Assembly: GCF_002163625.1 (NCBI RefSeq)
Contig: NZ_CP020892.1
Span: 3,534,001 to 3,598,000 of the forward strand
Origin: Pseudomonas sp. M30-35
GTDB taxonomy: Bacteria > Pseudomonadota > Gammaproteobacteria > Pseudomonadales > Pseudomonadaceae
Length of the DNA stretch: 64,000 nucleotides
Reading direction: 5' to 3'
Below the pieces are notes generated by a model. The model was not told where the DNA came from. It made no database searches and saw only the letters and a program-made list of their open reading frames with translations. Every line of letters starts with the position of its first letter. Positions within the stretch are counted from its first letter, which is position 1. This document shows, in pieces, positions 1-64,000 of the stretch. The translations under genes and the position numbers were made by a program.

Positions 1-209
1 TCCTGGGCGAGTGCTGCACCACCCAGTAATCGATCGCCATCGGTGACAATCAGGGACTTCCAGCTGCCATCAAACTGCCCCGCCGCAAACTCCTGCTGCC
101 ACTGAGCGAGACTTTGCCCGGCGTATTCATAGCTGAACTGTCGATACAAGCGCTCGGCCATGGTGTCGCAGTGATGCATCTGATTTTCCAGCCAGTCCAC
201 ACGCAGCAT
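1..209 (-). CDS. GNAT-type N-acetyltransferase, N-terminal fragment (runs off window)
   Basis: This gene reads leftward from an ATG at 209 and stays open to the first base of the window, so only about 69 N-terminal residues are visible. The start of the protein reads MLRVDWLENQMHHCD. A later segment, SWKSLIVTDGDRLLGGAAL, resembles the second and third beta strands of the GNAT fold, where the enzyme would place its substrate next to acetyl-CoA. The acetyl-CoA loop (RxxGxG/A) lies outside the window, so the assignment rests on partial similarity. The acceptor substrate cannot be predicted. No neighbour shares its direction closely enough to suggest an operon. Confidence 0.6.
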   Translation of the reverse strand, partial: MLRVDWLENQMHHCDTMAERLYRQFSYEYAGQSLAQWQQEFAAGQFDGSWKSLIVTDGDRLLGGAALAQ

Positions 210-283
210 ACAAACACTCTATCTGGTTGAAGGATTTTGTTGGCAGATGAGCAACGCCCGATAAATCATTTAACGCCAAGCGG

Positions 284-592
284 CTACAAAGCTTCGTCTT
301 CAGCTTGACGGTTGATTGCATCGACCGGCAATAAAAGCGTATCCATTGCGATATCCACCGGCAGAGAAACCACAGTAAAAATCGGGCATACGATCATGAA
401 GTAACAGACGACTGGGAGTACGGAATTTTCGCCATTTGCGCGGTAGAACACCACCGACAGCAAGTCAGACTTGGTGCCCCGGTAATACTCATTTTTAAAA
501 AATCCGTTTGCTGACCGTTCAAGCACTGTTCCACAAGCGGTCAATGAAAACAAAACAACCGATACAATCCCGGTGCGCAGCATTACCATCAT
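284..592 (-). CDS. YceK/YidQ-family lipoprotein
   Basis: This is a small predicted lipoprotein of about 102 residues. The N-terminus is a short hydrophobic signal ending in a lipobox, LTAC, so the mature protein would begin at a lipidated cysteine. The body contains the pattern of the YceK/YidQ (DUF1375) family: a segment with an invariant-looking YRGTKSD, then VVCYFMIVCPIFTVVSLPVDI, then DTLLLPVD near the C-terminus. The maximal frame begins at 607, but AAGGGA lies about seven bases before the ATG at 592, so I prefer that start. The family's function is unknown beyond envelope location. It appears monocistronic. Confidence 0.75.
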   Translation of the reverse strand: MMVMLRTGIVSVVLFSLTACGTVLERSANGFFKNEYYRGTKSDLLSVVFYRANGENSVLPVVCYFMIVCPIFTVVSLPVDIAMDTLLLPVDAINRQAEDEAL

Positions 593-900
593 CAAAAATC
601 CCTTCATTGTTGTTTACTCAACGCTGGACAAGTCAATCTGTCCCCTTGAAGGTACGAAAATCGAGTTACGCGCTAACGGTGTTGTCATTAAAATAGCCGA
701 TGAACAATGCCTGCAAATTTGCCTCGCGGCTACTGCACCTTAAATTGATCAATAGCTCGGCGAGCCATCTACTGGCCGGCAAAATGCCCCAGTTAGCCAA
801 TCAGCTAAACAAGGTCCTGCAGTAGAGCTAGCGTTAAGATAACCAGATGGCGCAGCACAATACCCAGCTGCACAACCCACCCGCAGCCCGTGGAGCCAGC

Positions 901-2610
901 ATGATTGAAGTAACCGAAGTATCCATTGCCGAGTTGCGCGCCGCGCTTGAATCCGGCCGAACAACCGCAGTTGAGCTTGTTCAAGCCTACCTTGAGCGGA
1001 TTGCTGCCTACGACGGTGCAGACACCCCCACTGCGCTTAATGCGGTGGTGGTGCACAACCCTGATGCGCTGAAAGAAGCCCAGGCCTCGGATGAGCGCCG
1101 CGCCCGTGGCGAAACCCTTGGCCCACTTGACGGCATCCCTTATACCGCCAAAGACAGTTACTTGGTAAAAGGCCTCACTGCCGCCTCTGGCAGCCCAGCG
1201 TTCAAGGACCTGGTTGCTTACCGTGATGCCTTCACCGTGGAGCGTTTGCGCGCGGCAGGAGCCATTTGCCTGGGCAAGACCAATATGCCGCCCATGGCCA
1301 ACGGTGGCATGCAGCGCGGCGTATATGGCCGCGCTGAAAGCCCGTATAACGGCGACTATCTAACCGCCCCCTTCGCGTCGGGCTCATCCAATGGCGCGGG
1401 CACGGCAACGGCTGCCAGCTTCGCAGCCTTTGGTCTTGCCGAAGAGACCTGGTCCAGCGGTCGCGGCCCTGCATCCAATAACGGCTTGTGCGCCTACACA
1501 CCCTCGCGCGGCGTTATTTCAGTGCGCGGCAATTGGCCGTTAACCCCCACCATGGATGTGGTGGTGCCGTACGCCCGAACCATGGCCGACCTGTTTGAAG
1601 TGCTCGATATTATCGTCGCCGATGACCCAGACACACGCGGCGATCTCTGGCGGATGCAACCTTGGGTACCTATCCCTGCGGCCTCATCGGTACGCCCGGT
1701 CGCCTACGCCAGCCTGGCCTCCAAGCCCGATGCGCTGGCCGGTAAGCGTTTCGGTGTGCCACGCATGTACATCAACGCCGATCCCGATGCTGGAACCTCG
1801 GAGAAACCGGGGATTGGTGGGCCAACCGGGCAGAAAATCATCACCCGCGACTCAATGATCGCGCTCTGGCAAGAGGCCCGTAAAAGCCTTGAAGCCGCTG
1901 GCGCCGAAGTGATCGAAGTCGATTTCCCGATGATTTCCAATTGCGAGGGTGATCGCCCCGGCACGCCAACGGTCTTCACCCGCGCCCAGATACCCAAAAA
2001 CTACATGCACCATGAGTTGTGGGAGCTGTCGGCCTGGGCCTTTGATGACTTTCTACAGGCCAACGGCGACCCCAAACTGAACCGTTTAGCCGATGTCGAT
2101 GGCCCGCAAATATTCCCGCACGACCCCGGCACCCTGCCAAACCGAGAAGACGACCTGGCCGCAGGCATGGATGAATACGTGCGCATGGCCAAGAGCGGCA
2201 TTATTCCCTGGGACCAAATTACCACGCTGCCTGACGGCTTGCGGGCGCTTGAGCAGATTCGCAGCACTGACCTTGAGCAGTGGATGGATCAACTCGGTCT
2301 TGATGCTGTGATTTTCCCAACAGTGGCCGACATCGGCCCAGCGGATGCTGACGTCAATATCAAGTCGGCAGATATCGCCTGGAGCAACGGTGTCTGGGTC
2401 GCCAACGGCAACCTCGCCATTCGCCACTTGGGCGTGCCGACGGTGACCGTGCCGATGGGCGTACTGGCCGACATCGGTATGCCTGCCGGGCTGACCTTTG
2501 CTGGTCGTGCCTATGATGACTCTGCGCTGCTTAGCGTGGCCTCAGCCTATGAAGCCACTGGTTCCAAGCGCCTGGTTCCGCCACGCACGCCACCTTTGAA
2601 ACAGCGCTAA
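901..2610 (+). CDS. Amidase signature family hydrolase
   Basis: This is a 569-residue amidase-signature enzyme, which hydrolyses a carboxamide bond with a Ser-cisSer-Lys triad. The Lys region is visible as GIPYTAKDSY near residue 95. The glycine/serine-rich stretch FASGSSNGAGTATAAS near residues 160-175 carries the cis-Ser, and the nucleophile region is SSGRGPASN shortly after. The C-terminal part, AIRHLGVPTVTVPMG, is also typical of the family. The frame opens at 847, but GGAG six bases before the ATG at 901 favours the later start. The gene lies upstream of, and in the same direction as, a LysR regulator, and is followed by a hairpin. The substrate is not predictable; many paralogues are annotated as Glu-tRNA(Gln) amidotransferase-like without taking that role. 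Confidence 0.85.
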   Translation: MIEVTEVSIAELRAALESGRTTAVELVQAYLERIAAYDGADTPTALNAVVVHNPDALKEAQASDERRARGETLGPLDGIPYTAKDSYLVKGLTAASGSPAFKDLVAYRDAFTVERLRAAGAICLGKTNMPPMANGGMQRGVYGRAESPYNGDYLTAPFASGSSNGAGTATAASFAAFGLAEETWSSGRGPASNNGLCAYTPSRGVISVRGNWPLTPTMDVVVPYARTMADLFEVLDIIVADDPDTRGDLWRMQPWVPIPAASSVRPVAYASLASKPDALAGKRFGVPRMYINADPDAGTSEKPGIGGPTGQKIITRDSMIALWQEARKSLEAAGAEVIEVDFPMISNCEGDRPGTPTVFTRAQIPKNYMHHELWELSAWAFDDFLQANGDPKLNRLADVDGPQIFPHDPGTLPNREDDLAAGMDEYVRMAKSGIIPWDQITTLPDGLRALEQIRSTDLEQWMDQLGLDAVIFPTVADIGPADADVNIKSADIAWSNGVWVANGNLAIRHLGVPTVTVPMGVLADIGMPAGLTFAGRAYDDSALLSVASAYEATGSKRLVPPRTPPLKQR

Positions 2611-2623
2611 TACGGTGGGCAAA

Positions 2624-2654
2624 GCCATCAAGGGCTGTTCGGGTCCTTGATGGC
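2624..2654 (+). terminator. Hairpin after the amidase gene
   Basis: A perfect 10-bp inverted repeat, GCCATCAAGG and CCTTGATGGC with an 11-base loop, lies 13 bases after the amidase stop codon. There is no clear T-tract, so it is a plausible but not canonical intrinsic terminator. Confidence 0.5.
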
Positions 2655-2778
2655 ACATCTGCTTTCCATCTGCGCATGCTAGGTGACCGCTGAACGTGCG
2701 TTGACTGTTTTTGTTGGGCGAGTGGTGTTAGCCATATAAGATCAAACTAACTGCTATTGATGCGTTACAGGTATTGCC

Positions 2779-3675
2779 ATGCGGATTGATCTACGCCATC
2801 TACGCGCCTTCGAGGCGGTTGCCGAAGAGCTTCATTTTCGCCGGGCAGCTGAGCGCCTGAATCTGGCGCAACCAGCACTTAGTAGAACCATCCAGCAACT
2901 GGAGGAAAGCGTAGGTGAAGTGCTGTTGTTACGGAGCAATCGACGGGTTGAGTTAACCGAAGCTGGGAGAGTGTTTCTGGCGGGCAGTCGGACTATATTC
3001 GAGCAACTGGAAAACGCCGTACAGCAAGCCCGCAAGGCCGGTGCAGGGCAAATTGGCCAACTGCGTATCGGTTATACCGATTTTGCGGTGTCGGGCCAGC
3101 TGCCATCCATACTCGAAGGCTTTCATCGCAGCTATCCCGAGATCAGAGCAGAACTGATATTTGGCTCGACTCAACAGCAACTTGAAATGCTTAACGAAGG
3201 TTCAATCGAATTTGCGTTTGTGACCGGCCCACTGGTGGAGCCGAACATGGACAGCATCGAAGTCCAGCGCGATCGGTTTGTCGCCGCGTTATCGCATCTT
3301 CATCCGCTTGCCAGCCGATCAGAGCTGGCACTTGCCGAACTGGCCAAAGAGCCATTCGTACTGGGCAGCATGAGCCATTGGGCTTACTTCCGGCGTCACC
3401 TGGATGCGCTGTGCCTGAGCGCAAATTTTTTGCCCGAGGTGGCTCAAGAAGCGTTCAACAGCGAGGGCATCTTTGGCTTTGTCGCGGCCAATATTGGCGT
3501 GACCATTCACCTTGAGAGTTCAGCCAACTACAGCCGAAAAGGTGTGGTAGTGGTACCGCTCAAAGATGTAAACACCCGTTTATGCACCTTGGCCGCTTGG
3601 TTAAAGACCGGCATAACCCCGGTCCAACAGAAGTTCATCGAGTTTCTCAGGCAGTACCCTTCAAGCGAAAATTGA
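2779..3675 (+). CDS. LysR-family transcriptional regulator
   Basis: This 298-residue protein has the full LysR architecture. Residues 1-60 form the winged helix-turn-helix (LRHLRAFEAVAEELHF, then LAQPALSRTIQQLEE). A linker helix follows, and an effector-binding domain covers residues 90-298, starting QIGQLRIGYTDFA. LysR proteins bind DNA as tetramers and respond to a small ligand. The gene lies downstream of the amidase and converges on the COG0523 GTPase gene, with 12 bases between stop codons, so either flanking unit could be its target. The effector is unknown. Confidence 0.9.
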   Translation: MRIDLRHLRAFEAVAEELHFRRAAERLNLAQPALSRTIQQLEESVGEVLLLRSNRRVELTEAGRVFLAGSRTIFEQLENAVQQARKAGAGQIGQLRIGYTDFAVSGQLPSILEGFHRSYPEIRAELIFGSTQQQLEMLNEGSIEFAFVTGPLVEPNMDSIEVQRDRFVAALSHLHPLASRSELALAELAKEPFVLGSMSHWAYFRRHLDALCLSANFLPEVAQEAFNSEGIFGFVAANIGVTIHLESSANYSRKGVVVVPLKDVNTRLCTLAAWLKTGITPVQQKFIEFLRQYPSSEN

Positions 3676-3687
3676 GTCGCGGACACT

Positions 3688-4599
3688 CTAGGCAGACTCA
3701 AATTGCGCCAACTCGAATGCCAGTGCTTCAAAGCGTGGCCCTTTGATGCCGATGCAAACCAGCTGATTTACCGCCGGATCACGCCGCGCGGGTAACCAGC
3801 GGGGCACGCCACCACTCAACTGAAAAACCTGGGGCGTCTGCTGCCCTGTCCGCGCCAGGATGCCCTTGGCGCGCAGCACAACATCGGCATATTGCTGCAG
3901 TAATTGCTCCAATCGCTCGCCATCGATTGCACCGCGATAGCTCAGGCTGACCGAGCCCCACGCCGCGTCACGGCTTTGATTTTGAACCGGTACAGGCGTG
4001 AGAGATCGTACCGCGGGCCGGTTCGCAGCCGCACATGACGCACCATTGGTGTTAAGCCATGCAGCGGGATTGATAGGTTCAAGCAGCTCCAATGCTTGGG
4101 CATATGCCTCAGAATTCGCCGGTGGCAGACGATTAACAACGATTTGATCCGCCCCGGCAATCTGTGACCGCCAGACATCTGCTGTGTAGCGATCCCCGGC
4201 ATGCCGAGTGATTTGACTGCCATCAACCAGACAGATCACCGAGGCCAGTTGCATCTGCCGTGAAGTTCTGGCGATATCAGCAATGCGTGCCGGCTCCGCC
4301 ACACCGCTTGCTTCAATATAGATTGCAGCAGGACGCGGTTCCAAGCGCATGGCCTGAGCCAGCTGCTCAGCTAGGGTGCCGCCAAGCGTGCAGCAAATGC
4401 AGCCATTGCCCAGTCTCAGAATCTGCTCATCACGGTACTCGATAAGCTCGGCGTCAATATTGATATCGCCAAAGTCGTTGACCACGATCAAGCTGTCACC
4501 GGGTAAGCCCTGACGAATCAAATTATTCAGATACGTGGTCTTGCCCGCGCCAAGAAAGCCGGTGATCACGGTAAACGGCACAGGCTCAGGTGTCGGCAT
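3688..4599 (-). CDS. CobW/COG0523-family GTPase (putative metallochaperone)
   Basis: This 303-residue P-loop GTPase belongs to the COG0523 (CobW, YeiR, ZigA) family, whose members deliver or store metal ions for client enzymes. Walker A is GFLGAGKT near residues 11-18. The diagnostic metal-binding CxCC motif is visible as NGCICCTLGG near residues 65-75, and a Walker B-like segment IYIEASGVAEP follows. The CobW C-terminal domain occupies roughly residues 205-300. No histidine-rich loop is present. The frame extends to 4635, but GGAGG eight bases upstream supports the ATG at 4599. This start lies inside the end of the amidohydrolase gene (14-base overlap), implying translational coupling. By inference it may supply metal to that amidohydrolase. 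Confidence 0.85.
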   Translation of the reverse strand: MPTPEPVPFTVITGFLGAGKTTYLNNLIRQGLPGDSLIVVNDFGDINIDAELIEYRDEQILRLGNGCICCTLGGTLAEQLAQAMRLEPRPAAIYIEASGVAEPARIADIARTSRQMQLASVICLVDGSQITRHAGDRYTADVWRSQIAGADQIVVNRLPPANSEAYAQALELLEPINPAAWLNTNGASCAAANRPAVRSLTPVPVQNQSRDAAWGSVSLSYRGAIDGERLEQLLQQYADVVLRAKGILARTGQQTPQVFQLSGGVPRWLPARRDPAVNQLVCIGIKGPRFEALAFELAQFESA

Positions 4600-6214
4600 T
4601 GACCTTGCCTCCAAGCACCGTCGCCAGTACAGCAATATGACGCAACTGAGCGGGTTCGACGGTTAGCGGATCTTGATCAAGCACGACCATATCCGCGAAC
4701 TTACCCACTTCAAGACTGCCGACCTGATGATCAAGGCGCAGCGTATAGGCTGCGCCGAGCGTGATCATTTCAAGTGCCTCGCTAACGGTGACGCGCTCAT
4801 GCTCACCGAGTACTTCACCCGAAGCACTTTCACGCATCACTGCGCACCAAGCCGTGAACAACGGCCCCAAAGGTGTCACAGGTGCATCGCTGTGCACCGC
4901 CGTCGGAATCCCCAAGCGCCGCGCTGACGCCAAGGGTTCAAGCCTACGGCTGCGTTCAAACCCCAGCGTGCGGCTACGGTGTATGTCGCCCCAGTAATAG
5001 AGGTGATTAGCGAACATGTTCAAACAAAGGCCGAGTTTAGCGGTGCGTCGCAGCTGTGCGTGATCTATCACCTGACAGTGCTGCAACGTGTGCCGGTGAT
5101 CAGCACGAGGCCACATATCCAAGGCTTCCTCAACCGCATCCAGCATCAACTCAACCGCCTCATCGCCGTTGGTGTGAATGTGCAATTGCAGACCCGCCTG
5201 ATGGTAAACCTGAACCATTTTGCGCAGCGCTTCGGGGGGCGCATTCCAAATACCATTTGGATGGCCATCGTGGTAATACGGCCACTTCATACGTGCTGTA
5301 TAGCCCTGAATAGAGCCGTCTGTCATCATTTTGACCAAGCCAAAATGCAGCTTGTCGCTGTTCAACTCAATGCAGCGATGTAATCGCTCTACACCTTGCT
5401 CCGGCGTCCAGGCCAGAGCACTCATCGCGGGCACCAAGCGCACCGGGAAGTCATCTGCCGACGTCACTTCCTGCAACGCTGCTATGCCTTCATCAGTCAG
5501 CGGATTGTAGAGATCGGTGATGGTAGTGACCCCAACATTGCGCGCGACCTTGCCATAGCGTTGCAATGTGTGAGGTGCCGATACAGCTTCAAACAGGTTA
5601 AGCCCCAGCGTTTCAAAAACGGCGTGCATGGCTGCCATTTCCTGTAACTCGCCGTTGGGCTGGCCGGTGGCATCAAGCATGATGCCTTCAACGCCAGAAT
5701 GCTGCTGGAGGTTGGATAATTCGAGCATCTGCGTGTTTACCGACATCACATGCAAGCTCGCATGCATGACGATCACCGGGCGATCACTGACCGCGGCATC
5801 CAACACTCGACGGTCCAGTCGATCGCCCTCGAAATAAACAGGATCAAAGCCCCACGCAATCAGTGGCTCACCAGCGGGGAGCAGCGCTGCGCCCTCACGC
5901 AGGCGGTCTTGCATCGCCGCAATGCTGTTGGCACCCGGCCAATTCAAACCATCTGGGTCAATCCGATCAAAGTAACCCAGATAAAGGTAACTCCACATCG
6001 CACCTTCAAGGGCATGGCTATGCCCCTCAACAAAGCCCGGCAGAATAATATTCTCGGCAAAGCGTTGATCAAGAGTGTACTCGCCCAACTCATCCATCGT
6101 TGCCAGCGGGCCGACGCTCAGAACCCGACCATCGCGCACCGCTATATGAGTGGCCTCGGGCTGCGACGGGTTCATGGTCAGAATGCGTTTGGCGGCGTAG
6201 ACGGTAATGCTCAT
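4586..6214 (-). CDS. YtcJ-type metal-dependent amidohydrolase
   Basis: This is a 542-residue member of the amidohydrolase superfamily (Amidohydro_3 branch). The first metal site is visible as FVEGHSHALEG near residues 60-70 (HxH). Further ligands are expected in LHIHTNGDEA in the middle and in TAVHSDAPVTPLGP near residue 440. The closing ADMVVLDQDPL is the usual return to the small beta domain. The enzyme should hydrolyse a C-N bond in a small substrate, but which one is unknown. It overlaps the carrier gene upstream by four bases (ATGA) and the COG0523 GTPase gene downstream by 14, so the three genes form a tightly coupled operon. Confidence 0.85.
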   Translation of the reverse strand: MSITVYAAKRILTMNPSQPEATHIAVRDGRVLSVGPLATMDELGEYTLDQRFAENIILPGFVEGHSHALEGAMWSYLYLGYFDRIDPDGLNWPGANSIAAMQDRLREGAALLPAGEPLIAWGFDPVYFEGDRLDRRVLDAAVSDRPVIVMHASLHVMSVNTQMLELSNLQQHSGVEGIMLDATGQPNGELQEMAAMHAVFETLGLNLFEAVSAPHTLQRYGKVARNVGVTTITDLYNPLTDEGIAALQEVTSADDFPVRLVPAMSALAWTPEQGVERLHRCIELNSDKLHFGLVKMMTDGSIQGYTARMKWPYYHDGHPNGIWNAPPEALRKMVQVYHQAGLQLHIHTNGDEAVELMLDAVEEALDMWPRADHRHTLQHCQVIDHAQLRRTAKLGLCLNMFANHLYYWGDIHRSRTLGFERSRRLEPLASARRLGIPTAVHSDAPVTPLGPLFTAWCAVMRESASGEVLGEHERVTVSEALEMITLGAAYTLRLDHQVGSLEVGKFADMVVLDQDPLTVEPAQLRHIAVLATVLGGKVNADT

Positions 6215-7623
6215 GAGTGGGACTCCTTACCCTGTAACGGAGGCATGGTTGAGAGTTGCGGGCGGCGCAGCATTAACAACGGAATGGCCGCGAGGAAGAT
6301 AAGCGCCGTACCGCCAAAGACCAGGAAGTAAGTCCAGCTGCCAAGTGAGGGCACCAGCGGAGCAAAGAAGAACAGTATGTGGAAGTTGGTGACGATGATG
6401 GCCAAGTTAAAGAAGGCCAACTCCTTGGGCACCGAGGTGCTGAAATCAGCATCCATCATGCGCAATAGCAGCAAGCCGGTACCGGTGGAGCCACAACAGC
6501 AACCAAATGCCGTGAGCGCCCGTTCCCTACCCAGGACCCCGCTCAACCTGCCGAGTAGCAAACAGCCAATCAGCGTGGCGATAGTCACCGCCAGCGTAAC
6601 CAAAATGATTGGCGTCAACAGGTCATAAAGCACGGTGAACTGAATGCTCATCAAGGTGCCGACCACCATAAAATCCACGGACGAGCCGGTGATTCGCTTG
6701 AGGGTTTCATCATCCACACGATGCGACAGGCCCAGGCGATCAATGCAAAGACGCATCAAGACGCAAACCGCCAAACCATGGACAAAAAACATGTTGAAGC
6801 TAAACAGCACTGAAAGGTTGATACCGCCGAGAGTTAAGCCTTCAACTTGTGCCTGGATAAAGTTCAGCCATAAGTAGGTAATTAGGTATGCAACCCCAAG
6901 TAACCCAAGGTGATAACCCAGTGAATCGAGATTCGCCGGATGAGAAACCATTTTCCCGCTACTTGGCGCAGTCTCAGCGCGGTAGAAGCCTGACTTGAAG
7001 TCGTCGCCGATGTTTGATGCCTTATTGGCATTACGGCCACTGCGAATAAATTTCTTCGCCACTGGCACACCGATAACAAAGGCCACCAAAAAACCCAGTG
7101 ATGCGTAAATCATGCCGACCTGAGCAGCGTTCTCAACGCCATACTGACCTTCCCAGATACCGCCATACGTCAGCGCTTGTCCCGGTCCTTGAGTAAAACC
7201 ATGGGTCACAATCGCGCCCAACCAAGCACTGACATCTGCGCCGGTTACAGCGTCATAAGCGACTATCACCAAATAGCCGATAACCCCTTGCAGGCCAAGA
7301 CTGATGGTCCAGATAAACGTCAGCCAAAGCCCGCCACGCACCACGCTGCCTCCGGAAAGCGAGGCATTTTTGCTCTTACCGGTGAGGCAAAGGGACATGA
7401 AACTAAGGGTGAAGAAGTGAAATGTCAGCGCTTGGAAATCATCCGCCTCAAACCCGGGAATTAAACCCAGAGAGAGCAAGATGAATCCAACTACGCCGCC
7501 AATAATGCTTGCTGGCGCCAGCGAGCTACGGAGCAAACCGATTCGATTACGCAAGACACTACCCAGCAGCAACATGCTGGCGAGCAAGGCAAAAGCCATT
7601 ACTCCGTGGAATGTACTTTCCAT
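6211..7623 (-). CDS. ESS/GltS-type sodium:glutamate-like carrier
   Basis: This is a 470-residue integral membrane protein with about a dozen hydrophobic segments, resembling the glutamate:Na+ symporter (ESS) family. Features include an early AFALLASMLLLGSVLR helix, the re-entrant-like THGFTQGPGQALTYG near residues 140-155, and a second glycine-rich loop FGCCCGSTGTGLLLLRMMD near residue 375. These two inverted motifs match the GPG/GSTG hairpin loops expected of the fold. It is the first gene of a leftward operon with an amidohydrolase and a GTPase. By inference it imports the amidohydrolase substrate or exports its product. It is somewhat longer than E. coli GltS, so glutamate itself is not assured. 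Confidence 0.8.
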   Translation of the reverse strand: MESTFHGVMAFALLASMLLLGSVLRNRIGLLRSSLAPASIIGGVVGFILLSLGLIPGFEADDFQALTFHFFTLSFMSLCLTGKSKNASLSGGSVVRGGLWLTFIWTISLGLQGVIGYLVIVAYDAVTGADVSAWLGAIVTHGFTQGPGQALTYGGIWEGQYGVENAAQVGMIYASLGFLVAFVIGVPVAKKFIRSGRNANKASNIGDDFKSGFYRAETAPSSGKMVSHPANLDSLGYHLGLLGVAYLITYLWLNFIQAQVEGLTLGGINLSVLFSFNMFFVHGLAVCVLMRLCIDRLGLSHRVDDETLKRITGSSVDFMVVGTLMSIQFTVLYDLLTPIILVTLAVTIATLIGCLLLGRLSGVLGRERALTAFGCCCGSTGTGLLLLRMMDADFSTSVPKELAFFNLAIIVTNFHILFFFAPLVPSLGSWTYFLVFGGTALIFLAAIPLLMLRRPQLSTMPPLQGKESHS

Positions 7624-8020
7624 TGTCAGTCCTCTACATATGCTTATTCTTGGAATGGCAGATAGACGTTATTGCGAGTTTTTTGTGAGTCGTGGCTCAC
7701 TTGTTGTTCTATTTCACTGTCACTTGAAACCATCGGTTAGCGACTGCCTGCGGAGCGGCGAGCAGGCTTCAAAATCACGACAGCAAAGCAAACTTAAAAC
7801 TCTGATGATGATTTGTATAATATCAATTAGGCAATTATTGATACTTATCAGGCATCGATAATGATCTGCCTTATCAAGCGCAATCAGCCCAGGGTTTAGA
7901 TATAAAGCAGAAAAATAAGCGCCACAGGCCTATAACAGGCACGCTCTAGCAAGCCGGATCACGGGGAAAGAAGGTGTGATACCGAAAACGGCGTGATGAT
8001 ATTTGGAAACCACTTCAGCT
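7624..8020. other. Intergenic region between sbcC and the carrier operon
   Basis: This 397-base stretch contains no credible gene. It must hold the leftward promoter of the carrier operon, and its central part (about 7800-7870) is AT-rich, with overlapping ATTG/CAAT and TATCAATTAGG-type motifs. I could not fix a single promoter there. Confidence 0.5.
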
Positions 8021-11000
8021 TCACACGGCGAAACGCTTATCCAAACCGCTGTAGCCCATGCCGATGCCTTTATGCACTTTTAGCTGCACAGGAATGCGCT
8101 CCTTCAGCGCTTCGACGTGGCTGATGACACCAATCATCTTGCCGCTGGCGTTCAGGCTGTCCAGTGCATCAAGCGCCACTTCCAGCGTCTCACCGTCAAG
8201 GGTGCCGAAACCTTCATCGAGAAACAGTGAGTCGATACTGGTTTTGTGGCTGACCAGATCAGACAGCGCCAACGCCAGCGCCAAACTGACCAGGAAGCTC
8301 TCACCTCCGGACAACGTCTTGGTGTCGCGTGCAACATCGGCCTGCCAGGTATCAATCACCTCAAGCTCCAACTCACCCTGAGTTTTGCGCCCTAACTGAT
8401 AGCGGCCATGCAGGCGTTCGAGTTGCTGGTTGGCCAGATAGACCAAGTGGTCAAGCGTCAGGCCTTGTGCGAACTTGCGGAATTTTGCGCCATCAGCCGA
8501 GCCGATCAAACTGTTGAGTTGTTGCCATAAATCGTAATCACTTTGCTGCGTGGCAATCTGCGCAAACAGCCCTTGCTGACTTTCACGGCGCGCATCATCA
8601 CCTTGAATCTGAGCGCGTATCTCGCCCCGGCGTTCGGTCAAGGTTTTAAGTTCGCCGCTGAGTGTTTGCAGATTAACCAATAACTGCTCATCGTCGACCT
8701 CGTTAAACAGTGCTGCTTGTTCAGTGGCTTGCAGCGCGTTTAAGCGCTGTTCACAATCCTGCTCCAACGCTTGCGCAGCGGTAATGTCGTGGGTTAGACG
8801 CTGCAATAACTCGCGCAAACCTTGACGCTGTTCATCGTCCAGTAGAGCCGCTAAAAACTCAGTTTCGTCACTAAACGGGCTGGCCGTCAGCGCGGTTTGC
8901 CAAGCTTGCGTCTGCTGCAACTGCTCCTGCTGCTCGTCCTCAATTCGCTTGAGTACGGTTTGCAATTGCCCCTGTAACTGATCGCGCTGCTGCTGAGCGG
9001 GTTGCCAAGCACTCTGCAAGCTTTGCAGTTGCGCTTGCGGTTGAGCAACTGGAGATAACTCTGCACGATCATCTTCGCCTTGCTCGGCCCAGCGTTGTTG
9101 CCAATTCTGCGCCTGTTCTTGCGCCTGCTGGACCCGATGCTGCTGCTCCTTGATCTGACTACTGAGCTGCTGACTCAGCTCTTGATCAGCACGCCAATCT
9201 TGCCAAGCCTGCTGTTGCTCCTGCAGCCAGCGTTGTGGGTCGTCAGGCAGGGTGTAGCCTAAGGCTTGCAAACTGCTGCGCAGATCGGCCAAACGGTTTG
9301 CATGGTCGGACTCAAGCTTTTGCAGCGCGATAACGCTGTCTTGCTGACGTTGCTGCTGATGGGTTTGCTGGGTCAGCAGCGCCTGTACCTGTGAGGTGCA
9401 TTGATTTGCCTCACGCTCCGCCTGCATCTGTTGCTGAGCACTCTGTTGCGCAGCTTGCTTGAGCTGATCGAGCTGAACCAAGCGTTGCTGTTGCTGCATC
9501 ACATGCTGGCTATTTAGCTGTTGCGCGGCAATCACCTCTTTTGCATCGCTAAGTGTCTGGCCAAGCAGTTCGCAGCCTTGCTGCCAACGCAGATCGCAAT
9601 CGGCAATGGCTTGTTCAGCCACGCCAATTTGCGCTTGGTTTTGCTCGATTTGCGCCTTGGTCACTTCCAGCCTGGCACTTAGCGCTTCACCTTGACTGCG
9701 CACAGCATCTTGCTCAAGTTGCTTTGAGTGCAGTGCTTGTTCGGTTTCAGAGAGGTTCAACGCCTGATACTCAGCGATCGCCGGATGGGTAAGCGAGCCG
9801 CATAACGGGCAAGCTTCATCGGGCTGCAGCGCCGCACGATAGTGTTCCAATTGTTGGATACGCTGCTCTTGCTCAAGCAGCTTTTGCTTATCACTAATCT
9901 GTTGTTTGAGAGCAACAAACTGGCTGCGCAGAGCATCACGCTGCTGGCTTAGCTCAGCTAGCTCACGTTGCTGAGCAGCAAGCTGAGTTTGCGCTTGGCT
10001 GTGTTGCTCAACATGTTGCTGACGCAGGTTTGCCAACGCCTCGAGGTGCTCAAGTTGTCGAGCACGATCAGTCAGTTGCTGCGACTGCTCACGCAACTCG
10101 ACATCTGTCTGTCCGGCTAAAAGAATTTCGAGTTGTTGTTGCGCCTGCTTGGCGGCTTGCTCAGCCTGCGCTAGCGTGGTTTGGGCAGTGCTTAGCGCAG
10201 CCTGCTGCTGCGTCAGGTCGCCGCTTAGCTGACTCAGTTGCTGACCAATTTGCAGTTGCTTGGTTTGCTCTAAGCCCTGCTCTTGCTGGCTTTGTTGCAA
10301 TGCAGCAAATTGCTGCTGCCAAGCATTCAGGTACTCGCCCAACTGCGCACGCTGTGGCTGCGCCGCTATGCGCTGAGCAACCTGATCAGCACGCTGTTGC
10401 AGCGTTGCCAGCGTCTGCTGCTGAGTATTCAACACCTGTTGACTCAACTGCTGACCTTGCCAGGCGTGCTGACAAATCGAGAGCAACACAGCATCGTGTT
10501 GTTGGCGTAATTGCTGAGCAAGTTGTTGGCTGGCGTGCAGTCGTTGAATAATTTGTTGCTGCGCCTGGTAAAGCGGCTGTAACTGACTCGCCGGCTCGCT
10601 GGCGGTTAGTCGCTGTAGCTGTGGTTGAGCATCGATCAGCGCTTGTTGCGCGGCGCCAGCTTGCTGCTTCGCACGCTGCTGCTGCGCTTGCGCATTGATC
10701 TTAGCGTCGCGCCATTGCTGCTGAGCCTGCAAGGCGTTTTGCTCAGCCACCAAGCGCTGCTCATCAAGGGTCAACCGTGCAACTTCCTCGGCCAGCTCTA
10801 CGCGCTGCTCTGGGCTGAGCAACTCAACGCCTTCGGCCTTAGCCCGCAGTTGATCAAGTGCCGCCTTCACTTCACGGGTTTGCTCAAACACCCGCTGCGA
10901 AATCTGCCCGTAAATATCGGTGCCGGTGAGTTCTTCAAGCAACTCCGCGCGCTGATTAGCGTTAGCCTCAAGAAAGGCGGCGAAGCCACCCTGAGCCAGC

Positions 11001-11455
11001 AACATCGACTTGGTAAAACGTTCAAAATCGAGCCCCGTGAGGCGTTCGGTTTCGCGTAGCTTCTCATTGATTTTATCGGTGACGATTTGCCCGCCAGCCA
11101 TTTCAGCCAGCTCAACCTTCGGAGCCTGCAACGCACCGTCGACCTTATCGCGAGAGCGGCGCTGGCTCCAGAACGCCCGGTACCCCACACCTTTCACTTC
11201 AAATTCGACTTCAGCCAAACACTCCGCAGTGTGCCGGGTCATCAACTCATTACTGCTGGCAGACACCGTATTCATCCGCGGCGTGCGGTGATAGAGCGCC
11301 AAGCAGATAGCATCGAGCAAAGTGGTTTTACCGGCACCGGTTGGCCCGGTAATGGCGAATAACCCGTTGTCCCTGAAAGGCTCAGCAGTGAAGTCGACCT
11401 TCCACTCGCCCTTGAGTGAGTTAAGGTTCTTAAGACGCAGGCTGAGGATTTTCAT
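8021..11455 (-). CDS. sbcC: SbcC, ATPase subunit of the SbcCD exonuclease
   Basis: SbcC is the SMC/Rad50-like ATPase that, with SbcD, opens DNA hairpins and blocked ends. The 1144-residue protein shows the expected order. Walker A is [13 protein letters not shown] at residues 37-50. A very long coiled coil is interrupted near residue 550 by the zinc-hook ACPLCGS. The ABC signature [10 protein letters not shown] is near residue 1047 and Walker [13 protein letters not shown] near 1075. The coiled coil is strikingly rich in glutamine. The gene lies downstream of sbcD in the same direction, but 328 bases containing a REP pair separate them, unlike the usual close or overlapping arrangement. Confidence 0.95.
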
Positions 11456-11588
11456 GCAGGGGTCACTGGCGGTGATGAACGGCTATTCTGGCATGTTCAA
11501 GTGTGGCTTGCAGGGGTTAGTCAGCAGGATCCACAGGTTATTCGCGTATTGATATGCCACCGATTTGGCGAATCATTGTTTGAACCAT

Positions 11589-11666
11589 GGTGGACAAGCT
11601 TCGCGTTGTCGCACCCTACGTAAGCGAAAGGTGATGAGTAGGGTGGACGGCGCTTTTCCGTCCACC
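11589..11666. repeat. REP pair (BIME) between sbcD and sbcC
   Basis: Two hairpin-forming REP units face each other. A reverse unit (11589-11619) ends in CTAC, and a forward unit (11638-11666) begins GTAGGGTGGACGGCGC. Both have the GTAG head and the GGTGGACA...TGTCCACC stem found elsewhere in the window. The pair is the only recognisable feature in the 328 bases between sbcD and sbcC (11456-11783). It could dampen transcription or stabilise mRNA ends between the two subunits. Confidence 0.8.
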
Positions 11667-11783
11667 ATTGGGCAAGGTTTATATCGCTCTGCAACGAACT
11701 AGAGTTGCTAGGCTGGACTGCTCGCTACGAGTGATAAAAGGCTAGCAGGTTATTATTGCAGTCCCCTGTTGCAACCAGCCGTT

Positions 11784-12998
11784 CTATTCTCCCTGCAACT
11801 CTTCAAGCGTCTGTCGATATAGCGCAGACAGTCTCACTTGCTCGGTCTTATCCAGTGTTTCGGTGCTCAGGCGTTGGGCAAAGACTTGTTCGGGGCTGAG
11901 TTCATCGAGGGTCTCATTTGACTCGCTGAATAAGCTGGCAGATGCCGTACCACGCTCACGACGGATGCGCAGTACTTCAACGGGCAAGTCCTCACACATT
12001 GCGCCAATCCGCATTTGCAGGTCGCTTAGGTAATCATCGGTGCTGACCTGAATTTCCAGCCATACGGGCCGCTCACTCGAGCCTTGTTTGGCGGCTTCGG
12101 TAATTGCCGCTTGCAACTCTTTGAGCGAGCCGCGTAGCGATAACAGCGGTTGCACACGTGGAACCGCGAGTGCCGTCACTTGCTGCAAGCCGTTAGCATT
12201 CAACTCAACCAGCAGGACTTCCTTTTGTTGACGAGCTTCATCGAAGCTCAGCGCAATTGGAGAACCGCAATAGCGAATATGCTCAAGCCCAGCGACCTTC
12301 TGCGGACGATGGATGTGCCCGAGCGCGATGTAGTCTGCCGCTGGAAACGCATTGGTTGGAAATGCCTCCAGCGCACCCACATAAATTTCCCGCACCGATT
12401 CACTGGCGCTAGCGCCCACTGTAGTCAGGTGGCCTGTGGCAATAATCGGTAAGTGACCGCCCAGCTCAGCCTGCTTGGCTTGAGCCAAATCAAACAGCGT
12501 TTGGTAATGCGCGGCGATCGCCTGTTGCAGCGACAACTGCTTTTCAGAGGCACTCTGCCCCGCCTGGCTTTGCAGCACATCACGCGGGCGGATAAACGGA
12601 ATACCACAAAGCAACGCGCCTGGGGTTCCGTCACGCTGATTGAGTACCAGCAGTTGATCGGCGATGTTTGCGCACACACCGGGAATTACCCGTGTATCGA
12701 GCTGCTCAAGCAAGGTCTTGCTTTCACCCAGCATTGCCACCGAATCGTGGTTGCCACCCAGCACCACCAGCTCACAGCGGGCGCTGCGCAACTCGACGAT
12801 AAAGCGATTGTATTGCTCACGTGCGTAACTCGGCGGCGCCCCGGTGTCGAATATGTCCCCGGCAATAATTAGCGCATCGACCTGATGCTCCAGCACTTGT
12901 TCAATCACCCAACTGCAAAACTGCTGATGTTCAAACTGGCGGGTCTTACCCATAAAGTGCTGGCCAAGGTGCCAGTCGGATGTGTGCAAAATGCGCAT
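11784..12998 (-). CDS. sbcD: SbcD, nuclease subunit of the SbcCD exonuclease
   Basis: This 404-residue protein is the Mre11-like phosphoesterase of SbcCD. The two-metal site motifs are in order: HTSDWHLGQHF at residues 5-15 (DxH), IIAGDIFDTGAPP near 46-58 (GDxxD), and VVLGGNHDSVAM near 80-91 (GNHD). The later metal ligands ATGHLT and LGHIHRPQ lie near residues 195 and 228. The nuclease domain is followed by a capping and SbcC-binding region. The start codon is two bases from the stop of the Lrp-type regulator, so the regulator and nuclease are probably co-transcribed. The sbcC gene follows beyond a REP pair. Confidence 0.95.
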   Translation of the reverse strand: MRILHTSDWHLGQHFMGKTRQFEHQQFCSWVIEQVLEHQVDALIIAGDIFDTGAPPSYAREQYNRFIVELRSARCELVVLGGNHDSVAMLGESKTLLEQLDTRVIPGVCANIADQLLVLNQRDGTPGALLCGIPFIRPRDVLQSQAGQSASEKQLSLQQAIAAHYQTLFDLAQAKQAELGGHLPIIATGHLTTVGASASESVREIYVGALEAFPTNAFPAADYIALGHIHRPQKVAGLEHIRYCGSPIALSFDEARQQKEVLLVELNANGLQQVTALAVPRVQPLLSLRGSLKELQAAITEAAKQGSSERPVWLEIQVSTDDYLSDLQMRIGAMCEDLPVEVLRIRRERGTASASLFSESNETLDELSPEQVFAQRLSTETLDKTEQVRLSALYRQTLEELQGE

Positions 12999-13000
12999 GG

Positions 13001-13432
13001 TTAGCTGAGCACCCAGTCTTTGACAATTACGTGGGTTTTAACTTTTTGCATCCCCGGATAATTTTCGATTTCACCGCGTATTTCGCTGAATCGTTGCATG
13101 CTCGGCGCTTCAATATAGACCAGCATGTCGGTCTCTCCACTGATACCACTGCAGCGGCGAACTTCACTAAATGTTCGCATACGCTCCACGTAGTTCTCGC
13201 AGCGCCCACCGCTGTAAAACAATTCAAGATAGGCCTTGACCACCACCGCACCTGATTCGGCCATATGCGCGTGATAACCGAGAATCGTGCCATTGTTTTC
13301 GAGTTGGCGAATACGTTCACCCACCGCTGAGCGCGAAAGGTTTATCTCACGCGCTATCTGGCTAACCGATAAGCGCGCATCACCGCGCAACAGCGAGATG
13401 ATCTGTTGATCAAATTTGTCCACTTCAAACAT
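13001..13432 (-). CDS. Lrp/AsnC-family transcriptional regulator
   Basis: This protein of about 143 residues has an N-terminal helix-turn-helix (FDQQIISLLRGDARLS, then VSQIAREINLSRSAVGERI) and a C-terminal RAM ligand-binding/oligomerisation domain with the characteristic SGISGETDMLVYIEA. Lrp-type proteins sense amino acids and often control a divergent transporter. Here the divergent neighbour is a YjeH-type amino-acid exporter, whose start is 184 bases away. The maximal frame uses a TTG at 13441; I take the ATG at 13432, though neither has a convincing ribosome-binding site. The gene ends two bases before sbcD, an unusual partner. Confidence 0.88.
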   Translation of the reverse strand: MFEVDKFDQQIISLLRGDARLSVSQIAREINLSRSAVGERIRQLENNGTILGYHAHMAESGAVVVKAYLELFYSGGRCENYVERMRTFSEVRRCSGISGETDMLVYIEAPSMQRFSEIRGEIENYPGMQKVKTHVIVKDWVLS

Positions 13433-13616
13433 CCCAGGCAAACAAGTTGACGACTACTTCCGCCACTTTGACGGTCACTAACGCCACTTCGACCGAACCC
13501 TAACTCATTCAGCCGATTTATTATTGAGGCAACTTCAACGGGCTCTAAAGCGCAGGTTTTACCGTGCTGCGCCAGCGCCGGATGTGTCGCCATTAAACTT
13601 TTTCAGAGCATACCCC

Positions 13617-14906
13617 ATGAGCCGTCTAAACCAAGAACTAAGCTTGCTACAAGGTATCGGTTTACTCAGTACCTCGCTGCTTGGAACTGGAATATTTATT
13701 ATTCCCGCACTGGCCGCAACCAGTGCCGGTCAGGCATCACTGTGGGGCTGGTTGATATTGATCGTGCTGGTGTTGCCCATCGCCTTCACCTTCGCCCAAC
13801 TCGGGCGTCACTTCCCCCATGCAGGCGGTGCGCCACATTTGATTGGCCGCGCGTTCGGTGTGCGCATGGAACGCGTCAGCGCTTTACTGTTTTTTGTAGC
13901 AGTGCTGCCCGTTGGGTTGCCTGCAGCGCTCAATATCGCCAGCGGATTTTGGCAGGCGTTGTTCGACCTCAATAGCAGCCAATTGTTAATGGTCCAACTC
14001 GGCACGCTTGGGCTGATTCTGCTGCTCGGTCAACGTCCCGCGAAAGCTTCTGGGTTGATTCAAAGCCTGATCGCCTTGGCCATTATCGCAACCATTGGCT
14101 ATATCTGGTGGGCCGGTGATCTACCCCTCAACAATCAACCTCTGCTGCCGCTTAACAGCGACTTGAGCCTGATACCAGCTGCAATTGGCGTGATGTTTTG
14201 GTGCTTTGTCGGCATCGAGGCATTTACCCACATGGGTGAAGAATTCAAGAACCCGCAACGCGATTTCCCCATCGCCATGTTACTTGGGGTTTTACTGGCA
14301 GGGCTAGTGTACTGGGCGTGTTCGGTCGCGGTGCTGAGTTTTAATACCTACGGCGACGTTAACAGCGACGCCACATCATTACCGCGCATGCTTGATTTGC
14401 TTGCCGGAGACAAAGCACGCTGGCTCAGTGCGATCATCGGCTATCTGGCCTGTTTTGCCTCGATGAATGTATACATCCAAGGCTTTTCCCGACTGATCTG
14501 GAGCCTGGCAGACGAACAAAAGTTGCCGGCTAGCCTGGCCCAGCGCAATGGCCACGGCGTACCCAGTCGTGCGTTGTTTTTAGTGATACTGATCTGCGCA
14601 GTTTGCGCGACGCTGGCGTGGAGCCTGTCTGTTTCGATCGATCAGTTGATCCGCTACGCCAACGGCAACTTTATTCTTATCTATCTGCTGAGCATGGCCG
14701 CTGGCTGGTTGTTACTCAAAGGCATCTGGCGTTGGGTCGCAGGCTTCAGCACGGTGCTGTGCACAGTTTTGCTGGTGTGCCTGGGCATTGATGCAAGTTA
14801 CGCACTCGGCATGTTCGGCGCACTGATAATCATCGACAAGCTAAACAGCCGACGGCGCGCAGCAATGCAAAACAGCAAGGCGGTCCTGTGCCACAAAGCA
14901 CTCTGA
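13617..14906 (+). CDS. yjeH: YjeH-type amino-acid exporter (APC superfamily)
   Basis: This membrane protein has about 429 residues and twelve predicted helices. It matches E. coli YjeH, an exporter of L-methionine and branched-chain amino acids, from the first residues: SRLNQELSLLQGIGLLSTSL, then LGTGIFIIPALAA. Internal similarities include GVMFWCFVGIEAFTH and EFKNPQRDFPIAMLLG near the middle, and IGYLACFASMNVYIQGFSRL towards the C-terminus. The maximal frame begins at 13524, but homology places the start at the ATG at 13617. It is divergent from an Lrp/AsnC regulator, the usual arrangement for a ligand-induced amino-acid exporter. The substrate is inferred from the family. Confidence 0.85.
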   Translation: MSRLNQELSLLQGIGLLSTSLLGTGIFIIPALAATSAGQASLWGWLILIVLVLPIAFTFAQLGRHFPHAGGAPHLIGRAFGVRMERVSALLFFVAVLPVGLPAALNIASGFWQALFDLNSSQLLMVQLGTLGLILLLGQRPAKASGLIQSLIALAIIATIGYIWWAGDLPLNNQPLLPLNSDLSLIPAAIGVMFWCFVGIEAFTHMGEEFKNPQRDFPIAMLLGVLLAGLVYWACSVAVLSFNTYGDVNSDATSLPRMLDLLAGDKARWLSAIIGYLACFASMNVYIQGFSRLIWSLADEQKLPASLAQRNGHGVPSRALFLVILICAVCATLAWSLSVSIDQLIRYANGNFILIYLLSMAAGWLLLKGIWRWVAGFSTVLCTVLLVCLGIDASYALGMFGALIIIDKLNSRRRAAMQNSKAVLCHKAL

Positions 14907-14916
14907 AGTGAGGCGC

Positions 14917-14959
14917 AGCCAAGACAGCCTTAGCGAATCGCACAATGGCTGTCTTGGCT
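14917..14959. terminator. Strong hairpin between convergent genes
   Basis: A 13-bp perfect stem, AGCCAAGACAGCC paired with GGCTGTCTTGGCT around a 17-base loop, lies between the yjeH stop and the EncFtn stop. Its position between convergent genes suggests a shared terminator, although neither side has a strong T-tract. Confidence 0.6.
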
Positions 14960-14985
14960 AAGCGCCGCCCAGGTAAACAGCCTGA

Positions 14986-15273
14986 CTACTTGTGAGCGAT
15001 GGGTTTATCGCTGAACAGGTATTCCTTGAGCTGTTTATCGAGCGCTGGATCACGCCGACGAATCCATTCGAGCACCATGGCCGCATGCTCTTTTTCTTCG
15101 TCTCGGTTATGAATCAAGATAGCTCTGAGCTCATCATCCTTGCAGGCATCGACCCGCTGGTTGTACCAGTCAACCGCTTCGAATTCCTCCATCAGCGAAG
15201 TAATCGCACGGTGCATATCGCGGGTTTCATCAGTCAACTCGCCGATGGGCTCGTGATAGCCTTCATTCGACAT
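14986..15273 (-). CDS. EncFtn-type ferritin-like protein (no adjacent encapsulin)
   Basis: This 95-residue protein closely resembles the encapsulated ferritin (EncFtn) family, whose decameric rings oxidise Fe(II). The helix-turn-helix core is visible: ETRDMHRAITSLMEEFEAVD, then WYNQRVDA, then HNRDEEKEHAAMVLEWIRRR. It includes the conserved glutamate of the first helix and the ExxH pair (EKEH) of the second. It ends LFSDKPIAHK and lacks the C-terminal shell-docking extension of encapsulin cargo. No encapsulin gene lies beside it. The frame stays open to 15510, but GGAG six bases before the ATG at 15273 and the family N-terminus (YHEP) fix the start. It is divergent from the TAXI gene. Confidence 0.85.
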   Translation of the reverse strand: MSNEGYHEPIGELTDETRDMHRAITSLMEEFEAVDWYNQRVDACKDDELRAILIHNRDEEKEHAAMVLEWIRRRDPALDKQLKEYLFSDKPIAHK

Positions 15274-15448
15274 ATTCATCTCCAGATCAGGCACCGTATC
15301 CACGGCGTTCATTGGCTGCGTTATGGCTTGCCCTTGCCGAAACTCTGCAAGCACAGCGTTGCGCAATTTAACCTTAGAGCAGTTTGCGCTTTTATGTTGG
15401 GCCTCCCATATCCGACAACGCAAACTCGCAGCATCGGCAGCCCTGTGT

Positions 15449-15493
15449 GGGTTGCCCCAGCAAGGGCTGCCCCAGCGAGGGCTGCCCCAGCAA
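15449..15493. repeat. Three tandem 15-bp repeats
   Basis: Three head-to-tail copies of a 15-mer occur: GGGTTGCCCCAGCAA, GGGCTGCCCCAGCGA and GGGCTGCCCCAGCAA. They lie in the divergent region between the EncFtn and TAXI genes and explain the accidental upstream extension of the EncFtn reading frame. Confidence 0.85.
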
Positions 15494-15502
15494 TACGTGT
15501 AG

Positions 15503-15520
15503 TTTTTCAAAGGTTCCTTA
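15503..15520. repeat. Isolated end of the MITE-like element
   Basis: TTTTTCAAAGGTTCCTTA resembles the right end of the element at 16931-17074 (TTTTTCAGAGGTTTCCT). No partner end is seen nearby, so this is probably a degenerate remnant. Confidence 0.4.
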
Positions 15521-15575
15521 GCCCTGAGCGCCGCTAGGCTCTATCCTTATGGCGGACCTCAGAAAAGGAAGCCCC

Positions 15576-16919
15576 ATGCGCCGCGTTTTAAATGATCTGA
15601 AAATAATGCTCTTGGCCAACCTCTGGGTGGTGCCGGTATTGGCGGCTTTAATCGGTTCAGTGTTTTACTTTGTCGCGCCACCACCACCGCTTAGCGCGAC
15701 AATGGCGACCGGAGCCGAAGGCGGTGCCTACCGGATATTTGCCGAGCGCCTAAAAGAAGAGCTGGCGAAAGAAGGCTTTGAACTGACGTTAATGCCCAGT
15801 AACGGCTCACGGGATAACATCAAAAAGCTGCTGGATGAAGACTCCGACGTGCAAATTGCCCTGGTGCAAAGCGGTCTGGAGCGCCAGCTTGCGCCTGAAC
15901 AACGTGAGCAATTGCAAACGCTCGGCGCGGTCTACCATGAACCACTTTGGTTGTTTTATCGCAGTGATATCAATCTTGATCGCATCGCTGACTTGCTGCC
16001 TCTACGCCTCGCGCTTGGCAGCCAGGGCAGCGGCACGCAAGCGGCGACCGAGGCGATCCTTACAGCTAACGCCATCACACCAGAGCAATACCCGAAAACC
16101 TGGCAAAACATCAGCGGTAGCAAAGCCGCAGAAGCACTGCTTAATGATGAACTGGATGCCGTATTTCTAGTTGGCCCGGCAGAAAACGATAACGTGCAAA
16201 AGCTCGCGGCGGATTCAAATATTGCCCTCGCTAACTTTCGCCGCGCTGATGCTTATGAAGCGCGCCTGCCCTTCTTTAACCGCCTGACCGTGGGTGAAGG
16301 CCTGCTCAACTTGGCCAATAATGCGCCATCACGTGAAGTCGTAACACTCTCACCAGTTGCGACGCTGGTGGTCAATGATGACTTCAATCCTGGTTTGGTC
16401 GCGTTGTTTCTCGAAGCCAGCCGCGAAGTCATGAGAACCGGAACCTTGCTCGATAAAGCCGGTACATTCCCGAGTGCAGAACCGCAGACCTTCGAGCTCT
16501 CCAGTGATGCGGATCATTACTACAAGAACGGTTTACCACTGCTGCAGCGCTATTTGCCGTTCCGGGTTGCCTCGCTGGCTGACCGCTACATCATCCTGCT
16601 GATTCCGTTGATAGTTGTGTTATTCCCATTGTTCAAAGCGGTTGGCCCACTTTACCGCTGGCGAATCCGGGCACGGATTTACCGCTGGTACAAACACCTC
16701 CGTGAAATCGATCGGCAGTTGGATAAAGGCAGTTTGCCTGAACATCTTGACGCTGAAATTGAACGCCTTGATCAACTGCAGGACGAATTGGCCAGCGTTG
16801 AAGTCCCGCTGTCCTACTCCAACGAGCTGTACGACCTGCACGTACACCTGCGCTATGTGATCGAACGCCTGCAAATCCTGCAAAAGCGTCGTCAACAGAG
16901 CGAGGAGTCCACCAGTTAA
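15576..16919 (+). CDS. TAXI-family binding protein with membrane and coiled-coil segments
   Basis: This 447-residue protein starts with a hydrophobic segment (LLANLWVVPVLAALIGSVFY). It continues with a TAXI-type TRAP solute-binding domain (MATGAEGGAYRIFAERLKEE, later LALGSQGSGTQAATEAIL and NISGSKAAEALLNDELDAVF) to about residue 310. A second transmembrane segment (YIILLIPLIVVLFPLFKAV) lies near residues 340-358, with a cytoplasmic helical tail after it (EIERLDQLQDELASVE). The start is the ATG at 15576, preceded by AAAGGAAG. No TRAP permease genes are adjacent, and the protein is anchored rather than freely periplasmic. It may act as a ligand sensor or adaptor instead of feeding a TRAP importer; that role is inference. 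Confidence 0.85.
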   Translation: MRRVLNDLKIMLLANLWVVPVLAALIGSVFYFVAPPPPLSATMATGAEGGAYRIFAERLKEELAKEGFELTLMPSNGSRDNIKKLLDEDSDVQIALVQSGLERQLAPEQREQLQTLGAVYHEPLWLFYRSDINLDRIADLLPLRLALGSQGSGTQAATEAILTANAITPEQYPKTWQNISGSKAAEALLNDELDAVFLVGPAENDNVQKLAADSNIALANFRRADAYEARLPFFNRLTVGEGLLNLANNAPSREVVTLSPVATLVVNDDFNPGLVALFLEASREVMRTGTLLDKAGTFPSAEPQTFELSSDADHYYKNGLPLLQRYLPFRVASLADRYIILLIPLIVVLFPLFKAVGPLYRWRIRARIYRWYKHLREIDRQLDKGSLPEHLDAEIERLDQLQDELASVEVPLSYSNELYDLHVHLRYVIERLQILQKRRQQSEESTS

Positions 16920-16930
16920 TCAGGTAAACT

Positions 16931-17074
16931 AAGGAACCTCTGAAAAAGGTAGCGAGCGACGGGAGTACAAGACGAAAAGATGCGAAAAAGCGCAGTTTAG
17001 TTGTCCTAAATGAGCATTTTGAGCAGTTTTTTAACGCAGTAATACCTAGCGCAGTAGTTTTTCAGAGGTTTCCT
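16931..17074. repeat. MITE-like element with terminal inverted repeats
   Basis: A 144-bp non-coding unit is bounded by 17-bp near-perfect inverted repeats: AAGGAACCTCTGAAAAA at 16931-16947 and TTTTTCAGAGGTTTCCT at 17058-17074. The interior carries no gene and has AT-rich stretches such as GAGCATTTTGAGCAGTTTTT. Isolated end-like sequences occur at 15503-15520 and 61555-61577. The structure fits a miniature inverted-repeat element mobilised in trans by a transposase elsewhere in the genome. Confidence 0.65.
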
Positions 17075-17146
17075 GATGCCATTCGCGGGGGCTGCTGGCA
17101 AATGTCGCGGCCCCGCTACCTGTTTTTGATTTTCAAGAGAGTCACC

Positions 17147-18148
17147 ATGCCGATCCGCCACAGCATCGTTCATCTGATCGACAAAAAACCAGATGGCACA
17201 CCCGCTATTCTCCACGCCCGTGAAACCGAACTCGGCGCCTCGCAGGCTATCGAGAATATGCTGGCCGACCTCAACGACAGCTATAACGCCAAGCAAGGCA
17301 AAGCCTGGGGCTTCTTTCATGCAGAGTCCGGCGCATTTCCGTTCAGTGGCTGGCTCAAGGAATACCTTGACGACAGCCAAGACTTCACCGGGTTTACCCG
17401 CAAGGCGGTTGAGCATCTGCAAAAGCTGATGGAAGAATCAAACCTGTCAGTTGGCGGTCACGTGTTGTTCGCTCACTACCAACAGGGCATGACCGATTAT
17501 CTGGCCATCGCCCTGCTCCACCACAGCGAAGGCGTCGCGGTGAATGATGCGCTGGATGTCACTCCAGCCAAGCACCTGGATTTGGGTCAGCTGCACCTGG
17601 CCGCGCGGATTAACATCTCGGAGTGGCGCAACAACGCCAACTCCAAGCAGTACATTTCGTTTATCAAGGGCAAGAACGGCAAGAAGGTTTCTGAGTACTT
17701 CCGCGATTTTATTGGCTGCCAGGAAGGGGTCGATTCGCCAAGCGAAACACGCACATTGCTTAAAGCATTCAGCGACTTCGTAGAAAGCGAAGACCTGTCA
17801 GAGGATACCGCTCGCGCCAAAACCGATACGCTGGTTGATTACGCCACCAGCCAAGCCAAGATTGGCGAACCGATGACGCTTGAGGCGCTGTCAGGTTTAA
17901 TCGATGAAGAACGGCCAAAAGCCTTCTACGATCATATCCGCAATAAAGATTACGGCTTGTCACCAGAGATTCCGGCAGACAAACGCACGCTCAGCCAATT
18001 CCGTCGTTTTACCGGGCGTGCGGAAGGATTGTCGATCAGCTTTGAAGCACACCTGTTGGGCTCGAAGGTTGAATATAACGAGGAGCAGGACACGCTGATC
18101 ATCCGCAACCTTCCGACTCAGTTAACCGATCAACTCAAGCGCCGGTAG
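17147..18148 (+). CDS. yejK: Nucleoid-associated protein YejK (NdpA)
   Basis: This 333-residue protein matches YejK/NdpA, a conserved nucleoid-associated protein of gammaproteobacteria that binds double-stranded DNA. It begins [17 protein letters not shown]. Typical segments follow, such as [20 protein letters not shown], the central [19 protein letters not shown], the middle [20 protein letters not shown], and the C-terminal [17 protein letters not shown]. An in-frame extension to 17102 exists, but homology supports the ATG at 17147. The stop codon TAG is formed by the GTAG head of a REP element that begins at 18145, so the repeat lies directly against the coding end. Confidence 0.92.
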
Positions 18149-18258
18149 GGTGCGACAACGCGAAGCTTGTCCACCACGGTGCAATACCAAAATACCCAAA
18201 CGGCTCGCGCTGTTTGCGACCGCAAAGGTGGTGGATAAAAAAGCGTTATCCACCCTAC
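18145..18258. repeat. REP pair (BIME) overlapping the yejK stop
   Basis: A forward unit starts GTAGGGTGCGACAACGCG and ends CTTGTCCACC at about 18175. A second, inverted unit at 18230-18258 (GGTGGATAAAAAAGCGTTAT, then CCACCCTAC) closes the pair with its CTAC head outward. The first four bases include the yejK stop codon. Confidence 0.8.
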
Positions 18259-18292
18259 TTACCGCAGTGGCGGACTACCCGGGGATTTAGTT

Positions 18293-18358
18293 GTAGGCGG
18301 CGGACGCTAAACCGCCGTCCGCTCTAGGTAGGGTGCGACAACGCGAAGCTTGTCCACC
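18293..18358. repeat. REP units before the GST stop
   Basis: A REP of the same type lies at 18328-18358 (GTAGGGTGCGACAACGCGAA, then TTGTCCACC), seven bases from the stop codon of the leftward GST gene. Just upstream, 18293-18325 has another GTAG-headed hairpin with GCGGCGGAC and GTCCGC arms that looks like a divergent REP class. Confidence 0.65.
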
Positions 18359-18364
18359 ACCGCG

Positions 18365-19300
18365 TCAAGCAGCGCTGATCTTGAAGCCCAGGCGTGGAAA
18401 GTGAACGTGTACGGTGCCAGCGCGCGGATCTTCACGGCGCAGGATCAGCTCTTCACTTCCGCAGAACAGCAGTTCGCCTTCTACAGGATCAACACCGTAA
18501 TCAACTGCGCTGATGCTCACTTGCTGGCCTGGCTTAAAGCCGTTTGGGTCTACAAACTTTTCATCCGGCAGTACGGCGGGCGTTGCATCACGGGCAATGC
18601 TGAGCGCGTCTTCGCCATTCATTTCGCTGAGCGAGCCATGCCCCATGCCCAGTACACGGCCCAGCCATGCAGCTACCGCTGGGTACTCATCAACCAGCGG
18701 TGAGGTAACCGGCGTGCCACGCAAGAACCACAGTGCATGCGCCAGCGAGAAGTCAGCAATAGAGGCCTCGCCAAACAGAAAGTCACCTTCGCTACTCTCA
18801 AGCTGCTGCTGTAAACGCTGCATCAGTACTGGCCACTGATGCGCCGCCTGCTCTGCCGGTAAACGCGTGAGTAAACCGCCATCAAACAAGGTTGAGCGGT
18901 CAGCCACAAATGCCTTGAGAAACTCTGGCGGAAGTTTGCCGAAGCGCGCGGCGATCGACTCAGGCTGAAACACCAAGCTAACCGCATGCAGAAACACCAC
19001 TGAGTCAGCCCATTGTGCAAAGCTGGTGACGGTAAACTCCGAGCCCAGGGGAAATAACGCAGGGGTGGCCTTTTCAGCTTCAAGACGGCGTGCGATCAGT
19101 GCCGTGTCGCAATAAATATCAGCACCGATCTGCAACACTGGAGTTTTGCGGTAACCGCCGGTCAGTGCGGTTAGATCCGGTTTTGGCATGATCGGAGGGA
19201 TCATTACCGAGCGCCAAGAGAGCTGCTTAAAGCCCAGCATCAAACGCGCTTTTTCAGCGAATGGCGATGTTGGGTAGTGGTGCAAAATCAACTCGTGCAT
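18365..19300 (-). CDS. Glutathione S-transferase family protein
   Basis: This 311-residue protein has an N-terminal thioredoxin-like GST domain (ELILHHYPTSPFAEKARLML, then PDLTALTGGYRKTPVLQIGA, with DTALIARRLE closing the domain). The C-terminal helical domain contains FGEASIADFSLAHALWFLRG, which holds the conserved N-cap box. About 100 extra C-terminal residues after the GST fold make it longer than a standard GST. The start at 19300 is preceded by GGAGA. The substrate is unknown. It is followed by REP elements rather than an obvious terminator. Confidence 0.88.
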   Translation of the reverse strand: MHELILHHYPTSPFAEKARLMLGFKQLSWRSVMIPPIMPKPDLTALTGGYRKTPVLQIGADIYCDTALIARRLEAEKATPALFPLGSEFTVTSFAQWADSVVFLHAVSLVFQPESIAARFGKLPPEFLKAFVADRSTLFDGGLLTRLPAEQAAHQWPVLMQRLQQQLESSEGDFLFGEASIADFSLAHALWFLRGTPVTSPLVDEYPAVAAWLGRVLGMGHGSLSEMNGEDALSIARDATPAVLPDEKFVDPNGFKPGQQVSISAVDYGVDPVEGELLFCGSEELILRREDPRAGTVHVHFPRLGFKISAA

Positions 19301-19380
19301 GGCGGTCTCCGTTAATTATTAATAGATCACTAGCTTACGCGCAGAAACCGCAACCGCATAACGCCTAGGAAACGACTGGA

Positions 19381-19683
19381 CTAAGTTGATAGCGCAGTAT
19401 TAGCCGCAGCGATATCGGTCTTGAAGCTTTTCACCAGTATCTCTTTGGCCGCTTTGCTGAGCTTTTTGATCGCCCGTTCGCGGCGCAATGCATCGCCCTT
19501 GTCGGCACAGGCTTCGGTGTAGACCAAGGCTTGCGCCGGGCTGGAGAAGAAAAAACGCGCACCTTTACCACTTTGGTGCTTGGCAAAACGGCGCAGCGGA
19601 TCATCACTGATACCACAATACAAGGCGCCGTTCTCCGCCCTGACCAGATACACCGACCAGGTTTTATCAAGCACTTCAGTCAT
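19381..19683 (-). CDS. GIY-YIG domain protein
   Basis: This is a stand-alone 100-residue GIY-YIG protein of the YhbQ/UPF0213 type. The signature appears as [17 protein letters not shown] near residues 9-25 (the GIY and YIG halves degenerate to VYL and YCG), followed by [16 protein letters not shown] with the conserved arginine. A glutamate occurs in [18 protein letters not shown]. Such proteins are putative structure-specific nucleases. The start lies three bases after the stop of the phosphatidylcholine synthase gene, so the two are co-transcribed. Confidence 0.85.
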
Positions 19684-19686
19684 CTA

Positions 19687-20430
19687 TCAGCGCAGCCATT
19701 CACGCAATGTGCGCCACACACAGACCGCCACAAAGTAAACCGAGGACACCGCCCACAACGCCATCAACCATACTGGCGCCTGCGGATACTGGAGGATCAG
19801 CAGCAAACAGCAGAGCATCCAGATAAGGGTCATGGTGATGTTGACTGGCATAAACTCTTTCACCCGGAACGGGTGCAAGAACTTCATAGTGCTCAGGGTC
19901 AACGCCGAAAGCACAACGATGCAGGCAACACTCATCCAAGGTGAGATATCGAGCAGATACAGATAAACGATGACTACATTCCACGCCGCCGGAAAGCCGA
20001 CAAAGTAGTTGTCCTGGCTTTTCATGTTGACGTTGCAAAAACAGAACAGCGACGACAACAAGATCAAACCGACAACCAGCAAAGCGGTGTATTCAGGCAG
20101 TGGCACAAAGCGGTAGATAAAAATCGCCGGGATAAACACATACGTCAGGTAATCGACGACCAGATCGAGCGTGGTGCCATCAAATTGCGGTAGCACGGTC
20201 TTAACGTCGTACTTACGTGCCAAAGTACCGTCGAGCCCGTCAACCAACAACGCCAAGCCCAACCACAGCAACGACGCTCGCGGATTGCCATCAAGCACCG
20301 CCAGCAGAGCCAAGAGCGCCAGAATCACCCCACTGGCGGTCATTGCATGAACACCCCAAGCCTTAGCCTGAGCCAGTCGCAGCAGCAATCCTTGCATGGT
20401 CGGTTCTCTCAGTGGCGCGGTTTTGCTCAT
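19687..20430 (-). CDS. pcs: Phosphatidylcholine synthase
   Basis: This integral membrane enzyme has about 247 residues and condenses CDP-diacylglycerol with choline to make phosphatidylcholine. It shows the CDP-alcohol phosphotransferase motif as LLVDGLDGTLARKYDVKTVL (DG..AR pattern) near residue 75. The adjacent TTLDLVVDYLTYVFIPA supplies the remaining acidic residues and is typical of Pcs rather than PgsA or PssA. Several hydrophobic helices follow. The open frame extends to 20475; the exact start is uncertain, and 20430 and 20397 are both possible. It precedes the GIY-YIG gene. The pathway would need choline from outside the cell. Confidence 0.85.
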   Translation of the reverse strand: MSKTAPLREPTMQGLLLRLAQAKAWGVHAMTASGVILALLALLAVLDGNPRASLLWLGLALLVDGLDGTLARKYDVKTVLPQFDGTTLDLVVDYLTYVFIPAIFIYRFVPLPEYTALLVVGLILLSSLFCFCNVNMKSQDNYFVGFPAAWNVVIVYLYLLDISPWMSVACIVVLSALTLSTMKFLHPFRVKEFMPVNITMTLIWMLCCLLLILQYPQAPVWLMALWAVSSVYFVAVCVWRTLREWLR

Positions 20431-20549
20431 GGCTATAAATTTCTCACAACTTGGAGGCCTGTCATATAAGACCAATACCTATCAGACAGAAAAGTTGGCC
20501 GTTACGTTCAACTTCACTCACTGCGCTCATAATACTTTAGCTTGCTTGA

Positions 20550-21023
20550 TTACTCGCGAGTGGCTTGAAATTGCGCCAAGCCTTTCGCCGCTTGCCCGCG
20601 AATTGCATTTTGCACCAGCGGCGTCCACCCCAGTAGACGCCCCTTGAACCCAAGCGCCTGTGAAGCCCAGGACCAAAGATCAAACTGATCGCGGTGCTCG
20701 ATTATTTTGCCATCAGCAAACTTAAAATTTGCATCAATACGATTAACCACGGTGTTACCCGTCTGGCTAAACACATAGGTTGCCACCCACTGCGCACTCC
20801 CTTGCTGTTCGTCGGCCTGAATATTATCAAAGGTCAGGCTGAAGTCTTTGGCGCGACGGGTAAGCATGCGCCACATATCGGCGGCATCCTCACCACGCAG
20901 GTCAGGAAACACTGGGTCGCTAAAACACACATCAGTGGCATAACAACTCGCCATGGTTTCGGCATCGAGCAGTTGAAATGCACTGTAAAAGCGCTGAATT
21001 AATTGGCCGTTGGCATGGTTCAT
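20550..21023 (-). CDS. NTF2-like (SnoaL-type) protein
   Basis: This 157-residue protein has the cone-shaped NTF2-like fold signature: NGQLIQRFYSAFQLLDAETM at the start, CYATDVCFSDPVFPDLRGED next, and FKFADGKIIEHRDQFDLWSW in the centre. The family includes isomerases and many uncharacterised small-molecule binding proteins. No catalytic role can be assigned. It is a leftward single gene between pcs and the aap terminator. Confidence 0.8.
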   Translation of the reverse strand: MNHANGQLIQRFYSAFQLLDAETMASCYATDVCFSDPVFPDLRGEDAADMWRMLTRRAKDFSLTFDNIQADEQQGSAQWVATYVFSQTGNTVVNRIDANFKFADGKIIEHRDQFDLWSWASQALGFKGRLLGWTPLVQNAIRGQAAKGLAQFQATRE

Positions 21024-21095
21024 CGCACAGTTCTCTCCATGATTCTCATTAGACTAACGTGAAGCAAGCATTCAAGCGACCGTACAACCATAAAA

Positions 21096-21117
21096 AAGGG
21101 AGCCAGAAGGCTCCCTT
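21096..21117 (-). terminator. Intrinsic terminator of the aap operon
   Basis: Read leftward, AAGGGAGCC, a TTCT loop, and GGCTCCCTT form a 9-bp perfect stem followed by a run of T. It lies 17 bases after the aapP stop codon. Confidence 0.9.
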
Positions 21118-21133
21118 ATCAAGGCACGGATTA

Positions 21134-21898
21134 TCAGTGCAGGATCTGACTGAGAAACAGCTGAGTGCGCTCGTTCTCCGGATTGGTGAAGAACTTGTTC
21201 GGTTCAGCTTCTTCGACAATCTCTCCCTTGTCCATGAAAATCACCCGGTTGGCCACAGTCCGTGCAAACCCCATTTCATGGGTCACGCAGAGCATGGTCA
21301 TGCCGTCTTCAGCGAGGCCGATCATGGTGTCGAGTACTTCTTTAACCATCTCAGGATCAAGTGCCGAGGTTGGCTCGTCAAACAGCATGATTTTTGGCTT
21401 CATGCACAAGGCACGGGCAATGGCCACACGCTGCTGCTGACCACCTGACAACTGGCCTGGAAATTTATTCGCCTGCTCAGGAATGCGCACACGCTCCAAG
21501 TAGTGCATGGCGATTTCCTCTGCTTGACGCTTAGGCAGCTTGCGAACCCACATCGGTGCCAGCGTGCAGTTCTGCAACACGGTCAGGTGCGGAAACAGGT
21601 TGAAGTGCTGGAACACCATACCCACTTCGCGACGAACCGCCTCAATCTGCTTGAGGTCATGGGTCAACTCGGTGCCATCAACGACGATACGACCTTGCTG
21701 GTGTTCCTCCAGACGGTTCAAACAACGAATCGTCGTCGACTTACCCGAGCCCGAAGGACCACAAAGGACAATCCGCTCACCTGATTTAACGTCGAGGTTA
21801 ATGTCTTTGAGCACATGGAATTGGCCGTACCATTTATGTACGCCCTGCATTTGGATCATGCTTTCCACAGCTTCAGGCTTTTTAATTGCTTCACTCAT
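21134..21898 (-). CDS. aapP: AapP, ATP-binding subunit of the amino-acid ABC transporter
   Basis: This 254-residue ABC ATPase shows Walker A ([20 protein letters not shown], residues 45-64), the Q-loop in [16 protein letters not shown], the signature [15 protein letters not shown] near 155, Walker [14 protein letters not shown] near 177 and the switch histidine in VTHEMGF. It closely resembles the polar amino-acid family (AapP, GltL, GlnQ). It is the last gene of aapJ-aapQ-aapM-aapP and would energise uptake of general L-amino acids at the inner membrane. Confidence 0.92.
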
Positions 21899-21909
21899 CT
21901 AACTAGCTC

Positions 21910-23007
21910 CTAACGCTTGTGGCCAGTGTCCAATTTGCGCTCCAGATGCATGGAGTAGCGGGACATACCAAAACAGAAAACCCAGTAAACCAGGGCTGCA
22001 AACACATAGCCCTCAGTCGACATACCGAGCCACGCGGGGTCTGTGGTCGCTTGTTTGATGCTGTTGAGCAGGTCAAACAGACCGATAATGATCACCAGAC
22101 TGGTGTCTTTGAACAGTGCGATGAAGGTGTTGACGATGCCAGGAATCACCATCTTCAGCGCTTGCGGCAGGATAACCAGCCCCATCATGCGCCAGTAACC
22201 CAAGCCCATTGCAGCAGCCGCTTCATATTGGCCTTTAGGGATTGCCTGCAAGCCGCCACGCACCACTTCAGCGATGTAGGCAGACTGGAACAAGATAACC
22301 CCAATCAAGGCGCGCATCAGCTTGTCGAAGCTCATGCCTTCCGGCAGGAACAGCGGCAACATTACCGAGGACATAAACAGCACGGTGATCAACGGCACGC
22401 CGCGCCAGAACTCAATAAAGGTCACGCAGATAACCCGGATAGCCGGCATCTCTGAACGACGTCCAAGCGCCAGCACAATACCCAGTGGCAAGGCGCCTGC
22501 AATACCGACAGAGGCAATCACCAGAGTCAGCATCAAACCGCCCCAGCGGCTGGTTGGTACGTTTTCTAGACCGAAGTGACCACCGTGCAACAGCAGGTAA
22601 GCCAGAATCGGGTAGAGCACCAGAAAGCCCAAGCCATACATGGCTTTGCGTGGCATTTGCGGCACGAACAACGGTGCAGCACCGATGATCGCTGCCCACA
22701 GGGCAAGGTCAACGCGCCAGCGCAGTTCGGTCGGGTAGAAACCGTACATAAACTGACCGAAACGTTGCTGGATAAACACCCAGCACGCGCCTTCGCCGGT
22801 GCAATCGGCACGGGTGGTACCCACCCAATCAGCGCTGAACAGCGCCCAATCGAGCAGCGGTGGAATCATTAGCCAGATCAAGTACACAGCGACAATAGTC
22901 AGCAGCGTATTAGGCACGCTGGAGAACAAGTTGCCACGTAGCCAGCCAACAGCCCCAACGCTCAGGCGCGGGGGTGGCAGATCAGGTTTAAACGTATGAA
23001 TTTGCAT
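21910..23007 (-). CDS. aapM: AapM, permease subunit of the amino-acid ABC transporter
   Basis: This 365-residue permease has the long N-terminal segment characteristic of AapM, with TM helices near residues 30-55 and 100-145, followed by the HisM-type permease core. The EAA-like coupling loop reads GGLQAIPKGQYEAAAAMGLG near residue 250, with ILPQALKMVIPGIVN following. It lies 10 bases after aapQ and 11 bases before aapP, so all are on one transcript. It would pair with AapQ to form the membrane channel. Confidence 0.92.
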   Translation of the reverse strand: MQIHTFKPDLPPPRLSVGAVGWLRGNLFSSVPNTLLTIVAVYLIWLMIPPLLDWALFSADWVGTTRADCTGEGACWVFIQQRFGQFMYGFYPTELRWRVDLALWAAIIGAAPLFVPQMPRKAMYGLGFLVLYPILAYLLLHGGHFGLENVPTSRWGGLMLTLVIASVGIAGALPLGIVLALGRRSEMPAIRVICVTFIEFWRGVPLITVLFMSSVMLPLFLPEGMSFDKLMRALIGVILFQSAYIAEVVRGGLQAIPKGQYEAAAAMGLGYWRMMGLVILPQALKMVIPGIVNTFIALFKDTSLVIIIGLFDLLNSIKQATTDPAWLGMSTEGYVFAALVYWVFCFGMSRYSMHLERKLDTGHKR

Positions 23008-23017
23008 GGGCTGCTCC

Positions 23018-24202
23018 TTACCGCTCGATCAGCGCGATGCGCTTGTTGTACCAGTTCATGAACAGCGAAATGCTAATGCTGATCGCCAAGTACACGCTCA
23101 TAGTGATGGCGATAACTTCAATCGCCTGCCCTGTCTGATTAAGTACCGTACCGGCAAACAACGAGACCATGTCCGGATAGCCGATACCTGCGGCCAGGGA
23201 CGAGTTCTTCGCAAGATTGAGGTACTGACTGGTCAGCGGCGGAATGATCACCCGTAGCGACTGTGGAATAACCACCAACCGCAAGATCTTACCGGCGGGC
23301 AAGCCAAGCGAACGAGCCGCCTCTGTCTGCCCGTGACTAACCGCCTGGATGCCCGATCGTACGATTTCAGCAATAAATGCTGCTGTGTAGATCGTCAGAG
23401 CCAGAGTCAGAGCGATCAATTCGGGGATCATCACCCAGCCACCACGGAAGTTGAAACCTTTCAACTCCGGGGACTGCCACGTCAGCGGATTACCCGACAA
23501 TGCAATGGTCAAACCTGGTATCACCACCAGCATTGCCAGCGAAACCATAAGCAACGGAAACGGTTGGCCGGTTTTTTCAAACCGTGCACGTCCCCAACGC
23601 ACCATGAAAATAATCGCGACAATGGTCAGCAGCAAAGCAATCAAGAACGGTGTGAATGCATCCGTTACCGACGGCGAAGGCATATACAAGCCGCGGTTAT
23701 TGATGAAAAACATACTGCCAAACTCGAGACTCTGCTTCGGGCTCGGCATGGCCAGCATGACCGCGAAATACCAGAAGAAGATTTGCAGCAGAGGCGGAAT
23801 ATTACGGAAGATCTCGATATAGACCGTTGCCAGCTTGCTGACTAGCCAATTAGGCGAGAGTCGCGCAATACCCAGAATGAAACCGAGCAATGTGGCACCG
23901 ACAATACCGATGCCAGATACCAACAGGGTATTGAGTAAGCCAATGACAAAGACCCGACCGTAGGAATCACTTTCCGTGTATTCGATCAGGTGTTGAGCAA
24001 TACCAAAACCAGCACTGTTGTTAAGAAACGAGAAGCCGGATGTGATCCCGCGCTTGTCCAGGTTGGTCTGGGTGTTGTCAAACAAGAACCAGCCGAGCGC
24101 CACAACAGCGATGATGGCGAGAATTTGGAATAGCCACGCACGCACCTTAGGGTCAGTCCAGACTGAGCCTTTGGGGCGAGAGGCATTTGCACTAGTTTGC
24201 AT
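23018..24202 (-). CDS. aapQ: AapQ, permease subunit of the amino-acid ABC transporter
   Basis: This 394-residue permease has a TM helix near residues 27-42 (WLFQILAIIAVVALGWFLF) and a large region before the HisM-type core, as in AapQ. The coupling loop reads RSGIQAVSHGQTEAARSLGL near residue 295, followed by IPQSLRVIIPPLTSQYLNL. The gene comes after aapJ and a strong hairpin, and its stop is 10 bases from aapM. It would form the heterodimeric channel with AapM. Confidence 0.92.
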   Translation of the reverse strand: MQTSANASRPKGSVWTDPKVRAWLFQILAIIAVVALGWFLFDNTQTNLDKRGITSGFSFLNNSAGFGIAQHLIEYTESDSYGRVFVIGLLNTLLVSGIGIVGATLLGFILGIARLSPNWLVSKLATVYIEIFRNIPPLLQIFFWYFAVMLAMPSPKQSLEFGSMFFINNRGLYMPSPSVTDAFTPFLIALLLTIVAIIFMVRWGRARFEKTGQPFPLLMVSLAMLVVIPGLTIALSGNPLTWQSPELKGFNFRGGWVMIPELIALTLALTIYTAAFIAEIVRSGIQAVSHGQTEAARSLGLPAGKILRLVVIPQSLRVIIPPLTSQYLNLAKNSSLAAGIGYPDMVSLFAGTVLNQTGQAIEVIAITMSVYLAISISISLFMNWYNKRIALIER

Positions 24203-24266
24203 ATAAGCCCTCTTGGAACACCCACACCCGCATCAGCGGGCATGGGGTTCACATCATCAGAACGAT

Positions 24267-24291
24267 GCTCACGCCCAGGACGGGCGCGAGC
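24267..24291 (-). promoter_or_regulatory. Hairpin between aapJ and aapQ
   Basis: Directly after the aapJ stop, GCTCACGCCC and GGGCGCGAGC form a 10-bp stem with one mismatch around AGGAC. A second short stem (CCCGC, ATCA, GCGGG) is at 24227-24240. A hairpin here is commonly used to give more binding protein than permease, by partial termination or 3'-end protection. Confidence 0.6.
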
Positions 24292-24299
24292 ACTGACGG

Positions 24300-25328
24300 T
24301 CAGCGCACTGGTGGTGCGTATTGAAGACCACCTTTGTTCCACAGGGCGTTGAGACCACGTTCGATCTTCAGATCGCTACCGGCACCGACGTTACGGTCGA
24401 AGCTTTCGCCGTAGTTACCCACTTGCTTAACGATCTTGACGGCCCAGTCTTTAGGCAGCTTCAGATCTTTACCAAACTCACCTTCGGCACCCAGCAAACG
24501 TGCAATGTCTGGGTTCTTGGTGTTTTTGGCCATGTCTTCTACATTCTTCGAAGTGATGCCCAGCTCTTCGGCGTTAACCATAGCGAACAGGGACCAACGC
24601 ACGACGTCGAACCACTCCTCGTCACCCTGACGAACCACTGGACCCAGCGGTTCTTTAGAGATGACTTCTGGAAGTACGACGTACTCCTCAGGAGCGGCCA
24701 GCTTGATACGCTGTGCGTATAGCTGCGATTGGTCAGAAGTCAGCACGTCGCAACGGCCTGCTTCAACCGACTTGGCGCTTTCGTCAGAAGTATCGTAAGT
24801 GATTGGGGTGTACTTCATGCCATTGGCACGGAAGTAGTCAGAGAGGTTCAGCTCAGTAGTGGTACCGGCCTGAATACAAACGGTTGCACCGTCGAGTTCT
24901 TTAGCGCTGGAAACACCCAGTTTCTTGTTAACCAGGAAGCCTTGACCGTCGTAGTAGTTAACACCCGCGAAGTTCAGACCCAGGCCAGCATCACGCGAGC
25001 TGGTCCAAGTGGTGTTACGCGACAGCACATCTACTTCACCAGATTGCAGTGCAGTGAAGCGCTCTTTGGCCGTCAATGGGCTGTATTTAACTTTGCTAGC
25101 GTCACCGAAAACAGCTGCAGCAACTGCGCGGCAGACATCAACGTCGAGCCCCATGTAGTTACCTTTGGCATCTGCGTACGAGAAGCCCGGCAAACCGTCA
25201 CTGATACCGCACTGTACAAAGCCCTTTTTTTGTACTGCGTCGAGAGTTGCGCCCGCTTGAGCAAAGCCACTGACACCGAGAACAGTCGCGGTAGTCAGAA
25301 TAGCCAGAGTGGATTTCACCATCTTCAT
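24300..25328 (-). CDS. aapJ: AapJ, periplasmic amino-acid-binding protein
   Basis: This 342-residue solute-binding protein belongs to family 3. It begins with a signal peptide (KSTLAILTTATVLGVSGFAQ, then AGAT) and continues VQKKGFVQCGISDGLPGFSY. The ligand domain contains MGLDVDVCRAVAAAVFGDAS and RFTALQSGEVDVLSRNTTWT. The frame extends to 25427, but GGAGG six bases before the ATG at 25328 and the signal peptide fix the start. It is the first gene of the leftward aap operon and delivers L-amino acids to AapQMP. The long version of the family (over 330 residues) distinguishes AapJ from shorter HisJ-type proteins. Confidence 0.93.
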   Translation of the reverse strand: MKMVKSTLAILTTATVLGVSGFAQAGATLDAVQKKGFVQCGISDGLPGFSYADAKGNYMGLDVDVCRAVAAAVFGDASKVKYSPLTAKERFTALQSGEVDVLSRNTTWTSSRDAGLGLNFAGVNYYDGQGFLVNKKLGVSSAKELDGATVCIQAGTTTELNLSDYFRANGMKYTPITYDTSDESAKSVEAGRCDVLTSDQSQLYAQRIKLAAPEEYVVLPEVISKEPLGPVVRQGDEEWFDVVRWSLFAMVNAEELGITSKNVEDMAKNTKNPDIARLLGAEGEFGKDLKLPKDWAVKIVKQVGNYGESFDRNVGAGSDLKIERGLNALWNKGGLQYAPPVR

Positions 25329-26473
<1,145 letters not shown>

Positions 26474-26818
26474 GGAACCCTAAGCCAGGTTGTGCAGTGC
26501 TTTCCCGCAGCTACCAAACGACCGCTGGTCTACAACTTCAACGGTACCGGCTTATAGCGAACTCACGCTTGAGCCGGAGCAAGCCGCTTGTCTCGACATT
26601 GAAACCGCTCAAGCATCGGTCATCGCGGCTAGTTTCTGCGTAGGCTGCTTGCCTGTTCAGACCCACCTCTGCGTCCTTCACTAATACCGTAAGCCGCTGG
26701 TCGCTCGACAGATTGCAATGCTTGTTCTTATCTAATCTGATTATTAGATGAGGCAGATCAAACTCATCAAGCGGGGAGCGCTAGGGATGTGTTGGGTTAC
26801 ACGTTTCTGCGTCTATAG
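26474..26818. other. Intergenic region before the GGDEF gene
   Basis: These 345 bases hold no convincing gene. The only structure I see is a short palindrome, ATCTAAT/ATTAGAT around CTGATT, at about 26737-26756. The downstream part should contain the promoter of the GGDEF gene. Confidence 0.45.
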
Positions 26819-26827
26819 GTGGCGGCA

Positions 26828-27766
26828 GTGAAACCAGCTCACTGGCAAGCCGAGACGCAGCATCTGAATAAACTGCGCCTGTTCGATAAGGTCGCGTTAA
26901 GCAACATTGAGCAGTTGCTTAACGAGTTTTTGGCTTACGATATTGATGCGGGAGAAGTCCTGCTGTCACCGACTACGCGTAACAATTATTTGTACGTTTT
27001 AGTCGCCGGCCAACTCAACGTTTACCTGGGTTCGCTCGATAATCAGCCGGTCAGCACATTATATATAGGCGATTGCGCAGGCGAAATCAGCTTCATTGAC
27101 AATGACCACCCTTGTGCATTCGTAGTTGCCACACAGCCCAGCCGAGTGTTGCGGCTGCACCGCGCTTCACTGGTCAATTTGTTCCAACATTCACCGCAGC
27201 TCATGCAGAACCTGCTTGAACTGCTCTGCCATCGAGTTCGCCAAGGCAACCGAACCATCCTCAACAGCGAACAACACGCCAATATCGACACCCTTACCGG
27301 CACCTTCAACCGGCGCTGGCTGGAGCATATTTTTGAGCGTGAAACCACGCGCTGCGCCTTCAATGAGCAGCCCTTCAGCTTGTTGATGCTCGATGTTGAT
27401 CACTTCAAGGCCTATAACGACAAACATGGTCACTTAGCGGGTGACTACGCACTGTGCATGGTCGCACAGACATTGACCGACCAATTGCGTAACAAGGACA
27501 GCCTGGCGCGGTATGGCGGAGAGGAATTCGTCATTTTACTGCCAGAAATGGACACCGATGCGGCGCTGAGTATCGGTGAACGCTTACGCTTGAGCCTGCA
27601 AGCCGTTACGACCTTTTACTCACCCACAGGCCCTTTGCCAGGGGTCACGGTGTCGATTGGCTTATCATCCATGCGGAGCCAGGACACCCTGCAAAGCATG
27701 CTTGTCCGGGCCGATAACGCGCTATACAGAGCCAAACAACAAGGCCGCAATTGCCTGCGCCACTAA
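26828..27766 (+). CDS. Diguanylate cyclase with N-terminal cNMP-binding domain
   Basis: This protein of about 312 residues joins a cyclic-nucleotide-binding-like domain (residues 15-130; VLVAGQLNVYLGS and YIGDCAGEISFID are the beta-roll segments) to a GGDEF domain (residues 150-310). The active site is RYGGEEFVILLPE. An inhibitory site, RNKD, lies five residues before GGEEF, so product feedback is expected. The fold also shows LTGTFNRRWL and LDVDHFKAYNDKHGH. It would make cyclic di-GMP in response to a signal sensed by the N-terminal domain. There are two GTG starts, at 26819 and 26828; AGGTGG favours 26828. Cyclic di-GMP is also the activator of Alg44 encoded later in the window, but the link is inference. 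Confidence 0.88.
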   Translation: MKPAHWQAETQHLNKLRLFDKVALSNIEQLLNEFLAYDIDAGEVLLSPTTRNNYLYVLVAGQLNVYLGSLDNQPVSTLYIGDCAGEISFIDNDHPCAFVVATQPSRVLRLHRASLVNLFQHSPQLMQNLLELLCHRVRQGNRTILNSEQHANIDTLTGTFNRRWLEHIFERETTRCAFNEQPFSLLMLDVDHFKAYNDKHGHLAGDYALCMVAQTLTDQLRNKDSLARYGGEEFVILLPEMDTDAALSIGERLRLSLQAVTTFYSPTGPLPGVTVSIGLSSMRSQDTLQSMLVRADNALYRAKQQGRNCLRH

Positions 27767-27901
27767 AGCTGCAAACACCCCACCCAAAAGGGTGAATCGT
27801 CAATCAAAACGCTAGCAGTGGGTTGCAAGCGGCTGTGGCACTTCGCCGCGCCGTGTTCTTGCTTTACACTGGCGCAGTTCACTCCTTAACCAATTGACGA
27901 G

Positions 27902-29362
27902 ATGACCGTGCTCAAAGCACTAAAGAAAATATTCGGCAAAGCCGACGGCGAGCAGCCAGCCTCAGTAAACAGGCCCTCTGCGCCAGCCAACCTTGATAGC
28001 GCACCAGCCAATACCAGCCGCAACAGCCGAGCACGCGATAAGAACCGTGAGCCGAGCAAAGCGAAGACTGACGGCGCGAAGCCTGCCCGCAATGACGCGC
28101 CCAAAGCGGCAAAGCCACGCCGCGAGCGGGTAGCCAAACCGGTTGATAACTGGAAACTCAGCGATTTTGCGGTCGAACCTGCTGAAGGTAAAACACGCTT
28201 TCACGATTTCAAGCTCAGCCCTGGGCTAATGCACGCCATTCATGACCTTGGGTTTCCGTATTGCACGCCAATCCAAGCGGGCGTTCTGGGTTACACCCTG
28301 AGCGGCCAGGATGCTATCGGTCGTGCCCAGACGGGTACGGGCAAAACCGCCGCATTCCTCATCTCGATCATTACTCAGCTGCAGCAAACGCCACCGCCGA
28401 AAGAGCGCTATATGGGTGAGCCGCGAGCACTGATTATCGCGCCGACCCGCGAACTGGTGGTGCAGATCGCTAAAGATGCACAAGACCTGACTAAATACTC
28501 TGACCTTAATGTCATGAGTTTTGTTGGCGGCATGGATTTCGACAAGCAGTTAAAGCTGCTGGAATCGCGTTACTGCGACATTCTTGTTGCAACGCCGGGT
28601 CGCTTACTTGATTTCAACCAGCGCGGCGAAGTACACCTCGACATGGTTGAAGTCATGGTGCTCGACGAAGCCGACCGCATGCTCGACATGGGCTTTATCC
28701 CGCAGGTTCGCCAAATCATTCGCCAGACGCCAATGAAAGGTGAGCGGCAAACCCTGCTGTTCTCTGCCACATTCACTGAAGATGTAATGAATCTGGCCAA
28801 ACAATGGACCACTGACCCGGCGATTGTTGAGATTGAGCCAGAAAACGTTGCCAGTGACACCGTTGAGCAACACGTTTATGCCGTGGCAGGTAGCGACAAA
28901 TACAAGTTGCTGTACAACCTGATTGCGCAGAACGATTGGATTCGGGTGATGGTCTTCGCCAACCGCAAAGACGAAGTCCGACGCATTGAAGAGCGCCTGA
29001 CGCGTGACGGCATCAGCGCCGCACAAATGTCTGGCGACGTACCGCAGCATAAGCGGATCAAGGTGCTTGAAGGTTTCCGTGAAGGTAAAATTCGCGTGCT
29101 GGTCGCAACTGATGTTGCTGGTCGCGGCATTCACGTTGACGCCATCAGCCACGTGATCAACTTCACCCTGCCGGAAGACCCGGACGATTACGTTCACCGT
29201 ATTGGCCGAACAGGTCGTGCGGGCACCAATGGCACCTCGATCAGTTTTGCCGGCGAAGATGACGCCTACGCATTACCGCCCATCGAGGCGCTGCTTGGCC
29301 ACAAGATATCCTGTGAAATGCCGCCAGACGAACTGCTCAAGCCGATACCCCGCAAAGGTTAA
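27902..29362 (+). CDS. rhlB: RhlB, DEAD-box RNA helicase
   Basis: This 486-residue ATP-dependent RNA helicase unwinds structured RNA and, in enterobacteria, works with RNase E. The N-terminal 75 residues form a basic, low-complexity tail ([19 protein letters not shown]). The core follows in order: Q motif CTPIQAG, motif [26 protein letters not shown] box [15 protein letters not shown] in LLFSATF, and the C-terminal RecA domain with [12 protein letters not shown] and [10 protein letters not shown]. The gene is single and is followed by a strong terminator, directly after which an IS3-type element has inserted. Confidence 0.93.
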
Positions 29363-29379
29363 CCAAGCGCGATAGAACA

Positions 29380-29407
29380 GGCGAAGCCCAGCAGCTTCGC
29401 CTTTTTT
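29380..29407 (+). terminator. Intrinsic terminator of rhlB
   Basis: GGCGAAG, loop CCCAGCAG, CTTCGCC and a run of six T form a clear rho-independent terminator 17 bases after the rhlB stop. The IS3-type element begins eight bases beyond it. Confidence 0.92.
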
Positions 29408-29468
29408 GTGTCTGTGACCCGTCCTGAATAAGGTTTACACCTTCTAGCTTCTTTTTCAGGAGGGCCCC

Positions 29469-29867
29469 ATGGCTGAAGGTGTACGACGAAGTCAGCGCGA
29501 TTATTCGCTAGCTTTTAAATTGGCAGTTGTCGATCAGGTCGAAAAAGGCGAGCTTAGTTACACACAAGCTCAGGATCGCTATGGGATCCAAGGGCGATCA
29601 ACTGTATTGGTTTGGTTGCGCAAGCATGGCCGCCAAGATTGAAGCCAAGGCGCATCGATTCGAGCCCAGAGGAGTCGCGTCATGACTACCCCCAAGCCGC
29701 TGACACCCGAGCAGCGCATCAAAGAGCTGGAGCAGCAGCTTGAAGTGGCCACACAGAAAGCTCAATTTTTCGAAGCCGTAGTGGATGTCCTGAAGACCGA
29801 CTACGGAGTGTCGATCGTAAAAAAGCGACCCGGCAAGTCCTCACGCAAAAGCAAATCGAAGGGCTGA
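29469..29867 (+). pseudogene. IS3 OrfA, interrupted by an in-frame TGA
   Basis: The N-terminal piece (57 residues, MAEGVRRSQRDYSLAFKLAV) carries the helix-turn-helix that binds IS ends and stops at TGA 29640-29642, after LRKHGRQD. The same frame then stays open to 29867 and encodes MTTPKPLTPEQRIKELEQQL and a leucine-zipper-like segment ending in a basic tail. Related OrfA proteins have tryptophan at this point (RQDW), so TGG to TGA is the simplest explanation. An AGAGGAG eight bases before the ATG at 29682 could restart translation downstream. Without suppression no full OrfAB transposase would be made. Confidence 0.8.
29819..29825 (+). other. Predicted -1 frameshift site (A6G) of the IS3 element
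   Basis: The heptamer A AAA AAG lies in the orfA frame with the correct phase. Read in the -1 frame it continues KATRQVLTQKQIEGLSISRA into OrfB without a stop, which is the arrangement expected for production of an OrfAB fusion. Confidence 0.85.
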
Positions 29868-29890
29868 GTATCAGCAGGGCTTGCCAGTTC

Positions 29891-30691
29891 ATGGGGATCA
29901 GTCGTCAGGCTTACTACAAGCGTAATAATGTCGACGCTGCTCGTCTGGCTTTGGATCAGAACGTTGTCGATTTCGTTCAGCGCAAACGTCAGCGCCAGCC
30001 GCGCCTAGGCACCCGTAAGCTGCATTATTTACTGCATTGTCAGCCTCAACTTGACCTGCATGTAGGTCGAGATCGGCTGTTTTCAATCCTGCGTGAAAGG
30101 CGTTTGTTGGTAGCCCGCAAGCGGGCTTATCACAAGACGACCGACAGCCATCATCGCTTCCGGCGCCATCCAAACCTGCTCAAGCCAGGGCCTGACCAGG
30201 TTGTTCCAAATGGCCCGGAACAAGTCTGGGTGGCTGATATCACCTATTTGCCAATTCAGACCGGCACAGCCTATCTAAGCCTTGTGACGGATGCTTTTTC
30301 ACGAAAGATCGTGGGTTATCACGTCCATGAGAGCCTGCATACCGAGTCGGTGGCTCATGCGTTGCGCCGGGCGGTAAAACGCCGTCAAACACAGCAAGCA
30401 CTAATCCATCACTCGGATAGAGGTAGTCAGTATTGCTCGGGAGAGTATCAGGCGCTTCATGCAAGACACGGCATCAGGTGCTCGATGACGGATGGTTATG
30501 ACTGCTACCAAAACGCCTTGGCAGAGCGGGTCAATGGAATTTTAAAGACAGAGCTTTTGCTCCAGCGACCAGAAGATTTAACTCAGGCGAAGAAGATGGT
30601 GAGCGAGTCGGTGTCGATCTATAACAACGAGCGACCACACCTGTCGCTGAAATACAAAACGCCCGATGCGGTGCACCGGGCGTTAGGGTGA
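29891..30691 (+). CDS. IS3 OrfB, DDE transposase catalytic subunit
   Basis: This 266-residue reading frame encodes the rve integrase core. The first aspartate is in VWVADITYLPIQTG near residue 117, the second in LIHHSDRGSQYCS near residue 176, and the glutamate in CYQNALAERVNGILKTELL near residue 213. An N-terminal HTH_21-type segment (NVVDFVQRKRQRQPRLGTRK) precedes the core. In the complete transposase it is fused to OrfA by -1 frameshifting; the frame is open well before its first ATG at 29891. The end (NNERPHLSLKYKTPDAVH) is typical of the family. Confidence 0.92.
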   Translation: MGISRQAYYKRNNVDAARLALDQNVVDFVQRKRQRQPRLGTRKLHYLLHCQPQLDLHVGRDRLFSILRERRLLVARKRAYHKTTDSHHRFRRHPNLLKPGPDQVVPNGPEQVWVADITYLPIQTGTAYLSLVTDAFSRKIVGYHVHESLHTESVAHALRRAVKRRQTQQALIHHSDRGSQYCSGEYQALHARHGIRCSMTDGYDCYQNALAERVNGILKTELLLQRPEDLTQAKKMVSESVSIYNNERPHLSLKYKTPDAVHRALG

Positions 30692-30751
30692 ATAGGTGTA
30701 AACCTATTTCAGGACTAGACACTGCAATAAACCAGGCGTTGTCTCATTAAT

Positions 30752-30868
30752 GGTATGGGCGACGCTTTTTTCGCCCACCATTAAACGGCTGTCAAAACCA
30801 CGGCTATGTGCTGGCTCTTAAGCCTTTGGTTGCTTGAGTCATGGTGGGCAAGCTTCGCGTTGCCCCCT
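30752..30868. repeat. Degenerate REP pair after the IS3 element
   Basis: The forward unit GGTATGGGCGACGC...CGCCCACC (30752-30779) and the reverse unit GGTGGGCAAGCTTCGCGTTG, then CCCCCT (30843-30868), match the REP pairs elsewhere with base changes in both arms. They lie between the IS3 right end and the next gene. Confidence 0.65.
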
Positions 30869-30911
30869 AAGCGCTAGTCTTAGAGCTGTTAAATTGCGGA
30901 AATGGAGTCCC

Positions 30912-31955
30912 ATGATGCGCCTGACCATCCAACCGACCGACTTACACAAAGCAGTCGCAGCTGGCGTGCTTGCTCCCGGCCAAGACGCCGCATTGCTCAG
31001 TTTTTTGCAGCAACAAAACCCTGAACGGGCGAGTTTTCAACTGGCGCACATCGCGTATTACTTTGGCGCCATGCTGATCATCGGCGCCATGGGTTGGCTG
31101 CTGACCGAGGCCTGGATGAACATTGGCGAAGGTGCGCTACTGATCATCAGTGCGGCCTATATGCTGTTGTTTACCCTGTGCGGCCGCAGCATGTGGCAAC
31201 GCGGCCAGCAAATACCGGGCGGCTTGTTGGGCGCAGTGGCTGTGAGCATGACGCCGCTGCTGATATTTGCCGTGCAACGTCTGATGGGCTGGTGGCCACT
31301 GGATGACGGCTTGGGTAGCTACAACGATTACTACAAATACGTACAAAGCGGTTGGCTGGCAATGGAGCTTGGCACAGTAATGGTTGGGGTGCTGATGCTA
31401 CGCATGCTGCCCTTCCCCTTTATTGTCATGCCGATAGCAATTGCCCTGTGGTTTATGTCGATGGATTTGACCGAGCTGCTGTTTGGCAGCTCTTTCGACT
31501 GGGAACAACGCCGCTGGATCTCGTTATGGTTCGGCTTGCTGGTACTGCTCTGCAGCCTGTGGGTCGATGGCCGCAGCCAACGCGACTATGCATTCTGGGG
31601 ATACCTGGCGGGGTTGTTAGCCTTCTGGGGCGGCCTGTCCATGATGGACAGCGGCAGCGAATTGGGCAAAGCCTTGTACTGCCTGATCAACCTTGGACTT
31701 ATAGCGGTCGCAGTGCTGCTGCGCCGCGCTATGTTCATGGTCTTTGGTGCACTCGGTGTGGCATCGTATCTGGGATATTTATCCTATGAAGTGTTCGCCG
31801 ACTCGCTGCTATTCCCGGTCATCGTTAGCCTGCTGGGCTTGGCGGTTATTGGTTTGGGCATTGTTTATCAAAGACAGCGGGATGCGTTCAGCGCAAAACT
31901 GCGCCGCAAAATACCGTCAAGCTGGCAGAGCTTTCTACCTGCACTGCGCCGTTAA
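30912..31955 (+). CDS. Multi-pass inner-membrane protein, DUF2157-like
   Basis: This protein of about 347 residues has an N-terminal soluble helical part (residues 1-45, including VAAGVLAPGQDAALLSFLQQ) and about ten hydrophobic helices from residue 45 onwards, e.g. IAYYFGAMLIIGAMGWLLTE and WISLWFGLLVLLCSLWVD. The N-terminal layout resembles DUF2157 membrane proteins, but no function is known. GGAG four bases before paired ATG codons (30912 and 30915) defines the start; the frame extends upstream into the REP pair but that part is spurious. It appears monocistronic. Confidence 0.7.
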   Translation: MMRLTIQPTDLHKAVAAGVLAPGQDAALLSFLQQQNPERASFQLAHIAYYFGAMLIIGAMGWLLTEAWMNIGEGALLIISAAYMLLFTLCGRSMWQRGQQIPGGLLGAVAVSMTPLLIFAVQRLMGWWPLDDGLGSYNDYYKYVQSGWLAMELGTVMVGVLMLRMLPFPFIVMPIAIALWFMSMDLTELLFGSSFDWEQRRWISLWFGLLVLLCSLWVDGRSQRDYAFWGYLAGLLAFWGGLSMMDSGSELGKALYCLINLGLIAVAVLLRRAMFMVFGALGVASYLGYLSYEVFADSLLFPVIVSLLGLAVIGLGIVYQRQRDAFSAKLRRKIPSSWQSFLPALRR

Positions 31956-32236
31956 ATGACGCCCGGCTATGCCCGTAAGGGCATGGCCGCAGACGAGCCA
32001 ACTGTACAAAAAACACGCTAAACGGTTGATCAACCGAATATTTTTCACGCTAGGGCTTTCGTTTAGTCGCGCAGAGTTGTAGAAAAGACTATGCCTTGCA
32101 CATTCTCACCAGCCAGTTTTGCTTGGAGCCCTGCTTAATCGTTGAGCAAGCCTGTATTAACGCCCGGAGTTGGCGTTCAATTTTCAGACGCCTGTGGCAG
32201 TTGTGAGTCCACAGGGTCGTATTAAAGGAGCCAAGA

Positions 32237-33610
32237 ATGGCCCAACGAAACGTAATAAATGCCTCTGTGAGCCCAAAGGGCAGTCTCGAAACCCTCTCCC
32301 AGCGTGAAGTTCAGCAGCTCAGTGAAGCGGGTTCAGCCAGCATCTACATACTCTTCCGTCAGTGCGCGCTGGCAATTCTCAACACTGGCGCGCAAATCGA
32401 CAATGCGAAAACCATTCTCGACGCCTACAAAGACTTCGAAGTCCGTATTCACCAGCAAGATCGCGGCGTTCGCCTGGAACTGCTCAACGCCCCGGCGGAT
32501 GCCTTCGTTGATGGCGAGATGATCGCCAGCACCCGCGAAATGTTGTTCAGCGCCCTGCGCGATATCGTCTATACCGAGAACGAACTAGGCAGCCAGCGCA
32601 TCGACCTGAGCAGTTCGGAAGGCATCACTGACTACGTGTTCCACCTGCTGCGCAACGCCCGCACCCTGCGTCCGGGTTTAGAGCCAAAGATGGTTGTTTG
32701 CTGGGGCGGTCACTCGATCAATACAGACGAGTACAAGTACACCAAAAAAGTCGGTCACGAACTCGGCCTGCGCAATCTGGATATTTGCACCGGCTGCGGC
32801 CCCGGCGTGATGAAAGGCCCGATGAAGGGCGCGACTATTGCCCATGCCAAACAACGCATCAACAACAGCCGTTACTTGGGACTGACCGAGCCGGGGATCA
32901 TCGCTGCCGAAGCACCGAACCCAATCGTTAACGAACTGGTGATCATGCCGGACATCGAGAAACGCTTGGAAGCCTTTGTACGTGTGGGCCACGGCATCAT
33001 CGTCTTCCCGGGCGGCGTGGGTACGGCTGAGGAGTTTCTCTATCTGCTGGGCATCTTGATGCACCCTGAAAACCGCGAGCTGCCCTTCCCGGTTATTCTC
33101 ACCGGCCCGAAAAGCGCCGAGGCCTTTATCCAGCAACTGCACACCTTTATCGGTGCAACCTTGGGCGAAGAGGCGCAGCGTCATTACCAAATCATCATCG
33201 ACAACCCTGCGCAAGTTGCCCGCGAAATGACGGTAGGTTTAAAGGCCGTTAAACAGTTCCGTCGTGAACGCAATGATGCGTTCCACTTCAACTGGCTGCT
33301 GAAAATCGACGAAGGTCTGCAGCGTCCGTTCGACCCGACGCACGAGAACATGGCCAGCCTGCAATTAAGCCGTGATCTGCCAGCCCATGAGTTAGCCGCC
33401 AACCTGCGCCGGGCTTTCTCCGGGGTGGTTGCGGGTAACGTCAAGGACAAGGGCATTCGCATGATCGAAGAAAAAGGCCCGTATCAGATTCATGGCGACG
33501 TGGCCGTGATGCAGCCGCTGGACGAATTGCTGCAAGCCTTTGTCGATCAGCACCGCATGAAACTGCCGGGCGGCGCGGACTATGTGCCGTGTTACCAACT
33601 CGTCAAGTAA
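32237..33610 (+). CDS. ppnN: PpnN, nucleotide 5'-monophosphate nucleosidase
   Basis: This 457-residue protein is PpnN (YgdH), which cleaves purine and pyrimidine nucleoside monophosphates to base and ribose 5-phosphate and in E. coli is regulated by (p)ppGpp. The catalytic LOG-type domain is central: TGCGPGVMKGPMKGATIAHA near residue 190, then VFPGGVGTAEEFLYLLGIL near residue 258 with the PGGxGTxxE motif. Flanking N- and C-terminal domains match the long version of the family. AAAGGAG lies upstream of the ATG. The gene is single, and a hairpin follows the stop. Confidence 0.92.
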   Translation: MAQRNVINASVSPKGSLETLSQREVQQLSEAGSASIYILFRQCALAILNTGAQIDNAKTILDAYKDFEVRIHQQDRGVRLELLNAPADAFVDGEMIASTREMLFSALRDIVYTENELGSQRIDLSSSEGITDYVFHLLRNARTLRPGLEPKMVVCWGGHSINTDEYKYTKKVGHELGLRNLDICTGCGPGVMKGPMKGATIAHAKQRINNSRYLGLTEPGIIAAEAPNPIVNELVIMPDIEKRLEAFVRVGHGIIVFPGGVGTAEEFLYLLGILMHPENRELPFPVILTGPKSAEAFIQQLHTFIGATLGEEAQRHYQIIIDNPAQVAREMTVGLKAVKQFRRERNDAFHFNWLLKIDEGLQRPFDPTHENMASLQLSRDLPAHELAANLRRAFSGVVAGNVKDKGIRMIEEKGPYQIHGDVAVMQPLDELLQAFVDQHRMKLPGGADYVPCYQLVK

Positions 33611-33620
33611 GCCTGCGTAT

Positions 33621-33651
33621 GGGCTGTCGAGCGGTTAATGCTCGATGGCCC
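33621..33651. terminator. Hairpin between ppnN and mocR-type gene
   Basis: GGGCTGTCGAGC and GCTCGATGGCCC form a stem with two mismatched positions around a 7-base loop, 11 bases after the ppnN stop, between convergent genes. No T-tract is present. Confidence 0.4.
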
Positions 33652-33695
33652 ACTTGCTTGCGGCGCAGCGCTTAAAGCGTTATCGAACGGGTCGC

Positions 33696-35162
33696 TTAAA
33701 CACCCCAGGCAACACGCAAGGCGCGCAATGCAACCTCGATATCGGCCTCATTAACAGCCGCAAAACCGAGCACCAAACCCGCACGTTGGTCTGGCATCTG
33801 TTCGCTGTCTGGCAACCAATAATGACTCAGTGCATTGATTTCAACACCGACGGCCTCTGCCGCTTCGATCAACTCCTGCTCACGGGCGACGCTATCGACC
33901 CGGACGCACAGATGCAGCCCTGCATCGACAGCAGGCATTGGCGCACAGCCAGCAATTGCGCGAGGCCAACCGGCCAGCAATGCATCACGGCGACTGCGTG
34001 CAGCACTGCGCATCCGGCGGATATGCCGTTGAAAATGTCCAGTCGCAATAAACTCCGCCATCACCGCTTGGGTGCCTATCTCAGAATGACGCATATCCAA
34101 AGCCCGACGCCGTGAGAACGACTCAGCCAGGTCCGCAGGTAAAATCAGATATCCAAGGCGCAATGCCGGAAAGGTAATTTTGCAAAAAGTGCCGACATAC
34201 AACACGCGTCCTTGACGGTCGAGCGCAGCCAAGGGTGCCAAAGGCGTACCGCTGTAACGGTACTCGCCGTCGTAATCGTCTTCGATAATCCAACCGTCAT
34301 GACGCTCTGCCCAGTCGAGTAATTCAAGCCGGCGTTGCAACGACAACGTCACTCCGGTCGGGTATTGGTGCGATGGCGTCACATAGGCCAAACGACAGTG
34401 ACCGAGCCGCTCAAGCGCCGCCGTATCAATACCGGCACCATCAACCGCGACACCCTGCAACTTAGCACCAGCGACGGCAAATGCATGCCCGGCAGCGCGG
34501 TAGCCCGGATTTTCAATCGCCACCCTATCACCGGGCTGCAACAGCAACTGTGCACACAGGCTGATCGCTTGTTGCGCGCCACTGGTGATCACCACTTGTG
34601 CGGGATCACACTGCAAGCCGCGACTGTTGCGCAGGTAAGCGACAATCAGCTCGCGCAATTGCCGATCACCTGCTGGATCGCCGTAGCCGAGCCGCGCAGG
34701 AGACGGTTTACGCCAAAAGCTCGCCGACAGCCTTGCCCAGGTTTCAAACGGGAACAGGTCGAATGCCGGAACCCCAACTCGAAAGGCCCGTGGCGCACCT
34801 TCTGGTGGTTTCGGTAAATGATGGTTATCGAGCAGGCGCAAAGCATCGCTTGGCGCAGGAGTGGCGGTCGGCGCCGCAACAACAGGCGCCACGCTTGCCA
34901 GCTGGGCAACATAGGTGCCGTCGCCAACCCGACCTTCAATGTAGCCCTCGGCATAGAGCTGGTCGAACGCCCGCATCACCGTATTGCGTGAAACATCAAG
35001 CAAGTTGGCAAGATCGCGACTGGCAGGCAACCGCGCACCGCCAGGCAGGCGGCCATCAAGGATTCGCTCACGCAAACGTTGATAGAGCTGCCGCGCCAAA
35101 CCGCGTCCGGGCTCAAGCCGTACACCAGACAAGTCGATCGGCAACGACGCACTCACCTGCAT
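33696..35162 (-). CDS. MocR/PdxR-type GntR regulator with aminotransferase domain
   Basis: This 488-residue protein combines an N-terminal GntR winged helix (residues 20-85; RDLANLLDVSRNTVMRAFDQ, then LYAEGYIEGR) with a PLP-dependent aminotransferase-like domain (residues 125-488). The PLP lysine is probable in GTFCKITFPALRLGYL near residue 325, and YTSGAQQ-type, NPGYRA and DDYDGEYRY motifs are visible. MocR regulators use PLP adducts as signals. GGAG six bases before the ATG at 35162 fixes the start. It is divergent from paiB and two GNAT genes, a typical regulator-target arrangement. Confidence 0.88.
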   Translation of the reverse strand: MQVSASLPIDLSGVRLEPGRGLARQLYQRLRERILDGRLPGGARLPASRDLANLLDVSRNTVMRAFDQLYAEGYIEGRVGDGTYVAQLASVAPVVAAPTATPAPSDALRLLDNHHLPKPPEGAPRAFRVGVPAFDLFPFETWARLSASFWRKPSPARLGYGDPAGDRQLRELIVAYLRNSRGLQCDPAQVVITSGAQQAISLCAQLLLQPGDRVAIENPGYRAAGHAFAVAGAKLQGVAVDGAGIDTAALERLGHCRLAYVTPSHQYPTGVTLSLQRRLELLDWAERHDGWIIEDDYDGEYRYSGTPLAPLAALDRQGRVLYVGTFCKITFPALRLGYLILPADLAESFSRRRALDMRHSEIGTQAVMAEFIATGHFQRHIRRMRSAARSRRDALLAGWPRAIAGCAPMPAVDAGLHLCVRVDSVAREQELIEAAEAVGVEINALSHYWLPDSEQMPDQRAGLVLGFAAVNEADIEVALRALRVAWGV

Positions 35163-35263
35163 AATTGGCTCCATAAAGTTAGCCATAAATGGATCTTACA
35201 ACAGTCCAATATTCTGCCTAGCATGCAGCTATCAATCTACAGCCATCAATCAGAAGAACCCGC

Positions 35264-35896
35264 ATGTATCTACCTTCAGCGTTTCGTCAGGATGATTTCG
35301 GAGTGCTGCATGACGAAATCGATAAAGCCCGCTTGGCAACGATTGTTAGCCATGGCGCAAACGGCTTACAAGCCACTCACTTACCCCTGCTGCTCGTGCG
35401 TGAAGAGGGTCAGTACGGCACGCTGTATGGCCATCTCGCGCGGGCCAACCCGCATTGGCGTGATTGGCAGGACGCTAGCGAGGCGTTGGTGATGTTTAAC
35501 CTTGCAGATGGCTACATCAGCCCTGCGTGGTACCCGGCCAAAGCTGAGCACGGCAAAGTGGTGCCGACCTGGAATTACATCAGCGTTCACGCACGCGGCC
35601 CGATCGAGTTGTTCGATGATCCGCAGCGCTTGCTGCAATTGGTCAGCCGCCTAAGTGACAAACACGAAGCCAACCGCGCAACACCTTGGTCCGTCGATGA
35701 TGCGCCCGCTGACTATATCGACAAGATGCTGCGGGCAATTGTCGGCTTTGCCCTGCCCATCGAGCATATAGAAGGCAAATACAAGCTCAGCCAAAACCGT
35801 GACTCAGCCGACCAGAAAGGTGTTCACGCGGCTCTGCAAAGCAGCGCAGACCCGCGCGACCAGTTACTTGCCGAGCGTATGCCCTGCGCCGATTAA
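35264..35896 (+). CDS. PaiB-like FMN-binding protein
   Basis: This 210-residue protein resembles the PaiB/FMN-binding split-barrel family, named after the B. subtilis PaiAB pair. Visible segments include YLPSAFRQDDFGVLHDEIDK, then ATHLPLLLVREEGQYGTLYG, GHLARANPHWRDW, and the central PTWNYISVHARGPIEL, with AIVGFALPIEHIEGKYKLSQ and NR at the C-terminal side. The family is annotated as a negative regulator, although flavin binding suggests it may be an enzyme. It begins a rightward run with two GNAT genes, divergent from the MocR-type gene. Confidence 0.85.
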   Translation: MYLPSAFRQDDFGVLHDEIDKARLATIVSHGANGLQATHLPLLLVREEGQYGTLYGHLARANPHWRDWQDASEALVMFNLADGYISPAWYPAKAEHGKVVPTWNYISVHARGPIELFDDPQRLLQLVSRLSDKHEANRATPWSVDDAPADYIDKMLRAIVGFALPIEHIEGKYKLSQNRDSADQKGVHAALQSSADPRDQLLAERMPCAD

Positions 35897-35912
35897 GCCA
35901 AAGGATTCAGAC

Positions 35913-36356
35913 ATGTCTCTCGAAATTCGCCCAGTAAGCTCCGCCGATCAGGCCGCCTGGCTGTCACTTTGGCAGGGTTATCAGCAGTTCTATGGAACCG
36001 AAATCAGTGCTGCGACCAGCGCCATTACCTGGCAGCGATTTCTCGACCCAACGGAGCCGATGCATGCGGCTATCGCCTGGCTAGACGGCAAGCCGGTTGG
36101 CGTTGTGCATTGGATATTTCATCGCTCGTGCTGGACTGTTGGCGACTACTGCTACCTGCAAGACTTATTCGTTGAGCAACAGCTGCGCGGTGCGGGTGTC
36201 GGTCGCAAGTTGATTGAGCATGTCTATGCACAAGCCAAAACGGCTGGTGCCTCACGCGTGCATTGGTTGACCCAGGAAACCAATACCGACGCCATGCAGC
36301 TCTACGACCGGATAGCCGACCGCCCGGGCTTTATCCAATACCGCAAAATATTCTGA
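35913..36356 (+). CDS. GNAT-family N-acetyltransferase
   Basis: This 147-residue GNAT protein shows the order LEIRPVSSADQAAWLSLWQG, then VGVVHWIFHRSCW (beta strand 3), YLQDLFVEQQLRGAGVGRKL (beta 4 and the RxxGxG/A acetyl-CoA loop) and WLTQETNTDAMQLYDRIA. The maximal frame overlaps paiB, but the ATG at 35913 lies 16 bases after the paiB stop and matches the family start. With PaiB it recalls the PaiA-PaiB pair of Bacillus, where PaiA acetylates polyamines. The substrate is inferred at best. Confidence 0.88.
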   Translation: MSLEIRPVSSADQAAWLSLWQGYQQFYGTEISAATSAITWQRFLDPTEPMHAAIAWLDGKPVGVVHWIFHRSCWTVGDYCYLQDLFVEQQLRGAGVGRKLIEHVYAQAKTAGASRVHWLTQETNTDAMQLYDRIADRPGFIQYRKIF

Positions 36357-36370
36357 TCGAGACGCCTTAA

Positions 36371-37063
36371 ATGACCTACCAACTCAATGATCGCCCAGTC
36401 GATTGGCAACCTGTGGCTCGGCCAGAGCGCGTGGTATTGCAAGGCAAATTTGTGCAGCTGGAACCACTCGATGCCAGCCGCCACGGCGATGACCTGTGGC
36501 ACGCACTGCAAGGCCCGGACTCCGACCCGAAGTTGTGGGCTTACCTGGCGGTTGGGCCATTTCTTGAACGCGCAGAGTTCGATGCTTGGCTCGCCGCCAA
36601 TCAGGCCAGTGCCGACCCGCTGTTCTTTAGCGTGATTGATAAAGCCAGCCAGCGTGCAGTCGGCCTGCTCAGCTATCTGCGAATCACCCCGAAAGACGGC
36701 ACCATTGAGATTGGCCACATCGCCTTTGGCCGTGTCATGCAGCGCTCACCGGGCTCAACTGAAACCCTTTGGCTACTGGCCAATTATGCAATGAGCGAAC
36801 TGGGTTACCGCCGACTGGAGTGGAAGTGCAATGCGCAAAATGCCCGCTCAATGCGCGCCGCCGAACGCCTTGGTTTTGTACAGGAAGGTATATTCCGCCA
36901 ACACATGGTGGTTAAAGGCTGTAACCGTGATACCGCGTGGTTCTCGATAGTCGACAGTGAATGGCCACGCTGCCGTGATGCCTTCAAACGCTGGTTGGAT
37001 GACGCTAACTTCGATAGCAACGGCCAGCAGATCAACAGCCTTGAAACGCTGCGCAAGCAATAA
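36371..37063 (+). CDS. RimJ/RimL-type GNAT acetyltransferase
   Basis: This 230-residue acetyltransferase is of the RimJ/RimL branch. It starts MTYQLNDRPVDWQ and contains LQGKFVQLEPLDASRHGDDL, then VGLLSYLRITPKDGTIEIGH (strand pair), NYAMSELGYRRLEWKCNAQN and SMRAAERLGFVQEGIFRQHM. It begins 14 bases after the other GNAT gene, so the three genes form one operon. Members with this architecture acetylate N-terminal amino groups or small amines; the substrate is not known. REP and IS110 sequences start directly after the stop codon. Confidence 0.88.
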   Translation: MTYQLNDRPVDWQPVARPERVVLQGKFVQLEPLDASRHGDDLWHALQGPDSDPKLWAYLAVGPFLERAEFDAWLAANQASADPLFFSVIDKASQRAVGLLSYLRITPKDGTIEIGHIAFGRVMQRSPGSTETLWLLANYAMSELGYRRLEWKCNAQNARSMRAAERLGFVQEGIFRQHMVVKGCNRDTAWFSIVDSEWPRCRDAFKRWLDDANFDSNGQQINSLETLRKQ

Positions 37064-37066
37064 TCC

Positions 37067-37160
37067 GCAGGGCGGACCAACGCGAAGCTTGTCCACCAGA
37101 CATCAACAAACAACCAAGCTCTGCGCCGCAAACGGCGGACAGAAAAGCGCTGTCCGCCCT
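37067..37160. repeat. REP pair (BIME), unit 1 of the array
   Basis: The forward unit GGGCGGACCAACGCGAAGCT, then TGTCCACC, is separated by about 37 bases from the inverted unit GGCGGACAGAAAAGCGCTGT, then CCGCCCT. The inverted unit loses its last two head bases (AC) because the IS110 element has inserted between CT and AC. The pair begins three bases after the stop codon of the GNAT gene. Confidence 0.85.
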
Positions 37161-37204
37161 TGTATCTCGACTACTGCTTATTTTAGAGCGATAGTTCCCG
37201 ATTG

Positions 37205-37360
37205 ATCCTCGGGGGAGCGAGTGCAAGCCGTGTCCGCCCTAAAGCTTCGAGCTTGTAACGTAGATAGCGCTGCACTCCTCCGCACTCATCCAGTAAGTCC
37301 GAACGGTATCCTGAGCCTCGAGCTCGCATCAGCAAGGTTGGACGGATGAAGTGATGATCG
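37205..37360 (+). ncRNA. Predicted bridge RNA of IS110 copy 1
   Basis: Two consecutive stem-loops lie in the 5' non-coding end. The target loop (37214-37281) is closed by GGAG(C)GAGTGCA and TGCACTCCTCC. It holds TGTCCGCCCT (37231-37240), identical to the left target flank including core CT, and CGTAG (37259-37263), complementary to core plus right flank CTACG. The donor loop (37283-37353) is closed by TCATCC/GGATGA and GTCC/GGAC. It holds ACGGTATC (37303-37310), identical to the element's right end, and CAAG (37333-37336), complementary to CTTG at core and left end. The order matches the bridge RNA of IS621. The transcript ends are approximate. Confidence 0.82.
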
Positions 37361-37386
37361 ACCTAACTCAATGAGGAGTAAGCGTC

Positions 37387-38361
37387 ATGACGATAGTTGT
37401 CGGCATCGACATAGCTAAACAGACCTTCGATATCGCCACTCTGCAAGATAACGGCAAGTACCGCACCAAAGCCAAGCTGAGTAATAACGCTGCGGGCTTT
37501 GAGGTCTTTCGGCAGTGGCTGCTTAAGCACGCTGAAGCCGATGCCTGGGTCGTAATGGAGGCCACTGGCATCTATCACGAAGCTTTGGCTGAGTGGCTGT
37601 TTAAGCTGGGTTACCGTGTTTGCGTCCTTAACCCCGCACAAATGGCCTATTACGCTCGCAGCCAGCTGCAGCGGGTAAAGACGGATAAAGTCGATGCCAA
37701 GCTCATCGCTGACTATGGCCGCAGGCATCAGACCGAACTACGAGCTTGGCAGCCTGAGCAGCCTTCTATTCGCCGTCTGAAAGCGTTAGTGCGCCGTTTG
37801 AAGGATTTGCAGGAGCTGGAGCAAATCGAACAAAACCGCCTAGATGTGACCAACGAACAGAAGGTCAGGGCGTCAATTGAATCGGTGCTTGAGCACTTGC
37901 GTCAACAAATCGATGAAACGCTAAAGGCGATCAAACAGCACTTCGATGACAACGACGATCTACGCGGCCAGCGAGACCTGCTAACCAGTATCGACGGCAT
38001 TGCGGACAGAACCGCAGCGCTTGTACTGGCGGAGTTGGGCGATATCGAACGCTTCGAAAGCAGCCGTGCGGTCACGGCCTTTGCCGGACTTAATCCCAGG
38101 TTACAAGAATCAGGAATGCTCAAAGGTCATGTGCGGATATCGCGCATGGGCTCAGTTAGGTTACGCGCCGGGCTTTATATGCCAGGTATCGTATCCATCA
38201 CTCGTAACCCCGCTATTCGGGCACTGGCTGAGCGAATGAGAGCCAATGGCAAAACGGGTAAACAGATCATCTGCGCAGCTATGCGCAAGCTGCTCTGCAT
38301 TGCCTACGGAGTACTAAAATCCGGAAAACCATTTGACCCTCTTCTCGCTATTGCAAGATGA
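37387..38361 (+). CDS. IS110-family DEDD transposase (copy 1)
   Basis: This 324-residue recombinase has an N-terminal RuvC-like DEDD domain. The acidic residues are in VVGIDIAKQTF near residue 7, VVMEATG near residue 58, and KTDKVDAKLIADYG near residues 98-112. A coiled-coil stretch (LKDLQELEQIEQNRLDVTNE) is central. The C-terminal Tnp domain includes LTSIDGIADRTAALVLAELG and VRISRMGSVRLRAGLYM with the expected catalytic serine. The protein would work with the bridge RNA to join donor and target DNA. GAGGAG lies nine bases before the ATG. Confidence 0.95.
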   Translation: MTIVVGIDIAKQTFDIATLQDNGKYRTKAKLSNNAAGFEVFRQWLLKHAEADAWVVMEATGIYHEALAEWLFKLGYRVCVLNPAQMAYYARSQLQRVKTDKVDAKLIADYGRRHQTELRAWQPEQPSIRRLKALVRRLKDLQELEQIEQNRLDVTNEQKVRASIESVLEHLRQQIDETLKAIKQHFDDNDDLRGQRDLLTSIDGIADRTAALVLAELGDIERFESSRAVTAFAGLNPRLQESGMLKGHVRISRMGSVRLRAGLYMPGIVSITRNPAIRALAERMRANGKTGKQIICAAMRKLLCIAYGVLKSGKPFDPLLAIAR

Positions 38362-38398
38362 GGATCAAGACGGTATCTACGGAATAAACATCAGCCGC

Positions 38399-38492
38399 GT
38401 AGGGGGTGACAACGCGAAGCTTGTCCACCAGTCATCAACAAACAACCAAGCTCTGCGCTGCAAATGGCGGACAGAAAAACGCTGTCCGCCCT
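38399..38492. repeat. REP pair (BIME), unit 2 of the array
   Basis: GTAGGGGGTGACAACGCGAA, then GCTTGTCCACC, forms the forward unit; GGCGGACAGAAAAACGCTGT, then CCGCCCT, the inverted unit, again interrupted before AC by an IS110 copy. It follows the 20 bases ACGGAATAAACATCAGCCGC, whose first two bases restore the head of unit 1 and which recur after copy 2. The unit differs at several positions from units 1 and 3. Confidence 0.85.
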
Positions 38493-38536
38493 TGTATCTC
38501 GACTACTGCTTATTTTAGAGCGATAGTTCCCGATTG

Positions 38537-38692
38537 ATCCTCGGGGGAGCGAGTGCAAGCCGTGTCCGCCCTAAAGCTTCGAGCTTGTAACGTAGATAGC
38601 GCTGCACTCCTCCGCACTCATCCAGCAAGTCCGAACGGTATCCTGAGCCTCGAGCTCGCATCAGCAAGGTTGGACGGATGAAGTGATGATCG
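38537..38692 (+). ncRNA. Predicted bridge RNA of IS110 copy 2
   Basis: It carries the same two stem-loops as copy 1 shifted by 1332 bases. The target guides TGTCCGCCCT and CGTAG are at 38563-38572 and 38591-38595, and the donor guide ACGGTATC is at 38635-38642. One difference, C for T at 38624, falls in the internal loop of the donor stem and leaves the guides unchanged. The guides again match the flanks of this copy. Confidence 0.8.
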
Positions 38693-38718
38693 ACCTAACT
38701 CAATGAGGAGTAAGCGTC

Positions 38719-39693
38719 ATGACGATAGTTGTCGGCATCGACATAGCTAAACAGACCTTCGATATCGCCACTCTGCAAGATAACGGCAAGTACCGCACCA
38801 AAGCCAAGCTGAGTAATAACGCTGCGGGCTTTGAGGTCTTTCGGCAGTGGCTGCTTAAGCACGCTGAAGCCGATGCCTGGGTCGTAATGGAGGCCACTGG
38901 CATCTATCACGAAGCTTTGGCTGAGTGGCTGTTTAAGCTGGGTTACCGTGTTTGCGTCCTTAACCCCGCACAAATGGCCTATTACGCTCGCAGCCAGCTG
39001 CAGCGGGTAAAGACGGATAAAGTCGATGCCAAGCTCATCGCTGACTATGGCCGCAGGCATCAGACCGAACTACGAGCTTGGCAGCCTGAGCAGCCTTCTA
39101 TTCGCCGTCTGAAAGCGTTAGTGCGCCGTTTGAAGGATTTGCAGGAGCTGGAGCAAATCGAACAAAACCGCCTAGATGTGACCAACGAACAGAAGGTCAG
39201 GGCGTCAATTGAATCGGTGCTTGAGCACTTGCGTCAACAAATCGATGAAACGCTAAAGGCGATCAAACAGCACTTCGATGACAACGACGATCTACGCGGC
39301 CAGCGAGACCTGCTAACCAGTATCGATGGCATTGCGGACAGAACCGCAGCGCTTGTACTGGCGGAGTTGGGCGATATCGAACGCTTCGAAAGCAGCCGTG
39401 CGGTCACGGCCTTTGCCGGACTTAATCCCAGGTTACAAGAATCAGGAATGCTCAAAGGTCATGTGCGGATATCGCGCATGGGCTCAGTTAGGTTACGCGC
39501 CGGGCTTTATATGCCAGGTATCGTATCCATCACTCGTAACCCCGCTATTCGGGCACTGGCTGAGCGAATGAGAGCCAATGGCAAAACGGGTAAACAGATC
39601 ATCTGCGCAGCTATGCGCAAGCTGCTCTGCATTGCCTACGGAGTACTAAAATCCGGAAAACCATTTGATCCTCTTCTCGCTATTGCAAGATGA
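38719..39693 (+). CDS. IS110-family DEDD transposase (copy 2)
   Basis: The 324-residue protein is identical to that of copy 1; the coding differences are synonymous (T for C in GATGGC at 39327, and GATCCT instead of GACCCT near the end). All DEDD and serine residues are intact, so both copies could be active. The stop codon is 15 bases from the right end of the element. Confidence 0.95.
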   Translation: MTIVVGIDIAKQTFDIATLQDNGKYRTKAKLSNNAAGFEVFRQWLLKHAEADAWVVMEATGIYHEALAEWLFKLGYRVCVLNPAQMAYYARSQLQRVKTDKVDAKLIADYGRRHQTELRAWQPEQPSIRRLKALVRRLKDLQELEQIEQNRLDVTNEQKVRASIESVLEHLRQQIDETLKAIKQHFDDNDDLRGQRDLLTSIDGIADRTAALVLAELGDIERFESSRAVTAFAGLNPRLQESGMLKGHVRISRMGSVRLRAGLYMPGIVSITRNPAIRALAERMRANGKTGKQIICAAMRKLLCIAYGVLKSGKPFDPLLAIAR

Positions 39694-39730
39694 GGATCAA
39701 GACGGTATCTACGGAATAAACATCAGCCGC

Positions 39731-39825
39731 GTAGGGTGGACAACGCGAAGCTTGTCCACCAGATATCGACAAACAACCAAGCTCTGCGCTGCAAATGGTG
39801 GACAGAAAAGCGCTGTCCACCCTAC
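39731..39825. repeat. REP pair (BIME), unit 3, with intact heads
   Basis: GTAGGGTGGACAACGCGAAG, then CTTGTCCACC (39731-39760), and the inverted unit GGTGGACAGAAAAGCGCTGT, then CCACCCTAC (39797-39825), form the complete, uninterrupted pair. Its head GTCCACC-CT-AC differs from the guide TGTCCGCCCT at one base and has no IS110 inserted. It ends 12 bases from the moaE stop. Confidence 0.88.
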
Positions 39826-39837
39826 CGTTGACTGGAC

Positions 39838-40293
39838 TTAATCCTGCTTCCAGCGTTGCGCTGCTTGTTGGTCGCTGCAACGCCCCTCGACCCAGCGCGG
39901 GCCGTCTGCGGTGTCTTCTTTTTTCCAGAATGGCGCACGGGTTTTCAGATAATCCATGATAAAGGCACAGGCCTCGAAGGCTGCGTCACGATGAGCACTG
40001 CTGGTTCCGACAAACACAATCGGTTCACCGGGTTCCAGCCGGCCAATGCGATGGATCAACTCGACCTTGAGTAACGGCCAGCGCTCGGCAGCCTCATCAA
40101 CAATTTTGCCAAGCGCCTTTTCGGTCATGCCGGGAAAATGTTCGAGGAACATGCCGCCGACATCACGTCCATCGTTGAAGTCGCGTACATAACCCACAAA
40201 GGTCACTACGGCGCCGACACCGAGATTTTGCGCGTGCAGTGTGTTGAGTTCGACTCCAGGGTCGAACGCATCAAGCTGAACCCGAATGCTCAT
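39838..40293 (-). CDS. moaE: MoaE, large subunit of molybdopterin synthase
   Basis: MoaE, with thiocarboxylated MoaD, inserts sulfur into cyclic pyranopterin monophosphate to make molybdopterin. The 151-residue protein shows GAVVTFVGYVRDFNDGRDVG near residues 27-46, HRIGRLEPGEPIVFVGTSSA near 80-100, and HRDAAFEACAFIMDYLKTRA, then PFWKKE, which carries the conserved lysines. It is the last gene of moaC-moaD-moaE, two bases after moaD. REP unit 3 follows the stop. Confidence 0.93.
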   Translation of the reverse strand: MSIRVQLDAFDPGVELNTLHAQNLGVGAVVTFVGYVRDFNDGRDVGGMFLEHFPGMTEKALGKIVDEAAERWPLLKVELIHRIGRLEPGEPIVFVGTSSAHRDAAFEACAFIMDYLKTRAPFWKKEDTADGPRWVEGRCSDQQAAQRWKQD

Positions 40294-40295
40294 CG

Positions 40296-40544
40296 CTAGC
40301 CTCCGGTGACCGTTGGGAAAAACGCCACTTCATCACCTTCAGTCACGGCTTCATCGAGGCTGCACAGCTCTTGATTGCGCGCGCACATTAAATTCTGCTC
40401 AGCCAGCACCTGCCAGACGCCACCGCGCGCCAACAAAAACTCACGCACGTCGTTAAGCGTGGCGAAGCTGGCACTGTTGCTCAGTTGCTCACCATCAAGG
40501 CCCAAGGCTTCACGGTAGCGGGCAAAGTACTGCACACGAATCAT
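40296..40544 (-). CDS. moaD: MoaD, sulfur-carrier subunit of molybdopterin synthase
   Basis: MoaD is the small ubiquitin-like subunit that carries the thiocarboxylate used by MoaE. The 82-residue protein starts [20 protein letters not shown] and ends in the required double glycine (FFPTVTGG). The start codon overlaps the moaC stop by four bases (ATGA), which suggests translational coupling. It lies between moaC and moaE in the same leftward operon. Confidence 0.93.
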
Positions 40545-41032
40545 TGTTCACCTTCCACTTGCAGCGCGTCGTGTTTGAAGTGCCCGCTCTTGCCGCCGAT
40601 TTTTTCCAGCAAGCGCACGCTCTCAATCGTCATGCCACGATCAACCGCTTTGCACATATCATAAATAGTCAGCGCAGCGACGCTGGCGGCGGTCAGCGCT
40701 TCCATCTCCACCCCGGTTTGCCCGCTCAGTTTGCATCGCGCCTGAATACGCACGGCGTCGGTGCCCTCGGCACTCAACTCAACTTTGACGCTGGTTAGCA
40801 TCAGTGGATGACACAGCGGTATCAGGTCTGAAGTTTTTTTCGCCGCCTGAATACCCGCGATACGGGCGACCGCGAAGACATCACCTTTCGGGTGGTCACC
40901 TTCGACAATCATTTGCAGGGTCTGCGGGCACATGCGCACCAGCGCCTCGGCCACAGCCTCACGAACGGTTGATGACTTGTCGCTGACATCGACCATATTG
41001 GCACGGCCTTGTGAATCAAGATGAGTGAGCAC
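40541..41032 (-). CDS. moaC: MoaC, cyclic pyranopterin monophosphate synthase
   Basis: MoaC converts the MoaA product into cyclic pyranopterin monophosphate, the second step of molybdenum cofactor synthesis. The 163-residue protein starts (M/V)[18 protein letters not shown]. Conserved parts include [20 protein letters not shown] with the catalytic lysine and histidine region, and [20 protein letters not shown], then CKAVDRGM. The frame extends upstream to 41089, but the family N-terminus and GGAG seven bases upstream support a GTG start at 41032. It is the first gene of the moaCDE operon. Confidence 0.93.
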
Positions 41033-41128
41033 AGCGTTACTCCGATCTAGGATGGCTCGATTGTAAACCTCAGAGTCAGGTTTCGGCACCCGCGAATATC
41101 AATTAGTGTCCAGCTCAGTCCCATAAAA

Positions 41129-41158
41129 AAGCCCTGCAAGCTCACGCTGGCAGGGCTT
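41129..41158 (-). terminator. Intrinsic terminator of phoH
   Basis: Read leftward, AAGCCCTGC and GCAGGGCTT form a 9-bp perfect stem around a 12-base loop and are followed by a run of T. It lies 16 bases after the phoH-type stop and separates that gene from moaC. Confidence 0.9.
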
Positions 41159-41174
41159 CTCGGCTTACCGCGTA

Positions 41175-42566
41175 TTACATGTGGGTTTCTGCGTACTCCG
41201 CCAGGATCGAACGCGGTACGCCCTGTAAGGTGATGTGCACACCATGGGAGAAGTCTTTGAATCGCTCCGTCAGGTAGGTCAGGCCAGAACTTGGCGCCGA
41301 CAAATAAGGCGTATCGATTTGCGCCAGGTTACCCAGGCAAATCACCTTGGAACCGGTCCCCGCACGGGTGATGATGGTTTTCATCTGATGTGGTGTAAGG
41401 TTCTGACACTCGTCAATCAGGATCAGGCTCTGCTGGAAGCTGCGTCCGCGAATATAGTTGAGGGATTTAAACTGCAGTGGCACTTTCTGCAGAATGTAGT
41501 CAACACTGCCATGGGTGTTTTCATCTTCCATATGCAGGGCTTCAAGGTTGTCGGTAATTGCGCCGAGCCATGGCTCCATTTTCTCGGCCTCGGTGCCCGG
41601 CAAGAAACCAATTTCCTGATCGAGCCCTTGCACGCTACGGGTCGCGATGATGCGTCGGTAACGCTTGCTGACCATGGTTTGTTCAATGGCTGCAGCCAAG
41701 GCCAGAATGGTCTTACCCGAGCCTGCCGCACCCGACAGGTTGACCAGATGGATGTCCGGATCAAGTAAGGCATAGAGCGCTAACGCCTGATAGATATCGC
41801 GCGGTTTGAGCCCCCACGCCTCCTGGTGCATCAATGGCTCCTGATGCAGATCCAGAATCAGGATCTCACCTTCATCGATCTCCTTGATCCAGCCGACAAA
41901 GCCTTGCTCATCAATGATGAACTCATTGACATGAACTGACGGCAGGTTGTCGGTGAGCTGCACACGGTGCCAGGTTTTGCCATGGTCCTGGCGGGTTTCA
42001 ACTTTACTCACACGGTCCCAGAAACCGCCTGACATGTTGTGATAGCCCTGCGACAGCAGGGAAACGTCATCAACCAGTTGGTCAGTGTGATAATCCTCGG
42101 AGTCAATGCCACAGGCCCGCGCCTTCAAGCGCATATTGATGTCTTTGGTGACCAGCACCACTGACAATCCCGGACGTCGTGACTTTAGCTCGACCAGTTG
42201 GTTGATGATTTTGTTGTCATTGAGGTCTTCCGGCAGCCAGGTGACAGGGGCTGCGCTTTTGCTCATCAGAATCGATAAAAAGCCGCATGCGCCGCTCTTC
42301 TCACGCTGAATCGGTACGCCGTGCTCCACTTCTTCAGGTAATGCGCTCCCTAGAATCTTGTCGATCAATCGGATCGCCTGACGGCATTCAGCAGCTACAC
42401 CTTGCTTACCTGTTTTGAGCTTGTCCAACTCCTCCAATACAGTCATCGGGATGGCGACGTGGTGTTCCTCGAAATTGAGCAACGCATTGGGGTCGTGGAT
42501 CAACACATTGGTATCGAGGGCGTAGAGGGTTGGAGCGGTGGGCTTGCAGCGTCCGTGGTCATCCAT
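41175..42566 (-). CDS. PIN-PhoH fusion protein (PhoH2/YlaK type)
   Basis: This 463-residue protein joins an N-terminal PIN ribonuclease domain (residues 12-150; LYALDTNVLIHDPNALLNFE with the first acidic residue, then TVLEELDKLKTG and VVLVTKDINMRLKARACGID) to a PhoH ATPase domain (residues 245-455). Walker A is LSGAAGSGKTILAL near residue 280 and Walker B is LILIDECQNLTPHQMK near residue 390. Related PhoH2 proteins unwind and cleave RNA. The gene is single and leftward, with its own terminator. Its role in Pseudomonas is not well defined. Confidence 0.92.
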   Translation of the reverse strand: MDDHGRCKPTAPTLYALDTNVLIHDPNALLNFEEHHVAIPMTVLEELDKLKTGKQGVAAECRQAIRLIDKILGSALPEEVEHGVPIQREKSGACGFLSILMSKSAAPVTWLPEDLNDNKIINQLVELKSRRPGLSVVLVTKDINMRLKARACGIDSEDYHTDQLVDDVSLLSQGYHNMSGGFWDRVSKVETRQDHGKTWHRVQLTDNLPSVHVNEFIIDEQGFVGWIKEIDEGEILILDLHQEPLMHQEAWGLKPRDIYQALALYALLDPDIHLVNLSGAAGSGKTILALAAAIEQTMVSKRYRRIIATRSVQGLDQEIGFLPGTEAEKMEPWLGAITDNLEALHMEDENTHGSVDYILQKVPLQFKSLNYIRGRSFQQSLILIDECQNLTPHQMKTIITRAGTGSKVICLGNLAQIDTPYLSAPSSGLTYLTERFKDFSHGVHITLQGVPRSILAEYAETHM

Positions 42567-43252
42567 ACTCGTTCACCTTCTGGTAGAAGCTAAGCAACGG
42601 AATGCCAGATCAGCGCTCCGCTGCACAGGACCGCCGACTTCTCAGGGGCGTCTGAGAAGCTGCAAACAAGGTGAAGAGCAATATCGCCACCTGACTGCAG
42701 GGTTCGGCGTCTGTCTTCTTTGATACTCCAAAAAACATGACAGTTAAACGAACATTTCAGTTTTTTTATGTTTATTTGTCGGATAGACGAATAGCGCTTG
42801 GCGAGCTGGCATTGTGCCGTTAAAGTCGGAAGTCCTATCGCTGCTTTTGTCTGTAAAAATTCCGCTTTTCAGGCATTTCTCTGCACTCTGTCACAGCCTT
42901 ACACCCGTCTTAAAAATACGTCTGGGCCTGTAAACCCCCGCTTTGATTGACCACCCTCCTGCACTAACCGTCTTTAATCTGCGCCAATTGCGACTTATAG
43001 CCATCGGCTATCACCAGAGAAAGCCCCACGGCGGTTGATATCTCGCCCAGCGCAGGCCCGTGTGACTCATGTTTGTGTAGTGAGAGCCAATGCGGCCGGT
43101 GCGTGGCCATGTACCAATGCAGCTCTCAACGCCGCTCATTTCGGTCTTCCGCCTATCAGGCAATGCTTAATAAGCTTTGCGTATTGGCTTAATAGCTAGA
43201 GTCCGGGTACTCGCTGGCCTAAAATCCCCCCAGACTTTAAGGAGCAGACTTT
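42567..43252. other. Long non-coding region between phoH and yaaA
   Basis: These 686 bases contain no gene I can support in any frame. A purine-poor stretch (about 42740-42775, TTTTTTATGTTTATTTG) and a downstream region leading to the yaaA ribosome-binding site AAGGAG at 43240 are the only features that stand out. A small RNA cannot be excluded. Confidence 0.45.
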
Positions 43253-44032
43253 ATGCTGATGGTGATTTCTCCGGCGAAAACCCTCGATTACGAAACTTTG
43301 CCTGTGACCGAACGCTTTACCTTGCCGCAACATCTCGAGCATGCCAGCGATTTGATCAACCTGTTGCGCGATTACTCACCGCAGCAAATCGCTGAGCTGA
43401 TGCATTTGTCGGACAAACTTGCAGGCCTGAATGCTGCCCGCTTTGGCAGTTGGTCAGCGAAGTTCACCCCAGAAAACGCTAAACAAGCATTGCTGGCGTT
43501 CAAAGGTGACGTCTACACCGGCTTAGCCGCAGACGACTTCACAGAGAGCGACTTTGACTTTGCCCAGCAGCATCTGCGTATGCTCTCGGGGCTTTACGGC
43601 CTCTTGCGCCCGCTGGATTTAATGCAGCCTTATCGGTTGGAAATGGGTACCAAGCTGCAAACCCCACGCGGCAAGGATTTGTATGCCTTCTGGGGTGATC
43701 GCATCAGCGGTTGGTTGAATGAGGCGCTGGCCGAGCAAGGCGATGATGTCTTGCTCAATCTGGCTTCAAATGAATACTTCTCAGCGGTTAAGCGTAAAGC
43801 ACTCAATGCCCGTGTGATTAACACCGAGTTCCGTGACGAAAAAAATGGTGAGTACAAAATCATCAGCTTTTACGCCAAAAAAGCGCGCGGTCTGATGGCC
43901 CGTTACGTGATCAAAGAAAAAATTTCCGACGTGCAGGGCTTAAAGGATTTTAGCGATCAAGGCTATCGCTATGCGCCAGATCGCTCGAAACCTGACAATC
44001 TGGTATTCCTCCGCGAGCAACAAAACGCCTGA
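43253..44032 (+). CDS. yaaA: YaaA, peroxide stress protein
   Basis: This 259-residue protein matches YaaA, which in E. coli limits intracellular iron and DNA damage during peroxide stress. It begins [20 protein letters not shown]. Other conserved parts are [20 protein letters not shown], then [33 protein letters not shown] and VFLREQQ at the end. AAGGAG lies before the start codon. It is a single gene upstream of, and in the same direction as, the alginate operon, with its own downstream palindrome. Confidence 0.92.
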
Positions 44033-44046
44033 CACCTCTCCTCTTC

Positions 44047-44072
44047 CAGCGGGTTGAATATTCAACTCGCTG
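44047..44072. terminator. 26-bp near-perfect palindrome after yaaA
   Basis: CAGCGGGTTGAAT and ATTCAACTCGCTG meet directly, with one mismatched pair and no loop bases beyond the stem turn. It lies 15 bases after the yaaA stop. It could be a terminator or a protein-binding palindrome; there is no T-tract. Confidence 0.5.
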
Positions 44073-44264
44073 CGCCTCTTCGCCCAGCAATACTTGGTGT
44101 ATCACTTAACTAACGAATAGTTCAGTGGATATTTAAACAAGCAAAACACCACACTAAATCTCCCTCGCATTAGCAGCTCAGCAATTACAAATAGCCACTA
44201 CTCATTGCCATCAAAGTGCAACTACTGTGCAACCACAGCTAACGATTAATCCTCGCATAAAGTT

Positions 44265-44304
44265 GACGAACGGTATGAACTTACAGAATTTTCCTACACT
44301 CATA
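44265..44304 (+). promoter_or_regulatory. algD promoter: AlgU-type -35/-10 with AlgR box
   Basis: GAACTT (44277-44282), a 17-base spacer and TCATA (44300-44304) match the AlgU/sigma22 (sigmaE-like) consensus. Immediately upstream, GACGAACGGT (44265-44274) is the exact complement of ACCGTTCGTC, the AlgR-binding core. Relative to the expected start near 44310, the box is around -46 to -37, as for the proximal AlgR site RB3 of P. aeruginosa. No clear distal AlgR boxes were found. Confidence 0.8.
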
Positions 44305-44655
44305 TTCGGCGTAACACACTTCTTCGCGTAACTTTCAACGCGAACCAAACTGCCATTAATACTTGAACTAATACTCGAGGTAACGGTTCACCTGAACAAT
44401 GCTAGACAGACAACTAAAAATTAGATGCCTAGTGGCAGTTTGCTCCTAACCACCTCTTTTCAAAGAGTTTTGCAGACCGTAAACGCATAACTCAGAAACT
44501 GAGGAATTAACAGTAGTTGCCTGATAACGCCCGTTATTCGAGCGGGCGCCCATGCGGCTGTAATAAGTAGGCGAAATAACAAATCAGGTAGGGAACAGCA
44601 ACTTAATATTCCCGAAACTTTATTAATTCTGTAATAGATGAATGAGGTAAAGACC
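44305..44655 (+). promoter_or_regulatory. algD leader region
   Basis: About 345 untranslated bases separate the predicted promoter from the algD ATG, close to the long leader of P. aeruginosa algD. The rest of the 623-base gap between yaaA and algD (44033-44264) contains only the palindrome at 44047 and no gene. Confidence 0.6.
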
Positions 44656-45966
44656 ATGCGCATTAGTATTTTTGGTTTAGGTTATGTCGGCGCCGTATGT
44701 GCCGGTTGCTTGTCCGCTCGGGGCCATGAAGTTATTGGCGTTGATATCTCCGCCAACAAAATCGATCTGATCAACAATGGTAAATCGCCTATCGTTGAGC
44801 CGGGTCTTGAAGCACTCCTGCAACAGGGTTTAGCCGCAGGTAAGTTGCGCGGTACGACTGATGTAGCCAGCGCAGTTGCCGACAGCGAAGTTTCATTCAT
44901 TTGTGTCGGTACCCCGAGCAAAAAGAATGGCGATTTAGAGCTGAACTACATCGAAGGCGTCTGCCGCGAGATCGGCATGGCCATGCGCGATAAAAGCGCT
45001 CGCCACACAGTCGTAGTGCGAAGCACAGTCTTGCCAGGCACCGTACGCAACGTGGTGATTCCAATTCTTGAAGACTGTTCTGGCAAGAAAGCTGGCGTTG
45101 ACTTCGGCGTTGCAGTGAACCCGGAGTTTCTGCGTGAAAGCACCGCGATCGCGGATTACGATTTCCCGCCCATGACGGTAATTGGTGAGTCGGATACGAC
45201 CTCTGGCGACCTGCTGGAGAGCATCTACAGCGAGCTGGATGCACCGATCATTCGCAAAACCATCGATACCGCCGAAATGATCAAGTACACCTGCAACGTT
45301 TGGCACGCTGCCAAGGTGACCTTCGCTAACGAGATCGGCAACATCGCCAAAGCGGTCGGCGTCGACGGTCGCGAAGTGATGGACGTTATCTGTCAGGACA
45401 ACAAGCTCAACCTGTCTAAATACTACATGCGCCCAGGCTTTGCGTTTGGCGGCTCATGCTTGCCAAAAGACGTACGCGCCCTGTCCTACCGCGCCACTTC
45501 CCTGGACGTCGAAGCACCGCTAATCAGCTCACTGATGCGCAGCAACGTGGTCCAGGTGCAAAAAGCCTTCGACATCATCTCGCGCTGCAACAAACGCAAA
45601 GTTGCATTGCTCGGTCTGAGCTTCAAGGCCGGCACCGATGACCTGCGTGAAAGCCCTTTGGTTGAACTGGCTGAAATGCTCATCGGCAAAGGTTACGACC
45701 TCAGCATTTTCGACCGTAACGTCGAGTACGCCCGTGTTTACGGGGCGAACAAAGACTACATCGAGTCGAAAATCCCCCACGTTTCCTCGCTGCTCAACAG
45801 CAATTTTGAGCAGGTCGTAGGCGAGGCCGATGTGATTGTGCTGGGCAATGGCGACAAAGACTTTGCACCGTTGGCTGACGAGAAATTCGAAGGCAAACAA
45901 GTCATCGACCTGGTTGGTTTCATGACCACAGCAACCCGCAGCGGCGCCGAAGGCATCTGCTGGTAA
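44656..45966 (+). CDS. algD: AlgD, GDP-mannose 6-dehydrogenase
   Basis: AlgD oxidises GDP-mannose to GDP-mannuronate with two NAD+, the committing step of alginate synthesis. The 436 residues equal the P. aeruginosa length. The Rossmann motif is [20 protein letters not shown] at residues 4-23. The catalytic cysteine is in [20 protein letters not shown] near residue 268, and a second nucleotide-binding domain with [20 protein letters not shown] follows. The frame opens at 44638, but GAGG nine bases before the ATG at 44656 and homology set the start. It is the first gene of the alginate operon, under an AlgU-type promoter with an AlgR site. Confidence 0.96.
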
Positions 45967-46052
45967 GTCGCGCTTTTAGTCATGAACCCACCCTGGCATG
46001 CGCCATACCGCGCATGTCCAGGGTGAGTCCAGTGGATACGATGGAAACGCAT

Positions 46053-47534
46053 ATGGATAAGCTCAAGACAGGCCTCTTTGAGGCTGCTGGCTGGCTGTTT
46101 TACCTGTCATTACTGATGTTGCTCGCCTTGGCATTGCCGACCAGTACCTTCGACCCTGAATCGAAGCACTATCTGCTGCTGATTGGCGCCGTCGGTATCT
46201 GGCGTTATTCCATGGGTGCCATACATTTTGTACGTGGCTGCCTGTTCCTTTATTTGGTTTACCCCTATTACAAGCGCAAGGTTCGTAAGCTCGGCGCGGC
46301 TGCCGATCCATCACATGTATTTTTGATGGTCACCAGCTTCCGTATCGATGCGCTTACGACTGCGATGGTCTACCGCTCGGTCATTCGCGAGGCCATCGAG
46401 TGCGGTTACCCGACAACCATGGTTTGCTCGATCGTTGAGCTCTCCGATGAGCTGTTGGTGAAAAGCATGTGGGAGAAAATGAATCCTCCCGCCCACGTCA
46501 AACTCAACTTTGTACGTATTCCCGGCACCGGTAAACGCGACGGTTTGGCTTATGGCTTCCGCGCAATTTCTCGACAGCTGCCAGACAACAAAGCAGTGGT
46601 TGCAGTGATTGATGGCGACACCGTGCTGGATGTCGGCGTCGTCCGTAAAACCGTGCCGTGGTTTCAGCTGTTCCCCAATGTGGGCGGCCTGACCACCAAT
46701 GAGTTTTGCGAGGTTCGTGGCAGCTACATCATGAGCGAATGGCACAAGCTGCGCTTCGCTCAACGTCACCTGAACATGTGCTCGATGGCCTTATCAAAAC
46801 GGGTTCTGACCATGACCGGGCGGATGTCGGTATTTCGCGCTCAGGTGGTGACCAATCCTGAATTTATTGCCGATGTCGAAAGTGATCACCTGGAACACTG
46901 GCGCCTGGGTCGTTTTCAGTTTCTAACCGGTGATGACAAGTCCAGCTGGTTCAGTTTGATGCGCCTCGGCTACGACACGTTTTACGTGCCCGATGCAGCA
47001 ATCAATACCGTGGAGCACCCACCGGAAAAGAGCTTCATCAAAGCCAGCCGCAAGCTGATGTTCCGCTGGTACGGCAACAACCTACGACAAAACTCACGCG
47101 CGTTGCGTCTGGGTATCAAACGCCTTGGCGGCTTCACTAGCGTGGTCTTGTTCGACCAGCGGGTATCGATGTGGACGAGCTTGCTCGGGTTGGCCGTCGC
47201 AGTGATTGCCAGTATCAAGTACAGCCCATCATTCATCGTCATTTACCTGCTGTGGATCGGTCTTACACGCCTGATATTGACGCTACTGCTCAGCCTCAGT
47301 GGCCACCGTATCGGCCCTGCTTATCCAGCGATTCTTTATTACAACCAGATCGTCGGCGCGATGGTGAAGATCTACGTGTTCTTCCGTCTAGACCAGCAAT
47401 CCTGGACCCGTCAGCCAACCAAGCTCAACCGAGACCTTGCCAGCTTTTCGCGCTTGTTCAACAGCTGGTCTTCGCGAGCCATGACTTTTACTGCCACCAG
47501 CGTATTCATCGCCGCGCTTCTTGCGTTGGTGTGA
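46053..47534 (+). CDS. alg8: Alg8, alginate polymerase (glycosyltransferase)
   Basis: Alg8 is the membrane glycosyltransferase of family GT2 that polymerises GDP-mannuronate. The 493-residue protein has TM helices near residues 12-60, a cytosolic catalytic domain with [31 protein letters not shown] (DxD) and [10 protein letters not shown], and further TM helices near residues 385-450. The [17 protein letters not shown] segment is equivalent to the QxxRW motif. Start codons at 46014, 46041 and 46053 are possible; 46053 gives a protein one residue shorter than P. aeruginosa Alg8. Polymerisation requires Alg44 bound to cyclic di-GMP. Confidence 0.94.
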
Positions 47535-47560
47535 TCAGAACTGAATAGGAAACCTAACCC

Positions 47561-48730
47561 ATGAACACAGCCGTCAACGTTAACGTGGTCCATGAATCGG
47601 AAGCTCAACGCCAGCATGCCCGGGTCAAAATCCCAGCAACCTTGCGCTATATCAACAAAGCACGCGAACAGCTTGAGGTGCGCGTGCTCGATATGTCGGC
47701 CGGTGGTTTCAGCTTTTCCAGTGAAAAAAACCAGGCCAATGCCAATGTCGGTGACTTTCACAAAGCACGGATGCAGTTCCAGCTGGACAGCCTCAACCTG
47801 AGCCTCGATATCGAGTTTCAGGTGTGCTCGACCGACCCGATCAACAATCGTGTGGGTTGCCAGTTCCACAACCTCAAACCTCGCGAAATCGCCACCTTGC
47901 GTTACCTGATCAGCGCGCACCTGAGCGGTGAAATTGTCTCGACTGGCGACCTGCTAAACACCCTGCAACGTGAGAACTTCACCAAGCCGCGCAAGCAAGG
48001 TAATGGCGGTGGCATGAGTGTGTTCGGTCGAATTAAAGCGGTGACATTCAGCGTCGCCATCTTCGCGGTGGGTGTGGCCGCCTTTGGCTACATTTTCAAA
48101 TCCATTTATGGCCTGTACTTCGTCACCCACGCCTCTTCCGGCATGGTCAACGTACCCAGCTTGAACATCACCATGCCACGTGAAGGCACGGTGCAAAGCC
48201 TGGTCGGTGCCGACGGCATTATCAACAAAGGCGCGCCTGTTGCGACGTTCTCCGCGAGCATGCTGGAAATGCTCAAAGGTCAACTAAGCGATGAACAACT
48301 CACGCCGAGCAACATCGAGCAACTGTTCAGCACGCAAATGAAAGGCACCTTGACCAGCCCATGCAACTGCAAGATCGCCCGCCAGTTGGTCGCCGACGGC
48401 CAGTTCGCCAGCAAAGGCCAAGTAATTTTCGAAATGGTCCCGCAGGACAGCAAAGCCACAGTATTGGCCAGCTTCCCTTACCGAAAATTTGCTGAGGCTC
48501 GCCCTGGCACGCGAATCAAGTTCTGGGTCGCCGGCGAAGACCAGCCACGCAGCGGCAAGATCCTCAGCACCAACCTGCACGATGGTGGCTTGTCATCCGA
48601 TATCCGCGCCACGATCGAGCCGGATAGCACCTTGCCAAGCACCCTGGCTGGCCAGCCTGTTGAAGTCGAAATTGATCGCGGCCCATCGCTCGATTGGTTG
48701 ATCAATAAAGCAACAGCAGCTGGCTACTAA
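47561..48730 (+). CDS. alg44: Alg44, cyclic di-GMP-binding alginate copolymerase
   Basis: Alg44 activates Alg8 when it binds cyclic di-GMP. The 389-residue length matches P. aeruginosa. The N-terminal PilZ domain has RQHARVKIPATLRY with arginines 17 and 21 (RxxxR) and DMSAGGFSF with Asp44 (DxSxxG), so ligand binding should be intact. One transmembrane helix lies near residues 162-185 (VTFSVAIFAVGVAAFGYIF). The C-terminal periplasmic part resembles membrane-fusion proteins (HlyD-like) and may contact AlgK/AlgX. It lies between alg8 and algK. Confidence 0.95.
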   Translation: MNTAVNVNVVHESEAQRQHARVKIPATLRYINKAREQLEVRVLDMSAGGFSFSSEKNQANANVGDFHKARMQFQLDSLNLSLDIEFQVCSTDPINNRVGCQFHNLKPREIATLRYLISAHLSGEIVSTGDLLNTLQRENFTKPRKQGNGGGMSVFGRIKAVTFSVAIFAVGVAAFGYIFKSIYGLYFVTHASSGMVNVPSLNITMPREGTVQSLVGADGIINKGAPVATFSASMLEMLKGQLSDEQLTPSNIEQLFSTQMKGTLTSPCNCKIARQLVADGQFASKGQVIFEMVPQDSKATVLASFPYRKFAEARPGTRIKFWVAGEDQPRSGKILSTNLHDGGLSSDIRATIEPDSTLPSTLAGQPVEVEIDRGPSLDWLINKATAAGY

Positions 48731-48743
48731 GGAGGGCTCACAC

Positions 48744-50114
48744 GTGGCTACTGCTCATCCTCAACTACTTATGCTCGCAGCCGCCGTCACCCTGGCCGGT
48801 TGCGCAGGCTTGCCAGACCAACGTCTGGCCAGCGAAGCGCTGAAGCGTGGAGATACCGCCACGGCTGAACGCAACTTCCAGCAACTGGCTGAGCTGGGTT
48901 ATGTCAACGCACAGGTGGGTCTGGCGGATATGAAAGTCGCCAGCGGCACTGAGGAAGACCTCAAGGAAGCAGAACGTACTTACCGCTTGGCAATGGATCA
49001 GTCTCCCCGCGCCAAAGGCCGTCTTGGACGGTTACTAGCGCGCAAGCCAGACAGCAGCCATGCCGAACGCAAGGAAGCTGCGGCATTGCTCAATGAAGCA
49101 TTTAGCGCCGGCGAACCCAACAGTTTGCTGCCGCTGACGATGCTCTATCTGCAATACCCACAGGACTTTCCCGCTATGAACGTGCAACAGCAAATTTCTA
49201 GCTGGCGCCAACAGGGTCTTCAACAGGCCGAGCTGGCGCAAATTCTGTATTACCGCACTCAGGGCACCTACGACCAGCACCTGACTGAGATCGAAGACAT
49301 CTGCCAAAAGCTGATCAGCGAATCCGACGCTTGTTATGTAGAGCTGGCCACCGTGTACCAAATACAAGGCAACAGCGAGCAGCAAGAGGCGCTGATCGCC
49401 AGCATGATGAACCAATACCACAGCCGTGCATTGCCGCCGCGCCGGGTTGAAGCCGTCGCCCAGGTACTCGCCGACGCTGAGTTAGGCAAGCCTAACGAAA
49501 CGCAGGCCAAAGAGTTGCTTGAAGCCATCGCACCCGTTTACCCAGCCGCCTGGGTAAGCCTTGCGCGACTGCTTTACGACTACCCAACGTTAGGCGACAG
49601 CGAAACCATGATGACTTACCTCGATAACGGTCGAGAGGCATCGTTGCCACGTGCAGAGCTGTTGCTTGGACGCCTGTATTACGAAGGCAAGATGGTCCCT
49701 CAGGACCCGAAAAAAGCCGAAGAGCACTTGCGCAAAGCCGCTCCAAGTGAACCAACAGCCAATTACCTGCTTGGGCAGATCTATCTGCGCGGCTACTTGG
49801 GTGATATCTATCCGCAACAAGCCCTTGATCACTTGTTAAGTGCTGCGCGCAGCGGCCAGATCAATGCCGATTACGCCTTGGCGCAAATGTATTCGCAGGG
49901 TAAGGGGATCATTCCCAACCTCAGCAATGCCTATGTCTTCAGTCAGTTGGCTTTGCCGAAGGATACTCAGGCAAGCACTGACCTGGCCAACGAAGTTGCG
50001 CAAAAACTGACGCCCGCTCAACGCAGTGAAGCCGAGCAAAAGCTCCGCGAAGAACGCGAATTGCGTGGCACTGCTTTGCAAAACCAAACTCAGTTACAGG
50101 CACAGCTTCAATGA
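48744..50114 (+). CDS. algK: AlgK, TPR/Sel1 outer-membrane lipoprotein
   Basis: AlgK is the periplasmic scaffold lipoprotein that places AlgE in the outer membrane and links it to AlgX. The 456-residue precursor uses a GTG start, supported by AAGGAGGG seven bases upstream. Its signal ends in LAGC (cysteine near residue 20), so it is lipidated. The mature protein is formed of Sel1/TPR-like repeats, e.g. [20 protein letters not shown], and [20 protein letters not shown] near the end. The stop overlaps the algE start by four bases (ATGA). Confidence 0.93.
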
Positions 50115-51583
50115 ATAAGAAACCCTCGATAAAACTCAACACCATCGCCTCAAGCCTGGGTTTGGGCCTGACGTTGCTAACCAGCGCCAGCGCACTTGCA
50201 GCGAATGACCCGAGCCAGAACTTCGGTCTCAACGTCAAGATAACCGCACAATCGGAAGATGACCGCGACCTTGGCACCCGCAGTGGCGGCGACGTCAACG
50301 GTATCGGTCTCGACGTGCGCCCATGGCTGTATGGCGAGCGCGGCGCTTGGAGTGCGTTTGCGATGGGGCAGGCGGTTACCGCCACCGACATCATCGAAAC
50401 CGACACCCTGCAAAGCAACTCGGACGACAGCGACAGCAGCAGCGCAAATAGCAATGACGGTCGTGAGCCAGACAAAAGTTATCTGGCCATGCGCGAGTTC
50501 TGGGTGGATTACTCAGGCTTGACCGCCTACCCCGGCGAACACCTGCGCCTCGGTCGCCAGCGTGTACGCAGCGATGAGGGCACCTGGTGGGATACCAATA
50601 TCGAGGCGCTGAACTGGGAGCTCGACACCACCCTGTTACGCGCCAACGTCGGCATGGCTGAGCGCTTCTCCGACTACCGCACCGACCTTGATGACCTGGC
50701 CCCGGAAGACGAAGACCGCCAGCATTACTTCGGCGGTGTTTCGGCACAATGGAAGCCCGGCCACTGGGTTGGCCTCAAGGCGCACCACAGCCGCGACAGT
50801 GGCAACCTGCCAAATGCCGGTGAAGAAGTTGATGAGCTGAGCAAACGCTACACCGGTGACCTGACTTGGCTGGGCATCAGCGCCGATGGTGATTTTTACA
50901 ACCGTCGCTCGACCCAACCACTCAATTACTGGGCGCAAGCCACGTGGCTGAGCGGTGATATCAATGAGTTGGAGCAAGCCAATGTCGGCGACCAAAAGCT
51001 CGCCAATGGCTCACGTAGCGTTGATGTAAATGCCTGGGCGATGGACCTTGGTCTGCGCTGGAACATCGACCAAAACTGGAAAGTCGGTGGCGCATACGCT
51101 CGCGGCAGTGGCGGCGGCGATGACGACAGCTCAGAGCAGTTCCGCCAAACCGGTCTGGAAAGCAACCGCTCCAACTTCACCGGCACCAACGCCCGCCTAC
51201 ACCGCTTTGGTGAGGCCTTCCGCGGTGAGCTGAGCAATCTACAGGCAGCAACCTTATTCGGCTCATGGCAGTTGCAAGACCAATACGACGCCAGCTTGGT
51301 TTACCACAAGTTCTGGCGGGTTGATGACAAACAAGACATTGGTGACAGCGGAATTATCGCCAATCTCGAAAGCGGCGAAAAAGACGTTGGCCAAGAGCTA
51401 GATCTGGTCGTCACACGTTATTTCAAACAGGGTTTGTTGCCCGCTGCATTGGCCGAACAAGTTGATGAGGGCGCCGCACTGGTGCGTTTTCGTGGCGGTG
51501 TATTCATGCCTGGCGATGCCTATGCAAAAGGCACCGACTCAGTCATGCACCGCGCTTTTGTCGACGTTATCTGGCGCTTCTGA
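50111..51583 (+). CDS. algE: AlgE, outer-membrane alginate export porin
   Basis: AlgE is the 18-stranded outer-membrane barrel through which alginate leaves the cell. The 490-residue precursor matches the P. aeruginosa length. It has a signal peptide ([20 protein letters not shown], residues 14-33) and alternating amphipathic strands ending in an aromatic residue (VDVIWRF), the usual C-terminal assembly signal. Barrel segments such as [20 protein letters not shown] and GRQRVR are characteristic. The start overlaps algK by four bases. An acidic/serine low-complexity loop ([15 protein letters not shown]) lies near residue 100. Confidence 0.94.
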
Positions 51584-51592
51584 GGACTGCTC

Positions 51593-53203
51593 ATGTACCC
51601 ACAACCTGACAAACTCAGGACCACCGCGGGGATCAACGTGCTGCTCTTGAGCACCTTGCTCCTTAGCGCCCCGTTGGCCTTGGCGGTGGACACCCAACCT
51701 ACTCTGGACACCGCCGCGGTAAACGCGTCTGGCTCGGCAAAGGTGCTTAACGAGACCAACAACTACACCGTGACCAGTGCCCCGATTGCGCCTTTGCATC
51801 TGGATAAGCCGCAGTTGCCTGATCTCTCGGGCTACACCGCCGAGGCGGTCGCTGCCAAGGTCAAGCACACCCCGGGCGGCAAGGTTGTGGTACGGCGCAT
51901 GCTCCAACAAGTTGAGCTGCAGGACTTTATTGGGGGTGATGAGCGGCTGCGCGAATGGGTAAAGCGCCAACAAGGCATGCCTCTGGCCATCTTTATTGAA
52001 GGGGGTTATGTCACTCCAGAAGAAATTGCCAAAGCGCTACCGGATAGCCAGTTTGCCGAGACATCGCCAGGCGTCTACCTGGCCCGTTTGCCGATAGTTG
52101 TGGCCCAGGGAGCAACGCTGCAAGTTGGCAAAGACACCAAAGATCTGCGCCTGTCACAAGAGCGCGGTTCATTTATGGTCAATGACGGCATGCTGTTCAT
52201 TACCGACTCCAAGCTTACCGCCTGGCGTGAGGCTGATAACGGGCCTGCGACCTTCCGTACTGCAAACGAATTTCGCCCGTTCCTCGTGTCCTGGGGCGGC
52301 AGTGAGTTGTATATCTCCAACAGCGAGATAACCAGCCTCGGCTACAACCAGAGCAAGTCTTACGGCGTCAGTATCACCCAGTACTCACCCGGTGTTGATA
52401 AGCGTCTCAAGCGCCCTCGCCCGACGGGCTGGCTGATCGACTCGACCTTTGTCGATCACTGGTACGGCTTTTACTGCTACGAAGCCGACGACATCGTGAT
52501 CAAGGGCAACACCTACCGCGACAACATAGTCTACGGCATCGACCCGCACGACCGCTCGCGTCGCTTGATCATTGCTGAAAACACCGTCCACGGCACCAAG
52601 AAGAAACACGGGATCATTATTTCCCGTGAGGTTGATGACAGCTGGATCATCAACAACAAAAGCTACGACAACAAGCTTTCCGGCATCGTTATCGACCGTA
52701 ACAGCATCAACAACCTGATTGCCTACAACGAGGTTTATCAGAACCAGTCAGACGGCATCACCCTGTACGAAAGCAGCCACAACCTGCTGTGGGGCAACAA
52801 GGTTTTGAACAACGCCCGCCACGGTATTCGGGTGCGTAATAGCGTCAACATTCGCCTTTACGAAAACCTTTCTGCGGGCAACAACCTGACTGGCCTTTAC
52901 GGCCACATCAAAGACTTATCCGACACCGACCGCAACATCGACCTCGACCCCTTCGACACCAAAGTGTCGATGATTGTGGTCGGCGGCACACTGGCGGCAA
53001 ACGGTTCGGGACCGCTGTCTATCGACTCTCCACTGAGCCTTGAGCTGTATCGCGTGAACATGATCGCGCCAACCAAAAGTACCGGTATCAGTTTCTCGGG
53101 TGTACTCGGCAAACGCCAAGAAGAGATTCTCGATCTCTTGGTACGCCGCAAGTTGGCGGTGCTTATCGACCCAGTCGAAAGCCAGGCAGAACTGAAGAAT
53201 TGA
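51593..53203 (+). CDS. algG: AlgG, periplasmic mannuronan C5-epimerase
   Basis: AlgG converts some D-mannuronate residues to L-guluronate in the nascent polymer. The 536-residue precursor has an N-terminal signal (NVLLLSTLLLSAPLALAVDT, residues 15-34). A right-handed beta-helix of repeated short segments follows, such as LIAYNEVYQNQSDGITLYES. The catalytic DPHDR motif lies at residues 317-321 (VYGIDPHDRSRRL). It also shields the polymer from AlgL. The stop overlaps a possible TTG of algX, but the true algX start is 12 bases later. Confidence 0.95.
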   Translation: MYPQPDKLRTTAGINVLLLSTLLLSAPLALAVDTQPTLDTAAVNASGSAKVLNETNNYTVTSAPIAPLHLDKPQLPDLSGYTAEAVAAKVKHTPGGKVVVRRMLQQVELQDFIGGDERLREWVKRQQGMPLAIFIEGGYVTPEEIAKALPDSQFAETSPGVYLARLPIVVAQGATLQVGKDTKDLRLSQERGSFMVNDGMLFITDSKLTAWREADNGPATFRTANEFRPFLVSWGGSELYISNSEITSLGYNQSKSYGVSITQYSPGVDKRLKRPRPTGWLIDSTFVDHWYGFYCYEADDIVIKGNTYRDNIVYGIDPHDRSRRLIIAENTVHGTKKKHGIIISREVDDSWIINNKSYDNKLSGIVIDRNSINNLIAYNEVYQNQSDGITLYESSHNLLWGNKVLNNARHGIRVRNSVNIRLYENLSAGNNLTGLYGHIKDLSDTDRNIDLDPFDTKVSMIVVGGTLAANGSGPLSIDSPLSLELYRVNMIAPTKSTGISFSGVLGKRQEEILDLLVRRKLAVLIDPVESQAELKN

Positions 53204-53214
53204 GGGCTAACAAC

Positions 53215-54639
53215 GTGAGTAAGAAGATTTTTAAACTGCGCCAACTTGCTGTAGCCAGTGTCTTGCTCGGCACTGCCAGCACAGCCTTGGCTGCACCGAG
53301 CTACAGCGTGCAGCGTGTCGGCCCATTGTGCCCGGCCGCGCAAAACCCGGCGAACTACAACACCAAGTACCTAAGCTTTTTTACTGCACTGGTTCAGGGT
53401 AAAGGCGACTGGCTGTTTCGTAGCCGCAATGACCTGCGTACCGACTTCGGCACCACGCCGCATGGTTACCAGCAGTTCAAACGTCTGCGTGATGCGTTAA
53501 AGCGCAAAGGCGTCGAGCTGATGATTGTCTATCAGCCAACCCGAGGCCTGGTCAATCGTGAACAACTGACTGATGCCGAGAAGTCGCGCTTCAACTACAC
53601 GCTGGCGAAAAAGAACTATCAGCAAGCGGTTGCAGACCTGCGCAAAACCGGCATCTGGGTGACTGATCTTTCGCCGTTGTTTGATGAGCAAGACGTAAAG
53701 ACTCCCTACTACTTTGAGGCAGACCACCACTGGACGCCTGCTGGCGCTTCACGCACCGCTAAATTGGTTGCACAAACCCTTAAACAAATGCCCGGCTTTG
53801 CTGATATTCCGAAGAAGGAGTTCGAAAGCACGGTGGTTGGTTTGTTGCCCAAGGCAGGCACCTTGCACAAAACCGCAGCCGAATTCTGCGGTGTCAGCTA
53901 CGCCACTCAATATGTGCCTCGCTATGAAACCGAGCCGGTTGGCGATGCCGACGGCGACAGCTTGTTTGGTGATGAGTCAGTCCCGCAAATCACTATTGTC
54001 GGCACCAGTAACAGCGGTCCGGCGTACAACTTTCCAGGTTTCTTGCAGCAGTACAGCAGTGCTGAAGTGTTGAACATGGCCGTCAGTGGCGGCGGGTTCG
54101 ACAGCGCACTGTTGCAATACATGAGCAGCGAAGAGTTCCACACCAATCCGCCAAAGATTCTGATCTGGGAATTCGCCACCCATTACGACCTCGCGCAAGA
54201 CAGCTTCTATCGTCAGGCTCTGCCAATGGTGGACAACGGCTGCGAAGGTCGCCCAGCGGTAATGCACAACAAAATCAAGATGCGGCCCGGCAACAATAAG
54301 ATCCTGGTCAATGGTGAAAACACACCGTTGCGCGACATGCCCGGCGGTGACTATCAGGTTGACCTGACGTTTAGCGACCCCAGCGTGCACGAGTCAAAAG
54401 CCACGTTGTGGTACCTCAACGGTCGCCGTGAAAAATTCAAAATTGAGCAAAGCGATCGCGTCGACACCGGCGGACGCTATGCCTTTGAACTGAGAAACGA
54501 CCCTGACTGGCGTGATCTCAACCTGCTCGCCCTTGAAATCCAAAGCCCAGAAGAAATGCCCGCGGGCCTCAGCGTCGAAGCGACGTTGTGCAAGCGGCCG
54601 TCCAGTTCTGGCAAAAACCTCACAGCGCGAGCTGACTGA
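53215..54639 (+). CDS. algX: AlgX, alginate O-acetyltransferase and scaffold protein
   Basis: AlgX binds alginate and transfers acetyl groups to mannuronate. The 474 residues match P. aeruginosa. The signal peptide ends ASTALAA near residue 27. The SGNH-type catalytic set is intact: Asp170 and His172 in [12 protein letters not shown], and Ser265 in [13 protein letters not shown], each four residues earlier than in P. aeruginosa numbering. A C-terminal carbohydrate-binding domain follows, from about residue 345. The start is GTG at 53215 after GAGGG; the frame also has a TTG at 53200. It works with AlgI, AlgJ and AlgF. Confidence 0.94.
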
Positions 54640-54653
54640 GGATGGAGTCAACT

Positions 54654-55769
54654 ATGCAAGCGAAAAAATGGCTACTAACCCCCTGTCTTCTGGCCAGCGC
54701 TATGTTCGCGCAAGCCAGCAGTGCAAGTGATCTAGTGCCTCCTGCGGGCTATTACGCTGCTGTGCACAGCACGGCGAAAAAATCGCAGTCCTGTGACCCC
54801 GCGCCTGCGCCCTATACCGGGAGCCTGGTGTTTCGCAGCAAGTATGAAGGTTCCGACAAGGCTCGTTCGACGCTGAACACAAAAGCCGAGAAAGCCTTTC
54901 GCGACAGCACTGCAGACATCACCACCATGGAACGCGGCAGCAACCGTTACGTCATGCGCTATATGCGCAACGGCGATCCCAAGCAGCTCGAATGCGCGCT
55001 GCAATGGATGGATAGCTGGGCCAAGGCGGGCGCCCTGCTCAGCCCTGATTACAACCACACCGGTAAATCAATGCGCAAATGGGCCTTGGGCAGCATGTCT
55101 TCAGCCTACTTGCGCTTGAAGTTCTCCGAGAGCCAACCGCTCAAGGCCTATCCACAGCAGGCGCAAGAAATCGAGCAGTGGTTCATCAAACTCGCTGAGA
55201 TGACCGTGCACGACTGGAGCGATCTGCCACAGCGCAAGATCAACAACCACAGCTATTGGGCAGCCTGGTCGGTGATGGCGACGGCGGTTGCGACCAATCA
55301 TCGCGACTTGTTCGATTGGTCGATCAAGCAGTTTCAAGTTGCCGCCAATCAAGTTGATGCCGACGGCTATCTGCCCAACGAGCTGAAACGCGAACAACGC
55401 GCATTGGCATACCACAACTACAGCCTGCCGCCACTGGCCATGATCGCTGCATTTGCCGAAGCCAATGGCGTTGACCTTCGCCCGGAGAATCAACAGGCAC
55501 TGAAACGTCTAGCCGAGCGCGTTATGGATGGCGTGTCTGACCCGGATGAGTTCAAAGCCAAGACCGGCGACAAGCAAGACATGACCGACCTCAAGAAGCG
55601 CGCCAAATTCTCCTGGCTCGCCCCCTATTGCACGCTTTACAGCTGCACGGCGGACTTCAAGAAAGGTATTGAAAAATACGGCCCGTTTAAAACATTCCGC
55701 TTAGGCGGCGATGTCAGCAGTGTGTTCACCCCTAAAGACCTCAAGAACACCACACATCAGGGCGGCTGA
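54654..55769 (+). CDS. algL: AlgL, alginate lyase
   Basis: AlgL cleaves alginate by beta-elimination and clears polymer trapped in the periplasm. The 371-residue precursor begins with a signal peptide ([20 protein letters not shown]). The catalytic motif NNHSYW is at residues 197-202 with His199, and the tyrosine region is AYHNYSLPP near residue 257, both within an (alpha/alpha) barrel. GGAG six bases before the ATG at 54654 favours this start over the ATG at 54642. It follows algX closely, and a hairpin lies between algL and algI. Confidence 0.94.
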
Positions 55770-55788
55770 ACAACGCTTTAAAGACACC

Positions 55789-55809
55789 CCCGCCAAGCAG
55801 TTTGGCGGG
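55789..55809 (+). promoter_or_regulatory. Hairpin within the alginate operon between algL and algI
   Basis: CCCGCCAA, a short loop and TTGGCGGG form an 8-bp stem 20 bases after the algL stop, with no T-tract. It is the largest gap between early genes of the operon and could reduce or stabilise transcript of algIJFA. Confidence 0.5.
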
Positions 55810-55863
55810 ACTTATATGACGGGCTGTTGAGCCCTGTTTTGACCTGTTAATGGAGAAGCACGG

Positions 55864-57363
55864 ATGGTCTTTTCATCCAACGTGTTCCTGTTTTTGTTCT
55901 TGCCGATATTCCTCGGCTTGTACTACCTCAGTGGCGCACGCTACCGCAACTTGCTGATTCTGGTCGGCAGCTACGCCTTCTATGCTTGGTGGCGGGTCGA
56001 TTTTCTGCTGCTGTTTGTCGTGGTGACGCTGTGGAACTATGGCTTTGGCCTGCGCATTTACCGTGCGGGGGTACGCACCAAGGCCGCACAACGTTGGGTG
56101 CTGTGGGGTGTAGTCGGCAACTTGGCGACTTTAGGCTACTTCAAGTACGCCAACTTTGGTGTCGCCAACATCAACAAGATGATGGATGCAGCAGGCTTCG
56201 AGCCGTTTATTCTGACTCACGTGATTTTGCCGATTGGTATTTCGTTCTACATTTTCCAGTCGCTGAGCTACTTGATCGACGTTTACCGCGGCGATACCAA
56301 GCCCACTGAAAACCTGATTAATTTTGCAGCGTTTATCGCCCTGTTCCCGCAACTGATTGCTGGCCCGGTGCTGCGCTACAAAGACCTTGCGGACCAGTTC
56401 ACCGATCGCACGCACAGCCTCGACAAGTTTTCCGAGGGCGCTACGCGCTTTATGCAGGGCTTCGTCAAGAAGGTGTTTATCGCCGACACCCTGGCTCCGT
56501 TGGTTGACCACTGTTTCGCCCTAAGCAACCCGAGTACCGGAGATGCCTGGCTGGGAATGCTGGCTTACACGGCGCAGCTGTATTTCGATTTCTCTGGCTA
56601 CAGCGACATGGCGATTGGCTTGGGTTTGATGATGGGTTTTCGCTTTATGGAAAACTTCAACCAGCCGTATATCAGCCAGTCGATCACCGAGTTCTGGCGC
56701 CGCTGGCACATCAGCCTGTCGACCTGGCTGCGTGACTATTTATACGTACCGCTGGGTGGCAATCGGCAAGGCACATTCAACACCTACCGCAACTTGTTTT
56801 TGACCATGCTGCTGGGTGGTTTCTGGCACGGCGCTAACTGGACGTTTCTGATCTGGGGCGCGTGGCACGGCACTTGGCTCGCCATAGAACGTGCACTTGG
56901 CGTCAATGCTGCTCCAGCAGTGCTCAACCCGATCAAGTGGGCCTTTACCTTCTTCCTGGTCATGCTCGGCTGGGTGATTTTCCGCGCTGAAAATCTCGAC
57001 GTTGCCTGGCGCATGTACAGCGCAATGTTCAGCTTCAACGGCTGGCAGCTCAGCGAGTTGAACCGCGCCAATATCAACGATTTGCAAATCGCAACGCTAG
57101 GCATCGCCTACGTCGTGCTGGCGGTCTGTGGCGTGCGTGAGTTCAACCGTCATCGCTCAAGCAAACGCCCCGCCAAGGATGCAACTCTGGGCAGCGATCC
57201 GGTGATCAACTCCGGCAATACCGCGACCGCAACGGTAATGGCACAGCAGAACCCGGCGATGGCGCAAACCTTGGTTCGTGTTGCGTTGTTGCTGCTGTTT
57301 TGCGCATCGCTATTAAAACTCTCGGCGCAGAGCTACTCGCCCTTCCTTTACTTCCAGTTCTGA
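55864..57363 (+). CDS. algI: AlgI, membrane-bound O-acyltransferase
   Basis: AlgI moves acetyl groups across the inner membrane for alginate acetylation. The 499-residue protein is of the MBOAT type with about ten TM helices. The conserved histidine is residue 322 in LGGFWHGANWTFLIWGAWHG. The preceding WRRWHISLSTWLRDYLYVPL is the family-typical cytosolic segment. It is about 20 residues shorter than the P. aeruginosa protein. An unusually polar C-terminal insertion (RHRSSKRPAKDATLGSDP) precedes the last helix. Confidence 0.94.
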   Translation: MVFSSNVFLFLFLPIFLGLYYLSGARYRNLLILVGSYAFYAWWRVDFLLLFVVVTLWNYGFGLRIYRAGVRTKAAQRWVLWGVVGNLATLGYFKYANFGVANINKMMDAAGFEPFILTHVILPIGISFYIFQSLSYLIDVYRGDTKPTENLINFAAFIALFPQLIAGPVLRYKDLADQFTDRTHSLDKFSEGATRFMQGFVKKVFIADTLAPLVDHCFALSNPSTGDAWLGMLAYTAQLYFDFSGYSDMAIGLGLMMGFRFMENFNQPYISQSITEFWRRWHISLSTWLRDYLYVPLGGNRQGTFNTYRNLFLTMLLGGFWHGANWTFLIWGAWHGTWLAIERALGVNAAPAVLNPIKWAFTFFLVMLGWVIFRAENLDVAWRMYSAMFSFNGWQLSELNRANINDLQIATLGIAYVVLAVCGVREFNRHRSSKRPAKDATLGSDPVINSGNTATATVMAQQNPAMAQTLVRVALLLLFCASLLKLSAQSYSPFLYFQF

Positions 57364-57375
57364 GTGAGGCCGACC

Positions 57376-58518
57376 ATGAGTAAAACCGTAGAAAAAATCT
57401 ATATCGCCTCATTTATTGGTGTGTTGGGCCTGGGTTTCATCACATCAATGAGTGGCGTACTCGACTACAAGCAGCCCAAGACCTACAGCGTGCTTGATGG
57501 CAACTTGGCGAAAAGTTTTGAAAGTCATTACGACAAAGAACTGCCGATCAAGAGCATCGGCACCAATGTCTGGGCCGCGCTGGATTACGTGCTGTTCAAC
57601 GAAGGTCGCCAAGGCGTGAAGATCGGTGCTGACGGCTGGCTGTATTCCGACGAGGAGTTCAAGCCCGAAGCGAACGGCCAGCAGAACCTGATTGACAACC
57701 TGGACATGGTTGAAGCCGTACGCAATCAACTGGACAAGCAAAACATCAAACTGGTGATGGCAATTGTTCCAGCCAAGGCGCGCTTGTACCCGGAACACAT
57801 CGGTGACAATCACGCCAGTCCAATCCATGCAGACCTGTACCAACAATTCCATAGGGCGGTGCGCAAGGCGGGTATCACTGCGCCAGACCTGCTTGCGCCA
57901 CTTGAATCGGCCAAGCAACAAGGTCAGATGTTTCTGCGCACGGATACCCACTGGACGCCGATGGGCGCTGATATCGCCGCGAAACGTTTAAGTGCCGCCG
58001 TACAACACAACTTTGTCCTGCCAGGCGAGCCGCAGGAATACATCACTTCGGCCACTGAAACTGAGCAGTACCATGGCGACCTGACCCGCTTTATCCCACT
58101 CGACCCGCTATTCAAAACCCTTATGCCGCGCCCGGATGATCTGCAAAAACGCAGAACTGAAGCAGCCTCAAAGGCTGAAGGCGCCGATGCCCTGTTTGCC
58201 GAAACCGACATACCGGTTGCGTTGGTTGGCACCAGCTACAGCGCCAATCCCAACTGGAACTTCGAGGGCGCACTGCGTGAGCACCTGCAGCACGACTTAG
58301 GCAATTACGCCGAAGACGGCCGTGGTCCGGTTCTGCCAATGCTCAAGTACCTACAGAGTGATGACTTCAAGAACACACCTCCGCAGGTGGTGATCTGGGA
58401 GTTTCCAGAGCGCTACTTACCGATGGCCAATGACCTCAGTGAGTTCGACTCAGAATGGATCACAAACTTAAAAGACTTAAACAACAAACAAAATCTGGCG
58501 CTTACCGGCAACCGCTGA
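57376..58518 (+). CDS. algJ: AlgJ, alginate O-acetylation protein
   Basis: AlgJ is a periplasmic SGNH-type acetylesterase-like protein that passes acetyl groups towards AlgX. The 380-residue protein has one N-terminal signal anchor (YIASFIGVLGLGFITSM). Its catalytic set is intact: Asp190 and His192 in FLRTDTHWTPMGAD, and Ser287 in LVGTSYSANPNWN. The start is the ATG at 57376; the GTG at 57364 overlaps algI. It follows algI with only 12 bases between and is followed by algF. Confidence 0.93.
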   Translation: MSKTVEKIYIASFIGVLGLGFITSMSGVLDYKQPKTYSVLDGNLAKSFESHYDKELPIKSIGTNVWAALDYVLFNEGRQGVKIGADGWLYSDEEFKPEANGQQNLIDNLDMVEAVRNQLDKQNIKLVMAIVPAKARLYPEHIGDNHASPIHADLYQQFHRAVRKAGITAPDLLAPLESAKQQGQMFLRTDTHWTPMGADIAAKRLSAAVQHNFVLPGEPQEYITSATETEQYHGDLTRFIPLDPLFKTLMPRPDDLQKRRTEAASKAEGADALFAETDIPVALVGTSYSANPNWNFEGALREHLQHDLGNYAEDGRGPVLPMLKYLQSDDFKNTPPQVVIWEFPERYLPMANDLSEFDSEWITNLKDLNNKQNLALTGNR

Positions 58519-58634
58519 TGCACCAGTACTCACGTTGGCATGGTGCCGACGCGCAACGGTAAAGAGAGGCTAGACACCTCGCTTAATCAAACGGCTACAA
58601 CGCCGCTGTGTGAAACGACGATGGAGAAATACTG

Positions 58635-59282
58635 ATGACCCTACTGACCAATCGCAACTTGACCTCATTCGCTTGCGCAATCGCGCTAAGCCTTGGCAGC
58701 TTTCATGCGAGTGCCGGAGAAGGTGGTTTGTATGCACCTATCGCCCCTAAAGGGTCAACTTTCGTACGCGCCTACAACGCTGGCAATACCGAGCTGAGCG
58801 TCAGCGTCGGTAACACCTCGCTGCATGAAGTCTCACCGCTGGGCTCAAGCGACTTCAGTTTTATGCCCGCAGGCAGCTACAGCGCTCAAGTCGGCAGCGA
58901 GACGATCCCAGTCAAACTTGATGCCGACCATTACTACACCTTGGTCAGCCAGCCAGGCACTGCCCCAAAACTGGTGGAAGACCCGGTGTTCAAGAACAAG
59001 CAGAAAGCCTTGCTGCGCGTCCAGAACCTTTCTGACAGCAACGTCACGCTGAAGACCGCCGACGGCAAAACCAAAGTGGTCGACAGCGTTGCCCCTTCCA
59101 GTCACGGCGAGCGCGAAGTCAACCCGGTCAAAATCAAGCTGGCGCTGTTTAAAGGCGACAGCAAAATCAGCGACCTGAAGCCTGTTGCCCTCGCCCGCGG
59201 CGAAGTCGTCAGCCTGTACGTCACCGGCAGTGGTGAAAAGCTTTCACCAAACTGGGTAAAACGCCCTGCCAAAACTGATTGA
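58635..59282 (+). CDS. algF: AlgF, periplasmic alginate O-acetylation protein
   Basis: AlgF is a small periplasmic protein required for acetylation that connects AlgJ and AlgX. The 215-residue precursor is within one residue of P. aeruginosa length and has a signal peptide ending SFHASAGEG near residue 28. The mature protein consists of two similar beta-rich halves (FVRAYNAGNTELSVSVGNTS and LLRVQNLSDSNVTLKTADGK). A 116-base gap separates it from algJ. The 163 bases between algF and algA hold no gene. Confidence 0.93.
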   Translation: MTLLTNRNLTSFACAIALSLGSFHASAGEGGLYAPIAPKGSTFVRAYNAGNTELSVSVGNTSLHEVSPLGSSDFSFMPAGSYSAQVGSETIPVKLDADHYYTLVSQPGTAPKLVEDPVFKNKQKALLRVQNLSDSNVTLKTADGKTKVVDSVAPSSHGEREVNPVKIKLALFKGDSKISDLKPVALARGEVVSLYVTGSGEKLSPNWVKRPAKTD

Positions 59283-59445
59283 TAGAACCAATAATACAAA
59301 GGCCGAAATCAGGTCGCTAAAAAGATAGCGCCGCTACGGCAGGCGCTACGGAGAAGTCCTCTACGGCTCATATGAGCTTGCTAACGGGTTCTCGCAATAA
59401 CGCGTGATACCAGCCAAATCTATGAACGTTTCAGGAGTTGATCAC

Positions 59446-60885
59446 ATGATCCCAGTAATTCTTTCCGGTGGTAGCGGTTCGCGACTCTGGCCTCTTTCGC
59501 GCAAACAGTACCCAAAACAGTTTCTGGCCCTGACAGGCAGCGATAGCATGTTTCAGCAGACCATCAAACGTCTGTCATTTGCTGGCATGGAAGCACCCGT
59601 ATTGGTGTGCAATAAAGAACACCGCTTTATTATTCAAGAGCAACTCAGCACTCAGGGCCTCAGCGCACAGTCCATCCTGCTTGAGCCTTTTGGCCGCAAC
59701 ACCGCGCCAGCAGTTGCGATTGCAGCGATGAAGCTGGTTGCAGAAGGTCGCGATGAACTGCTGCTGGTATTGCCCGCCGACCACGTATTGGACGATCAGT
59801 CATCCTTTGAATCCGCGCTCACGGTTGCCCGATCTGCGGCAGAAAAAGGCGAGATGGTGTTGTTTGGCGTACCGGCCAACAGCCCGGAAACGGGTTACGG
59901 TTACATCCGTTCAGTCGCCGATGACAGCCTGCCGCAAGGCGTGGTGCGAGTGCAGAGTTTCGTCGAAAAACCGGATGCAGCTCGCGCCTGTGAGTTTGTG
60001 GCCTCCGGCGATTACTTCTGGAACAGCGGAATGTTCATGTTCCGCGCCAGCCGTTACCTTGAAGAACTCAAGCGCTACGACGCCGACATCTACGACACCT
60101 GTCTGCTGGCGCTTGAGCGCAGCAAGGAAGTCGGCACGGTGGTCAACATCGACGAAGCCACATTCGCTTGCTGTCCTGACAATTCGATTGACTATACCGT
60201 CATGGAAAAAACCACCCACGCCTGCGTCGTACCGCTTGATGCGGGCTGGAATGATGTCGGCAGTTGGTCGTCAATCTGGGATGTGCACGAAAAAGATGTG
60301 CATGGCAACGTCATCAAAGGCGATGTAATGGTCCACGACAGCCGCAACTGCTTGGTGCAGGGTAACGGTAAACTGGTTTCGATCATTGGCCTGGACAACA
60401 TTGTTGTCGTCGAAACCAAAGATGCGACCATGATTTCCCACCGTAACAGCGTGCAAGACGTTAAACACGTGGTTAATGAGCTCAACGCCAAGAACCGCAG
60501 CGAAGCGCAGAATCACTGCGAAGTTTATCGTCCGTGGGGCTCGTACGACTCTGTCGACATGGGCGGGCGCTTCCAGGTTAAGCACATCACCGTTAAGCCC
60601 GGTGCGCAGTTGTCGCTGCAAATGCATCATCACCGTGCTGAGCACTGGATTGTGGTGGCTGGCACCGCTGAGGTCACCTGTGATGACCGCACTTTTCTGC
60701 TGACTGAAAACCAGTCAACCTACATTCCGATGACCTCAGTACACCGACTGAGCAACCCGGGCAAAATCCCTCTTGAGCTGATTGAAGTGCAATCAGGTAC
60801 ATACCTGGGTGAAGACGACATCGAGCGTTTTGAAGATGTTTACGGTCGCAGCCATGATGAAGCCGCACGTATAGAAGTACGCTGA
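59446..60885 (+). CDS. algA: AlgA, phosphomannose isomerase/GDP-mannose pyrophosphorylase
   Basis: AlgA is the bifunctional enzyme that makes mannose 6-phosphate from fructose 6-phosphate and then, after AlgC, GDP-mannose. The N-terminal pyrophosphorylase domain begins MIPVILSGGSGSRLWPLSRK and has the GGxGxRLxPL nucleotide motif. The C-terminal cupin isomerase domain contains PGAQLSLQMHHHRAEHWIVV and the segment YRPWGSYDSVD near residue 365. The length is 479 residues. The frame opens at 59404, but GGAG eight bases before the ATG at 59446 fixes the start. It is the last gene of the operon. Confidence 0.96.
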   Translation: MIPVILSGGSGSRLWPLSRKQYPKQFLALTGSDSMFQQTIKRLSFAGMEAPVLVCNKEHRFIIQEQLSTQGLSAQSILLEPFGRNTAPAVAIAAMKLVAEGRDELLLVLPADHVLDDQSSFESALTVARSAAEKGEMVLFGVPANSPETGYGYIRSVADDSLPQGVVRVQSFVEKPDAARACEFVASGDYFWNSGMFMFRASRYLEELKRYDADIYDTCLLALERSKEVGTVVNIDEATFACCPDNSIDYTVMEKTTHACVVPLDAGWNDVGSWSSIWDVHEKDVHGNVIKGDVMVHDSRNCLVQGNGKLVSIIGLDNIVVVETKDATMISHRNSVQDVKHVVNELNAKNRSEAQNHCEVYRPWGSYDSVDMGGRFQVKHITVKPGAQLSLQMHHHRAEHWIVVAGTAEVTCDDRTFLLTENQSTYIPMTSVHRLSNPGKIPLELIEVQSGTYLGEDDIERFEDVYGRSHDEAARIEVR

Positions 60886-60907
60886 CTCTAGCTGGGCGTT
60901 AAACCAA

Positions 60908-60940
60908 GCGCGGGTTCTGACTCAGAACCCGCGCTTTTTT
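60908..60940 (+). terminator. Intrinsic terminator of the alginate operon
   Basis: GCGCGGGTTCTGA and TCAGAACCCGCGC form a 13-bp perfect stem with a one-base loop, followed by TTTTTT. It lies 23 bases after the algA stop codon. Confidence 0.95.
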
Positions 60941-61043
60941 GTGTTGATTGCCCGTTAGCGGTTACATTTTTTAACCAGCGAGCCTTCCCCACCGCATCAG
61001 CTTGTGTAGGATGAACAAATGTTCACCGACCAAGGCCATCACC

Positions 61044-61508
61044 ATGTTATTCGGTGCAATCCTGATTCTCAGCTGGTTTATCTTGCTGATTCGCTACCCA
61101 AACAAAGCCCTGCCCGTGACGCTGGTCGCGGTAATCGGCCTGTTTATTGTCGCCTCAGTGGTGATATGGCAAGAGAACCGCGAAAAAAACCAGCTGGCAG
61201 AACTCGAGCTGCGTTTTATCTATGACCCACAAAACTGCCCAGCCGACCAACCGCTAGCGGTCACTCTGAAAAACGCCAGCCCGAACCCCATGCTCACCCT
61301 GCAATGGGAACTTGCGGCCTACCGCCCGGGCGACAGCGTCAACCTGGTCGAAAACACCTACGACTCGCCCCGCTACAGCGGCCCCGGCGATTTGCAGCCA
61401 GGTGCGAGCTGGACAAGTTGTCTGCCGCTACCCGCCATACGCAGTGGCTATCGAGCCAGCAGCCTTGAATTTCGTGCCGAGCGGATACAGGGCAGTTTCG
61501 CTGACTGA
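61044..61508 (+). CDS. Small inner-membrane protein of unknown function
   Basis: This 154-residue protein has two N-terminal hydrophobic helices (MLFGAILILSWFILLIRY and LPVTLVAVIGLFIVASVV) and a beta-rich C-terminal domain (ELRFIYDPQNCPADQPLAVT) that probably faces the periplasm. It is not a member of a family whose function I recognise; some homologues are labelled multidrug transporter-like without support. The ATG at 61044 is chosen over upstream GTG/TTG codons because the hydrophobic N-terminus begins there. It is a single gene after the alginate terminator. Confidence 0.65.
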   Translation: MLFGAILILSWFILLIRYPNKALPVTLVAVIGLFIVASVVIWQENREKNQLAELELRFIYDPQNCPADQPLAVTLKNASPNPMLTLQWELAAYRPGDSVNLVENTYDSPRYSGPGDLQPGASWTSCLPLPAIRSGYRASSLEFRAERIQGSFAD

Positions 61509-61554
61509 CTTGACGGGCATGATCAGGTATTCACACGAGGGATTCCCTGAAAAA

Positions 61555-61577
61555 CGCAGTGGTTTTTGAGAGGTTCC
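61555..61577. repeat. Isolated end resembling the MITE-like element
   Basis: CGCAGTGGTTTTTGAGAGGT, then TCC, is close to the right end of the element at 16931-17074 (CGCAGTAGTTTTTCAGAGG). It lies between the membrane-protein gene and the SDR gene. No second end is seen nearby. Confidence 0.35.
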
Positions 61578-61641
61578 ATAGGTTTGCGAACCGACATTGG
61601 CTTATTCTGAGCCAATCGTTAACTCAGCTCAGGATAGCGCT

Positions 61642-62475
61642 ATGACGACCCAGTTCACTGCATTAATCACAGGATGCTCCAGCGGTATTGGGCGCGCACT
61701 GGCCGACGTTTTCCAAGCAAATGGCTACAAAGTCTGGGCGACTGCACGCAAAGAGTCTGACCTGGAGGCGCTCAGCGCTGCCGGGTTTATTGCGGTGCAA
61801 CTTGATGTCAATGATGCAGCCGCCGTTGAGCAGCTTGGTGTGCGTCTCGGCGAACAGCTTGGCGGCCTCGATGTGCTGATCAACAATGCCGGGTATGGCG
61901 CTATGGGCCCGCTGTTGGATGGCGGAGCTGAAGCCATGCGCCAGCAATTTGAAACCAACGTTTTCTCGATTGTCAGCGTCACTCGCGCACTCTTCCCCTT
62001 GTTGCGCCGCAATAAAGGTCTGGTGGTCAACATCGGCAGTGTCTCGGGGGTACTTGTCACCCCGTTCGCAGGCGCTTATTGCGCGTCGAAAGCAGCGGTG
62101 CACGCACTAACCGATGCGTTGCGTCTGGAGCTTGCGCCCTTCTCTATTGAGGTGATGGAAGTTCAGCCCGGGGCGATTGCTTCAAGCTTTGGCGCTAATG
62201 CCAGCCAAAAAGCGGAGCAACTTATTACTGAAGCGTCGCCTTGGTGGCCGTTACGTGAAGGTATTCGCGCTCGGGCCAGCGCCTCGCAAGACAACCCAAC
62301 ACCCGCCACCCACTTTGCCCGCAACGTGCTGGCTGCCGTGCAGAGCGCCAAGCGTCCACGTCTTATCCGGCTGGGTAACGGCAGCTACATGTTACCGTTG
62401 CTGGCGAACATATTGCCTAAAGCACTGCTTGAAAAGGGTCTGATGAAGCGCTTTGGCCTCGACCGGACACTCTGA
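61642..62475 (+). CDS. Short-chain dehydrogenase/reductase
   Basis: This 277-residue SDR enzyme has the nucleotide motif LITGCSSGIGRALADVFQAN at residues 8-27, the NNAG motif in DVLINNAGYGAMGP near residue 86, the catalytic serine region NIGSVSGVLV near 137, and YCASKAA (YxxxK) near 152-156. It belongs to the classical group; the residue after the first strand (ARKES) hints at NADP preference. The start codon ATG at 61642 is favoured by the fold. It overlaps the next gene by one base. The substrate is unknown. Confidence 0.9.
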   Translation: MTTQFTALITGCSSGIGRALADVFQANGYKVWATARKESDLEALSAAGFIAVQLDVNDAAAVEQLGVRLGEQLGGLDVLINNAGYGAMGPLLDGGAEAMRQQFETNVFSIVSVTRALFPLLRRNKGLVVNIGSVSGVLVTPFAGAYCASKAAVHALTDALRLELAPFSIEVMEVQPGAIASSFGANASQKAEQLITEASPWWPLREGIRARASASQDNPTPATHFARNVLAAVQSAKRPRLIRLGNGSYMLPLLANILPKALLEKGLMKRFGLDRTL

Positions 62476-62849
62476 TGAATCAACCGATACTCCGCAACTA
62501 CGCCTTCGGTGCCGTTGCGGCCGTCGCCCTACTCAACGTGGTGGTGCGCGCCCTACTCAAACTCGGCGGGCTGCCCGCCACATTGCTGATCGCCGTGGCC
62601 GTTGGGCTAATCATGCGAATGGTATTTCAGTGGCGCAATCAACGTCTGCCCGAGCCAAGAGAGTACTGGGCAATCGTCGGTATCTATGCGGCAGTGCTTG
62701 GTCTGCTCTATTTAGGCCTGCTGGGCATGATGCATCTTAAAGATGAACCCGGAAACGTAGGCCACATTCTGTTTTGGCTACATTACCTGTGCTACCCGGT
62801 GCTGCTCGCGGTTTGCCTGATTCCGCGCCAAAGCGCTCATTCACAGTAG
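62475..62849 (+). CDS. Four-helix membrane protein coupled to the SDR gene
   Basis: This 124-residue protein has about four hydrophobic helices (YAFGAVAAVALLNVVVRALL, LPATLLIAVAVGLIMRMVF, WAIVGIYAAVLGLLYLGLLG and LFWLHYLCYPVLLAVCLI). It is not recognised as a family of known function. The start codon shares a base with the SDR stop (TGATG), so the two proteins are probably translated together and may act in the same pathway. It converges on the EamA transporter gene. Confidence 0.75.
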   Translation: MNQPILRNYAFGAVAAVALLNVVVRALLKLGGLPATLLIAVAVGLIMRMVFQWRNQRLPEPREYWAIVGIYAAVLGLLYLGLLGMMHLKDEPGNVGHILFWLHYLCYPVLLAVCLIPRQSAHSQ

Positions 62850-62914
62850 TCCCACCGCCCAGCTCTACACTCACCCAGGCCCCTGCATTGCAGGTAGCCT
62901 GGCAACACCATGAG

Positions 62915-63814
62915 CTAACGCGCAACAGCCACTGCGATTACGGGCGTCTTGGGCTTACGGAATACCAAAACGTTACCCAGCATGACCAACACCAAGCCCA
63001 GTAGCGCAGGTGTGGTCCATTGATAGCCTTCGGCAAAAACCGAGATATTCAATGCCACCACCGGGAATAACACAGTGCAATATGCCGCCCGCTCCGGGCC
63101 CATGCGCCCAACCAGTGTCAGGTATGCGGTAAAGCCAATCACCGAACCCGGGATTGCCAGATACAACAGCGTGCCGATATAGCGGCTATTAGCCTCAAAG
63201 GTGAACGGCGTCCCTGTGACAATGCAGATGACCAGCAACATCATCGCCCCATAAAGCATGCCCCAGGCATTGGTCGTAAGCGGTTTCAAACCGGCTTTTT
63301 GTTGCAGGCTTGAGAGCATATTGCCTGCCGAGAAGCACAGCGTACCGACCAAGGCCAAACCAATACCCAGCAAGGTCTCTTTGCTGGCCTCATGCCCCGC
63401 CAGTTCCGGCCAGAACAACATGCCCAGACCACACAAGCCCAGCGCACCACCGGCCAATACATTGGCGGCAATCTTCTGTTTGAAGAACAGCCGTGCATTC
63501 AGCGCATTCCACAGTGTGGCTGTTGAAAAAATAACCGCGACCAAGCCGCTGGGAATCCATTGGCTGGCGGTGTAAAAACACATAAAGTTGACGCAGAACA
63601 GGCAGAGCCCCTGAACCAGGCAGATCAATTGTCCGCGCCGATCCATTTTCTGCAAGCGCCCGCTAATCAGCAGAACCGCAAACAGCACCGCAGCCGCCAG
63701 GCCAAATCGATAGGCAATTGATGCCGGGATCGCCACCACGCCCAGTTGCATTTTCAGGGCAATCCAGGTGGTACCCCAAATCAGCACAGTCAGCAAATAC
63801 AGCGACAGATTCAT
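62915..63814 (-). CDS. EamA/DMT-family transporter
   Basis: This 299-residue membrane protein has ten hydrophobic helices in two EamA repeats. It begins MNLSLYLLTVLIWGTTWIAL with the typical WGTTW motif, and the second repeat starts KETLLGIGLALVGTLCFSAG. Drug/metabolite exporters of this family often export amino acids or metabolites; the substrate is not indicated. The frame extends upstream to 63958, but GGGAG seven bases before the ATG at 63814 fixes the start. The remaining 186 bases to the window end hold no supported gene. Confidence 0.9.
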   Translation of the reverse strand: MNLSLYLLTVLIWGTTWIALKMQLGVVAIPASIAYRFGLAAAVLFAVLLISGRLQKMDRRGQLICLVQGLCLFCVNFMCFYTASQWIPSGLVAVIFSTATLWNALNARLFFKQKIAANVLAGGALGLCGLGMLFWPELAGHEASKETLLGIGLALVGTLCFSAGNMLSSLQQKAGLKPLTTNAWGMLYGAMMLLVICIVTGTPFTFEANSRYIGTLLYLAIPGSVIGFTAYLTLVGRMGPERAAYCTVLFPVVALNISVFAEGYQWTTPALLGLVLVMLGNVLVFRKPKTPVIAVAVAR

Positions 63815-64000
63815 CACACAACTCCCAATAGATGAATCGAGTGTGAGCTCGGGCTCGTGCGATAGCTTGCACAAAGTTGCGCTTTTTATGCGCACACCCA
63901 ACTGAGCCAGCAACAACCTTTGACGCTGGCGACTTGCATAATCTTGCGCTTTTTTCACCTTGGGGGCTGGTAAAGAGCATGTGTAGGGGTAGCATGTTCA

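What the first reader, a model, noticed from the sequence alone, without database searches (positions are those of the whole stretch)
37205..37360. IS110 element encodes a bridge RNA whose guides match its own REP target and its own ends
Seen directly: the 5' non-coding end of both IS110 copies folds into two consecutive stem-loops. In the first loop, TGTCCGCCCT (37231-37240) equals the ten bases left of the element including core CT, and CGTAG (37259-37263) is complementary to CTACG on its right. In the second loop, ACGGTATC equals the element's right end and CAAG is complementary to CTTG at its left end. The target-then-donor order, the guide positions and the CT core agree with the IS621 bridge-RNA model. 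The guide is thus programmed for a chromosomal REP head, so a dispersed repeat serves as a family of docking sites.
Basis: partly seen in the sequence, partly recalled or inferred. Interest (0 to 1): 0.88.

Follow-up and report, generated by a model that had tools for sequence, protein, structure and literature searches.

The report
REP-targeting IS110 element with bridge RNA
This is a jumping gene of a known family that appears to carry its own guide RNA, and in this bacterium the guide matches, letter for letter, the small repeated sequence into which each intact copy has inserted.

Summary
Two 1218-bp IS110-group elements (37161-38378, 38493-39710) carry a left-end RNA sequence with a 5' stem-loop, a target loop and a donor loop, laid out as in IS621. 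Stems covary over 19 relatives (22 of 46 pairs change on both sides). The left target guide is 9 nt including core CT (reader: 10). Of 50 non-redundant copies with 14 guides, 48 have a left flank identical to their guide; 0 of 100,000 shuffles reach this. The right guide is less exact (39 of 50 over 4 nt). All 8 intact copies in this genome sit at TGTCCGCCCT|CTAC on a REP hairpin; two exact sites are vacant, and all 26 one-mismatch sites with intact core are vacant. A related genome agrees: 8 of 8 left flanks match. The two window copies have different sequence lineages, so they are probably independent insertions into neighbouring REP-array units; the third unit, one guide base off, is empty. 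REP targeting by IS110 elements, bridge RNAs, and a bridge RNA for the REP-targeting ISPpu10 are published. Verdict: a new, well-documented member of a known kind. No transcript was tested.

The parts
37161..38378 (+). IS110-group element, copy 1 (one CT core, 38377-38378, counted in; 1218 bp; the flanking left CT is 37159-37160)
38493..39710 (+). IS110-group element, copy 2 (left CT 38491-38492, right CT 39709-39710)
37387..38361 (+). recombinase gene of copy 1, 324 aa
38719..39693 (+). recombinase gene of copy 2, 324 aa, identical protein
37197..37353 (+). predicted bridge RNA of copy 1 (5' stem-loop 37197-37213, target module 37214-37281, donor module 37283-37353); transcript ends not known
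37232..37240 (+). left target guide GTCCGCCCT (9 nt with core CT)
37259..37263 (+). right target guide CGTAG (four bases, GTAG, pair with CTAC)
37303..37310 (+). left donor guide ACGGTATC, equal to the right end of the element
37328..37336 (+). right donor guide AT-N3-CAAG, complementary to CTTGTAT at the left end with a gap
   Evidence: layout as in passages
38529..38685 (+). predicted bridge RNA of copy 2 (copy 1 shifted by 1332)
37134..37160 (+). REP hairpin and head (target, left half) of copy 1
38466..38492 (+). REP hairpin and head (target, left half) of copy 2
39797..39825 (+). third unit of the REP array, head TGTCCACCCTAC, one guide mismatch, vacant
38351..38378 (+). right-end half of a promoter-like pair (TTGCAA, then TATCT) that would be completed by T37161 in the excised circle; weak consensus match, inference

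Best explanation
An IS110-group insertion sequence that works as an IS621-type bridge-RNA recombinase. Shown here: a left-end sequence with covarying stems; a 9-nt left target guide identical to the left flank across relatives; a donor loop matching the element's own ends; a recombinase aligning with all five IS621 catalytic residues; occupancy confined to exact guide matches among intact copies of this genome. Inferred from IS621: the element excises as a circle, the joined ends complete a promoter, the bridge RNA is made and bound by the recombinase, it pairs the circle junction with a REP head CCCT|AC, and strand exchange at the CT core inserts the element. Since the guide fits one REP-head variant, the element spreads over that subset of a dispersed repeat.
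For: Protein family and catalytic residues. Structure: 97.1% of cells paired, 22 of 46 pairs with both-side changes against a shuffled mean of 9.2, 0 of 500. Guide-flank identity 48 of 50 copies, 14 guides, 0 of 100,000 permutations; with the worst flank chosen for the two mixed groups still 94 of 98 positions and 0 of 100,000. Own genome: 8 of 8 intact copies exact; 8 of 10 exact sites filled, 0 of 26 one-mismatch sites with intact core; p 1.5e-6, or 5.4e-6 with the window pair counted once. G077: 8 of 8 left flanks exact, 12 exact sites vacant, none of 288 one-mismatch matches filled; p 1.7e-8 for 6 of 18 against 0 of 288. Junction promoter layout in 19 of 19 representatives, read from the output.
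Against: No transcript, no biochemistry. Right guide: 39 of 50 agree over 4 nt, 19 of 50 over 5 nt; all 7 P. batumici copies used have a right-guide mismatch. Two copies sit at sites with 3 and 1 left mismatches; one of four G012 copies has one mismatch (by eye). The decayed copy at G000:C1:4428035 lies at GATCCACCCT|CTAAAA, off the present guide, but its own guide region is deleted. The donor module alone folds no better than shuffles; the count of further pair types is not above shuffles (376 of 500). The junction promoter scores only 7-9 of 12, had no shuffle control, and an equally weak match (8 of 12) lies in the linear left end.
Confidence: 0.93

Rival explanations
1. The recombinase protein itself recognises REP hairpins, by shape or sequence, and the guide-like bases are a coincidence or an old copy of flank.
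For: All 8 intact copies of this genome lie beside a REP hairpin; IS110 REP targeting was described before guides were known (PMC1525189 passages).
Against: Among REP heads only exact guide matches are filled: 8 of 10 against 0 of 26, also within one array. Guide and flank change together over 14 guides.
Confidence: 0.04
2. The two window copies come from one insertion followed by tandem duplication of the REP unit, so they are one event, not two.
For: Same right flank for the first bases, same orientation, period 1332 bp; vacant REP arrays do exist as tandem units (L123).
Against: Copy 1 is identical to L083 and L084, copy 2 to L085; the two differ at 37294, 37995 and 38337. Gene conversion could produce the same pattern. 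The selectivity test survives counting the pair once.
Confidence: 0.2
3. The left-end structure is only a regulatory leader of the recombinase mRNA (or a template for antisense RNA, as described for ISPpu9), and not a guide.
For: PMC8450116 (abstract and passages) reports two small RNAs and an inhibitory 5'-UTR structure in ISPpu9, another REP-inserted IS110 element.
Against: A leader has no reason to track the chromosomal flank base for base. Both roles could coexist.
Confidence: 0.03

Closest known systems
IS621 (E. coli) bridge-RNA recombinase
   Same: Group, catalytic residues, left-end RNA with 5' stem-loop, target then donor loop, CT core, 9-nt left guide, AU-N3-CAAG right donor guide, REP target (passages of PMC11208160 and PMC11208158)
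   Different: Different guide and REP sequence; recombinase aligned with gaps over residues 5-318, clearly divergent; no transcript or activity shown here
ISPpu10 and ISPpu9 (Pseudomonas putida)
   Same: IS110 family, inserted into Pseudomonas REPs with 2-bp direct repeats, 7 of 7 copies each (PMC1525189 passages); ISPpu10 has a published predicted bridge RNA (legend in PMC11208160)
   Different: Their sequences were not compared directly here; the present element's name in ISfinder, if any, is unknown to me
ISPa11 and IS1111-group seekRNA elements
   Same: Short RNA from the non-coding end with matches to both target strands; ISPa11 targets a P. aeruginosa REP (PMC11187229 passages)
   Different: RNA lies downstream of the gene in that group and the two matches are in the reverse order

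Membership tests
IS110 group (IS621-like) | Recombinase with PF01548 (DEDD RuvC-like) and PF02371 | tested here: met
   107.8 and 73.6 bits, both over cut-off; NF033542 225.2 bits, cut-off 140
IS110 group (IS621-like) | Catalytic D11, E60, D102, D105, S241 of IS621 | tested here: met
   D8, E58, D100, D103, S242 in the alignment
IS110 group (IS621-like) | Long left non-coding end, short right end | tested here: met
   226 and 17 bp
IS110 group (IS621-like) | Bridge RNA with two loops, target before donor | tested here: met
   covarying consensus structure; predicted, not seen as RNA
IS110 group (IS621-like) | Left target guide matches the insertion flank | tested here: met
   48 of 50 copies; 8 of 8 intact copies here
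IS110 group (IS621-like) | Right target guide matches the right flank | tested here: inconclusive
   39 of 50 over 4 nt; met for this element's 8 copies, but the flank hardly varies
IS110 group (IS621-like) | Donor guides match the element's own ends | tested here: met
   invariant, so no covariation test
IS110 group (IS621-like) | Circular intermediate with promoter across the joined ends | tested here: inconclusive
   weak promoter-like layout in 19 of 19; no circle observed
IS110 group (IS621-like) | RNA transcribed and bound by the recombinase | not testable with these tools
   no expression data held
Rfam family | Match to a curated RNA family | tested here: not met
   one hit only, sn3060, E 0.82, below its gathering score, outside the left end

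The most novel reading that the evidence does not exclude
Over the lineage guides follow local REP heads, so REP divergence would drive guide evolution. Each insertion also parts the CTAC (GTAG) foot from the REP hairpin, which would take that REP out of service for REP-type transposases.
Probability: 0.35. Interest if true: 0.5.

Novelty: new member of a known kind. Interest (0 to 1): 0.33.

Why it matters
Bridge RNAs are being developed as programmable recombinases. Genomes with many near-identical REP heads offer a ready-made specificity test: here one guide mismatch separates filled from empty sites, apparently even within one array. Fourteen natural guides with matching flanks among elements of one lineage are a resource for studying natural re-programming, and for asking whether REP divergence drives guide change. 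REP targeting, bridge RNAs and guide-target covariation are themselves already in print, so the gain is in detail.

Tried and rejected
Rfam search of 36500-40500: one chance match, no bridge-RNA family. Promoter scan of 37100-37450: none at its threshold; a looser script was then used on the circle junction. REP-associated transposase (Y1_Tnp, PF01797): none found in this genome (0 of 1; the control genomes rang in 5 of 14), so I could not tie these REPs to a transposase. Two-mismatch pattern hits were not used because the reversed-pattern control gave as many (275 against 312). Another IS110 type in this genome, two copies of 365 aa, showed no REP head at the flanks by eye. Plasmid collection: one relative, 64.8% identity. 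Structure prediction and protein-database searches were not used, since a solved relative was found by sequence.

What the counts leave out. Of 80 loci, 29 with a whole left end were used, 51 partial ones were not. Of 30 loci, 5 repeat this genome's copies, 2 are partial, 23 went in; not every match row was given a locus. With 8 own copies and 2 further G077 copies that makes 62. The script could not place the guide in 4 (all G012), leaving 58; 8 were dropped as the same genome held twice, leaving 50. The 4 G012 copies read by eye: 3 exact, 1 with one mismatch. Element starts and right ends were found with a fixed motif, so conservation of those motifs is not a result. In one search the two mixed guide groups were represented by their exact copy; one search repeats the test with the mismatched copy.

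Full report
What is there. The window holds two copies of a 1218-bp IS110-group element, 1332 bp apart in the same orientation. Each has a 226-bp non-coding left end, a 324-aa recombinase gene and a 17-bp right end. The recombinase matches PF01548 and PF02371, the NCBIfam model 'IS110 family RNA-guided transposase' and, among solved structures, IS621 and ISCro4. The five catalytic residues of IS621 named in PMC11208158 (passages) align with D8, E58, D100, D103 and S242 (the two-residue numbering offset of the chain was inferred from D11).

The RNA. The left end folds into a 5' stem-loop (37197-37213), a target module (37214-37281) and a donor module (37283-37353). The target module folds better than all 200 shuffles (z -3.8); the donor module alone does not (z -0.4; 66 of 200). 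Comparison is stronger. Over 19 left ends 97.1% of cells pair; 22 of 46 pairs have both-side changes (shuffled mean 9.2; 0 of 500 as high); sliding partners by 1-3 columns gives at most 42.9% paired and 5 such pairs. One measure, further pair types, is not above shuffles (376 of 500). The structure was derived from the same alignment, which favours it.

The left guide. It is GTCCGCCCT (37232-37240). In 50 non-redundant copies with 14 guides the 9-nt guide equals the left flank in 48, and in each of the 48 the matching place in the left end is the guide. With one pair per guide group, 98 of 98 non-core positions agree (94 of 98 if the mismatched copy stands for the two mixed groups); 100,000 shuffles reach at most 80 in both versions. 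The base just outside agrees in 10 of 50, an internal control for the guide's edge. Exceptions: L005, 3 mismatches; L031, 1 mismatch; both keep the six bases up to and including the core. Outside this count, 3 of 4 G012 copies agree by eye.

The right guide and donor guides. The right flank begins CTAC in 48 of 50, so the right guide can hardly covary. It agrees over 4 nt in 39 of 50 and over 5 nt in 19 of 50; all 7 P. batumici copies used depart at the fourth base. The donor guides match the element's ends in both window copies and are invariant in the alignment, so they are consistent with the model but untested by variation.

Sites in this genome. The genome (4.93 Mb, one contig) has 8 intact copies and one decayed copy. 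The 8 have TGTCCGCCCT on the left, CTAC on the right, and a GGACA...TGTCC hairpin at the left flank (34 and 39 matches on the two strands against 2 and 0 for the reversed control; 40 places after merging). Two TGTCCGCCCTAC sites are vacant; both are REP hairpins. Of 37 one-mismatch sites, 8 are the element's own guide DNA and 3 have a broken core; 26 remain, all vacant. Exact 8 of 10 against 0 of 26: p 1.5e-6; 5.4e-6 with the pair counted once. The decayed copy lies at GATCCACCCT|CTAAAA, off the present guide, but has lost its guide region.

A second genome. In G077, whose recombinase is 81% identical, 7 whole copies and one remnant all have ACCCACCCT on the left; one whole copy has CTGC on the right instead of CTAC. 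Twelve exact ACCCACCCTAC sites are vacant; 288 one-mismatch matches (reversed control 70, so part are background or core changes) hold no element.

The pair in the window. Copy 1 is identical to L083 and L084, copy 2 to L085; they differ at 37294, 37995 and 38337. They sit in the first two units of a three-unit REP array; the third carries TGTCCACCCTAC, one base off the guide, and is vacant. The simplest reading is two independent insertions with the mismatched unit spared; gene conversion after tandem duplication is not excluded.

How it probably works (inference by analogy with IS621). The element leaves as a circle. Joining its ends gives TTGCAA-17-TATCTT with the second hexamer over the core; TTG and TATCTT keep this spacing in 19 of 19 representatives, read from the output. 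The match is weak (7-9 of 12), had no shuffle control, and another 8 of 12 match lies in the linear left end. [quoted passage not shown] The RNA would then align the circle junction with a REP head, and recombination at CT would insert the element, leaving the hairpin on the left and CTAC on the right.

What is known. IS110 insertion into REPs (IS621, ISPpu9, ISPpu10, ISPa11): PMC1525189 (abstract and passages). Bridge RNAs, covariation with 5,511 targets, low mismatch tolerance, a predicted ISPpu10 bridge RNA: PMC11208160 (passages and legends). SeekRNAs and natural re-direction: PMC11187229 (passages). Small RNAs of ISPpu9: PMC8450116 (abstract and passages). I saw no report of near-exhaustion of exact sites or of sparing within an array in the listings, but those papers were not read whole.

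Host. Not named. Handles G078 and G011 of the same genus have contig lengths equal to records of Pseudomonas batumici and Pseudomonas sp. TH43, so the host is a Pseudomonas in the wide sense (inference).

Verdict. Observation and interpretation are right in substance; this is a new member of a known kind, most useful as a natural specificity experiment.

Noticed in passing
L089/L124 (G000:C1:4428037-4429053): A ninth, decayed copy (about 94-95% identical) in which most of the bridge RNA and the start of the gene are deleted; it sits at GATCCACCCT|CTAAAA, off the present guide.
   Followed up: partly
G000 whole genome: No Y1_Tnp (PF01797) gene was found, so the REPs here may lack a REP-type transposase (controls rang in 5 of 14 genomes).
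   Followed up: partly
window 37231-37242, and the same place in the other 7 intact copies: The element's own guide DNA (TGTCCGCCCTAA) is one base away from a full target; no insertion into it was seen.
   Followed up: no
L131 (G077:C1:3536331): Remnant with only the first bases of the left end beside an exact ACCCACCCT flank.
   Followed up: no
L129/L130 (G077:C1:1424269-1424450): Two copies of the G077 element head to head, their left ends about 150 bp apart.
   Followed up: no
L146, L147 (G000:C1:4166498 and 2999049): Another IS110 type (365 aa), two copies; flanks show no REP head of this kind by eye.
   Followed up: partly
window 37134-37158: The REP hairpin stays whole directly upstream of the element and scores as terminator-like; it might shield the element from read-through.
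   Followed up: no
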